Shown: piece by piece, positions 1 through 34,305 of the stretch
How the letters are laid out: every line of letters starts with the position of its first letter
Numbering within the stretch: the first letter of the stretch is position 1
Assembly (NCBI GenBank): GCA_013813765.1
Contig: JACCRC010000509.1
Coordinates: forward strand, 1 to 34,305
Length of the DNA stretch: 34,305 nt
Direction of reading: 5' to 3'
Origin: Deltaproteobacteria bacterium
GTDB taxonomy: Bacteria; Myxococcota_A; Polyangia; Haliangiales; Haliangiaceae
Notes under the pieces: model-generated
The model's input: the letters and a program-made list of their open reading frames with translations, nothing else
Told to the model about the DNA's origin: nothing
Databases searched by the model: none
Made by a program: the position numbers and the translations under genes

Positions 1-265
1 GCCAGGCGCCCGAGGAGCTGCCATTCGACGCAGGCTGCGAGATCGAGCCCGGCGCGGGGGCGGTCGAGCCACCGGCCTTGCCCTTGGTGCTCCGGCGCGC
101 GGCGTTGGTCGCGCGTGCATCGTCGGCGCTGAACGCGGGCTTCTCCGCGGGGTCGCTGTCGCGCTGCGCGGCGAACGCGGCGCGGTTCGCGACGTTGGTG
201 TCGGGGCCGAGGTGTGCGCCGCCGCAGGCGCCGAGGACGAGGGCGAGGATGGCGAGACGGATCAT
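1..265 (-). CDS. Lipoprotein of unknown function, 3'-truncated by window edge
   Basis: The 88 visible residues start MIRLAILALVLGACGG, a short lipoprotein signal with lipobox LGAC and the lipidated cysteine at residue 14. The rest is hydrophilic and rich in Ala, Ser, Gly and Pro, with no domain I recognise. The start codon overlaps the stop of the preceding TPR gene in an ATGA, so translation is probably coupled and this is the last visible gene of the tad operon. The frame is open to base 1 and the gene continues outside the window. A role in the Tad machine (pilotin-like or envelope anchor) is inferred from position only. Confidence 0.75.
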   Translation of the reverse strand, partial: MIRLAILALVLGACGGAHLGPDTNVANRAAFAAQRDSDPAEKPAFSADDARATNAARRSTKGKAGGSTAPAPGSISQPASNGSSSGAW

Positions 266-996
266 CGAGTGAGCTCCGAGGTGGAAGGACGCTTGTCGGG
301 CGCGAGCACGTGCGCGCGCTCGCGGAGGACGGCGGCGGAGTCGTGATCGCCGCGCTCGTCGTGCAGCATGGCGAGGTTCAGCAGCGTCGCGACCTCGCCG
401 AGCCCCGCGCGGAACGTGCGCTCCGCATCGGTGAAGCGGCCGGTGTAGCCGTAGGCGAACCCGAGGTTCGCGTACGCCTGGCCAAGGCTTGGATCGAGCG
501 CGAGCGCGGCCTCGAGCGGTGGCACTGCGGCGGCGTGCTCGCCGGCGCTGAGCAGCGAGAACCCGAGGTTGTTGCGGTAATCGGCGACGCCGGGCGCGAG
601 CCTGGTGGCGCGCACGTGGTGGGCGAGGGCCGGTGCATGGCGACCGGTCAGGTCGAGGAGGATGCCGAGCGCGGCGTGAGCGTCGGCGCGACGCGGCTCG
701 AGGGCCAGGGCCGCGCGGAGCTGGGTCTCGGCCTGCGGAAACAGGCCGGCGTCGCGCAGGACGCTGCCGTAGAGCACGCGGGCCCGGGCGTTCTTCGGCT
801 GCTCGCTGATGATCCGCTGCAAGAGGGGCATCGCCGCATCGCGTGCGCCCTTCGCGACGTACAGCTCGGCGAGGTCACCGCGCAGCGACTCGCTCTCCCT
901 CGCGATCTGCTTGTGCTGCTTCGCGGCACCGCCGCAGCCGATCAGGAGCAGCACGGCCAGGAAGGTGGGGACGATTGTTCCTCGGAAATCGCGCAT
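262..996 (-). CDS. tadD: TadD-like TPR lipoprotein
   Basis: The protein has 244 residues. The N-terminus is a lipoprotein signal ending LLLIGC, with the lipidated Cys at residue 21. From about residue 40 to 235 there are repeated helical pairs with TPR spacing, for example around residues 76-100 and 143-195, with typical A-x-x-x-L-x-P patterns. TadD proteins are TPR lipoproteins that help secretin or pilus assembly in Tad systems; the size and the place after tadC fit. The start at 996 was chosen because the signal peptide begins there, although the frame is open much further upstream, and it lies 8 bases from the tadC stop. It overlaps the next lipoprotein gene by 4 bases. The TPR call is firm; the exact TadD function is by context. 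Confidence 0.8.
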   Translation of the reverse strand: MRDFRGTIVPTFLAVLLLIGCGGAAKQHKQIARESESLRGDLAELYVAKGARDAAMPLLQRIISEQPKNARARVLYGSVLRDAGLFPQAETQLRAALALEPRRADAHAALGILLDLTGRHAPALAHHVRATRLAPGVADYRNNLGFSLLSAGEHAAAVPPLEAALALDPSLGQAYANLGFAYGYTGRFTDAERTFRAGLGEVATLLNLAMLHDERGDHDSAAVLRERAHVLAPDKRPSTSELTR

Positions 997-1004
997 GGAA
1001 GGAC

Positions 1005-1889
1005 CTAGTGCAACGCCCGCACCAGCTGCAGCGCAGCCGGGCCGAGGATGATCAGCATCGCGGCGGGGAGCAGACAGGCCGCGAGCGGCAGGGTCATCTG
1101 GGCCGCGAGCTTGCCGGCGCGCTCTTCCAGCATGCCCATGCGGGCGCGGCGCGACGATGCCGCGAAGTCGCGCAGGGTGCTGCCGATCGGCGCGCCGAGG
1201 CCGTGGGCCTGCGCCAGGACGCCGCACAGCGCGCTGAGGTCGTCGAGTCCAACCCGGCGAGACAGCCGGCGAAGTCCGTCGGCGAGCGGAACACCGGCCT
1301 CGAGCTCGCGGGCCGTGACGGTCAGCTCGGCGGCGAGCACCGGCGACGTCGGCGAGATCTCGCGGGCGACCCGCGCGAGCGCGTGTTCGAGCGAGAGGCT
1401 GGCGTCGATGCAGGTCGTCAACAGGTCGATCGCGCCCGGGAGCGCTGCGCCGACCGCCTCGCGCCGGTCGGCCGCCTTGACGTCGAGGACCTTGCGGGGG
1501 CCGATAAGCCCCAGGACGAGCGACCCCATCGCGACGAGGAATCCGCCCATACCGCCCATGCCGAACGCGGCGAGGATCGCGAGCGTCATGCCGAGCACGA
1601 CCGCGAGCACCCGCTCCTCGCAGAACCGGTCGATCGCCTCGCGCGAGCGGCGGCCTGCCATCAAGAGGTGCGTCTCGAGCTGATGCAGCTCGTCCGCGGC
1701 GGTCGGGCGAAGGTGCACCGCGACCGGCGCGACGATGCGGCGCCACAGCGCGATGTGCTCCTCGGGGGCGTCGGCATCGTCGGTCGGTGCCGCACGGCGC
1801 AGCTTGACCCAGGTTGCGAGGCCGGCGAGCGACGCGAGCGACGCGCAGCCGGCGGAGACAAAGTTGAGCGTGGTGGCGTCCATGGTCAT
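1005..1889 (-). CDS. tadC: Tad inner-membrane platform protein TadC (T2SSF domain)
   Basis: The protein has 294 residues. It has an N-terminal hydrophobic segment (about 10-28), two hydrophobic segments with Gly-rich turns near 93-130, a cytoplasmic helical bundle with the T2SSF feel (PGAIDLLTTCIDASLSLEHA at 151-170), and a C-terminal pair of membrane segments ending in ILGPAALQLVRALH. TadC proteins pair with TadB to form the inner-membrane platform on which TadA extends the Flp pilus. The start at 1889 (ATG ACC ATG) lies 2 bases downstream of the tadB stop; a second ATG two codons later is an alternative. The order tadA-tadB-tadC matches canonical Tad loci. Confidence 0.88.
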   Translation of the reverse strand: MTMDATTLNFVSAGCASLASLAGLATWVKLRRAAPTDDADAPEEHIALWRRIVAPVAVHLRPTAADELHQLETHLLMAGRRSREAIDRFCEERVLAVVLGMTLAILAAFGMGGMGGFLVAMGSLVLGLIGPRKVLDVKAADRREAVGAALPGAIDLLTTCIDASLSLEHALARVAREISPTSPVLAAELTVTARELEAGVPLADGLRRLSRRVGLDDLSALCGVLAQAHGLGAPIGSTLRDFAASSRRARMGMLEERAGKLAAQMTLPLAACLLPAAMLIILGPAALQLVRALH

Positions 1890-1891
1890 TC

Positions 1892-2794
1892 CTAGGTCAT
1901 CGGCCGCACGAGGCGGCGGGTCCACGCGATACCGCCGAGCCACAGCGCGACCGCGACGAGCAGGATCATCCGCCCGCCGCCGTCGTACAGGAGCGTGCCG
2001 GCGTAGTTGGGGTCGCTCGCCATCGCGAGCACGAAGAAGCCGACCGGCATCAGCGCGAGCATGCGCGCCGACTGGCGGCCCTCGGCGGTGAGCGCGCGGA
2101 GCCGCGTCTGGTAGCCGGAGCGCGCGCGCGCGTTCTCGACGATGCGGTCGATCACCTGGATCAAGTTCCCGCCGGTCTCCTGCAGCACCGCGACGGCGAC
2201 AACGAACGTCTCGACCGCCGTGCAGCCGGGCAGCCGCTCGCCCATCGCCTTCAGCACTTCGGTGATCGGACGGCCGAGCTGCTGCTGCTCGTGCGCGAAC
2301 CGCAGCTCGTGACACAGCGGTGCGGGCGCCTCCTGCGCGGCGAGGTCGAGCGCACCGGGCAGCGCGTGACCCGCGCGCAAGGCGAGCGCCATGATCTCGA
2401 GCGCCTGCGGCATCTGCTCGTCGCACTGGGCGAGCCTGCGTGCGCGGGCGCGCCGCACGATGAACCACATCGCCGAGCATGCGAGGAGGGCGAGCACCAC
2501 GCTCATCGCACCGGAGCCGAGCGCGATCCCGCCGACGAGGCCGAGCAGCGCCGCGACACCGATGCGCGTGACGAGGTCAGAGGCGGTCCAGCCGAGGCCG
2601 CTCTCCGCGAGCCAGCGTCCGAGGCCGGTCGCCTCGTCCTGCATGAGCTCGTCCTGCTTGGTCTTGCGCTCGCCGAGCCGGCGACGCAGCACGTCCGACG
2701 CGCGGAGCCGTCGCGCGTTCCACAGCAGGAACGCCGCGAGGAACAGCGCGAGCACGCCGGTGAACGCAACCGGTCCGAGGACGGTGGGATCCAT
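1892..2794 (-). CDS. tadB: Tad inner-membrane platform protein TadB (T2SSF domain)
   Basis: The protein has 300 residues. Its layout is an N-terminal membrane segment (about 7-25), a basic linker, two membrane segments (about 77-113), a T2SSF cytoplasmic domain with EQMPQALEIMALALRAGHAL at 125-144 and the conserved ETGGNL near 206-211, and C-terminal membrane segments around 247-292. The family forms the inner-membrane platform of the Tad pilus. The ATG overlaps the tadA stop by one base (TGATG), which fixes the start and suggests coupled translation. Nothing looks broken. Confidence 0.9.
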   Translation of the reverse strand: MDPTVLGPVAFTGVLALFLAAFLLWNARRLRASDVLRRRLGERKTKQDELMQDEATGLGRWLAESGLGWTASDLVTRIGVAALLGLVGGIALGSGAMSVVLALLACSAMWFIVRRARARRLAQCDEQMPQALEIMALALRAGHALPGALDLAAQEAPAPLCHELRFAHEQQQLGRPITEVLKAMGERLPGCTAVETFVVAVAVLQETGGNLIQVIDRIVENARARSGYQTRLRALTAEGRQSARMLALMPVGFFVLAMASDPNYAGTLLYDGGGRMILLVAVALWLGGIAWTRRLVRPMT

Positions 2795-4122
2795 CAGCCG
2801 ACCTCCCCGCTCGCGGCGCCCTTGATCACGCCCGCGCTGCGGAAGCGATCGCCGAGTAGCGACTGCGCCTTCTGCACGTGGCGGCCGATCACCGCGCCAT
2901 CCGACGACACGCCGCTGCGCTCGTATGCGAACAGCGTGTGCGTCGCGATCCGCGCGCCCTCCGCACCTGCGACCTCGGAGATCGCGGTGACGCGACGCTT
3001 GCCGTCCTGCATGCGCGCGACCTGGACGACGATGTGCACGCTGCGCGTGATCATCTGCGCCATCGTCGCCTCGGCGAGCGGCGTGCCGCTCATGCCGAGC
3101 ATCGTCATCAAGCGGTTCATCGCGTCGTCCGGGTTGTTCGCGTGCACCGTTGCCATCGAGCCGTCGTGGCCCGTGTTCATCGCTTGCAGCATGTCGATGA
3201 CCTCGGCGCCGCGAACCTCGCCGACGATGATGCGGTCGGGGCGCATGCGCAGCGCGTTCTTGACGAGGTCGCGAATCGACACCGCGCCCTTGCCCTCGAG
3301 GTTCGCCGGGCGCGCCTCGAGGCGCACGACGTGCGGCTGCTGCATGCGCAGCTCGGCGGCGTCCTCGGCGGTGATGATGCGCTCGCGCTTCGAGATGAAG
3401 CCCGAGAGGAGATTCAAGAGCGTCGTCTTGCCGGCACCGGTGCCGCCCGACACGATGATCGAGCACCGCGCGCGCACCGCGAGGTGAAGATACGAGAGCA
3501 TGTCGGGGGACAGGGCGCCGCTGCGCACGAGGTCCTCGCCGGTCAGCGCCTTCTGCGAGAAGCGACGGATCGAGAGCGCCGAGCCATCGATCGCGAGCGG
3601 TGGGATCACCGCGTTGATGCGGCTGCCGTCGGGGAGCCGCGCATCCACCATCGGCGAGCTCTCGTCGATGCGGCGGCCGATCCGCGCGACCATGCGCTGG
3701 ATCGTGTGGAGCAGGTGGCGGTCGTCGCGGAACCGCACGTCGGTCAGCATCAGCTTGCCCTCGCGCTCCACGAACACGCGATCGGGACCGTTGACGAGGA
3801 CGTCGGACACCGTCGGGTCGGCGAGCAGCACCTCGAGCGGGCCGTGGCCGGTCAGCTCGTCGAGCACCTGATCGACGAGTGCCCCGAGCTCGCCCGACGA
3901 CACCGCCACGCCTTCGGTGAGCACGAGCTGCTCGAGGATGGAGCGCAGCCGCGCGCGCAGCTCCTCGGGCGCGAGCTGGCTGACCGCGGCGAGGTCAAGC
4001 CGGTCGAGGATCTTGTGGTGCAGGCGCGATGCGATCGACGCGAGGTCTTCCTTCGCATCGCCATAGCCGGCGCCCGCGGCCGTCTCGCGCTTGAGCTTCG
4101 AAGCGAACCGGGAGAGCTGCAT
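2794..4122 (-). CDS. tadA: Tad pilus assembly ATPase TadA/CpaF
   Basis: A 442-residue hexameric secretion ATPase that powers assembly of the Flp pilus at the inner membrane. The N-terminal region (about 20-110) carries the helical and PAS-like part with TGHGPLEVLLADPTVSDVLV. Walker A is GGTGAGKTT at 226-234, the Walker B region is RIIVGEVRGAE near 297-307, and the His box TGHDGSMATVHANN spans about 317-330. All key residues are present. The start overlaps the cpaE stop by one base and the stop overlaps the tadB start by one base. Length is normal for CpaF. One ATPase gene is visible, so extension and any retraction would use the same motor. Confidence 0.96.
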   Translation of the reverse strand: MQLSRFASKLKRETAAGAGYGDAKEDLASIASRLHHKILDRLDLAAVSQLAPEELRARLRSILEQLVLTEGVAVSSGELGALVDQVLDELTGHGPLEVLLADPTVSDVLVNGPDRVFVEREGKLMLTDVRFRDDRHLLHTIQRMVARIGRRIDESSPMVDARLPDGSRINAVIPPLAIDGSALSIRRFSQKALTGEDLVRSGALSPDMLSYLHLAVRARCSIIVSGGTGAGKTTLLNLLSGFISKRERIITAEDAAELRMQQPHVVRLEARPANLEGKGAVSIRDLVKNALRMRPDRIIVGEVRGAEVIDMLQAMNTGHDGSMATVHANNPDDAMNRLMTMLGMSGTPLAEATMAQMITRSVHIVVQVARMQDGKRRVTAISEVAGAEGARIATHTLFAYERSGVSSDGAVIGRHVQKAQSLLGDRFRSAGVIKGAASGEVG

Positions 4123-5210
4123 CACACGCCTTCCTTGCGACGGAGCCAACCGAACAGGCCGCGCCGCGGCGTCGACGTCCGCGGAGCCTCCTTGGTCTTG
4201 CAGAGCGTCGCGACCGTCGCGAGATCGGTCGCGATTGGCCGACTGCGCGCGACGTCGACGAGCAGCGCGCCCGCATCGAGCGCTTCGCCGACGCGGCCGT
4301 CCTCGCGCACGCGCGCGGCGATCTTCATGCCAAGCGCGCGCTCGATCGAAGCGTCGTCGATCGCCGCGCGCCGCACGGCTCGGTTGACGACCAGCGCACA
4401 CCGACCATCGGCGATGCCGAGGCGGGCGAGCAGCGTAAGCACGCGCGCGGCGCGGCGCACCGACGCGACGTCCTGCGTGACGACCACGAGGATGCGCGTC
4501 GCCTGCTCGAGCGCCGCGAGCGAGACGTCGCCGAAGTCGCGGACGCCGTCGACGACAACATGATCGAAGTGACCGCGCAGCGTATCGAGGAGCAGCGGCA
4601 GCCGGGCGGGCAGGGCGGGGTCGAGGTCCTCGACGTGGCCGGCCTGCGTCAGCGCGCACACACCGGATCCGTGCTGCACGAGCCGGCGCCGCAAGGACGC
4701 GGCATCGAGGGCGTGCGCCTCGCGCGCCACTGCGGACAGCGACGTCTGCGGCTCGAGGTCGAGCGCGACGCACACGTCACCGAGCTGGAGATCGAGGTCG
4801 ACGAGGCAGACGCTCTTGGCGCCGCGCGCGAGCATCGCAGCGGTGTTGACCGCGAGCGTCGTCGAGCCCGCGCCGCCGCGGCAGCCGAACACCACGGTGA
4901 GCTCGCCGCGCGGTGCGGTCTGCGCGACCTGGACCTCGGGAGGCGTCGCGCGGGGCGCGCGCGGGAGCTGCTCGATCACCGAGTACTCCTCGACCACGGG
5001 CACGAACTTCTGCTGCACCGGCGCCGGCGGCGGCAAGGGCGCCGCAACCGGCGCGTGCACGACCGGCGCGCGGTACGACACCGTCGGCATCACGGTCTCG
5101 GCGGGGACGAACGCCGGGAGCTTGCGCGGCGCGCTGCCCTTGCGCTGGTCGACGCGCGTCGCCGGCTCGTCCTGGTAATCGTTGCGAAGATTGCGGTGCG
5201 GGTGGGCCAT
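4122..5210 (-). CDS. cpaE: CpaE/TadZ-like ParA-family localisation ATPase
   Basis: The protein has 362 residues. The first 100 or so are Pro/Ala-rich and look disordered, where classical CpaE has a receiver domain. From residue 104 a ParA/MinD-like fold begins with VVFGCRGGAGSTTLAVN, followed by VCLVDLDLQLGDV (about 134-146) and DHVVVDGVRDFGDV near 206. The P-loop reads RGGAGSTT, so the lysine of the usual GKT/GKS is replaced by Ser, as is common in TadZ proteins. The C-terminus ends in basic GLFGWLRRKEG. CpaE/TadZ proteins position the Tad machine at a pole or focus. The start ATG at 5210 lies 10 bases from the cpaC stop; upstream in-frame codons are low-complexity shadow of cpaC. Confidence 0.88.
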   Translation of the reverse strand: MAHPHRNLRNDYQDEPATRVDQRKGSAPRKLPAFVPAETVMPTVSYRAPVVHAPVAAPLPPPAPVQQKFVPVVEEYSVIEQLPRAPRATPPEVQVAQTAPRGELTVVFGCRGGAGSTTLAVNTAAMLARGAKSVCLVDLDLQLGDVCVALDLEPQTSLSAVAREAHALDAASLRRRLVQHGSGVCALTQAGHVEDLDPALPARLPLLLDTLRGHFDHVVVDGVRDFGDVSLAALEQATRILVVVTQDVASVRRAARVLTLLARLGIADGRCALVVNRAVRRAAIDDASIERALGMKIAARVREDGRVGEALDAGALLVDVARSRPIATDLATVATLCKTKEAPRTSTPRRGLFGWLRRKEGV

Positions 5211-5220
5211 GGGATTGTCC

Positions 5221-6660
5221 TCAGCGCTTGAAGCCAACGGCACCGGCGGGAGAGCCGCCGCGCTTGCTCTCGGCGCGGCCGAGAAAGAACAGTTCGAGAT
5301 CGCCCGGGTCGACGAGGGTCTTCTCGCCGGGGAGCGCGGGCTTCGTGTCGAGCGGCTGCACGGTGTGTGCCGTGACGACGACGAGCAGCTCCGTCTCCTG
5401 ACGGCGGTACGCGCTCGAGCGGAACAACGTGCCGAGGACCGGAATGTCACCGAGCAGCGGCACCTTGTCGACCGACGAGCGGACCTCGTCGGAGATCAGA
5501 CCGGCGATCACGAACGACTGGCCATCGACGAGGCGCACGGTGGTCTCGGAGTGGCGCTCGCGCAGCCCGGGGACCTGCGTCGAGGCGATCCGCACGCCGA
5601 TCGACTGGTCGATGTCGGACACCGTGACACCGAGGTCGAGCGTGATGTCGCGACCCGACACCGTCGGCGTCATGACGAGCTGGATGCCGAACTTGCGGTA
5701 CTCGATGCCGAGCTGGCCGAGTGCCTGCGGAAGCGGCACGGGGAACTCCCCGCCGGCGAGGAACGACGCGCTCTTGCCGCTCATCGCGACCAGCGTCGGC
5801 TCGGCGAGCGTGCGCGCGTAGCCCTTCGACGAGAGCAGCGAGAGCGCGGCGGAGAACGGAAAGCCGCCGAGGGTCGAGCTGAACACGAACCCGAACGCGC
5901 CGCCGATCGGCCCCGAGACGAGGGGAGCGCCGGCCGCGTCGTGGTTCAGGTTGCCGATCGCGCCGTTCGACGGATCCGGCGACACGTTATTGAGGTCGGT
6001 GCCGGGCGAGAGCATGCCCGCCGAGTAGCCGGTGCCACGGCCCGCGTAGGACTTCTTGCTGAAGAAGTTGAAGCCGATCTCGCGCAGGCTCGAGCGCGAC
6101 ACCTCGGCGAACGACACCTCGAGCTGCACCTGCTGCGCGCCCGTGAGCGTCATCGCGTTGACGAGCGTCGGATCGCCGCCATCGAACACGCCCGCGGCAA
6201 TGCCACCGACGATCTTCTCGGCACGCTCGAGGTCCTCGGCGTTCGCGACCTCGCCCGACAGGATGACCGCGCGGCCCGCGTGTGCCACGTCGAGGTTCTT
6301 GCCGGTCGGCAGCGCGCGACGCAGTGCATCGCGCATCTCGTGAACCGGCCAGCCGACGTCGATCGCGACGACCTTCGCCTCGCCGCCGACCCACACCGTC
6401 GCGGTGGTGCGACCGGGGCGCAGGCCGGAGATCAGCAGCTGGTCTGGGTCGAACGCGGTGACCGACGCGATCTGTGCGTCGCCGACTGCCACGCGCGAGA
6501 CCTGCTTGCCCATGCGCAGGTAGCTCGAGCTTCCGACCGTGACGCCGACGGTGCGGTCGGCCTTGGGCGCCGTGTCGGGCGCGTCCTGCGCCGAAGCGAG
6601 ACGCGGTGCGACGACATTCGCCGCGGCGAGTGCCAGGACGAGAGCGAGCTTACTTGGCAT
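5221..6660 (-). CDS. cpaC: Tad outer-membrane secretin CpaC/RcpA
   Basis: The protein has 479 residues. A Sec signal peptide (1-24) ends in LASA before QDAP. An N-terminal pilus-formation domain covers about 36-103, with SRVAVGDAQIASVTA and the LRPGRTTATVW strand. A BON-like segment follows (about 105-170), and the secretin domain (about 175-430) contains LLSSKGYARTLAEPTLVAMS, GIQLVMTPTVSG and the VPLLGDIPVLGTLFRS closing motif. The last 40 residues are a hydrophilic tail. The ring forms the outer-membrane pore for the Flp pilus. The ATG lies inside the last codons of cpaB, an 11-base overlap, which implies translational coupling. Confidence 0.95.
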   Translation of the reverse strand: MPSKLALVLALAAANVVAPRLASAQDAPDTAPKADRTVGVTVGSSSYLRMGKQVSRVAVGDAQIASVTAFDPDQLLISGLRPGRTTATVWVGGEAKVVAIDVGWPVHEMRDALRRALPTGKNLDVAHAGRAVILSGEVANAEDLERAEKIVGGIAAGVFDGGDPTLVNAMTLTGAQQVQLEVSFAEVSRSSLREIGFNFFSKKSYAGRGTGYSAGMLSPGTDLNNVSPDPSNGAIGNLNHDAAGAPLVSGPIGGAFGFVFSSTLGGFPFSAALSLLSSKGYARTLAEPTLVAMSGKSASFLAGGEFPVPLPQALGQLGIEYRKFGIQLVMTPTVSGRDITLDLGVTVSDIDQSIGVRIASTQVPGLRERHSETTVRLVDGQSFVIAGLISDEVRSSVDKVPLLGDIPVLGTLFRSSAYRRQETELLVVVTAHTVQPLDTKPALPGEKTLVDPGDLELFFLGRAESKRGGSPAGAVGFKR

Positions 6661-7591
6661 TGAGAACCTCGATCGCGCCGCCCGTGGAGGACGACTTGCT
6701 GGGGACATCGGACTTGTCGGAGGCAACGAGCTGGATGCTGCGGTTCTTGCGCTTGACCGTCGGCACGTTGCCCTTCGGCGCGCCGTCGGCGGGCGCGGCC
6801 GCGAGCGCGACGGCCTCGTCGGTGGGACCGAACGCGGAGAACTTCTCCGGCCTCGCACCGGTGGTCTCGACGATCGCGTCGTCGGTCGCGTTGCGCAGCA
6901 CGATGTCGATGCGGCCCTCGGAGCGCGCGACCGCGAGGATCTCCGCGTCCTCGGGCGTGACCTCGAGCGTCACGAACGTGCCGCGATCGGCCGTCTTGTC
7001 GAGGCCTTCCTCGGTGCGCGCGATACGGCGGGTCGCGACGTCGGTGTCGAGGCCGACCGACAGCACGCGCGCCGCCTGCACCGCGATCTTCGACGACGGG
7101 CCGCGGCCCATCGGGTCGCGCATCGTCGCGAGGATGTCGACCGCCGCGCCCGGATAGAGCAGGCCGGTGTATCCGGCGGCGTCATCGACCGCGACCGCGA
7201 TCGCACGCATGCGCGGCGAGAGCATGCTCGCAATGCCGGTGCCCTGACGGCTCGACGACAACCGCGCCGCGACGACCGGTTCGCCGGCCAGGATGCCGAC
7301 GGTCGGCGTCGCGTGCTGCGCGGACGCGAGCAAGAGCTCGACGGTGGCGAACGAGCCAGCGGGAACCGCGTCCTCGGGCCACTCGCGCACCACGAGCACG
7401 TCGCGCGTCAGCGGCTGGCCGGCCTTGAGCTCGGCGGTCGCGACGACGACCGGCGCGACGCGCGTGCCGGAGTAGCTCGACTTCATCGAGTTGCCGATCG
7501 TGAACGCCGCGAGTGCCGCGCAGCCGAGCGCGATCGCGAGGAACCCGAGCGCGCCCAGACGGGACGCACCTGTCTTGACAGAGGAACGCAT
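6650..7591 (-). CDS. cpaB: Flp pilus assembly protein CpaB/RcpC (SAF domain)
   Basis: The protein has 313 residues. It has one N-terminal membrane anchor (about 12-32, LGALGFLAIALGCAALAAFT), then an SAF domain (about 46-105) with ATAELKAGQPLTRDVLVV and the GEPVVAARL strand, then a RcpC/CpaB domain with LSPRMRAIAVAVDD and LYPGAAVDILATM. The last 80 residues are low-complexity Ala/Gly/Ser/Lys. CpaB proteins are periplasmic partners of the secretin and are thought to gate or stabilise it. The gene follows tadE after 21 bases and overlaps cpaC by 11. Confidence 0.92.
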   Translation of the reverse strand: MRSSVKTGASRLGALGFLAIALGCAALAAFTIGNSMKSSYSGTRVAPVVVATAELKAGQPLTRDVLVVREWPEDAVPAGSFATVELLLASAQHATPTVGILAGEPVVAARLSSSRQGTGIASMLSPRMRAIAVAVDDAAGYTGLLYPGAAVDILATMRDPMGRGPSSKIAVQAARVLSVGLDTDVATRRIARTEEGLDKTADRGTFVTLEVTPEDAEILAVARSEGRIDIVLRNATDDAIVETTGARPEKFSAFGPTDEAVALAAAPADGAPKGNVPTVKRKNRSIQLVASDKSDVPSKSSSTGGAIEVLNAK

Positions 7592-7612
7592 GGAGACGCC
7601 TTTCGTGTCGGT

Positions 7613-8005
7613 TCAGAACGGCATCGAGGCACGCACGGTGATCTCGGAGCTGCCGAGAAAGCCGAGGAGCTGTCCACCGATGCCGGTGTTGACGGTGCAG
7701 CGCGCGTTGACGTCGACGCGATTCACGCCGAACGCATCTCGCGCGCTAGACGAGGTCACGTTGAGGTTCGCGCAGCCCGCGTTCGCGCCGAGGCGATCCT
7801 GGATCGCCGTGCGGATCGCCGCGGGGTTGGGGTTCTTTGCGATCGCGGCGAGTCGGGTCGCGTGGTTGGTCGCGTCCCCGAGCTGATGCCGGGTCTTCAG
7901 GATCAGGCCGAAGTGAACGCCCGCCATGATGACGAGCACGAGGAGCGGGAGACCGATCGCGAGCTCGACCGAGATCGCGCCGCGCTGGCGACGGCGGCGG
8001 CTCAC
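7613..8005 (-). CDS. tadE: TadE-like pseudopilin
   Basis: The protein has 130 residues when started at the GTG that overlaps the prepilin peptidase stop (GTGA). The reading frame is open six codons further upstream, to another GTG at 8023, so the start is a choice. After a very basic MSRRRRQRGA comes the TadE leader ISVELAIGLPLLVLVIMAGV, with the invariant Glu and the following hydrophobic helix, as in the TadE Pfam family. The remainder (about 35-130) is a small globular periplasmic part with two Cys (NAGCANL and NARCTV) that could form a disulfide. TadE proteins are processed by the prepilin peptidase and act as minor pilins. No TadF or TadG gene is seen in the window. Confidence 0.85.
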   Translation of the reverse strand: MSRRRRQRGAISVELAIGLPLLVLVIMAGVHFGLILKTRHQLGDATNHATRLAAIAKNPNPAAIRTAIQDRLGANAGCANLNVTSSSARDAFGVNRVDVNARCTVNTGIGGQLLGFLGSSEITVRASMPF

Positions 8006-8475
8006 GAGAGGACTCCGAACCACACGAGCGTGCAGCCCACGGCGAGCGGCACGGCGAGCGGAACCACGAGCCCGCGGTCACGGCGCGGAGCGGTCGGCGC
8101 GCTGATCGTCACGAGCGCGGCGTGCAGATTGCCGAGCGCCTCGCGGCCGATGCCGCCCTTGACCGCCATCGCGACGGCCAGAGCGCCGCCGAGTCCGATA
8201 CCGGCGAGGCCGCCGAGCAGCGCACCCCACGGGCCGAGCCACGCGCCGAACGCAGCGAGGACCTTGACGTCCGCACCGCCGACCCAGCGCGCAGCGAAGG
8301 GAAGGATCAGGAGCGCGAAGCCGACGCCCGCCCCCGCGAGTCCGTCGAGCGACAGCCCCTGATACACCATGCCACCCGCGAGGATCACGAGCACGAGCTC
8401 GTTCGCGATGCGCCGCGAGCGCAAGTCGCTCCCGGCCGCGAGGAGTGCGAGCGCGATGAACGCGACGCTGCTCAT
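8002..8475 (-). CDS. cpaA: Type IV prepilin peptidase (TadV/CpaA family)
   Basis: A 157-residue minimal A24-family aspartic peptidase with no N-terminal methylase domain, as usual for TadV/CpaA. It has about five to six membrane segments. The catalytic aspartates are in the two family motifs: D17 in AGSDLRSRRIANE and D69 in RWVGGADVKVL, the GxxD-type site. It would process the Flp pilin and TadE leaders at the inner membrane. The ATG overlaps the stop of the upstream 30-residue frame in an ATGA, and its own stop overlaps the tadE GTG. The last 30 residues form a further hydrophobic helix. Confidence 0.93.
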   Translation of the reverse strand: MSSVAFIALALLAAGSDLRSRRIANELVLVILAGGMVYQGLSLDGLAGAGVGFALLILPFAARWVGGADVKVLAAFGAWLGPWGALLGGLAGIGLGGALAVAMAVKGGIGREALGNLHAALVTISAPTAPRRDRGLVVPLAVPLAVGCTLVWFGVLS

Positions 8476-8564
8476 CCCTGCCTCCGCGTCGCCGCCATGT
8501 AGATCAGCAGGACGAGCTGGCCCGCGAGAGCGATCACGACGGGGTTGCTGAGGTGGGTGTGCAT
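8472..8564 (-). CDS. Putative 30-residue single-pass membrane peptide
   Basis: A very short frame lies between flp and cpaA. It starts at ATG 8564, begins MHTHLSNPVVIALAG and continues through a hydrophobic stretch (about residues 8-24, ending LLIYMAA) to a basic tail TRRQG. Its stop overlaps the cpaA start as ATGA, the same coupling used throughout this operon. There is no clear Shine-Dalgarno upstream, and I do not recognise the peptide. It could be a genuine Tad microprotein (some Tad loci carry small membrane peptides), a leader that couples cpaA translation to flp, or a chance frame. Codon use resembles its neighbours. Confidence 0.45.
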   Translation of the reverse strand: MHTHLSNPVVIALAGQLVLLIYMAATRRQG

Positions 8565-8587
8565 GGTGTTGGGTAGCGGTGAGGTAA

Positions 8588-8761
8588 CTAGGTGCTCGAG
8601 CGGATGCGGTTGCCGGCGCGGCCGAACATCGACGAGATCTCGTCGCGGAATGCGACGAGCGCGACGATGAGCGCGATTGCGATCACGGCCGTGATGAGGC
8701 CGTACTCGACGGCAGTGCCAGCTTCTTCGTCGTCGCGCAGGCGCTTGATCAGATCAGTCAT
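8588..8761 (-). CDS. flp: Flp-type pilin
   Basis: A 57-residue Flp pilin, the major subunit of the Tad pilus. A charged leader (MTDLIKRLRDDEE) is followed by AGTAVEYGLITAVIAIALI and a hydrophobic helix, then a short charged C-terminus rich in Arg and Ser. The Glu-Tyr pair (E19-Y20) is the Flp hallmark. Counting Glu as +5 puts the processing site between A14 and G15, where the -1 residue is Ala rather than the usual Gly. The start is supported by a strong GGAGGGG ribosome binding site a few bases upstream. It is the first gene of the operon, preceded by a sigma-54-like site. It is too short for many gene finders. Confidence 0.93.
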   Translation of the reverse strand: MTDLIKRLRDDEEAGTAVEYGLITAVIAIALIVALVAFRDEISSMFGRAGNRIRSST

Positions 8762-8807
8762 TGAGGTCCCCTCCGTTGGTGTTGCGTGATGAGAGCGAGT
8801 TTCGGCA

Positions 8808-8824
8808 TTGCGATCGGCGTGCCG
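8808..8824 (-). promoter_or_regulatory. Candidate sigma-54 (-24/-12) promoter of the tad operon
   Basis: On the minus strand the sequence is TCGGCACGCCGATCGCA. It carries GG and GC exactly 10 bases apart and matches the core TGGCACG-N4-TTGCA at most positions, with C for T before GG and C for T in the -12 box. Transcription would begin near 8797, about 35 bases before the flp start codon, leaving room for the GGAGGGG ribosome binding site. Type IV pilin genes in Myxococcota are known to use sigma-54. No bound activator gene is visible nearby. Confidence 0.4.
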
Positions 8825-8905
8825 ACGCGCGACGCACGCGAAGTACGCGAAGCCTGCGGACTTCGATCCAGCGAGAGGTTTGTCGTCACCTAGGCACGAC
8901 TGACC

Positions 8906-8945
8906 CCACCAGGTTCTGCAGACCTAAGCGTATGCAGTGTGGTGG
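8906..8945 (-). terminator. Candidate stem-loop downstream of the GNAT gene
   Basis: Outer arms CCACCA and TGGTGG (8906-8911 and 8940-8945) enclose inner arms CTGCA and TGCAG (8916-8920 and 8933-8937). The element starts 13 bases past the acetyltransferase stop and lies upstream of flp. There is no T-run after it, so it is either a weak or Rho-assisted terminator or a protein binding site. The remaining 8762-8958 interval holds the sigma-54-like site and nothing else I can assign. Confidence 0.3.
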
Positions 8946-8958
8946 AGACTACGAATCG

Positions 8959-9474
8959 CTAGGTCGTGCCCACCGGGTGCGGCCACTGCTCGGCGAGCTT
9001 CGCGAGCGGTTCGCCGGTCATCCGGTTGATCGTCCAGTCGGTCATCGAGCGCGCGCCGATCGAGTGATACAGGCGGATCGCGGGCTCGTTCCAGTCGAGC
9101 ACGCTCCACTCGAAGCGACCGTAGTTGCGCTGCACCGCGATCCGAGCGAGCGACGAGAGCAGCGCGGAGCCGACACCCTGACCACGCGCGACGGGACGCA
9201 CGAACAGGTCCTCGAGGTAGAGCCCTGGCTTTGCGAGGAACGTCGAGTAGCTCTGGAAGAACAGGGCGAAGCCGACCGCGGCGCCGCCGACCTCCGCGAT
9301 GAGCACCTCGGCGGCGGGCCGATCGCCGAACAGCGTCAGCCGGATCGCTTCCTCGTCCGCGATGACCTCGTGAGCCAGCTTCTCGTACTCGGCGAGGTCC
9401 TTGATGAACCCGAGGATGGAGCCGGTGTCAGCGGCGGTCGCGAAGCGGATCACGAGATCGACGGGGTAGCTCAC
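8959..9474 (-). CDS. GNAT N-acetyltransferase (spermidine/thialysine type)
   Basis: The protein has 171 residues and a full GNAT fold. The N-terminal strand is LVIRFATAADTGSILGFI followed by KDLAEYEKL, which resembles the spermidine/spermine and thialysine N-acetyltransferases. Motif A is LYLEDLFVRPVARGQGVGSA, with the acetyl-CoA loop RGQGVG. The C-terminal part has EWSVLDWNEPAIRLYHSIGA, containing the W-N-x-x-A-I-x-x-Y signature of that subgroup. The likely substrate is a small polyamine or lysine analogue, but this is inference. The start overlaps the pseudouridine synthase stop by 4 bases, so the two genes are co-translated. Confidence 0.88.
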   Translation of the reverse strand: MSYPVDLVIRFATAADTGSILGFIKDLAEYEKLAHEVIADEEAIRLTLFGDRPAAEVLIAEVGGAAVGFALFFQSYSTFLAKPGLYLEDLFVRPVARGQGVGSALLSSLARIAVQRNYGRFEWSVLDWNEPAIRLYHSIGARSMTDWTINRMTGEPLAKLAEQWPHPVGTT

Positions 9475-10367
9475 TCCAGGCGCTGTACCACCGCGAGGAA
9501 GTCCGGTGGTAGCTCCGACGTCAGCGACACGCGCGCGCCCGTGATCGGGTGCTCGAAGCCGAGCGTCGCGGCGTGCAGCATCAGCCGGCCCGAGGTGAGG
9601 AGCTTTCCGCCCGCCTCCTCGTAGTCACGGACGTACACGGTCTCGCCGACCAGCGGATGCCCGGCCTCCGACAGGTGGATCCGGATCTGGTGCGTCTTGC
9701 CGGTCTCGAGTCGCACCGAGCACAGCGTCGCGTGACGCAGCGGACGATCGGCGGTGACGTGCGTGATCGCGCGCTTGCCCTGATCGAGTCGCGACGTCGA
9801 GCCGCGCATGCCATCGCCGCGATCGGGTACGAGGTACGACTCGATCCGCCGCGACGTCACCGCACCGTGCGCGACGCAGCGATACATCCGCTCCATCGCA
9901 TGCGAGCGCAGCTGTGCCGCAAGTCCCAGCTCCGCCTGCTTTGTCTTCGCGAACATCAGGAGGCCCGAGGTCGCGCGATCGATCCGGTGCACCACGTGAA
10001 GGGGCACGCTCGTCGCCGCCTTGCCCTGCCGCCGCCACGCGCCGCGGATGAGGTCCATCGCGGTGCCGGACTTCTCGTCCTCGTACGGCACGCTGTTCAC
10101 ATCGGTCGGCTTGTCGATCACCACGACGTGCGCGTCGTCGTAAACCAGCACGCCCTCGCGCTCGGGATCGAACGGCTTCGGCGCGTTGACACGGAGCTCG
10201 ACCTGCTGGCCGGTGGTGAGCCGATGGTCGATCGTCGTCACGCGGGCGCCGTCGACGAACACCTTCCCCGAGGAGACGTGCTTCTTCGCGACCGAGTTCG
10301 GCACCTCCGCGCGTGCCTTGACGAACGCTGCGAGCGTCACGCCGGGCTGGTCGACCGTCCACGTCAC
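9471..10367 (-). CDS. RluA-family RNA pseudouridine synthase
   Basis: The protein has 298 residues. An N-terminal S4-like RNA-binding domain covers about 10-62 (SVAKKHVSSGKVFVDG, then LTTGQQVEL). The catalytic domain has the RluA motif HRIDRATSGLLMF with nucleophile D130, then GKTHQIRIHLSEAGHPLVGE near 225-245. It would isomerise specific uridines in rRNA or tRNA; the target cannot be told from sequence. The start is a GTG at 10367, preceded at 9 bases by a TAGCGT -10-like hexamer on the minus strand, so the message may be leaderless. It is divergent from the GMC oxidoreductase. Confidence 0.92.
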   Translation of the reverse strand: MTWTVDQPGVTLAAFVKARAEVPNSVAKKHVSSGKVFVDGARVTTIDHRLTTGQQVELRVNAPKPFDPEREGVLVYDDAHVVVIDKPTDVNSVPYEDEKSGTAMDLIRGAWRRQGKAATSVPLHVVHRIDRATSGLLMFAKTKQAELGLAAQLRSHAMERMYRCVAHGAVTSRRIESYLVPDRGDGMRGSTSRLDQGKRAITHVTADRPLRHATLCSVRLETGKTHQIRIHLSEAGHPLVGETVYVRDYEEAGGKLLTSGRLMLHAATLGFEHPITGARVSLTSELPPDFLAVVQRLE

Positions 10368-10376
10368 GTGCGGGTC

Positions 10377-10386
10377 ACGCTATCAT
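10377..10386. promoter_or_regulatory. Overlapping divergent -10 elements between rluA-type and GMC genes
   Basis: The divergent start codons (10367 minus, 10397 plus) are 29 bases apart. On the plus strand TATCAT (10381-10386) precedes the ATG by 10 bases; on the minus strand TAGCGT (10382-10377) precedes the GTG by 9 bases. The two hexamers overlap by two bases. No good -35 box is seen on either side. The two promoters would compete for RNA polymerase and both messages would have almost no leader. Confidence 0.4.
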
Positions 10387-10396
10387 GCCGCGCGAC

Positions 10397-11983
10397 ATGT
10401 TCGACTACGTGGTGGTTGGGGCGGGCTCCGCCGGTTGTGTGCTCGCGAACCGGTTGACCGCAGATGGCAAGAGCAAGGTCGCGCTGATCGAGGCGGGACC
10501 GCGGAAGCACCACTCGTTCAAGGTGCGCGCCGTCGGCATGTACTTCCAGCTCTGGCGCACGCCGCTCGACTGGGCGTTTCAGACGGAACCGCAGCGGCAT
10601 GTCGACAACCGCAAGATGTTCTGGCCGCGCGGCAAGGTGATCGGCGGCACCGGCAGCTTCAACTCCGTGGTCTACATCCGCGGCCATCGCGCGAACTACG
10701 ACGAGTGGCGCGATCTCGGCAACCCCGGCTGGGGCTGGTCCGATGTGCTGCCGTACTTCAAGAGGTCCCAGGACTGCGGGCGCGGCGCGTCCGAGTACCA
10801 CGGCACCGGCGGGCCGCTCGCCGTCGACGACATCGAGGGCGTCAAGGTCCCCGCGCTCGACGCGTGGGTGAAGGCAGCAGCCGCGCGGTGCAAGGTCCCG
10901 ATCAACGACGACTTCAACGGCGCCGAGCAGGAGGGCGTGGGCTACTACCAGTTCAACCTTCGCAAGGGCCTGCGCCAGAGCACCGCGATCGCGTTCCTCG
11001 AACCCGCGCTGGCGCGGAAGAACCTGACGGTGATCACGGATGCTCTCGCCACGAGCCTCGTCGTGAACGGAGATCGTGTCAGCGGCGTGCGCATCCGCGT
11101 GAAGGGCAGCGAGCAGACGATCGAGGGCCGTGAGGTGATCGTGTGCGGTGGCGCGGTCGGCTCTCCTCACTTGCTCATGCTCTCCGGCATCGGTGCAGAG
11201 CACGAGCTACGCGAGGCGAAGGTCCAGCAGAAGCACGATCTGCCTGGCGTGGGGAAGCACCTCGAGGATCACCTGCTCGCGATCACGCAGTACCGCGCGA
11301 CCGGCGTCAACGCATTGACGCACCTGCGGAAGCTCACGTGGGTGCTGCGCTACTTGCTGGGCAAGTCTGGCCCCGTCGCGCAGAGTCCGCCGCAGGCCGG
11401 CGGCTTCATCAAGAACCATCCCGACGCGAAGCTGCCCGACAACCAGTTCCATGTCGTGCCGTTCGGCCTCGCGCCACCGAACAGCGACGAGCCATCGGAG
11501 CCGCCGCTCGGTGGCGCGATGATGAACATGCCCGGCCTGATCTATCCGAAGAGCCATGGCACGATCTGGCTGAAGAGCGGGGATCCGGCGGCCGCACCCG
11601 CGATCGATCCGAACTACTTCAGCGACCCCGCGGACCTCGAGCACCTCGTCGACGGCGTGATCCTGGCGCGCGAGATCGCGGCGACCGCACCGCTCACGCA
11701 GTACCTCGGCGACGAGATCTGGCCAGGTCCGAAGGTGATCACCCGCGACGATATCCGTGCGTCGGTACGCACGTCGGTCAACACGATCTTCCACCCGACG
11801 GGGACCTGCCGGATGGGCACCGGAGCGCGGGCCGTCGTCGACCCCGAGCTGCGTGTGCACGGCATGCGTGGCCTGCGCGTCGCGGATGCGTCGGTGATGC
11901 CGCGGATCATCGGCGGCAACACGAACGCACCGACGATCATGATCGCCGAGAAGGCCGCGGATCTGCTGCTCCAGGCCCGCTGA
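10397..11983 (+). CDS. GMC-family FAD-dependent oxidoreductase
   Basis: The protein has 528 residues and resembles bacterial choline/alcohol dehydrogenases of the glucose-methanol-choline family. The N-terminal FAD site is MFDYVVVGAGSAGCVLANRL. GMC signatures follow: WPRGKVIGGTGSFNSVVYIR at about 75-94 and the second, GREVIVCGGAVGSPHLLMLSG, near 240-260. The C-terminus has the catalytic His region FHPTGTCRMGT and GGNTNAPTIMIAEKAADLLL. It would oxidise an alcohol, substrate unknown. I place the start at 10397 rather than the ATG four codons earlier, because the only -10-like hexamer overlaps that earlier ATG. The acyl-CoA dehydrogenase follows after 20 bases, perhaps in the same transcript. 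Confidence 0.92.
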   Translation: MFDYVVVGAGSAGCVLANRLTADGKSKVALIEAGPRKHHSFKVRAVGMYFQLWRTPLDWAFQTEPQRHVDNRKMFWPRGKVIGGTGSFNSVVYIRGHRANYDEWRDLGNPGWGWSDVLPYFKRSQDCGRGASEYHGTGGPLAVDDIEGVKVPALDAWVKAAAARCKVPINDDFNGAEQEGVGYYQFNLRKGLRQSTAIAFLEPALARKNLTVITDALATSLVVNGDRVSGVRIRVKGSEQTIEGREVIVCGGAVGSPHLLMLSGIGAEHELREAKVQQKHDLPGVGKHLEDHLLAITQYRATGVNALTHLRKLTWVLRYLLGKSGPVAQSPPQAGGFIKNHPDAKLPDNQFHVVPFGLAPPNSDEPSEPPLGGAMMNMPGLIYPKSHGTIWLKSGDPAAAPAIDPNYFSDPADLEHLVDGVILAREIAATAPLTQYLGDEIWPGPKVITRDDIRASVRTSVNTIFHPTGTCRMGTGARAVVDPELRVHGMRGLRVADASVMPRIIGGNTNAPTIMIAEKAADLLLQAR

Positions 11984-12003
11984 GCGCGTGTTAAGACGGG
12001 GGC

Positions 12004-13149
<1,146 letters not shown>

Positions 13150-13163
13150 GCGCTGGCGCACAC

Positions 13164-13191
13164 TTGTCGCCGTGCCCTGCAGGGCTACACC
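13164..13191 (+). promoter_or_regulatory. Predicted promoter of the M23 peptidase with palindromic spacer
   Basis: TTGTCG (13164-13169) and TACACC (13186-13191) are separated by 16 bases, and the ATG of the peptidase follows 5 bases later, so transcription would begin at about the start codon. Most of the spacer is a perfect 12-base palindrome, GCCCTGCAGGGC (13174-13185), which could be an operator. Confidence 0.45.
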
Positions 13192-13196
13192 AGATC

Positions 13197-14054
13197 ATGA
13201 AATCTAGCACTGTCGTGATCGGGGTCGTCTGCGCGCTCGCGGCCCATGTCGTCGCGGAGCCTCGCGTCACCGTGCACCCCAAGGTCCTCCACGCCGGTGA
13301 CCCGGTGCTCGTCACCGTCACCGCGGCCAAGGAGGCTCCGACGGGAACCGCGAACGGGACCGCGCTCCAGTTCTTCCGCTCGAGGAACGGCTATCAGGCG
13401 GTGGCCGCCGTCCCGCTCGACGGTAAGGAGGACACGATGACCATCGCCGTCGACAAGGCGAAGGCCAAGGTCGTCGTTCCCGTGCGCGCCAAAAACTTTC
13501 CCGAGGCGGATGTCGTCGTCGAGGACGAGCTCGCGAATCCCGATGCACCGCAGCGCGTGCAGATCGACGCCGACAACAAGGCGATCATCGAAGCGTTGTT
13601 GAAGGCGAAGGGCGATCCGCAGTTCACGCTCGGCTTCCGCAGGCCGGGGGGACGCGTGACGTCGGCGTTCGGTGAGTGGCGTACGTTCAACGATGGCCAC
13701 AAGAGCCAGCACCTCGGCCTCGATCTGACGGCGAAGGAAGGCTCTCCGGTCCGCGCCGTCAACGCGGGCACCGTCACGTTGGTCCGCGACGCGTACCTCG
13801 CGGGAACCGTGGTCGTCGTCGCGCACGGCGGCGGTATCGGCACGGCGTACTACCACCTCAGCAAGACGAGTGTGACCGAGGGCCAAACCGTCGCCCGCGG
13901 CACGCCGATCGGCGCAGCGGGCAAGACCGGCCGCTCGACCGGCGCGCACCTGCACATCAGCGTGCGGACGCCAGGCGGCATGGTCGATCCGGCGGGCTTC
14001 TTCAAGCTGCCGATTGCACCCGCCGCGCAGCGTGGTATCGTCACTAAACGATGA
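13197..14054 (+). CDS. Secreted M23-family (LytM) metallopeptidase
   Basis: The protein has 285 residues. A Sec signal peptide (1-20, cleaved after HVVA) is followed by an Ig-like beta domain (about 22-112) and the LytM domain (about 145-270). Zinc ligands are visible: H172 and D176 in SQHLGLDLT, and H253 in [10 protein letters not shown]220 in YYHLSK is the usual second catalytic His. All catalytic residues are present, so it is likely an active peptidoglycan endopeptidase in the periplasm or outside the cell. The stop overlaps the arsR start in an ATGA, and the last six codons carry the -10 box and operator of arsR. The start was chosen for the signal peptide and the promoter. Confidence 0.92.
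14014..14041 (+). promoter_or_regulatory. Predicted arsR promoter inside the 3' end of the M23 gene
   Basis: TTGCAC (14014-14019) and TATCGT (14036-14041) are separated by 16 bases. The arsR ATG begins 9 bases after the -10 box, which implies a leaderless or nearly leaderless mRNA. The promoter lies wholly inside the coding sequence of the peptidase, so the arsenic operon can fire separately although its first gene overlaps the peptidase stop. Confidence 0.5.
14036..14052. promoter_or_regulatory. Candidate ArsR operator O1 over the arsR start
   Basis: An inverted repeat ATCGT-CACTAA-ACGAT (14037-14052) overlaps the -10 hexamer and ends in the arsR start codon. The arms and the 6-base spacer match the core of the second repeat at 14373-14394. 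A repressor bound here would block polymerase directly. Autoregulation by ArsR is the norm in this family; binding to this site is inferred. Confidence 0.55.
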
Positions 14055-14371
14055 AAGCGGCGGCCTGCTGCCCCACCCCGGATCTGCGTGCGATCGGCGA
14101 CGAGGTCGCCGACGAGGCCCTGGCCAGCCTGGCCAAGGCGCTCGCGCACCCGATCCGGGTGCAGATCGTCCGGATCCTCGCTCGCACCGAGAGCTGCGTG
14201 TGCGGCGATCTCGTCGAGCAGCTGCCCGTTGCGCAGTCCACGGTGTCGCAGCACCTCAAGGTCTTGAAAGATGCGGGCCTGATCCAGGGGACGATCGACG
14301 GCCCGCGGGTCTGCTACTGCATCGACCCCGAGGGTTTGCGGCGCTTGCGTGTCCTGGTCTCCGGGTTGTAG
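14051..14371 (+). CDS. arsR: ArsR-family arsenic-responsive repressor
   Basis: A 106-residue winged-helix repressor. The core [21 protein letters not shown] is followed by [12 protein letters not shown], which carries the type-I metalloid site (C49, C51) at the DNA-binding end, and the recognition helix [18 protein letters not shown]. Extra Cys pairs lie at C6-C7 (AACCP) and C88/C90 (VCYC) and could be third ligands for As(III). Binding of arsenite or Sb(III) should release it from DNA. It heads a plus-strand operon and its ATG overlaps the M23 stop. Two matching inverted repeats, at its own start and at the aquaporin start, are probable operators. Confidence 0.93.
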
Positions 14372-14372
14372 T

Positions 14373-14394
14373 CTTATCGTTAAATGACGATAAG
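14373..14394. promoter_or_regulatory. Perfect 22-base inverted repeat over the aquaporin start (candidate operator O2)
   Basis: CTTATCGT-TAAATG-ACGATAAG has perfect 8-base arms and a 6-base spacer that contains the aquaporin start codon (14384-14386). It begins 2 bases after the arsR stop. Its core ATCGT-N6-ACGAT is the same as O1. It may be a second ArsR site; as RNA it would also form a short hairpin with the AUG in the loop, which could reduce translation of the downstream genes relative to arsR. Confidence 0.6.
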
Positions 14395-15091
14395 TGCAGC
14401 GCGAGCGTACGCGGCCGAGCTGCTCGGCACGATGCTCCTGCTCGCGACGATCGTCGGCTCGGGGATCATGGCGCAGACCCTGAGCCCGGCGAACATGGGC
14501 GTCGCGCTGCTCGCGAATGCGGTCGCCACGGGTGGAATCCTGTACGTGCTGATCCTCGGGCTCGGCCCGATCTCCGGCGCGCACATGAATCCGGTCATCA
14601 CGCTGATCGAGGCAGCGTTCCGGCGACTCCCACGCGAGCGCGTCCCCGGCTATGTCATCGCGCAGCTGATCGGCGCGTGTGCGGGCGTTGTCCTCGCGCA
14701 CGCGATGTTCGGGCTCGAGCTCGTGCAGCACGGCACCCGTGCGCGCGATAGCTCCGGGGAGCTGATCAGCGAGGTCGTCGCGATGTTCGGACTGTGGCTC
14801 GTGATCGCGACGTCGAGCCGCGCGCGCCCGGCGAGCGTGCCGGCGGCCGTGGCGCTGTACATCGTCGCGGCCTACTGGTTCACGGCCTCGACGTCGTTCG
14901 CCAATCCGGCGGTCACGCTCGCACGCTCGTTCACCGAGACGTTCGCCGGCATCCGGCTCGCGGACGCGCCGAAGTTCATCGCGATGCAGGTGATCGGCGG
15001 CGCCGCCGCGGCGGGGCTGACCGCCTGGCTGCTGAATTCCGGCGTCCATCCGGATCCAGCTGCGTCTTCCTCCACGAAGGAGACACCATGA
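14384..15091 (+). CDS. aqpS: AqpS-type aquaglyceroporin (arsenite channel)
   Basis: A 235-residue six-helix MIP channel. The first half has AELLGTMLLLATIVGSGIMA and the first pore loop SGAHMNPVIT, where NPA is NPV (69-71). The second loop is SFANPAVTLARS with NPA at 174-176 and filter Arg at 181. AqpS of Sinorhizobium meliloti, in an arsR-aqpS-arsC-arsH operon, lets arsenite formed inside the cell diffuse out in place of an ArsB/Acr3 pump. No pump gene is seen here, so the same role is likely. It overlaps arsM by 4 bases (ATGA). The Ser-rich hydrophilic C-terminal tail is not conserved. Water or glycerol transport is the alternative. Confidence 0.87.
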   Translation: MTISAARAYAAELLGTMLLLATIVGSGIMAQTLSPANMGVALLANAVATGGILYVLILGLGPISGAHMNPVITLIEAAFRRLPRERVPGYVIAQLIGACAGVVLAHAMFGLELVQHGTRARDSSGELISEVVAMFGLWLVIATSSRARPASVPAAVALYIVAAYWFTASTSFANPAVTLARSFTETFAGIRLADAPKFIAMQVIGGAAAAGLTAWLLNSGVHPDPAASSSTKETP

Positions 15092-15882
15092 AGACCAGCG
15101 ATGAGATCCGGACCGACGTGAGGACCCATTACAGCGCGATCGCGCGCGGCGCCACGAGTGGCTGCTGCGGCGGTGGGCCGTGCGGCAGCGAGCAGCTCGG
15201 CTACACCAAGGACGAGCTCGCGGCGGTGCCCGCAGGCGCAGACCTCGGCCTTGGCTGCGGCAACCCACAGGCGATCGCCGCGCTGCGGCCCGGCGAGATC
15301 GTGATCGACCTCGGCGCGGGCGGCGGTTTCGACGCATTCCTCGCAGCGCGAGCGGTCGGTGCAAGCGGCAAGGTCATCGGCGTCGACATGAGCGCCGACA
15401 TGATCCAGCTCGCGCGCACCAACGCGTCGAAGCAACGAGCGGGCAACGTCGAGTTCCGGATCGGCGAGATCGAGCACCTCCCGATCCAGGACGACACCGC
15501 GGATGTCGTGATGTCGAACTGCGTGATCAACCTGTCGCCCGACAAGCCCGCGGTCTATCGCGAGGCGTTCCGCGTTCTGCGCGCGGGCGGCCGGCTCGCC
15601 ATCACCGACGTCGTCGCCTTGCGTCCTCTGCCCGCGGAGCTCGCCGACGACGTCGCCGCGATGTGCGGGTGCGTAGCAGGAGCGGCAGACCTCCACGAGC
15701 TGCGCACGCTGCTCGTCGAGATCGGCTTCACCGACGTCCAGGTCGAGGTGCTCCCCGGCAGCCGCGACGTGATCGCGGGCTGGGCGCCGGGCCGCGGCTT
15801 CGAGGAGCACGTCGCATCGGCGCGGATCTCCGCGATAAGGCCGACCGCGGGTGCGTGCTGCGCTCCGGGGTGCTGCGGATGA
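15088..15882 (+). CDS. arsM: Arsenite S-adenosylmethionine methyltransferase ArsM
   Basis: A 264-residue class I methyltransferase that converts As(III) to methylated species. The SAM-binding site is EIVIDLGAGGGFDAFLAA (about 70-87), followed by GKVIGVDMSADMIQLAR. The conserved cysteines are C57 in GLGCGNP, C145 in MSNCVINLSPDK, and C193/C195 in MCGCVAGA, matching the As(III)-binding cysteines of the family. Two extra Cys clusters are present: C26, C27, C32 near the N-terminus and C257, C258, C262, C263 in the last eight residues. A GAAGGAG ribosome binding site precedes the ATG, which overlaps the aquaporin stop. The stop overlaps the sigma factor start as ATGA. Confidence 0.94.
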   Translation: MKTSDEIRTDVRTHYSAIARGATSGCCGGGPCGSEQLGYTKDELAAVPAGADLGLGCGNPQAIAALRPGEIVIDLGAGGGFDAFLAARAVGASGKVIGVDMSADMIQLARTNASKQRAGNVEFRIGEIEHLPIQDDTADVVMSNCVINLSPDKPAVYREAFRVLRAGGRLAITDVVALRPLPAELADDVAAMCGCVAGAADLHELRTLLVEIGFTDVQVEVLPGSRDVIAGWAPGRGFEEHVASARISAIRPTAGACCAPGCCG

Positions 15883-16421
15883 TCGAGCTGCCCTGGCAGG
15901 AGCTGCGCGACGATCTGCACCGGTTCGTTGCCGCGCGCGCTCCGGCGGCCGAGGTCGACGACATCGTGCAAGAAGCGCTCGTGCGCGTCCATCAGGGCGT
16001 CTCGGCGGTCCGCGATACCGAGCGCGTCGGAGCGTGGATCTACCAGGTCACGCGAAACGCGATCGTCGATCACCACCGGCGCACGCGACACGGCGAGGAG
16101 CTGCCCGACGACACCGCCGCGCCGCCGGTGGACACCATCGACGACACCACGTTCACGCGCCTCGCGCGGTGCCTCACGCCGTTCGTCGCGCTGCTGCCGC
16201 CGGTATATCGACAGGCGATCACGCTGGTCGAGCTCGAAGGGCTCACGCAGGTCGAGGCAGCGGCGCGACTCGGCGTTCCGATCTCGACGATGAAGGCGCG
16301 CGTCCAGCGCGGCCGCGCGAGGCTGCGCGAGCTCGTCGAGGCGTGCTGTGCGATCGGGCTCGACGTGCGCGGTCATGTGGTCGACGTGATGCCAAGAGTT
16401 GAAGGCTGCAGCGCATGCTAG
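15879..16421 (+). CDS. SigZ-like ECF sigma factor with cysteine tail
   Basis: A 180-residue sigma-70 family factor. Region 2 covers about 8-70 (AAEVDDIVQEALVRVHQG, then GAWIYQVTRNAIVDHHRR). Region 4 covers about 98-152 (LLPPVYRQAITLVELEGLTQ and the helix-turn-helix GVPISTMKARVQRGRARL). The C-terminal 27 residues (154-180) carry C156-C157, a DVRGHVVDV stretch, then C177 and C180. This tail resembles that of SigZ-family factors. No anti-sigma gene is adjacent. The start overlaps the arsM stop in an ATGA. In the ars operon it could direct polymerase to a wider metalloid regulon, and the four Cys are candidate As(III) ligands; both points are inference. Confidence 0.85.
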   Translation: MIELPWQELRDDLHRFVAARAPAAEVDDIVQEALVRVHQGVSAVRDTERVGAWIYQVTRNAIVDHHRRTRHGEELPDDTAAPPVDTIDDTTFTRLARCLTPFVALLPPVYRQAITLVELEGLTQVEAAARLGVPISTMKARVQRGRARLRELVEACCAIGLDVRGHVVDVMPRVEGCSAC

Positions 16422-16431
16422 GGTGGACGTG

Positions 16432-17289
16432 ATGAGCGCGCCCGGCGTGCTGTTCCTCTGTGTCGCGAACTCGGCGCGCAGCCAGCTCGCGGAGGGCCTG
16501 GCGCGACAGCGCTTCGGTGCGGCGCTGCAGATTCAGAGCGCCGGCTCGATCCCGACGAAGGTGAATCCGTACGCGATCGAGACGATGCTGGAGGTCGGCG
16601 TCGATCTCGCCACGCATACGTCGAAGCTCGTCAGCGAGATCGATCCAAAAGGTATCGAGCTCGTGATCACGCTGTGCGCCGAGGAGGTGTGCCCCGCGTT
16701 CTACGCGCCGGTGCGCCGCATCCACTGGCCGATTCCCGATCCGGCGACGTCCGATCCGAAGGTGACCCGCGAGGAGCTCGTCGAGCGATTTCGCACCGCG
16801 CGCGGCCGGATCGGCGCGCGTCTTCACCTCATCGAGCCTGCGCTCGCGCTTCCGCCGCGCACCTTGATCGCGCCGGCGACCGCCGAGGACCGCCCCGAGA
16901 TCGGCGCCTTGATGATAACCGCTGGACTCCCGCTCGACGGTCTCGAGAAAACGGATCTCGTGGTCGCGCGGATCGATGGCCACCTTGTCGGCGCGGCGGG
17001 CCTCGAGCACTGGGGCGGCGACTGGCTCTTGCGGTCGGTGGCCGTCGCGACCGAGCATCGCAGCAGCGGAATCGCGGAGCTGCTCGTGCGCGATCGGCTG
17101 TGCATCGCGCAGCTCGGTGGGGCGACTTCGGTCCACCTCCTCACCACGGCCGCGCGCGGTTACTTCGAGCGGTTCGGCTTCACCGCGATCGAGCGTGCGA
17201 CGCTGCCGAAGGCGCTGCACCAGTCGACGCAGCTCGCGATCTCGGCGTGCTCGACGGCGATCGCGATGGTCCGCCCGATCCTCACTTGA
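16432..17289 (+). CDS. arsC: Fusion: ArsC arsenate reductase (LMW-PTPase type) plus ArsN2-like acetyltransferase
   Basis: A 285-residue two-domain protein. Residues 1-140 are a thioredoxin-type ArsC: the loop LFLCVANSARSQLAEG has C10 and R16, C82 and C87 sit in TLCAEEVCPAF, and the general-acid loop is IPDPA (102-106). These correspond to C10, C82 and C89 of the staphylococcal plasmid enzyme. Residues 145-285 are a GNAT domain of ArsN2 type: TAGLPLDGLEKTDLVVA, GAAGLEHWGGDWLLRSVAVA, acetyl-CoA loop RSSGIA, LLTTAARGYFERFGF. The first half reduces arsenate; the substrate of the second is unknown. The start at 16432 follows AGGGTGG by 6 bases; an ATG 11 codons earlier (16399) would overlap the sigma gene. 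It converges with the next gene, overlapping by 8 bases. Confidence 0.88.
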   Translation: MSAPGVLFLCVANSARSQLAEGLARQRFGAALQIQSAGSIPTKVNPYAIETMLEVGVDLATHTSKLVSEIDPKGIELVITLCAEEVCPAFYAPVRRIHWPIPDPATSDPKVTREELVERFRTARGRIGARLHLIEPALALPPRTLIAPATAEDRPEIGALMITAGLPLDGLEKTDLVVARIDGHLVGAAGLEHWGGDWLLRSVAVATEHRSSGIAELLVRDRLCIAQLGGATSVHLLTTAARGYFERFGFTAIERATLPKALHQSTQLAISACSTAIAMVRPILT

Positions 17290-17872
17290 ACGTCGATCCG
17301 ATCGACAGCATCACCTGGCCGCTGTCCTTGGGCTCGTCGATCGGGCCTTCGTCGCCCTGCCACCGTCGAACGCCGACCGTCAGTGCGATCCAGGCGGTCT
17401 TCCACCGCGACAGCCGCTTGGACTTGCCGATGGTCACACCGACGTCGACCGAGGTGCCACGACCGCGCGTTGGATCGACGCCGCGTCCGTATCGCGAATC
17501 GATGTAGTTCACGCTGGCGTTCGCGCTGATCCAGAACGGCCCGAAGTCGTGAGCGATCCGCACGCCCGCAGACCAGCCGCGCTGCGGGACATCCATGTCG
17601 TTGTTCCACTGGGTCCCCTCGAGCTCGACCCACGTGCGCTTGCCGAGCTCGATGCGCTTCCGCTCGTCGACCAGCTTCGTCGCACCCAGGCCGGCAAACG
17701 AGGGCGAGGCGACGGGGTCGAGATGTAGCAGCGGCTCGTCATCCTTGCGGAACAGGGCAGGGTGCTCCTCCTCGTGCAGTGACGTCGTGTCATCGGCGCG
17801 CGCCGCTCCCGAGATGACGAGGCCGGCAGCGATGACGGCACGCACGATGAATCGACTTGCGCCGCGCTGCAC
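17282..17872 (-). CDS. Secreted outer-membrane-like protein of unknown function
   Basis: With the GTG at 17872 as start the protein has 196 residues: a basic n-region (VQRGASRFIVRAV), a hydrophobic core and cleavage after ISGAARA before DDTTS. The mature part alternates polar and hydrophobic residues, as in beta strands (WVELEGTQW, GVRIAHDF, FWISANASVNYI, TSVDVGVTIG, WIALTVGVRR, GQVMLSIGSTFK), suggesting a small beta-barrel or beta-sandwich envelope protein. I recognise no family. An ATG further upstream would run into the divergent phosphatase gene; a second GTG nine codons downstream is also possible. Its 3' end overlaps the ArsC fusion gene on the other strand by 8 bases. Confidence 0.65.
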   Translation of the reverse strand: MQRGASRFIVRAVIAAGLVISGAARADDTTSLHEEEHPALFRKDDEPLLHLDPVASPSFAGLGATKLVDERKRIELGKRTWVELEGTQWNNDMDVPQRGWSAGVRIAHDFGPFWISANASVNYIDSRYGRGVDPTRGRGTSVDVGVTIGKSKRLSRWKTAWIALTVGVRRWQGDEGPIDEPKDSGQVMLSIGSTFK

Positions 17873-17894
17873 CGGTTGCCTGTACGATGACCGC

Positions 17895-18785
17895 GTGCGA
17901 GCGATCATGGACATCGGCACGAACACGCTGCTGCTGCTGATCGTCGACGCGCAGCTTCGCCCGGTCGCCGATGTGTGTCGGTTCGGCAGGCTCGGGCAAG
18001 GGCTGGATGCGAGCGGCCGGCTCGCCGACGAGGCGATCGCGCGCAGCCTCGAGATCTGCCGCGACTACCGGCGCATGATCGACGAGCACCGCGCGGGTCC
18101 GCCGACGATCGTCGCGACGCAGGCGCTGCGCGAGGCGCAGAACAGCGCGGAGTTCACGGTCCCGGCGCAGGACATTCTCGGCGGCACGATCGAGGTGATC
18201 AGCGGCGCACGCGAGGCCGAGCTCGCGTTCCTCGCGGTCGCACGCACGTTCCCCGAGCTCACGGGAACGCCGTACGTCGTCGTTGATGTCGGCGGTGGCT
18301 CCACGGAGCTCGTCGCGACCGACGGCACGCGCGTCCGCTCCGCGGTTAGCATTCCGATCGGCGCGGTACGGCTCACCGAGCGCCACCTGAAGTCGGATCC
18401 GCCGAAGCCCGCCGAGGTCCGCGCGATGATGACCGATATCGATGCGCAGCTCGGCGCGCTCGAGCTACCGCGCGGGGTTCCCGTCGTCGGTACCGCCGGC
18501 ACGGCGACGACGATCGCTGCGATCTCGAAGGGTCTGACGCGACACGATCCCGATCGAGTCACCGGCGTACGCGTGACCGCGATGGCCGTCGATGCACAGC
18601 TCGCGCGGATGCTCACGCAGACCGTTGCCGAGCGGCGCGCGACTCGAGGCATCGAGCCGCAGCGCGCCGACGTGATCGCCGGCGGCGTCGCGATCTACGC
18701 ACGCGTGCTGCACCGGCTCGATGCTCCGCTGTTGATCACGTGCGACCGCGGCATCCGCTGGGGCCTCGCGTACGAACCGGGTTAG
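17895..18785 (+). CDS. Ppx/GppA exopolyphosphatase-type phosphatase
   Basis: A 296-residue ASKHA-fold enzyme. The first phosphate loop is MDIGTNTLLLLI, close to the family's IDIGTNSxxLL. The second glycine loop is YVVVDVGGGSTELVAT (about 129-144), and a further loop is VVGTAGTATTIAAI near 200. It lacks the long C-terminal domain, so it resembles the short two-domain members that hydrolyse polyphosphate or pppGpp. The start is a GTG four codons before the ATG of MDIG; -10-like TACGAT (17883-17888) ends 6 bases before it. It is divergent from the outer-membrane-like gene, 22 bases apart, and convergent with the kinase, sharing the last bases. Confidence 0.9.
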   Translation: MRAIMDIGTNTLLLLIVDAQLRPVADVCRFGRLGQGLDASGRLADEAIARSLEICRDYRRMIDEHRAGPPTIVATQALREAQNSAEFTVPAQDILGGTIEVISGAREAELAFLAVARTFPELTGTPYVVVDVGGGSTELVATDGTRVRSAVSIPIGAVRLTERHLKSDPPKPAEVRAMMTDIDAQLGALELPRGVPVVGTAGTATTIAAISKGLTRHDPDRVTGVRVTAMAVDAQLARMLTQTVAERRATRGIEPQRADVIAGGVAIYARVLHRLDAPLLITCDRGIRWGLAYEPG

Positions 18786-20128
18786 CGCTCGGAGTACGGG
18801 TCGAATGCCGAGCCCGCCTTCACCGCGGCCGAGCCGGAGCCTGTGCGCGGCGGCGTGACGGGCGGGCGTTTCTTGCCGCTACCTTTGCCGGCGCCGGGAT
18901 TCGTCGTGATCGCCGCCGCATCCGGCGGTGGGACGGTGGCGAGGCTCGCGTCAGCGGGCGGCGGAGGTGGCGACGCCATCACGCCGGCGTCGCTCGCTGC
19001 GGCCGCGGGATTCGCCGCCGGTCGGGACTTATCGCGCGTCGCCATGAACGCGACGGCACCGACTATCAGCACGCCCACCAGGCCCATCACGATCAACCCG
19101 CCCCGCCAGGGTCGCGCCCCGTGTGACGACTCGGTCTGCCCGGTCAGCCCGCCGAGCGTGGTCACCGGCGCCCCGAACTGAGGAGTCACGGTCGCGACGG
19201 TGTCACCGGGCTGTGGCTCCGGGATGCTCGCCGGCTCGCGCAGCGATAGTCGCTTCGGCGGGATGGTCTCGATGGAGAAGTTGTCGCCGGCGATCGGTGC
19301 CGCCGCGCGCACGAGCTCGGTCATCGACGCGAACCGCGCCGCCGGATCCTTCGCGAGGCAGCGAGCGATCAGATCGTCGAGCTCCTCCGGCAAGCCGGGC
19401 ACGAACGCGCTCGGTGGCGGCGGAGCTTGCGAGATGTGCGCGACGATCATGTCGCCGGGCGCGCCGAAGATGAATGGCGGGCGGCCGCACAGCATCATGA
19501 ACACCACGCAGCCGAGCGCGTACACGTCGGTGCGGTGATCGACCTCCCCGGCGCCACGGCACTGCTCCGGTGACATGAACGCGGGCGTCCCCATGATCAC
19601 GCCGGTCTGGGTGCGCGACCGATTCGGATCGTCCTCGTCGAGGAGCTTCGCGATCCCGAAGTCGAGGATCTTGATGCGCTCCCCGCCGGGTACCGCAGGA
19701 TCCGAGACGAGGAAGAGGTTGTCGGGCTTGAGATCGCGGTGGACGATGCCTCGCGCGTGCGCGGCGGCCATCGCGATCGCGCACTGCTGGGCGAATCTCA
19801 TCACCTCGACGACGCCCATCCGGTTCACGCGCCTCAGGCGATCCGCCACCGTCTCTCCGACAAGGCTCTCCATCACGATGTACGCGGAGCCCTCGTGCCA
19901 GCCGAAATCGAGCACGGTGACGATGCCGGGGTCCTGGATGCGCGTTGCGGCGCGCGCCTCGTCGAAGAACCGCTGCACCATCTTCCGGTGCGACGACATC
20001 TCGGGCAGCAAGACCTTGATCGCCACGCGGCTGCCGAGCATCTGATGCTCCGCAAGCCAGACCGAGCCCATGCCGCCGGCGCCGAGCCGCGACACGACAC
20101 GGTAACTGCCGAGGACCTGGCCGATCAC
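18782..20128 (-). CDS. PknB-like transmembrane Ser/Thr protein kinase
   Basis: A 448-residue eukaryote-like kinase. The Gly loop is LGAGGMGSVW (15-24), catalytic Lys K38 in VAIKVLLPE, HRDLKPDNLF from 130, DFG at 156-158, and the SPE form of the APE motif at 186-188 after GTPAFM. All catalytic residues are present. A Pro/Thr-rich juxtamembrane stretch (280-340) leads to one membrane helix (about 342-363). The outer 85 residues are Pro/Ala/Gly/Ser-rich with no sensor domain. The start is a GTG, 15 bases after the stop of the TPR/PEGA protein, so the two probably form an operon and the envelope protein could be a partner, which is inference. Confidence 0.94.
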   Translation of the reverse strand: MIGQVLGSYRVVSRLGAGGMGSVWLAEHQMLGSRVAIKVLLPEMSSHRKMVQRFFDEARAATRIQDPGIVTVLDFGWHEGSAYIVMESLVGETVADRLRRVNRMGVVEVMRFAQQCAIAMAAAHARGIVHRDLKPDNLFLVSDPAVPGGERIKILDFGIAKLLDEDDPNRSRTQTGVIMGTPAFMSPEQCRGAGEVDHRTDVYALGCVVFMMLCGRPPFIFGAPGDMIVAHISQAPPPPSAFVPGLPEELDDLIARCLAKDPAARFASMTELVRAAAPIAGDNFSIETIPPKRLSLREPASIPEPQPGDTVATVTPQFGAPVTTLGGLTGQTESSHGARPWRGGLIVMGLVGVLIVGAVAFMATRDKSRPAANPAAAASDAGVMASPPPPPADASLATVPPPDAAAITTNPGAGKGSGKKRPPVTPPRTGSGSAAVKAGSAFDPYSER

Positions 20129-20143
20129 CGCACCACGGTAACC

Positions 20144-21250
20144 TCACCAGAAGAAGTAGTCGACTCCGAGTTCCACGACTCCGACGACGGCGCTCTTCGT
20201 CGCAACGGCCTGCATGTGCAGCCCGATATCGACCTTCGCGAGCCGGAACGTGGGACTGAGCCGGGCCGCGCCCCACCCCTGCGTGGACAGCTCGTAGTTA
20301 TAGCTGTCGTCGATCACGTCGACGCCGACGCCGAGCCCCATCGCGAGCATGAACTTCGGCGCGAGCGGCTGCGCGTACTCGATTCCGGCACCGATCGCGA
20401 CCAGCTCGAAGTTGTGACTGTTGTCGAACGGGTCCTGGATGTGCGTGTACCGCACGTTCGGCAAGAAGCGCAGCGAGCCGCTGCCGAGATCGCCGAGGTG
20501 CACCGGGACGCGTATCCCGACGAGGATGTCTACGCCCCCACTAGAGGGGACGGCGCTGGAGTTGAGCGAGCCAGTGTTCCGGTCGGATGACAGACCGAAC
20601 GCGACACCGACGCCGAAGTGACGCGGCAGGGGCTTCATGGGCACCGGCGGCGGCGCCACCACGATGCCTGCGGCCGGCGGCGTGACTTCCTTCCGTGCGT
20701 CCGGATCGGCCGCGAGCTCCGGCACGTCGACGCCGAGGTGCTGCGCCTGCGCGACGTCGATCGTCGTGGACCACGACTTCATGCGAGGCGCCGTGGCCGT
20801 GATCTCGTAGCGCCCGGGATCGACCGGCACCTCGTGATCGAGCTCCGCGGCGGGCACCGCGGTGCCGCTGCGCGACACGACAACACCCTGTGCGCGCGCC
20901 GCCGGAGCGATCCGGATCGTCAGGTACGGCAGCTTCGTCGTGAGTGCACCGGCGCGCTTCTCTGCCTCGTCGGCGCGCGGGTCACCCATGCGCTTCGCCA
21001 TGGCGCGCGCCTCCGCGAACGCCGCCCACGCGGTCGCGATCCGTCCACGCTTCTGCTCGCAGTCACCGAGGTTGAGCAGCGTGCCGATCTTCGGCTCGAG
21101 GTCCTGGCTCCGGCGAAACGCGTCGCAGGCCTCGGGGAGCTTGCCCTCGCCGAGCAGGCGGCGACCGTCCTGGAACAGCTGCTCGGCCGCGGGGCCCGCC
21201 ACCGCCGTTTGCGCGAGCAGCAGCGTCACCGCCAGGACCCGAAAGACCAT
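20144..21250 (-). CDS. TPR/PEGA-type envelope protein with C-terminal beta-barrel
   Basis: The protein has 368 residues. The Sec signal peptide (MVFRVLAVTLLLAQTAVAG) is followed by TPR-like helices (about 20-95, LFQDGRRLLGEGKLPEACDA and LLNLGDCEQKRGRIATAWAA). A PEGA-like beta segment comes next (about 105-185, with VPVDPGRYEITATAP), then a Pro-rich linker. The C-terminal 150 residues have amphipathic strands and end in DYFFW, a typical outer-membrane C-terminal aromatic. This design is frequent in Myxococcota next to kinases. The start was chosen at the signal peptide; the frame is open 35 codons further upstream. It lies in line with the kinase gene 15 bases downstream. Confidence 0.75.
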   Translation of the reverse strand: MVFRVLAVTLLLAQTAVAGPAAEQLFQDGRRLLGEGKLPEACDAFRRSQDLEPKIGTLLNLGDCEQKRGRIATAWAAFAEARAMAKRMGDPRADEAEKRAGALTTKLPYLTIRIAPAARAQGVVVSRSGTAVPAAELDHEVPVDPGRYEITATAPRMKSWSTTIDVAQAQHLGVDVPELAADPDARKEVTPPAAGIVVAPPPVPMKPLPRHFGVGVAFGLSSDRNTGSLNSSAVPSSGGVDILVGIRVPVHLGDLGSGSLRFLPNVRYTHIQDPFDNSHNFELVAIGAGIEYAQPLAPKFMLAMGLGVGVDVIDDSYNYELSTQGWGAARLSPTFRLAKVDIGLHMQAVATKSAVVGVVELGVDYFFW

Positions 21251-21284
21251 CACGGTGTGCACGTTAGCAGAGTCGTCTCCGGCG

Positions 21285-22277
21285 CTACAGCTCGAGCGCG
21301 TGCCGGAGCGTGCGGGATCTCCGGAACGCAGCGAACCTCCAGGCGCCGACCTCACGCGCGATGCACTGGCGGGAGCCGTCGTGCTCGAGGTCGTCGACCG
21401 ACACCTCCTTGACCGCTCCGTCGCCCCCGATGGAGAGCATCAGGCTGGCGCTGCGCTCCTCGCCGAGCTCGAAGCAACGGCGGAGCTGCTCCTTGCGGAG
21501 CTTCACGGCGTGCGCGACATCACGGTCGCGCAGGTAGTCGATCGTGGTCGGCAACGTGCGCACGCGATCGTGGAAGCCCGACGGCATCACGATCTGCGGT
21601 CGGCGATCGACCGGCCGCGCGAGCAGCGAGGACGTCGCATCCACACGCGGCAGCTCCCGCGTCTCGTCCGCCGGCTCCACGATCGCATCGACGAGCGAGA
21701 TCACGTTGCGCGTACCGAGCCGGTGGCGCTTCGCGTCGCCTCCGAGATCGATGACGGCCTCGCGGATCCCCGAGGTGCCGCGCTCGATCACGAGCGGTAG
21801 ACCGTACGGCAACGCGAGCTCGATGGTGACGGTCGCCGGCGCGTCGCGCGCGACCGGATACACCCGCAGGCCGAAGCGTTCGGGCCCGAGTTGCTCGAGC
21901 AGGGCAGGGTCCGTCATCGTGCTGACGATCTGCTCGTAGGTCGAGCGCGCGACTGCTGGCTCGGCCGCCACGCCGACCTCGGGACCCAGCGGCGTCTCGA
22001 GTCCGAGGCCGACCGCGGTCACCTGCGACGAGAGGAACAGCGGTAGCCCCACCTCGCGCGCAGTCCTCGATCGCGACGCGAGCGCGAGCGTCATCGTCAC
22101 GTGGATGTGGCCCGGGTGCTGGCGAGCGGTGAGCCGTACGTGCGTGACGGAGCCGCCGTCGACGGATCCGAAGCGGATCCTCGACCACTCGACCGGGATG
22201 GCGGCCGCGACGATCGGCTGGGGCTGCGCGGCGGCGCTGGACGCGATGGCTAGACACGCGAGAATGGGGATGCGCAT
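21285..22277 (-). CDS. Secreted VIT-like protein with AgmX-type C-terminal region
   Basis: The protein has 330 residues, with signal peptide MRIPILACLAIASSAAA before QPQP. Residues from about 35 to 165 resemble a VIT (vault/inter-alpha-trypsin) domain: long strands with TAREVGLPLFLSSQVTAVGL, a TYEQIVS stretch and FGLRVYPVARDAPATVTIEL. No von Willebrand A domain follows. The last 60 residues (LRRCFELGEERSASLMLSI, then SRQCIAREVGAWRFAAF) look like the AgmX/TonB C-terminal fold, with two Cys. Function is unknown. The frame is open 16 codons further upstream, but the signal peptide fixes the start. It precedes the TPR/PEGA gene by 34 bases. Both domain calls are by eye. Confidence 0.65.
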   Translation of the reverse strand: MRIPILACLAIASSAAAQPQPIVAAAIPVEWSRIRFGSVDGGSVTHVRLTARQHPGHIHVTMTLALASRSRTAREVGLPLFLSSQVTAVGLGLETPLGPEVGVAAEPAVARSTYEQIVSTMTDPALLEQLGPERFGLRVYPVARDAPATVTIELALPYGLPLVIERGTSGIREAVIDLGGDAKRHRLGTRNVISLVDAIVEPADETRELPRVDATSSLLARPVDRRPQIVMPSGFHDRVRTLPTTIDYLRDRDVAHAVKLRKEQLRRCFELGEERSASLMLSIGGDGAVKEVSVDDLEHDGSRQCIAREVGAWRFAAFRRSRTLRHALEL

Positions 22278-22349
22278 GAGGGCCAGACAGCGGCCGCATG
22301 TCACGGTTTCCGACGTCGCTGTCACGACGTCGTCATCGCGCGGCCCTGC

Positions 22350-22787
22350 CTATGACGGATGCAGGACAGGCGCGAGGTGATACAGCATCAAGTACACGAT
22401 CACGCCGGTCACCGAGACGTACATCCAGATCGGCCACGTGAAGCGCACGATGCGCTTGTGCTTCTCGAGCTTCCCGCCGAGCGCGTACTTGAGCGCGCCG
22501 ATCACGAGCGGCACCAGCACGACCGCGAGGACCATGTGGCTGAACAGCACGAGGAGGTAGAACGTCTTGTCCCAGCCCTCGCCGGGATACTTGTGCGCAC
22601 CGGTCGTCGCGAACCGGATCAAGTACGAGATGAGGAAGACCGTCGACGCGGTGAACGCCGAGAGCATCCGCTTGCGGTGCAGCGGCACGTCGCCGCGCGC
22701 GATCGCCATGCGGCCGGCGATCAGGAAGACAAAGCACGTGAGGTTCAGCGCCGCGTTGAGCGCCGGATGCAGCTGCTCCCAGGTCAT
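22350..22787 (-). CDS. DUF420 family membrane protein (heme-oxidase assembly context)
   Basis: A 145-residue protein with four predicted membrane helices: [18 protein letters not shown] (about 13-30), [17 protein letters not shown] (44-60), [20 protein letters not shown] (75-94) and [20 protein letters not shown] (119-138). Scattered His residues (H37, H65, H84, H110, H137) are typical of DUF420. The family occurs with cytochrome oxidase and heme A genes and is implicated in oxidase assembly. The ATG overlaps the ctaB stop in an ATGA, so it is the third gene of the ctaA-ctaB operon. Seventy-two bases separate it from the VIT-like gene; nothing is visible in that gap. Confidence 0.85.
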
Positions 22788-23656
22788 GCGCGTCCGTCGA
22801 GGACCATCACGGCGAACAGCACCGGGAGGTACACGATGGACGCGAGGAACACGTTGCGCGCCCACTTCGCACCGCCGGTGCGGACACCCAGGCCGGGAAG
22901 GCCCTGCACGAGCACGAACGCCCCGAGCACCGATGCGGTGACGAGGTACAGCGTGCCGGCGACGCCGAGCGGAACGAGCGCGAGGCTGATCGCGACCTGC
23001 ACGATCAGGTACAGCCCGATCTCGCGGCGCGCGGCGGTCTCGCCACGTGAACCGGGGAGCGTCTTCAGGCCCGCGGCGTCGTACTCGCGCTGGCGGTACA
23101 TCGCGATCGCGTGGAAGTGGGGCACCTGCCAGAAGAACAGCACGCCGAACACTGCGAGGCCGGCGAGGTCGATGCGGCCCGTCGCCGCCGTCCAGCCCAT
23201 CAGCGCGGGCATCGCGCCGGGAACGCCGCCGACCCACACCGCCCTGTGCGAGCGCTGCTTCATCGGCGTGTAGACGCCGACGTAGAGGATCAGTGCGAGC
23301 AGGCCGAGCGCCGCTGTGACGAGGTTGACGGCCGCGAGCACGGGCAGCGCTGCGGCGCCCTGGATCGCGCCGAACCACAGCGCGGTGTTCGCCTGCAGGC
23401 GGCCCTGCGGCAGCGGGCGCTGCTTCGTGCGCGTCATCAGGCAGTCGATGTCGCGCTCGAGCCACATGTTGAGCGTGTTCGCCGCGCCGACGATCAGCGC
23501 GGTGCCAGCGAGGAGCCACAGCGTGATCGCCGTGGGAGCGGTGCCGGGCGCGAGGCTGACCGCACCGGCGGCGGTGAGCAGCGCCATCACCATGATCCGC
23601 GGCTTCACGAGCGCGATCAGATCGACTGCCTTCGCGCGCATCACCTGAGCGGTCAC
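22784..23656 (-). CDS. ctaB: Protoheme IX farnesyltransferase (heme O synthase)
   Basis: A 290-residue UbiA-family enzyme that adds a farnesyl group to heme B to make heme O. It has about nine membrane helices. The first Asp-rich motif is [20 protein letters not shown], the NxxxDxxxD site that binds the prenyl diphosphate. The second site follows [18 protein letters not shown], with [20 protein letters not shown]. The start is a GTG overlapping the ctaA stop (GTGA); an ATG five codons later is possible. It sits between ctaA and the DUF420 gene, so heme O made here would pass to CtaA. Confidence 0.95.
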
Positions 23657-24591
23657 AGCGCCACCGCCTCGGGCTTGCCGCCCGATCCGCGCCGGCGAAC
23701 GAGCGGGGAAGTCATCAGCCACATCGAGATCCAGATCGCCCACAGCGCCGCGGCGCCGGCGAAGTGGCCGACCGCGATGGGCACGGAGCGCATCGAGAGC
23801 ACGGTCATCACGCCGAGCGCGACCTGACCGACGACGACGAGCGGCGCGAACAGCGCGAGCAGCCGGAGCTGCGCCCACGACTTCGCGGCGCGCAGCACCA
23901 TCACCGCGGAGACCGTGGTGACGACCGCGACGACGATGCCGAACCCGCGGTGGATCATGTGCATCTTCTGGATCGCAGCCTCCGGCCAGAAGCCATCCGC
24001 CGCGGAGCACGACGGCATGTCGGGGCACACGAGCGCAGCGCCCCAGTGACGGACCAGCGCGCCGAACAGGAGCTGCACGAACACCGCGGAGACCGCGATC
24101 AGGATCCATTTGCGCGCCGCCCCCAGCTCGGTGCGCAGCGTCTCGTGACGCTGCAGCTCGACCACGCTCGGTGCGGGCCGCGTGCGAAACGTCGTGTAGA
24201 TCAGCGCGGCGAAGTAGCTCATCCCGAGGAGGAGGTGGCCCGTGGAGACCATCCACGGCAGCTTGTACTCCACGGTGATCGCGCCGAGCGCTCCCTGCAG
24301 GAGCACGAGGAAGAGCAGGATCCAGCCGAGCCTGTACGTGCCGTGGCGCTCTCGACGCCGGAACAGCAGGAACGTCAGCACGAGCTGCAGGAGACCGACC
24401 GTCATCGCCGCGAGCCGGTGGCCGTGCTCGTAGAAGACGCCGCCCGTCATCTCGGGGAAAAGCTCGCCGTTACAGACGAGCGTGGGCTCCGGGCACGCGA
24501 GGCTCGAGCCGGTCGGGTTCACGGTGCCGCCGATCACCAGCAGCAGGAACGTCGCGGCAGCCGCGAGCTTGGCAATGCGATGCTCGAGCAT
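23653..24591 (-). CDS. ctaA: Heme A synthase (CtaA/COX15 family)
   Basis: A 312-residue eight-helix protein that oxidises the heme O methyl group to make heme A. The N-terminal half has the Cys pair loop [13 protein letters not shown] and [11 protein letters not shown] with heme-ligand His; a later His is in [12 protein letters not shown]. The C-terminal half repeats this with a Cys pair in [14 protein letters not shown], His in [10 protein letters not shown], and [13 protein letters not shown]. Both Cys pairs and all four helix His are present. Start MLEHRIAK at 24591 was chosen because the next in-frame ATG upstream adds 24 hydrophilic residues. It is first of the ctaA-ctaB-DUF420 operon and diverges from the dual kinase. 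Confidence 0.94.
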
Positions 24592-24728
24592 GGCTTCAGG
24601 TCGGAAGTTGGGTACCACATCTGGTGCTTGATCACCGAGCGCGGGTTCGCGCTGCGACAACACACCACCACGGCCGGACCGTCCATAGGACTCCGAGCGA
24701 AATCAGTAGGTTATCCGTCGTGCGCTTG

Positions 24729-24758
24729 TTGCCCCGCGCCACGCGACGGCCGTACACT
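24729..24758 (+). promoter_or_regulatory. Predicted promoter of the kinase-pseudokinase gene
   Basis: TTGCCC (24729-24734) and TACACT (24753-24758) are separated by 18 bases; the ATG follows 14 bases later after GGCGAGGG, a weak ribosome binding site. It lies in the 181-base gap (24592-24772) between the divergent ctaA and kinase genes. I see no clear promoter for ctaA in this gap. Confidence 0.35.
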
Positions 24759-24772
24759 GATCGGGCGAGGGC

Positions 24773-26740
24773 ATGTCCGACTCCTGGGTCGAAACAACGT
24801 CGATCGGCACGCTGCGATCGGAAGACCTCGCCAAGTCGGGCGTCACGTTTCGGTACAACCACTACCTGTACCGGATGCAGGGCAAGCACCTGTCAAACGG
24901 TGGCATGGGGTCGGTGTACGAGCTCGATCGGCGCGACGAGACCACCGGGCTGTGCGAGCCCGTCGTCGGCAAGGTGTTCCACGCGAGCTACCTGCACCAG
25001 CTCCGCACCGACGACGTCACGCGCCGCGATCACCACAACAACCTCGCTGCGATGGCGCGCATCGCGGCGATCGAGCATCCGAACATCCTGCCGACCTACG
25101 TGTCGGCACCGATCGCCGACAACTATCTGTTCGTCACGCCGCGCATGGGCGTCACGTTGCTCGAGGCGATCGGCAAGCACAACCTGACACCGCGCGCGCG
25201 CACGAAGCTGCTGGTGCAGGCGCTCGAAGGTCTCGCCACACTGCACGCCGCGCGGCTCGTGCACCGCGACTTCACGCTGCGGAACATCCTCGTCGACGAT
25301 GGCGCGAACGTTGCCTATCTGTTCGACTTCGATCTCGCGGTGTCGCTCGACGATGTCGCCACGCAGACGTATCGCTCGTACTACAAGGGCCGGATCTTCG
25401 GCTCGCCGGGCTGGTCGGTCGCGCCCGAGACGATCGACCAGGGGTTGATGGACTCGAACATCAACACGTCGCTCGACATCTACGCGATCGGCGGCGCGCT
25501 ACATGGCCTGTTCACCGAGCAGCTGCTGTACGGGCAGGCCGACGATATGTGGGCGCTGCTGATCCGGATCGCGGAGGGCGTCGTCGTCGGTGGCAAGAGC
25601 AAGGTCCACTACCCCGACACGGTGCCGCTTCAGCTGCGCAGCGTGATCGACGGTTGCCTCGAGCGCGATCCGAGCCAGCGCTTTCCCTCGGTGCAGGCCG
25701 TGGTCCAGGAGCTGCGCGGCATGCTGCGCGACCTGCCCGACGAGCGCCAGCGCCGTGCGCGCAGCGAGGCCACCGACCTCGACATCAAGCCGATTCGCGG
25801 GCCAATCGCCACGCAGCCCGCGGATCCATCGATCACCGAGCAGGTGGTCGCGGCCGCTGCCAGCGCGATCTACGACTGGGGCTACGAGCTCGAGCGTAGC
25901 CTCGGCCGCGCGAAGGGTCACCCGATCTTCCTCGCGTCGCCGCGCCAGGATCTGCTCGCGAACGGCCAGTTCCCCGACGCGAACATCTTCCCGAAGCTCG
26001 TGACGATGATCGACCTGACGAAGGTCGCGGACCCGCGCACGTTCGTCGAGAACTGGCAGCAGTTCTTCTGGCCGGTCCTGAAGCGCGTGCGCGAGGGCCT
26101 CTTGACCTCGCTGCACAAGGTCATCTACGACGCGAACACGAGCTCGCTGCTGCTGTTCTCGGAGTACGTCGACGAGCCGCGGTTCGGTGATCGGATCGCC
26201 GAGTCCGATCTCAACATCGACGGAGCGCTCGCGCTCGGCATGCTCGTGATCAAGCAAGTCGCCGCGCTCCACGACCACGGCATGGCGCACAACAACATCT
26301 CGCCCGGTGCGTTGCTGTTCAAGGGCGCCGCTGCCACGCGCACGGTGATGCCCGCGATGATCGGCCTCGTCGAGCCGTCGATGGGGCCCGAGGCGATGGC
26401 CGGTGATTGCCGCGCGCTCGCCGGCATGGTGCTGACGTGGCTGCGACCGAACCGGATCGCGGCGCTGCACATCCGCATCAAGCCGATGTTCGAGGCGCTG
26501 CGCGCAAAGCTCACCAGCTGGTCGTTCGACAAGCAGGTGCCCGCACCGTCGATCCTCGAGCTGAACCAGCTGATCAGCGACGCGCTCGCGCTCGTCGACT
26601 TCAACTTCTCGGTGCTGCGCGACTCCGGCGGCGACCTGCAGGAGTACGCGCTGCTCCTGATCAGCCTACGCCTCTACCATCTACTGTGGCCGAGCGCCGA
26701 CAGGGCACAGCGCGCGTCCCAGTCGCCGATCAAGAAGTGA
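24773..26740 (+). CDS. Soluble two-domain protein kinase: active-type kinase plus pseudokinase
   Basis: The protein has 655 residues and no membrane segment. The first kinase domain spans about 35-320: Gly loop SNGGMGSVYEL, Lys K67 in VVGKVF, HRDFTLRNILV from 164, and DFD in place of DFG at 185-187, followed by GSPGWSVAPET. The second half (about 355-655) includes a kinase-like lobe with LVIKQVAALHDHGMAHNNIS (491-510) and PGALLF, where the HRDLKPEN motif is degenerated to HNNISPGA and no DFG is seen. This half is probably a pseudokinase. The stop overlaps the GTG of the ClC gene, so both are co-translated; it may control the transporter, which is inference. Confidence 0.85.
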   Translation: MSDSWVETTSIGTLRSEDLAKSGVTFRYNHYLYRMQGKHLSNGGMGSVYELDRRDETTGLCEPVVGKVFHASYLHQLRTDDVTRRDHHNNLAAMARIAAIEHPNILPTYVSAPIADNYLFVTPRMGVTLLEAIGKHNLTPRARTKLLVQALEGLATLHAARLVHRDFTLRNILVDDGANVAYLFDFDLAVSLDDVATQTYRSYYKGRIFGSPGWSVAPETIDQGLMDSNINTSLDIYAIGGALHGLFTEQLLYGQADDMWALLIRIAEGVVVGGKSKVHYPDTVPLQLRSVIDGCLERDPSQRFPSVQAVVQELRGMLRDLPDERQRRARSEATDLDIKPIRGPIATQPADPSITEQVVAAAASAIYDWGYELERSLGRAKGHPIFLASPRQDLLANGQFPDANIFPKLVTMIDLTKVADPRTFVENWQQFFWPVLKRVREGLLTSLHKVIYDANTSSLLLFSEYVDEPRFGDRIAESDLNIDGALALGMLVIKQVAALHDHGMAHNNISPGALLFKGAAATRTVMPAMIGLVEPSMGPEAMAGDCRALAGMVLTWLRPNRIAALHIRIKPMFEALRAKLTSWSFDKQVPAPSILELNQLISDALALVDFNFSVLRDSGGDLQEYALLLISLRLYHLLWPSADRAQRASQSPIKK

Positions 26741-28065
26741 GCGAGCCGCGCTCTCCCCGCTGGCGGCTCGCCGTCGCGCTGGTGGTCGTCGCGGTCGGGG
26801 CCGCCGGGTTCGCGATCGCGTTCCGCGCCTCTCTCGAGTGGGTGGCGACCGCGCTCGGCGGCAGCGACATCGTCTCGATGATCGAGGGCCTGCCGCTGTG
26901 GCAGCGAATCGCACTTCCGGTCGCCGGTGGTCTCGCGGCCGGATTGATCGCGCTCGCCGCGGCCCGGGTCCGCCAGGGCGCCGGCGTCGGGTACGTGATG
27001 GAGGCGATCGTCCTCGGCAACACGCGTGTGCCGATCCTGCGCTCGCTGCTCAACGCCCTCGGTTCGTGGCTTGCGATCGCGGGCGGCAACTCGCTCGGCC
27101 GCGAGGGTCCGCTGATCCAGATCGGAGCCGCATCGGGTGAGGCGGCGCGGCGCGGCCTGCGCCTCGACGACGCGACCGCCCGGATCGTCCTCGCTGCCGG
27201 CGTCGCCGCGGGCTTCGCCGCCGCGTACAACGCACCGATCGCTGCCGTGCTGTTCGTCGTCGAGGTCGTGACCGGCGTCGCGGTGCTCGAGGCAGTCGTG
27301 CCCGTCGCGATCACGACCGTGCTCGCCACCGTGTTCACGCGGCTCGCACTCGGCGAGGCACCGCTCTACGGCATTCGCGACTTTACCGCGATCTCGATGT
27401 GGGAGCTCGTCGCGTTCGCGGGCGTCGGGCTCGTCGCGGCGCTGCTCGGAGTCGCGTTCCTCCGGCTGCTGTCGTTCGTCGAGCGCGGGTTCCGCCGGTT
27501 GCCCATGCCGGCGCGGCCCGCGATCGGTGGGCTGTTGTGCGGCGGGATGATCTGCGCGCTGCCGCTGCTCGCTGGCAACGGCTTCGAGCCGGTCGCCATG
27601 CTGCTCGACGGCAAGCTCGCGGTCGCGGTCGTGCTGTGGCTCCTGATCGCGAAGCCGCTCGCGACCGCGATGGCCGTCAGCTCCGGCCAGCCCGGTGGCG
27701 TGTTCACTCCGACCCTGCTGATCGGCGCGTGCGCCGGCACGCTGTGCGCGCTCGGCCTCTACGAGCTGTTCGGCGATGCGATCGCTGCGCCCGGCGCGTA
27801 TGCGCTCGTCGGTCTCGCAGCCGCACTCGCCGCGACCACGCACGCGCCACTCACCGCCACCGTGCTCGCGTGCGAGCTGTCGGGTGACTGGGCGATGGTG
27901 CTTCCGCTGCTGCTCGCCTCGGCGATCGCCGCCGGTGCCGCACGCAAGCTCTACATCGACTCGGTGTACACGGCCGAGCTCACGCGCCGCGGGCTGCGCT
28001 GGCGGCTCACGCTCGACGGCCGCCGGATCATCGCGGACCAGCGCCAGGCCGTCGATGTGGTGTGA
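26737..28065 (+). CDS. ClC-family chloride channel or H+/Cl- antiporter
   Basis: A 442-residue ClC protein without CBS domains. It has GGNSLGREGPLIQIGAASGE with the gating Glu in GREGP, AAGVAAGFAAAYNAPIAAVL, and SSGQPGGVFTPTLLIGACAG with the GxFxP motif. The first selectivity loop, usually GSGIP, reads GAGVG here (QGAGVGYVMEAI), and the position of the inner proton Glu (EE in FIIEEM of the E. coli antiporter) reads EV (FVVEVVTG). These changes make the coupling type uncertain. The start was set at the GTG overlapping the kinase stop; an in-frame GTG 17 codons upstream is possible. It converges with the next gene with no gap. Confidence 0.9.
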   Translation: MSEPRSPRWRLAVALVVVAVGAAGFAIAFRASLEWVATALGGSDIVSMIEGLPLWQRIALPVAGGLAAGLIALAAARVRQGAGVGYVMEAIVLGNTRVPILRSLLNALGSWLAIAGGNSLGREGPLIQIGAASGEAARRGLRLDDATARIVLAAGVAAGFAAAYNAPIAAVLFVVEVVTGVAVLEAVVPVAITTVLATVFTRLALGEAPLYGIRDFTAISMWELVAFAGVGLVAALLGVAFLRLLSFVERGFRRLPMPARPAIGGLLCGGMICALPLLAGNGFEPVAMLLDGKLAVAVVLWLLIAKPLATAMAVSSGQPGGVFTPTLLIGACAGTLCALGLYELFGDAIAAPGAYALVGLAAALAATTHAPLTATVLACELSGDWAMVLPLLLASAIAAGAARKLYIDSVYTAELTRRGLRWRLTLDGRRIIADQRQAVDVV

Positions 28066-28950
28066 TCAGGGGCATGCAAGCGGCCCGCCGGTGAACGGCG
28101 TGTCGCACGCGAACGGCGTCGTCATCACGGTCGCCGCCTCGACATCGACCTCGGCCATCTCCGTCGCGAACGCATAGATTCCGATCGGGTTGTCATCGGC
28201 CGTGACCAGATCGATCCGCTTCTCCGCAGCGCCATCGATCGAGAGGAAGCACGCCGCCTTGCCGGTCTCGAGCTGCGAGTAGATGCGCGTCACCGTGAGG
28301 ACCACCCGCGCGTTCGCCGCGAACGGTGCGACCGTGGTGCTCGTGGTTCCGGCGCCGAGCTCGGTGAGCACGAGCTGATCGGCTCCCAGCGCATGGACGA
28401 TCGAGCAGGTGAAGCCGCCGGTCACGCCGTTTCCGTTCACCGCCACCGTGACCGCACCTTCGGTGCCCGTCCACGCGAGCTTGCTGATCTTCGCCTGCAG
28501 CGTGAGTCCGTCGCCGATCTCGGTCTTCTTGACGACCCAGCGCGCATTCGTGCCGCTCGCGCGATCGCTGCCGATCGTCCAGCCCGAGCCGGTGAACGCA
28601 CTCTGCTCGGCCGGATCCGCGAACGGGAAGAACCGCGCGATCGTGTCGTCGGACAGTGTCGGCCGCCGATCACATGCATCGCCGACCCCGTCGGGGAACT
28701 GCTGCAGCTCGGCGTTCACCTCGGTGAGGTCTCGCTGGTCCGGGTTCGGTGTCGCGGGGCAGTTGTCGCAAACATCGCCAACGCCATCGCCATCGTCATC
28801 GTGCTGCACCGGATCGCGCCGGTTCGGACAGAGGTCCGCCTCGTTGAGGATCCCGTCACCGTCGACGTCCGCCGGATCGACGGGCGTCTGCATGCCGTCA
28901 TCGCCGGCGCAGGCTGCGCACGCGACGAGAGCAGTGAGAACGACACGCAT
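28066..28950 (-). CDS. Calcium-repeat (thrombospondin type 3-like) lipoprotein
   Basis: The protein has 294 residues. A lipoprotein signal ([14 protein letters not shown], lipidated Cys 14) is followed by Asp-rich repeats of thrombospondin type 3 form: [16 protein letters not shown] (29-43), [15 protein letters not shown] (51-65) and DGVGDACD (87-94). These bind calcium in known proteins. The C-terminal 190 residues form a beta-rich, concanavalin-like region with Cys in [10 protein letters not shown] and KAACFLSI. It is likely a surface lipoprotein; the ligand is unknown. The frame continues 27 codons upstream through the hairpin repeats, but the signal peptide fixes the start at 28950. Confidence 0.85.
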
Positions 28951-28966
28951 GCCGTCAGTGTAGCCC

Positions 28967-29001
28967 GCGCGAGAAAAAGGGGTCGGACCCCTTTGTTGCG
29001 C
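28967..29001. repeat. Hairpin repeat, copy 1
   Basis: The core AAAAGGGGTCGGACCCC TTT has the perfect palindrome GGGGTC-G-GACCCC inside A/T-rich flanks, with outer GCGC arms (28967-28970 and 28998-29001) and some mismatches. It lies 17 bases upstream of the calcium-repeat lipoprotein start and shares its core with copy 2. Confidence 0.7.
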
Positions 29002-29003
29002 AG

Positions 29004-29042
29004 GTTGTGCAAAAAAGGGGTCGGACCCCATTTCTGCACAAC
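29004..29042. repeat. Hairpin repeat, copy 2 (possible hrpB terminator)
   Basis: Perfect outer arms GTTGTGCA and TGCACAAC (29004-29011 and 29035-29042) surround the same palindromic core GGGGTC-G-GACCCC, separated by A-rich and ATTTC strips. It begins 5 bases past the hrpB stop, so it could terminate hrpB. Two tandem copies with the same core but different outer arms suggest a dispersed hairpin (REP-like) family rather than a simple terminator. Confidence 0.7.
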
Positions 29043-29046
29043 TGGG

Positions 29047-31596
29047 TCAGTCGTCGCCCGCGATGAGCTGCGTCGGATCTTCCGGCCACTGGTGGCGCGG
29101 GTACTTCCGCATCAACTGCTTGCGAAGGGCGGGGTAGTGCTTGACCCAGAAGCCGGGCAGGTCGGTCGTGACCTGGACAGGCCGCTGGTTTGGCGCGAGC
29201 AGGTGGAGCACGAGCGGCACCTTGCCGTCGCCGATCGACGGGGCGCGCGCGAGTCCGAAGAAGTCCTGCATGCGCGACGCGATCCAGGGCGGCTGATCGG
29301 GCGAGTAGTGGATTGGCGCGCGACCGCGGCGCGGCAGCTTCAGGTGCGTGGGCGCGAGGCGGTCGACGAGCGAGCGAAACTCGCCGAGCCCCGCGTCGAG
29401 CAGCGAGAGCAAGTTGGTCTTTCTCAGCTCCGCGAACGAGATCGCCCCGTCGCACGCGGCGCCGATCACCTGCGCGAGCGCCTCGTCGGTGGGAGCCACG
29501 AGCCCCGGGTTGTTGGCGATTCCGGCCACGAGCGTGACGCGCGCGCGCCACTGGGCGAGCTCGTCCTTGTCGACGAACTTCTCGATCCCCGCGGCGATCG
29601 CCTCGCGCGCGAGGATCTCGCCGGCAGCGCGGCCCGCACGGCGCGCACCCTCGACATCGCGCTGCTCGTCGATCGGCAGCCCGTCGTACGTCATCTGCGT
29701 GATCCGCTCGACCCGCTCCTTCGCCCCGTTCCACACCAGCTCGTCGCGCTCGCCGACGCGGTCCATGTAGAGGTCGAGCAGCCAGCTCGGATCGATCGCG
29801 CTCGCACGGCGGATCTGCACGCGTGAAGCCTGGCCGCGCGCTCCGGTCTCGGCGACGTCGACGGCGACCATCAGCTCCGCGTCGATCACTGACGAGCTCT
29901 GCGCGAGCGTTCCGCTGCCACCGCCGGCGAACACGATCTCCGCGCTGCGTGGTGCGCGCCGCTTGCCAACGCGATCCGGGAACGCGGCGAGGATCGAGAT
30001 CTGGAGCTCGCGGTCGAGCGTGTCGTCGTCGAGCCGGCGTGACTTGTTGCGATCGACCAGCCGCTCGAGCTGCTTCGCGACGCGATCCGCGCCATGCGCC
30101 GTCGTGATGTCGAGGCCATCGCGGCGCAGCCGATCGGCGCGCATTCCGTGCTGGCGCGCGTCGAGCATCGAGTCGAGGTCATCGATCAGATCGGAGGGCG
30201 ACGACAGCTTGGCTTGACCTGCCGGACCACGCCGCTCGAGCCGCAACTCGCGCGCACCGACGAGCGCCGCGATCAGGCACGCCTCGTGACCGGCGCCGCG
30301 GCTCTCGGCCTCGCACACGAGTCGAGCGAGGCGCGGGTGCACGGGGAACCGCAGCATCGCGCGGCCGAGCTGCGTGATCGCACCGGCGGCCACGGCACCG
30401 AGCCGCACGAGCAGCTCCTCGGCCGCGTTCGCCGCGATCTCCGCCGGTGCCTCGTACCAGCGCAGCGCCTTCAGCCCGGCGAGGCCCGCGCCGTGCAGCT
30501 CGAGCGCTGCACCCGCGAGATCCGTGCGTCCGACCTCGGGCACTTCGAACGCGCGCCGCGTGTCGTGATCGTGCTTCGTGTACAGCCGGATCACGCGACC
30601 TGGTCGCGTACGACCCGCGCGGCCCGCGCGCTGCGTGCAGCTCGCACGGCTGACCGGCTCGATCTGCAGCGATGCGAGGCCGGTCCACGGCGACTGCCGC
30701 GCGATCCGCGCGAGACCGGAATCGATCACCGCAACGACGCCATCGATCGTCACGCTGGTCTCGGCGACGTTCGTTGCGAGGATCACCTTGCGCTTCGCTG
30801 CCGGCCTCACCGCCGCGTCCTGCTCCTCCGCGGTCAGGTCACCGTGCAGCGGCAGCACCGTCAGGTCGTGGATCGCCGCCGCGTCCGCGAGGTCCTCCGC
30901 GACGCGCCGGATCTCGCCCGAGCCCGGTAGGAACACGAGCACGTCGCCGTCGAGCTTCTCCTGCGCGAGCCGCCGCACCGCCGCCGACACCTGCTTGCCG
31001 AGCTGCCGCTCATCCGGCTGCTCCTGGTGCTCGATCGTCACCGGGAACGTCCGTCCTTCCGATCGCACGACCGGCGCATTGCCGAGGAACGCCGCGACGG
31101 GCTCGGCATCGAGCGTCGCGGACATCACGATCAGCTTCAGCTCCGCCCGCTTCGCACGCAGCCGCTCGACCAGCGCGAGTGCGAGGTCCCCGTCGAGGTG
31201 ACGCTCGTGAAACTCGTCGATGATCACTGCGCCCACTCCGCGCAGCTCGGGATCTCCGAGCAACCGTCGCGTCAGCACGCCCTCGGTGACGAAGCGGATC
31301 TTCGTCGCGCTCGATACCTTGCGATCGAACCGCACCTCGTAGCCCACCTCGCCGCCGAGCTCGACACGGCGCTCGCTCGCCACGCGCGCCGCCGCCATGC
31401 GCGCCGCGAGGCGCCGCGGCTGCAGCACGACGATCTCGCCGGTGATCAACCCGGCATCGAGCAGCGCACCGGGAACGCGCGTCGTCTTGCCCGCACCCGG
31501 TGGGGCGACCAGCACTGCCACGCCGCGCTCGCGCACCGCCGCCACCACGGCGGGGAGCACGTCGTCGATCGGTAACCGTGCAGACACGGCGCGCAC
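29047..31596 (-). CDS. hrpB: ATP-dependent RNA helicase HrpB
   Basis: An 849-residue DEAH-box helicase of HrpB length. Walker A is APPGAGKTTRVPGALL (about 31-46), motif Ia is LQPRRLAARMAA, the DEAH-type box is IIDEFHERHLDGDLALAL with DEFH, and motif III is MSATLD. The second RecA domain carries ILATNVAETSVTIDGV and QRAGRAGRTRPGRVIRLY. The HrpB C-terminal domain ends with the usual PVQVTTDLPGFWVKHYPALR and KYPRHQWPEDP. It likely remodels RNA; its role is poorly known. The start is GTG at 31596, with a second GTG at 31587 that would also suit. It is divergent from the hot-dog gene by 26 bases. Confidence 0.95.
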   Translation of the reverse strand: MRAVSARLPIDDVLPAVVAAVRERGVAVLVAPPGAGKTTRVPGALLDAGLITGEIVVLQPRRLAARMAAARVASERRVELGGEVGYEVRFDRKVSSATKIRFVTEGVLTRRLLGDPELRGVGAVIIDEFHERHLDGDLALALVERLRAKRAELKLIVMSATLDAEPVAAFLGNAPVVRSEGRTFPVTIEHQEQPDERQLGKQVSAAVRRLAQEKLDGDVLVFLPGSGEIRRVAEDLADAAAIHDLTVLPLHGDLTAEEQDAAVRPAAKRKVILATNVAETSVTIDGVVAVIDSGLARIARQSPWTGLASLQIEPVSRASCTQRAGRAGRTRPGRVIRLYTKHDHDTRRAFEVPEVGRTDLAGAALELHGAGLAGLKALRWYEAPAEIAANAAEELLVRLGAVAAGAITQLGRAMLRFPVHPRLARLVCEAESRGAGHEACLIAALVGARELRLERRGPAGQAKLSSPSDLIDDLDSMLDARQHGMRADRLRRDGLDITTAHGADRVAKQLERLVDRNKSRRLDDDTLDRELQISILAAFPDRVGKRRAPRSAEIVFAGGGSGTLAQSSSVIDAELMVAVDVAETGARGQASRVQIRRASAIDPSWLLDLYMDRVGERDELVWNGAKERVERITQMTYDGLPIDEQRDVEGARRAGRAAGEILAREAIAAGIEKFVDKDELAQWRARVTLVAGIANNPGLVAPTDEALAQVIGAACDGAISFAELRKTNLLSLLDAGLGEFRSLVDRLAPTHLKLPRRGRAPIHYSPDQPPWIASRMQDFFGLARAPSIGDGKVPLVLHLLAPNQRPVQVTTDLPGFWVKHYPALRKQLMRKYPRHQWPEDPTQLIAGDD

Positions 31597-31622
31597 CCTA
31601 GCACCGCGTTATCCTGCCGCGG

Positions 31623-32501
31623 ATGTTTCCCGCGCCGCCCGCGCCCGCGTTCCCCGCCGATCAAGCCGTCACGTCCGAAGGCGCGCTGCGCTACGAGGAC
31701 TGCGTGCAGGACGGGCGCATGATCCCGATCGCGATGCCGCCGTCGATGAGCGGCCTCTGGCGCACCGTGCTCGCGAAGCACCCGGGCCAGCGCAACGCGC
31801 TCGCCGCCGGAGTCATCCCGATCCTCACGCGCATGACGATCCAGTCGTTCGATCAACCGATCCGCATCGACCGTCCGATCGAGACTCGTGGCGGCTTTCT
31901 GCTCGCGCACGACAAGGAAGGCGATGACGTCAAGCGCCTGTTCATGAACGTGTGGACCGAGGTCCACGGCATCGCCGGCCGCATCGGCCCGCGTCAGGTC
32001 GACGGCGCCCTGTCGCCCGCCGGTACGCTGTTCGCCGAGCACACGTTCACGAAGCTGTTCGCACCGCCCGATCAGCGCAAGGTCACCGCGCTCGAGTTCG
32101 ACGGCTATCCCCGGATCCCGGAGACCCACTATCCGGCGCCGTCTCCGAGGACCGCCGCCGATGTACCAGCGGGTGGTACGTGGCTCGACGACCTTTCGAT
32201 CGATCCCGTCGACATCGTGTTCTCGCTCGATCAGACGGACGCGAACCAGCACGTGAACTCGCTCGTCTACATCCGCACGTTCCTCGATGCCGCCCAGCGC
32301 CGGCTCGCGGCCTCCGGCCGGCCGCTGAAGCTGCGCAGCAAGGCGGTGGACATCGCCTACCGGAAGCCATGCTTCGCGGGCGAGCGGGTCCACATCGAGC
32401 TCCGGCAGTTCTCCCTGGGGGAGTGTCTGGGAGCGGCCGGGGTGATCTCCGGAGACGACGACAAGCCGCGGTGTTACGTGCGCGTACTCTTCGCGCCCTG
32501 A
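31623..32501 (+). CDS. Double hot-dog fold protein, thioesterase-like
   Basis: The protein has 292 residues. The C-terminal half contains DANQHVNSLVYIRTFLDAAQ (206-225), the D-x-N-x-H-V-N helix start typical of hot-dog acyl-thioesterases such as FatA/FatB and 4-hydroxybenzoyl-CoA thioesterases. It is followed by strand-rich AVDIAYRKPCFAGERVHIEL. The N-terminal half (about 25-150) looks like a second, degenerate hot-dog domain. It would hydrolyse an acyl-CoA or acyl-ACP; substrate unknown. The start ATG is preceded by TATCCT (31610-31615) at 7 bases and no Shine-Dalgarno. Confidence 0.7.
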   Translation: MFPAPPAPAFPADQAVTSEGALRYEDCVQDGRMIPIAMPPSMSGLWRTVLAKHPGQRNALAAGVIPILTRMTIQSFDQPIRIDRPIETRGGFLLAHDKEGDDVKRLFMNVWTEVHGIAGRIGPRQVDGALSPAGTLFAEHTFTKLFAPPDQRKVTALEFDGYPRIPETHYPAPSPRTAADVPAGGTWLDDLSIDPVDIVFSLDQTDANQHVNSLVYIRTFLDAAQRRLAASGRPLKLRSKAVDIAYRKPCFAGERVHIELRQFSLGECLGAAGVISGDDDKPRCYVRVLFAP

Positions 32502-32515
32502 TCACCGGGGGGGGC

Positions 32516-32543
32516 TTGCGCGGAAAACGAGTGTGATTATCTC
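32516..32543 (+). promoter_or_regulatory. Predicted hsp20 promoter
   Basis: TTGCGC (32516-32521) and TATCTC (32538-32543) are separated by 16 bases, the same spacing as the predicted arsR and M23 promoters. It implies a leader of about 40 bases before the hsp20 ATG. I do not see a clear sigma-32 type site or CIRCE element. Confidence 0.35.
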
Positions 32544-32563
32544 GTGGGTGTTTCCAACCCATC

Positions 32564-32582
32564 TCTTCCCTACACAGGAGGA
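32564..32582 (+). promoter_or_regulatory. SD-sequestering hairpin of hsp20 (candidate RNA thermometer)
   Basis: In the leader RNA, UCUUCC (32564-32569) can pair with GGAGGA (32577-32582) over a 7-base loop, with one G-U pair. This masks the strong ribosome binding site AGGAGG, which sits 9 bases before the ATG. Small heat-shock genes are the classic targets of RNA thermometers (ROSE and fourU types), and a weak 6-bp helix with a wobble pair could open on heating. Pairing is seen on paper only. Confidence 0.45.
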
Positions 32583-32590
32583 ATTTTCCG

Positions 32591-33046
32591 ATGTCGCTCA
32601 CGCTTCGTAACACCAACGGTCAGAACAGCACCCCCACCCGCTACGTCACGCGCGATCCGTTCCACATGGCCCGCGAGCTTCTGTCCTGGGACCCGTTCTT
32701 CGGCGGTCGCCCGGCCACCGCGTTCGCGCCCGCCTTCGAGGTCAAGGAGACCTCCGAGGCGTTCGTCGTGAAGGCAGACCTGCCAGGCGTCTCCGAGGCG
32801 GACCTGGACATCGCGGTCCACAACAACGTCCTCTCCGTCAGCGGTAGCCGTGCCGCCGAGGAGCGCAAGGAGGGCGAGAGCTATGCCCTCTACGAGCGCC
32901 AGTTTGGTTCGTTCTCGCGCAGCTTCTCGCTGCCCGACATGGCAGACGGCGAGCGCGTCGAGGCCAAGCTCGAGAACGGCGTTCTCACGCTGACGATCGC
33001 GAAGAAGGCGGAGGCGAAGCCGCGGAAGATCGCGCTGAAGAAATGA
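32591..33046 (+). CDS. Small heat-shock protein Hsp20 (alpha-crystallin domain)
   Basis: The protein has 151 residues. A flexible N-terminal arm (1-45, with RDPFHMARELLSWDPFFGG) precedes the alpha-crystallin domain (about 46-140): FEVKETSEAFVVKADLPGVS, VHNNVLSVSGSRAAEERKEG, ERQFGSFSRSFSLPD and the conserved ENGVLTLTIAK. The C-terminus AEAKPRKIALKK ends in basic residues and has IAL in place of the usual I-x-I. It is an ATP-independent holdase in the cytoplasm. AGGAGG stands 9 bases upstream and is the best ribosome binding site in this part of the window, but it can be hidden in a hairpin. Confidence 0.95.
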   Translation: MSLTLRNTNGQNSTPTRYVTRDPFHMARELLSWDPFFGGRPATAFAPAFEVKETSEAFVVKADLPGVSEADLDIAVHNNVLSVSGSRAAEERKEGESYALYERQFGSFSRSFSLPDMADGERVEAKLENGVLTLTIAKKAEAKPRKIALKK

Positions 33047-33053
33047 GCGCGCG

Positions 33054-33773
33054 CTACCAGGCGTGCGTGTAGAAGTCGAGGAACGCGAGAGCGAGGCGCG
33101 CGAGGTCTTCCTTGGGCGCAACCGCGACCATCTGCTCGCGTGGCACCGGAGCGTCCTGGTACTCCGACACCACGCGGATCTGGTTCACCCCGTCGTTGTA
33201 GTAGAGCGCGTACGAGTTCGCGTACGACGCGTGGGGGTTGCCCGCCTCGTCGTTGCCGAAGAAGTGACCCACATGGTGGGTGTAGACCAGCGTCTGCCCT
33301 TTCAGGTCGACGGTGCCCATCTCCCACGTTGTGTCGGGGCGCATGCGCAGGTCTTCACCGATCAGAAACTTGAGATCGGTGTCCTCGCGCTCCTTCCACT
33401 TCTCGAGCGTCATCGGCGGACACGTGAAGCACGGCGTGATCGTCACCGTCGTTCCGATTTTCGGGCGCGGCGTCGTGAACCGCACGTCCATACCGTCCTG
33501 TGTGTTGCGGATGCGCTTCAGGAACGGCGGGTGATCGATCGCAGCGAGCCGCTTGAAGTCCGGATCGGTGAGCTTCGCGGTCGTCTTCTTCGGCGGCGTG
33601 CCGTCGCCCTTGGGCAGCACGATCGGGGCCTCGGCGGCGGATCCAGCAGAGCCCGCGCTGCCCGTGGTGGTTGCGGACCCCGCGCTCCCCGAACCGTTCG
33701 CGGGCTTGTCGGCGGCCTTGCTGCCGCACGCGGCGAAGAGGAGGAGGCTCAGCGAGACTACGAGGGTGCGCAC
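33054..33773 (-). CDS. Lipoprotein of unknown function
   Basis: The protein has 239 residues. A lipoprotein signal (MRTLVVSLSLLLFAACGSK, lipidated Cys 16) is followed by a Gly/Ser/Ala/Thr linker (about 17-50) that would extend the globular part from the membrane. The domain (about 65-239) has PCFTCPPMTLEKWKERED with a Cys-x-x-Cys pair, LVYTHHVGHFFG, and SYALYYNDGVNQIRVVSEYQ. I do not recognise the family. It faces hsp20 (convergent, 7 bases apart) and follows mntP by 16 bases on the same strand. Confidence 0.8.
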   Translation of the reverse strand: MRTLVVSLSLLLFAACGSKAADKPANGSGSAGSATTTGSAGSAGSAAEAPIVLPKGDGTPPKKTTAKLTDPDFKRLAAIDHPPFLKRIRNTQDGMDVRFTTPRPKIGTTVTITPCFTCPPMTLEKWKEREDTDLKFLIGEDLRMRPDTTWEMGTVDLKGQTLVYTHHVGHFFGNDEAGNPHASYANSYALYYNDGVNQIRVVSEYQDAPVPREQMVAVAPKEDLARLALAFLDFYTHAW

Positions 33774-33789
33774 GAGCGCGAGCCTAGCA

Positions 33790-34305
33790 TCACAGATGTT
33801 GCACGAGCACGCGGACTCCGAGCCCGATCAGCACGAGTCCTCCCAGGACCTCGAGCTTGCCCTCGAAGCCTTTGCCCACGGCGCGGCCCAGGCGGTACCC
33901 GATCACCGAGCACCCCAGGGTGATCGTGCCGATCAGCACGATCGCGAGCAGGGGAGGAACCGAGAGCATGGGGAGCGTCATTCCCGCCGCGGCCGCATCG
34001 ATGCTGGTTGCGAGGGCGAGCATGACGTAGGTGCCGACCCCGGCCTTGGGCGCTGCCTCCTCGCCGCCGCGCCACGCGTCCCACAGCATCTTGCCGCCGA
34101 TGCCGACGAGCAGGCCGAACGCGATCCAGTGATCGAACGCCTCGACGTACGGCCCGCCCCAGGCACCGAGTCCCCAGCCGAGCGCCGCCATCCCGGCCTG
34201 GAATACGCCGAACAGCACTGCGAGGATCAGCCCCTCGGACGCCTGGCGATGCAGCCCCCGCGCAGCCGCGACCGCCGTGGCATCCATCGCCAGACCGATC
34301 GAGAG
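33790..34305 (-). CDS. mntP: MntP-family manganese efflux pump, 5'-truncated by window edge
   Basis: 171 residues are visible and the frame is still open at base 34305. The first codons read LSIGLAMDATAVAAARG, matching the first conserved helix of MntP with its Asp, and ALATSIDAAAAGMTL has the second conserved Asp of the family. Five to six membrane helices are present, including ILAVLFGVFQAGMAALGWGL and LLAIVLIGTITLGCSVIGY. MntP exports Mn2+ across the inner membrane. The methionine in LAMDA is not the true start, since family members have about 10 residues before it, which lie outside the window. Any upstream manganese riboswitch would also be outside. Confidence 0.88.
   Translation of the reverse strand, partial: LSIGLAMDATAVAAARGLHRQASEGLILAVLFGVFQAGMAALGWGLGAWGGPYVEAFDHWIAFGLLVGIGGKMLWDAWRGGEEAAPKAGVGTYVMLALATSIDAAAAGMTLPMLSVPPLLAIVLIGTITLGCSVIGYRLGRAVGKGFEGKLEVLGGLVLIGLGVRVLVQHL

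Follow-up and report, generated by a model that had tools for sequence, protein, structure and literature searches.

Does a sigma factor encoded in the middle of an arsenic gene block control that block, and if so, in answer to which signal? The question is raised by five genes on contig JACCRC010000509.1 of a Deltaproteobacteria bacterium, probably a myxobacterium, of which the stretch analyzed here (34,305 nucleotides) is referred to as the window. A sequence-only reading had described a compact operon in the order arsR-channel-arsM-sigZ-like-arsC::arsN2, and open reading frames together with profile searches confirmed all five genes, in that order and on the same strand (Table 1). Both 4-base overlaps that it had described were recovered as ATGA, at 15088–15091 (channel/arsM) and 15879–15882 (arsM/sigma); the gap between arsR and the channel gene is 12 bp, and that between the sigma gene and arsC 10 bp to the ATG at 16432 or 1 bp if the GTG at 16423 is used. 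The left border had to be moved, as the proposed start at 14014 belongs to a TTG open reading frame in another frame and the arsR ATG lies at 14051. An M23 peptidase gene lies upstream (13215–14054) and shares 4 bp with the start of arsR. It was not accepted as a block member, because arsR is preceded by a different gene in a genome of the same genus (G366) and similarity rises at the operator. By eye, this other gene is carbonic-anhydrase-like. G366 has the identical order arsR-channel-arsM-sigZ-arsC, with the sigma reading frame broken by a frameshift.

Table 1. Coordinates of genes and predicted sites in the arsenic block of the window.
Feature	Position	Strand	Evidence or remark
Predicted ArsR-type operator 1, ATCGT-N6-ACGAT	14037..14052	.	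Overlaps arsR start codon; kept in G366
arsR, ArsR/SmtB repressor, 106 aa	14051..14371	+	NF033788, 81.3 bits (cut-off 55)
Predicted ArsR-type operator 2, ATCGT-N6-ACGAT	14376..14391	.	Spans channel start codon; same place in G366
MIP-family channel (AqpS-like), 235 aa, NPV and NPA boxes	14384..15091	+	PF00230, 87.5 bits (cut-off 25)
Predicted SigZ-type promoter, -35 GGCGTCC (15041-15047), -10 CGTCT (15063-15067)	15041..15067	+	Family motif, shuffle control; kept in G366
arsM, As(III) S-adenosylmethionine methyltransferase, 264 aa	15088..15882	+	NF008823, 307.5 bits (cut-off 263)
sigZ-like ECF sigma factor, 180 aa	15879..16421	+	Nearest PRK09637, TIGR02959; sigma2 and sigma4 Pfam domains; tree
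Cys tail CC-x19-C-x2-C, codons 156-180	16344..16418	+	Predicted beta-hairpin after last sigma4 helix
arsC::arsN2-like fusion, 285 aa, LMW-phosphatase-type reductase and GNAT domain	16432..17289	+	PF01451 and GNAT domains

As had been stated, the block contains no ArsB or Acr3 pump; profile searches of the assembly (88% complete) gave no Acr3 match at 1e-10 and three partial matches to the ArsB family (30–61 bits). In ArsM, the arsenic-binding residues Cys57, Cys145, and Cys195 align with the solved ArsM 5evj. All 64 sigma-linked ArsM rows, among which at least four loci occur twice (same contigs, two names), match NF008823 at E 1e-20. Cys145 and Cys195 are invariant, and Cys57 is kept in at least 90%. 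The channel belongs to the MIP family, scores below the cut-off of TIGR00861 (88.8 bits vs. 171.25), and may conduct As(OH)3 outward by analogy with AqpS of Sinorhizobium meliloti. The ars operon of that species also has a MIP channel instead of an ArsB pump but no arsM-sigZ unit, the word "sigma" occurring 0 times in the accessible text of the source (PMC6205960; for all cited papers, statements refer to the accessible text). The final gene falls below the NCBIfam cut-offs for ArsN2 (106.7 bits vs. 125) and for Trx-type ArsC (96.1 bits vs. 174.3), and its ArsC part has Cys10, Cys82, and Cys87. Fusion of arsN with arsC has already been reported (PMC6205960), whereas here the fusion stands downstream of a sigma factor, within the predicted unit of that sigma.

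ArsR is the first candidate regulator. Its Cys49/51/88/90 have the spacing of Cys41/43/80/82 in ArArsR of Arsenicibacter rosenii, the two pairs being 39 residues apart in each protein. The site footprinted for ArArsR, ATCGT-N6-GCGAT, differs from the two predicted operators at one of its 10 fixed bases (9 of 10 agree), giving ATCGT-N6-RCGAT as the shared form (PMC11868830). Judged by these sequence features (the Cys41, Cys80, and Cys82 spacing plus the operator), the window protein belongs to the ArArsR type. The loci, 920,808 bases in all, contained 13 sites of the form ATCGT-N6-ACGAT, of which 12 were at most 200 bp from the start of arsR, channel, acr3, arsM, or sigZ, and five rounds of shuffling yielded 1, 0, 0, 0, and 0 sites. 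The ArarsRMC operon resembles the block in holding arsR, arsM, and arsC together, and differs in that its accessible description includes no nested promoter, channel, or arsN2 and uses the word "sigma" 0 times (PMC11868830).

The second candidate is the sigma factor. It was named SigZ-like because both NCBI cut-offs were missed (PRK09637, 161.6 bits vs. 212, with profile positions 6–181 of 181 aligned; TIGR02959, 155.0 bits vs. 168.65); among the matches listed, the TIGR02959 cut-off was passed in 10 of 377 phylum genomes. The match to Bacillus subtilis SigZ, the best among families, is nevertheless nearly full-length and includes the C-terminal CC...C tail. SigZ was reportedly named in 1997. 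In a table of the sigma factors of B. subtilis published in 2023 it is entered as "ECF", with no further role in the accessible text (PMC10141391), and neither an arsenic link nor any other role was found in the literature searched. The AlphaFold model of the window sigma has a mean pLDDT of 88.5. Across 61 aligned sequences, Cys156 is present in 60, Cys157 in 61, Cys177 in 31, and Cys180 in 50; in a wider scan the CC pair was found in 77 of 78 parsed sequences. In the SigZ of Priestia, the Cys pair at the terminus is missing. The linker holds a single cysteine, Cys98.

A de novo search upstream of arsenic–sigZ blocks returned an ECF-type consensus, TGCGTCC-N15-CGTCT. By de novo word search, TGCGT-N17-CGTC was present in 35 of 74 upstream regions, with about 0.3 or fewer expected. 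The same pair appeared in 28 of 72 regions from outside Myxococcota by record title (16 Nitrospirota, 12 others), a second set that omitted L286 (upstream region that of L284), six loci titled Myxococcota, and one short region, and in none of its 8 shuffles. The window site lies inside the channel gene, at its 3' end, starts 47 bp before the arsM ATG, and deviates from the consensus at base 1 (G for T). A form widened after seeing the data, the window site included ([TG]GC[GA]TC-N16-CGTC), was found in 38 of 39 arsM-sigZ loci (window counted) and 12 of 19 arsI-sigZ loci, being missing in the other 7, hence in 50 of 58 after L127, L128, L136, and L144 had been dropped as not SigZ (shuffle mean 0.2, maximum 2). 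No motif was seen in 20 of the next-scoring ECF loci (one with an ars neighbour, itself a SigZ), in the four sigZ loci beside arsC/acr3, or in 40 pan-bacterial upstream regions, for which an alternative shared motif was also sought and not found. Bellilinea caldifistulae and Anaerotalea alkaliphila have SigZ beside arsM and likewise no motif.

These counts bear on whether the block is an ordinary ars operon under ArsR alone, with the sigma a passenger and the motif read by another factor. The well-placed ArsR-type operators, kept in G366, would suit such an arrangement, but we regard it as very improbable: the motif tracks SigZ, preceding arsM in 13 of 15 cases with SigZ and 0 of 16 without, and it precedes three of the seven plasmid sigZ genes examined among 15 plasmid matches (Rhodococcus, Priestia, Vibrio, Nonomuraea, Hymenobacter), none of the seven having arsM or arsI near. 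Its geometry and CGTC box are, moreover, those of ECF promoters. A single ArsR operon as the full account was rejected because the SigZ site still directly precedes arsM where the ars operon is longer (L069, L072, L075, L080, L092, L093, L102). The uniform operon proposed by the sequence-only reading gives way to ArsR-type operators at the starts of arsR and the channel gene and a predicted sigma promoter nested before arsM-sigZ-arsCN, while the dedicated sigma factor and the self-amplification that it had also proposed gain support from the predicted promoter before arsM-sigZ in the window and in nearly all other arsM-sigZ loci, so that the interpretation as a whole is partly supported.

Strict sites numbered 47 against 7 in the control for 71 SigZ genomes, and 46 against 42 for 306 other genomes. 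A wide SigZ regulon is not supported, because 31 of the 47 sit at SigZ loci themselves; elsewhere there were 16 against 7. Phytochelatin synthase is not supported as a conserved SigZ target, with a site in 1 of 25 genomes that have the gene. At ten TGCATCC loci the sigma4 helix is [PA]T[LM]K[AS]RVQRGR-like, so that G or A in the -35 box goes with the type of helix; this agreement is not independent proof, as it mainly reflects one event on the SigZ tree, plus L085 and L111 (L127, L128, L136, L144, L143, and L066 were left out of the tree).

Comparison shows the genes, the operator sites, the promoter motif, and the tie between motif and SigZ, and suggests that SigZ-type sigmas, a little-studied kind, activate arsenic genes along with their own gene through a conserved promoter that they recognize. 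We consider it probable that two coupled arsenic circuits operate, ArsR over arsR-channel and an arsenic-activated SigZ over arsM-sigZ-arsCN. ArsR would repress the former through its two operators (14037 and 14376). If it behaves like ArArsR, As(III) or methylarsenite would release it, and read-through would reach arsM-sigZ-arsCN. The sigma itself would then direct RNA polymerase to the promoter inside the channel gene, from which arsM, sigZ, and the reductase-acetyltransferase gene would be transcribed; controlling this unit, SigZ would therefore control itself, and the positive feedback would have arsenic methylation at its core. Several observations count against this model: the deviation of the window site at base 1 and the widening of the motif after that site had been seen, the concentration of strict sites at SigZ loci themselves, the loci and pan-bacterial regions that lack the motif, the plasmid sigZ loci without arsM or arsI nearby, the shortened Cys pattern in Priestia, the phytochelatin-synthase site in a single genome, the frameshifted sigma of G366, and the B. 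subtilis ars operon, which is reported as sigma-A driven (PMC12607644).

As to the signal, the cysteine tail is reminiscent of the copper sigma CorE of Myxococcus xanthus, and direct arsenic sensing is therefore suggested: trivalent arsenic at Cys156/157/177/180, perhaps with linker Cys98, may turn the sigma on as copper does CorE, whose tail controls activity with copper (PMC3107203). CorE-like sigmas (former ECF44) are likewise ECF factors that end in a short extension rich in Cys and have no anti-sigma gene linked to them (PMC8999054, PMC3107203), and an HxxxCxxC anti-sigma-like gene was found within two genes in 0 of 53 arsM/arsI-sigZ loci, a count that covers zinc-type anti-sigmas only. 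Unlike them, the window sigma has Cys98 alone instead of a linker CXC (PMC8999054) and CC-x19-CxxC instead of the CorE tail Cys 181, 184, 192, and 194 (CxxC-x7-CxC; PMC3107203); CorE senses the copper redox state, whereas the neighbours here are arsenic genes. Alternatively, SigZ could be an arsenic-regulon sigma and not a sensor, its activity following its amount through ArsR read-through and the tail being structural (zinc or disulphide). In the window, ArsR-type operators do precede sigZ, with 4-bp overlaps between genes, and the tail is predicted to be a folded hairpin, yet we hold this explanation doubtful, since ArsR went undetected in 40 of 58 arsM/arsI-sigZ loci (own profile of limited sensitivity, some contigs short), 32 of which carry the SigZ site, and CorE-type tail spacing is the commonest among next-scoring SigZ-model matches (13 of 20).

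Gene order in relatives, set beforehand as a point on which the sequence-only reading could fail, was conserved, with non-random neighbours of arsM and the sigma. "Unusual", as the block had been called, fits the exact five-gene order, seen in two genomes, but not the arsM/arsI-sigZ pair, which is widespread. Among the matches listed, the gene directly upstream of SigZ-model matches was arsM in 39 and arsI in 19 of 79 phylum loci (a set without two rows of at least 110 bits, G023 and G013), and ArsM, ArsI, ArsC, or Acr3 in 62 of 79; in the wider scan, an arsM, arsI, or ArsP-like gene adjoined SigZ in 50 of 80, all 19 arsI cases being Nitrospirota. This company argues against a SigZ that answers soft metals or thiol stress more broadly (cadmium, antimony, electrophiles), with arsenic genes as merely its most frequent clients, and so does the activity of ArsM, which acts on arsenic. 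We think that broader role unlikely, although ars neighbours are absent from some SigZ genes, the window's genome has a possible client in phytochelatin synthase, and NCBI treats ArsI/CadI as a single family bearing both names. That ArsI/CadI and the Cys tails fit cadmium or thiol stress too was counted against the two-circuit model.

Extending the model, the whole SigZ family may be pan-bacterial one-component arsenic-sensing sigmas, in which trivalent (methyl)arsenic on the CC...CxxC tail would drive arsM, arsI, and the sigma's own gene from a TGCGTCC-N15-CGTCT promoter shared by Myxococcota, Nitrospirota, Bacteroidota, Chloroflexota, and Actinomycetota; we put this forward tentatively, at somewhat less than an even chance. 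From the comparison, the signal, promoter, and targets of SigZ can all be predicted. If the predictions are right, bacteria would have, besides the familiar repressors of the ArsR type, a switch that activates in response to arsenic; it would resemble CorE in construction and often serve organoarsenic chemistry (arsM, arsI). Its promoter would offer a search handle for more arsenic genes and might serve as a biosensor part. True SigZ relatives also exist below the score limit used (L350).

The analysed cluster comprises five same-direction genes, encoding ArsR, a MIP channel, ArsM, a SigZ-like ECF sigma factor and an ArsC::ArsN2-like fusion. The sequence-only reading had proposed this operon, and both the genes and their 4-base overlaps (ATGA, common to channel/arsM and to arsM/sigma) were borne out; its start was misplaced, as 14014 falls in a different frame. 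In the profile search, ArsM, ArsR and, via Pfam, the channel reached curated cut-offs, and ArsM carries three cysteines as in the solved enzyme; the sigma factor and the ArsC and ArsN2 parts had these families as their best matches, yet with scores under the cut-offs. In the source assembly (8.1 Mb, 88% complete), Acr3 was not found and the ArsB-family matches were only partial; a pump may nevertheless be encoded elsewhere in the genome. A genome of the same genus (G366, contig C231) repeats the gene order and keeps both ArsR-type operators as well as the predicted promoter inside the channel gene, but its sigma gene carries a frameshift, through either decay or an assembly error. An M23 peptidase gene was considered as a further member and rejected, as a different gene occupies its place in G366, so that its overlap with arsR looks like a chance junction.

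Features of the cluster, its surroundings and related sites (G000, the window's own genome; L-numbers, fetched loci)
Feature	Coordinates	Position
Five-gene cluster	window 14051-17289	
Predicted SigZ-type promoter GGCGTCC-N15-CGTCT	window 15041-15067	within channel gene, 47 bp before arsM start
ArsR-type operator ATCGT-N6-ACGAT		at arsR start and at channel start; both places likewise in G366
M23 peptidase gene	window 13215-14054	stop overlaps arsR start (ATGA)
Flp/Tad-type pilus or secretion genes	window 1892-7591	
Second exact match, TGCGTCCTTCC...CGTCT	G000:C15:7312-7338 (L155 1501-1527; L231)	40 bp before phytochelatin synthase gene
Same five-gene order in G366	L143 3100-3750	

Strong matches of the SigZ model formed a block among 377 genomes of the phylum, and 80 stretches were fetched, 75 for their SigZ match, which took in almost every match of ≥ 110 bits, and 5 for the arsM genes that close relatives carry there. 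In the 79 stretches with a SigZ-model match (window included), the direct upstream gene was arsM (39), arsI (19), arsC (3), acr3 (1) or none of these (17, of which four, L127, L128, L136 and L144, are not SigZ). A scan of named genomes gave a same-strand neighbour of this kind in 50 of the best 80 loci, namely arsM (25), arsI (19, all Nitrospirota) or an ArsP-like gene (6, a label from our own profile, the best NCBI matches being SaoE and SO_0444 transporters below cut-off), and 14 further loci had an ars-type gene within ~4 kb; six of the 80 were Myxococcota, at least four of them already in the phylum set. NCBI family matches were confirmed for 64/64 ArsM and 38/38 ArsI rows. By gene neighbourhood, SigZ is thus tied to arsenic genes, the counts not being independent events as the loci share ancestry.

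For the promoter, 74 upstream regions were searched de novo by counting spaced word pairs, with no motif assumed. TGCGT-N17-CGTC ranked first (35/74 regions vs. ~0.3 or fewer expected) and again outside the phylum, in 28/72 regions, 16 from Nitrospirota and 12 from other groups (by record title, Actinomycetota, Acidobacteriota, Bacteroidota, Chloroflexota, Alphaproteobacteria and Verrucomicrobiota). A widened form, [TG]GC[GA]TC-N16-CGTC, was present at ≤ 260 bp in 38/39 arsM-sigZ and 12/19 arsI-sigZ loci, with a mean of 0.2 and a maximum of 2 of 58 in shuffled regions. The site preceded 13 of 15 arsM genes with SigZ, which also belong to the discovery set, vs. 0/16 without SigZ, and none of 20 next-scoring ECF genes. 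Strict sites outnumbered the reversed pattern in 71 SigZ genomes (47 vs. 7), the figures for 306 other genomes being 46 vs. 42. Because 31 of the 47 sit at SigZ loci themselves (elsewhere 16 vs. 7 for the reversed control), the predicted motif is bound up with these loci, and a wide SigZ regulon is only hinted at. Additional sites were seen in single loci: in L076 (G347:C26), exact sites lie 49 bp before an FAD-dependent enzyme gene (weak ArsO similarity), 35 bp before sigZ and 255 bp before an MFS gene (best NCBI match ArsK, below cut-off); in L212 an FAD enzyme gene follows a site by 311 bp; and in L225 (G380:C372) two sites stand head-to-head, one before a sigma gene and one before an arsI-like gene (by eye).

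The predicted site within the channel gene has a counterpart at identical distance in G366. Three exact matches occur in the whole assembly, the window's included (two for the reversed control), the third lying within a coding region. The second lies ahead of a gene for phytochelatin synthase (278 bits to PF05023), an attractive candidate target; a conserved role as such found no support, all 24 other genomes carrying the gene lacking the site. The ArsR-type operator occurred 13 times in 920,808 bases of loci, 12 of them close to an arsR, channel, acr3, arsM or sigZ start. As operators sit at both starts in the window, and both the site and the Cys spacing of ArsR agree with the footprinted site and the cysteines described, in the part of the source consulted, for ArArsR of Arsenicibacter rosenii (PMC11868830), arsR-channel is most likely under ArsR control, its transcripts reading on into the sigma unit. 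From the predicted nested promoter, sigZ would boost its own production; of the self-amplifying metalloid response suggested earlier, the self-activation would thus follow from the promoter map.

SigZ may be its own sensor, as 40/58 arsM/arsI-sigZ loci had no ArsR gene by our own profile and 0/53 had a zinc-type anti-sigma gene nearby. Among 61 aligned sigmas, Cys157 was kept in 61, Cys156 in 60, Cys180 in 50, Cys98 in 39 and Cys177 in 31. In the AlphaFold model of the window's sigma (mean pLDDT 88.5), the tail cysteines are predicted to flank a beta-hairpin after the last sigma4 helix, and the best Foldseek matches were ECF-type sigma structures only. Arsenic sensing by the tail is proposed as a reasoned guess, because 13/20 next-scoring ECF matches share the tail spacing of Myxococcus xanthus CorE, whose Cys tail, according to the portions consulted, controls activity with copper (PMC3107203, PMC8999054). 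These 13 belong to the 20 loci L338-L357, and the ECF sigmas of L128 and L136 have such tails too (e.g., CGTCATHGCVDCTC); SigZ may have its closest relatives among them. L128 and L136 adjoin heavy-metal P-type ATPase genes (by eye).

In the tree, the window's sigma joins ten TGCATCC-type sigmas from another class (support 99/88), apart from those of its own family, and an arsR, channel or arsC gene adjoins in 8/10 of those loci, which suggests horizontal acquisition of the cluster. Against generality stand several observations. Seven plasmid-borne SigZ genes (Rhodococcus, Priestia, Vibrio, Nonomuraea, Hymenobacter) had no arsM or arsI nearby (0/7), that of Hymenobacter having arsC and Acr3 genes ~2 kb off; three of the seven nonetheless have the site upstream, TGCGTCC...CGTC preceding Rhodococcus and Nonomuraea genes (L148, L151, L153). 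The motif was absent from about half of the pan-bacterial SigZ loci and from a separate SigZ-like clade (L081, L097, L100, L112, L114, L117, L119), which neighbours acr3, arsC, ArsP/SaoE-like permease or ArsE-like thioredoxin genes, has its tail Cys arranged otherwise (often CxV...VCCF) and may use another promoter; for the ars operon of B. subtilis, the part of the source consulted reports the use of sigma A (PMC12607644). ECF sigmas with a metal-sensing tail are already known as a kind; among the open-access journal papers listed, a literature search found no arsenic role for SigZ, and novelty appears to lie in the arsenic branch, in the promoter that goes with it and in the nested circuit. 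Elsewhere in the window, the Flp/Tad-type genes encode T2SSF, T2SSE, ParA-like, secretin and RcpC/CpaB proteins.

Follow-up and report, generated by a model that had tools for sequence, protein, structure and literature searches.

The window, by which is meant the whole stretch of 34,305 nt that was analysed, contains an ars operon with its genes on one strand in the order arsR-MIP-arsM-sigZ-arsC/arsN2, the sigma factor gene being the fourth. The operon opens with an ORF for an ArsR/SmtB-family repressor (14051..14371, + strand, as are all window features given here), which scores over the cut-off of NF033788 and carries a CVC motif (ESCVCGDL). There follow an aquaporin-like channel of the MIP family (14384..15091; TIGR00861, PF00230), an ArsM arsenite methyltransferase (15088..15882; NF008823, 307.5 bits with a cut-off of 263), a SigZ-like ECF sigma factor of 180 aa (15879..16421) and a fusion of thioredoxin-type ArsC with ArsN2 (16432..17289), the two halves of which both score below the curated cut-offs (TIGR02691, 95.9 bits, cut-off 174.3; NF040501, 106.6 bits, cut-off 125). 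With ArsR and an arsenite methyltransferase on one strand, this is an ars operon of the arsM type. The stop codon of arsM and the start codon of sigZ overlap in an ATGA (15879-15882). The presence of ArsC and ArsN2 in a single ORF (16432-17289) is also a feature of the related locus L021, which has the same layout.

Two copies of an inverted repeat, ATCGT-N6-ACGAT, lie in the operon, one overlapping the start of arsR (14037..14052) and one overlapping the start of the MIP gene (14376..14391), where 0.10 matches would be expected in the window. A longer form, TATCGT-N6-ACGATR, is confined to these two sites in the genome, and both repeats are found at the same places in the relatives L021 and L126. 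Their form, position and conservation make it likely that they are ArsR operators. The operon of L126 (G007:C231), a close relative, also has arsR-MIP partly duplicated, together with the ArsR operator, and the frame of its sigZ breaks after residue 109.

The product of 15879-16421 possesses sigma-70 region 2 (PF04542, residues 8-70) and region 4 (PF08281, residues 103-149), both above their gathering scores, and lacks region 3, as is the case for ECF factors; its best fold-search matches are also ECF factors, such as SigL, SigH and sigmaE. SigZ families are the best among curated profiles. However, the protein scores 161.6 bits with NF007215 (cut-off 212) and 155 bits with TIGR02959 (cut-off 168.65) and, because it lies below both cut-offs, it is referred to here as SigZ-like only. 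The SigZ profile is nevertheless matched over its full length (6-181 of 181), the match reaching the last residue of the protein and including a conserved CC...C tail. The tail and the promoter box described below are shared with members which do exceed the TIGR02959 cut-off (e.g., G034 = L079 and G356 = L146). Translation of the ORF places C156 (16344-16346), C157 (16347-16349), C177 (16407-16409) and C180 (16416-16418) behind region 4, in a C-terminal cysteine tail (16344..16418). A first-pass annotation of this DNA had described an ECF sigma factor encoded inside an ars operon and having, beyond region 4, the cysteines C156-C157 and C177-x-x-C180, and the domain matches, the translation and the ArsR, ArsM and ArsC-ArsN2 neighbours agree with it on all these points. 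A fifth cysteine, C98 (16170..16172), which that annotation had omitted, is located in the helix leading into region 4; a cysteine is found here in 82/125 homologues and is invariant in an alignment of 11 sequences (A3).

Among 125 aligned SigZ-like proteins, the cysteine corresponding to C157 is kept in 122 and that corresponding to C156 in 111, while the columns of the distal cysteines C180 (the last) and C177 hold cysteine in 101 and 45 proteins, respectively. Most other positions of the tail are variable. The conservation of the cysteines among homologues, which had been proposed as a check, is thereby borne out. The family motif can be written as CC-x4-D-x2-G...C, with the distal pattern varying between CxxC, CxC and CC. 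This motif is also present in SigZ proteins encoded on plasmids of Vibrio and Rhodococcus, while SigZ of Priestia retains the CC and has no distal cysteine. The tail cysteines are likewise kept by SigZ proteins with no ars gene nearby, namely at 15/26 Bacteroidota loci and on the Vibrio and Priestia plasmids. A chance origin of the tail is ruled out by the retention of C157 (122/125) across five phyla, and its acquisition for this operon is also ruled out, since SigZ proteins far from ars genes carry the same tail, which cannot then have arisen for this operon alone. In an AlphaFold2 model (mean pLDDT 81), the tail forms a beta-hairpin (157-161/167-172) after the last helix of region 4, with C177 and C180 just behind it; as modelled, the hairpin could bring the C156-C157 and C177/C180 pairs together.

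The gene neighbourhood was compared for a set of 126 SigZ-like loci (61 Myxococcota, 20 Nitrospirota, 18 Chloroflexota, 26 Bacteroidota and 1 Actinomycetota, phyla being assigned from the record titles of the seed genomes) and for a control set of 28 non-SigZ ECF genes, of which 20 came from this genome set. ArsM, ArsI, ArsC, ACR3, ArsN2, ArsK-like, ArsO-like and ArsP/SaoE-like permease genes were counted as core ars genes, with profiles built from identified members. At least one such gene lies within 5 kb of sigZ at 102/126 loci, as against 0/28 for the control ECF genes, and at 91/126 loci a core ars gene adjoins sigZ on the same strand. Ars neighbours, another point on which the family was to be checked, are thus the rule for SigZ, and a linkage of SigZ to ars genes is demonstrated at the level of gene order. 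Because close relationship guided part of the choice of loci, these proportions are not unbiased; in an evenly drawn sample of Myxococcota, sigZ lies directly downstream of 31/113 arsM genes.

The commonest partners are arsM or arsI, the identity of which is well supported, as 47/47 ArsM neighbours match NF008823 at E <= 1e-60 and 27/27 ArsI neighbours match NF041414. An in-frame stop in the arsM match of G258, the single case checked by coordinates, is the terminal stop of the gene itself. In Myxococcota arsM is upstream of sigZ (present in 41/61 loci) and in Chloroflexota, Nitrospirota and Bacteroidota it is downstream, so that the arsM-sigZ pairing exists in different arrangements. It is replaced by arsI in Nitrospirota (15/20) and some Bacteroidota, and no locus among the 126 was found to have both arsM and arsI. 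Less frequent partners are ArsK-like, ArsO-like and SaoE-like proteins, assignments which lie partly below curated cut-offs.

ECF factors are commonly partnered by an anti-sigma factor, as is apparent in the control set, where an open frame within 900 nt downstream has the zinc-finger motif HxxxCxxC in 20/28 cases and where zf-HC2 is the commonest family in a Pfam census (12/28). For SigZ, the motif was found downstream at 1/126 loci, and zf-HC2 is not among the families listed for the downstream ORFs. The window has no adjacent anti-sigma gene either and so does not encode an anti-sigma-controlled ECF pair; the earlier observation that such a gene is lacking holds for the window and extends to the family. 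The census and the motif count together rule out a hidden adjacent anti-sigma gene.

A two-block motif search upstream of the operons, with no sequence assumed beforehand, identified one motif in each of three phyla independently, namely Myxococcota (28/40 upstream regions, with a maximum of 9 in shuffled sequences), Nitrospirota and Chloroflexota. The aligned box reads TGCGTCCTTTY-N11-CGTCT, the base preceding CGTC being most often C, with a TGCATCC variant in one group of Myxococcota. Using the pattern [TG]GCRTCCWTY-N12-CGTCW, the box was found on the sigZ strand at 69/126 loci and on the opposite strand at one, with none in 20 dinucleotide shuffles and none at the 28 control ECF loci; 57/126 SigZ loci have no box under this pattern, and in Bacteroidota the consensus box occurs in only 2/26 loci. 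It usually lies some 60-80 nt before the first gene and is also present at six SigZ loci without ars genes. CGTC is the usual -10 block of ECF promoters, while the -35 block differs from the GGAAC that is usual for these. In the window, the predicted SigZ promoter (GGCGTCCATCCGGATCCAGCTGCGTCT, 15041..15067) lies within the MIP gene, at its 3′ end, and stops 20 nt short of the start codon of arsM. It fits the family pattern, with a G at the first position making it a weaker match, and in L021 and L126, the two closest relatives, the spacing between box and arsM is identical.

The box follows sigZ closely. In 41 whole genomes, a strict form gave 32 matches, all of them at a SigZ locus, and the reversed pattern gave none. 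It precedes 23 of 30 arsM genes with an adjoining sigZ as against 1 of 82 without, and the sole exception is a truncated arsM fused to a C-terminal remnant of sigZ. A search for the box by itself, in genomes that had not contributed to the SigZ sample, led to new SigZ loci (L272, L273 and L276). This strict co-occurrence, from which use of the box by SigZ is inferred, makes TGCRTCCWTY-N12-CGTCW a likely SigZ promoter. There is a very small chance that it is instead the site of another regulator co-occurring with SigZ, as its unusual -35 element might suggest, but two blocks at promoter spacing, an ECF-type -10, a strong strand preference (69 against 1), a common position 60-80 nt before the first gene, its presence at SigZ loci that have no ars genes and its lack at arsM loci that have no sigZ all argue against this.

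Several of the box-bearing loci are of note in their own right. At L298 (G201:C10, 1141-1955), the exception above, a truncated arsM runs into the C-terminal half of sigZ, a junction resulting from either a deletion or an assembly gap, and the box has been retained upstream. L272 (G894:C26, ~4200-6350) has three boxes, one before each of a flavin monooxygenase-like gene, sigZ and an ArsK-like MFS gene. L270 (G243:C49, 3011-3493) has a strong box before a shortened sigZ without its middle part, likely a decayed copy.

The loose pattern has only two matches in the 8.1 Mb genome of the window. The second of these is a perfect box (G000:C15:7312-7338, equivalent to L234 1501-1527) positioned 40 nt upstream of the start codon of a phytochelatin synthase gene (L234:1541-2653; PF05023, E-value 4e-83). 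This gene may be a second SigZ target, and a box before it would fit an arsenic regulon. The phytochelatin synthase genes of relatives, where these could be tested, have no such box, which leaves this gene as the only candidate of its kind.

The name SigZ dates from 1997, when it was given to a factor of Bacillus subtilis (Sorokin et al., cited in PMC2700814). The window protein resembles this family (TIGR02959, NF007215) in its full-length match including the tail, in the CC-x4-D-x2-G...C motif and in having no adjacent anti-sigma gene; it differs in scoring below both cut-offs and in being located in an ars operon. ECF factors that sense through a cysteine tail of their own are already known as a kind, examples being CorE and CorE2 of Myxococcus xanthus (former ECF44, now partly ECF238), which are activated by Cu or Cd/Zn through their C-terminal cysteines (PMC8999054, PMC9023288). 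Like the window protein, these have a short Cys-rich C-terminal extension and no anti-sigma factor, and the tail of CorE2, which responds to Cd/Zn, also begins with CC (PMC9023288, PMC8999054). However, CorE-like factors have a CxC in the linker between sigma2 and sigma4 and a dense C-terminal domain of 4-5 Cys in ~12 residues, whereas window SigZ has the single linker cysteine C98, a tail of the form C-C-X19-C-X2-C, with CC and CxxC 19 residues apart, and arsenical genes as neighbours. In the case of OrbS of Burkholderia cenocepacia, Fur controls synthesis and the Cys tail senses the same Fe(II) (PMC9023288), an on-board sensor combined with a repressor for the same ion that parallels ArsR and SigZ (PMC9023288). 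OrbS differs in being an iron-starvation factor inhibited by Fe(II), with a siderophore regulon and another cysteine spacing. For ECF287 and ECF288 too, C-terminal extensions rich in Cys are reported, and a mode of action like that of CorE has been suggested (PMC8999054); their likeness to window SigZ, compared by description only, lies in this extension (PMC8999054). The operon itself shares ArsR, MIP channel, ArsM, ArsC, ArsN2 and inverted-repeat operators with ArsR-controlled ars operons, to which it adds a sigma factor and an internal ECF-type promoter.

The explanation which we favour, and regard as rather probable, is that the SigZ-like protein is a local positive regulator of the arsenic methylation operon and is gated by its cysteine hairpin through a soft thiophilic ligand. 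Judging by the form, position and conservation of the two inverted-repeat operators, ArsR would repress arsR and the MIP-arsM-sigZ-arsC/arsN2 transcript. Inactivation of ArsR by arsenic would lead to arsM and sigZ being made together, as their ATGA overlap suggests, and SigZ with RNA polymerase would start at the internal promoter before arsM (-35 TGCRTCCWTY, -10 CGTCW), boosting transcription of arsM-sigZ-arsC/arsN2. Likely autoregulation from this promoter is a third element beside the two alternatives of the first-pass annotation (a factor that is its own sensor, or one under ArsR control only). It increases the need for a further check on the activity of SigZ and, since there is no anti-sigma factor, something must stop the loop from locking on, for which the cysteine hairpin is the obvious candidate. 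The hairpin, through C156-C157 with C177/C180, would gate SigZ by binding the ligand. Because enzymes acting on arsenicals adjoin SigZ, a trivalent arsenical such as As(III) or methylarsenite is the most likely one. Ligand sensing by the tail is suggested by the precedent of CorE and OrbS, and binding could result in activation as in the former or inhibition by the bound metal as in the latter. Several observations weigh against this explanation, namely the tail cysteines of SigZ proteins away from ars genes, the low occupancy of the C177 column and the varied distal pattern, the absence of a distal cysteine in Priestia SigZ, the weaker box of the window and its position in MIP coding sequence, and the SigZ loci and phytochelatin synthase genes that have no box. 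The wider proposal that the SigZ-like family consists of one-component arsenical-sensing sigma factors, with a CC...CxxC hairpin gating an autoregulated box for arsM, arsI and related genes in at least five phyla, is put forward more tentatively, as somewhat short of probable.

SigZ may also be controlled through its expression only, by derepression from ArsR followed by self-amplification, with the tail as a structural zinc site for folding or holding region 4. The conserved repeats at arsR and MIP, the longer form of which is unique in the genome, are compatible with such control, as are the retention of the tail in SigZ proteins away from ars genes and its prediction by AlphaFold2 as an ordered hairpin. 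Nonetheless, an autoregulated sigma factor without an off switch would tend to stay on, and most SigZ operons of Nitrospirota and Chloroflexota have no match near sigZ to the window ArsR, a query by which divergent repressors would be missed. We consider this explanation unlikely, though deserving of serious weight. A comparably low probability is given to the tail responding to something other or wider than arsenicals (Cd, Zn, Cu or thiol oxidation), in which case shared thiol chemistry would account for ars genes being common targets. Cadmium, too, is handled by the ArsI/CadI family and by phytochelatin synthase, and SigZ proteins without ars neighbours keep the tail, the cysteines of which would in such proteins fit a structural zinc site or a wider metal or redox sensor equally well. 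Cd and Zn are the signals for CorE2, the tail of which contains CC (PMC9023288, PMC8999054). However, the neighbours that recur beside SigZ are ArsM, ArsI, ArsC, ACR3, ArsN2, ArsK-like and ArsO-like proteins and not exporters of Cd, Zn or Cu. Finally, SigZ could be held by an unlinked anti-sigma factor or protease, a matter on which neighbourhoods are silent; with a conserved anti-sigma neighbour absent from 126 loci in five phyla, and with the zinc-finger motif present in 20/28 controls, we consider this very improbable.

A literature search found no paper that links SigZ to arsenic in a relevant sense or gives SigZ a role. As far as the searched literature shows, the linkage of SigZ to arsenical genes across phyla and the SigZ promoter are new. 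The neighbourhood and promoter evidence points to local control of arsenical methylation and demethylation genes as the likely job of the family, and the box provides a concrete promoter to test along with a sensor hypothesis for SigZ. If the favoured explanation is true, ArsR would be joined in the arsenic response by a layer of sigma-factor control, and the box could be used to mark SigZ regulons and to build arsenic biosensors.

A subfamily of SigZ (L089, L101, L103, L114, L129, L131, L133 and L162) has a different tail, consisting of a single C followed by a VCCFVPR-like end. Its members adjoin ArsC/ACR3, several having an ArsP/SaoE-like permease also, and they probably represent a separate arsenical branch.
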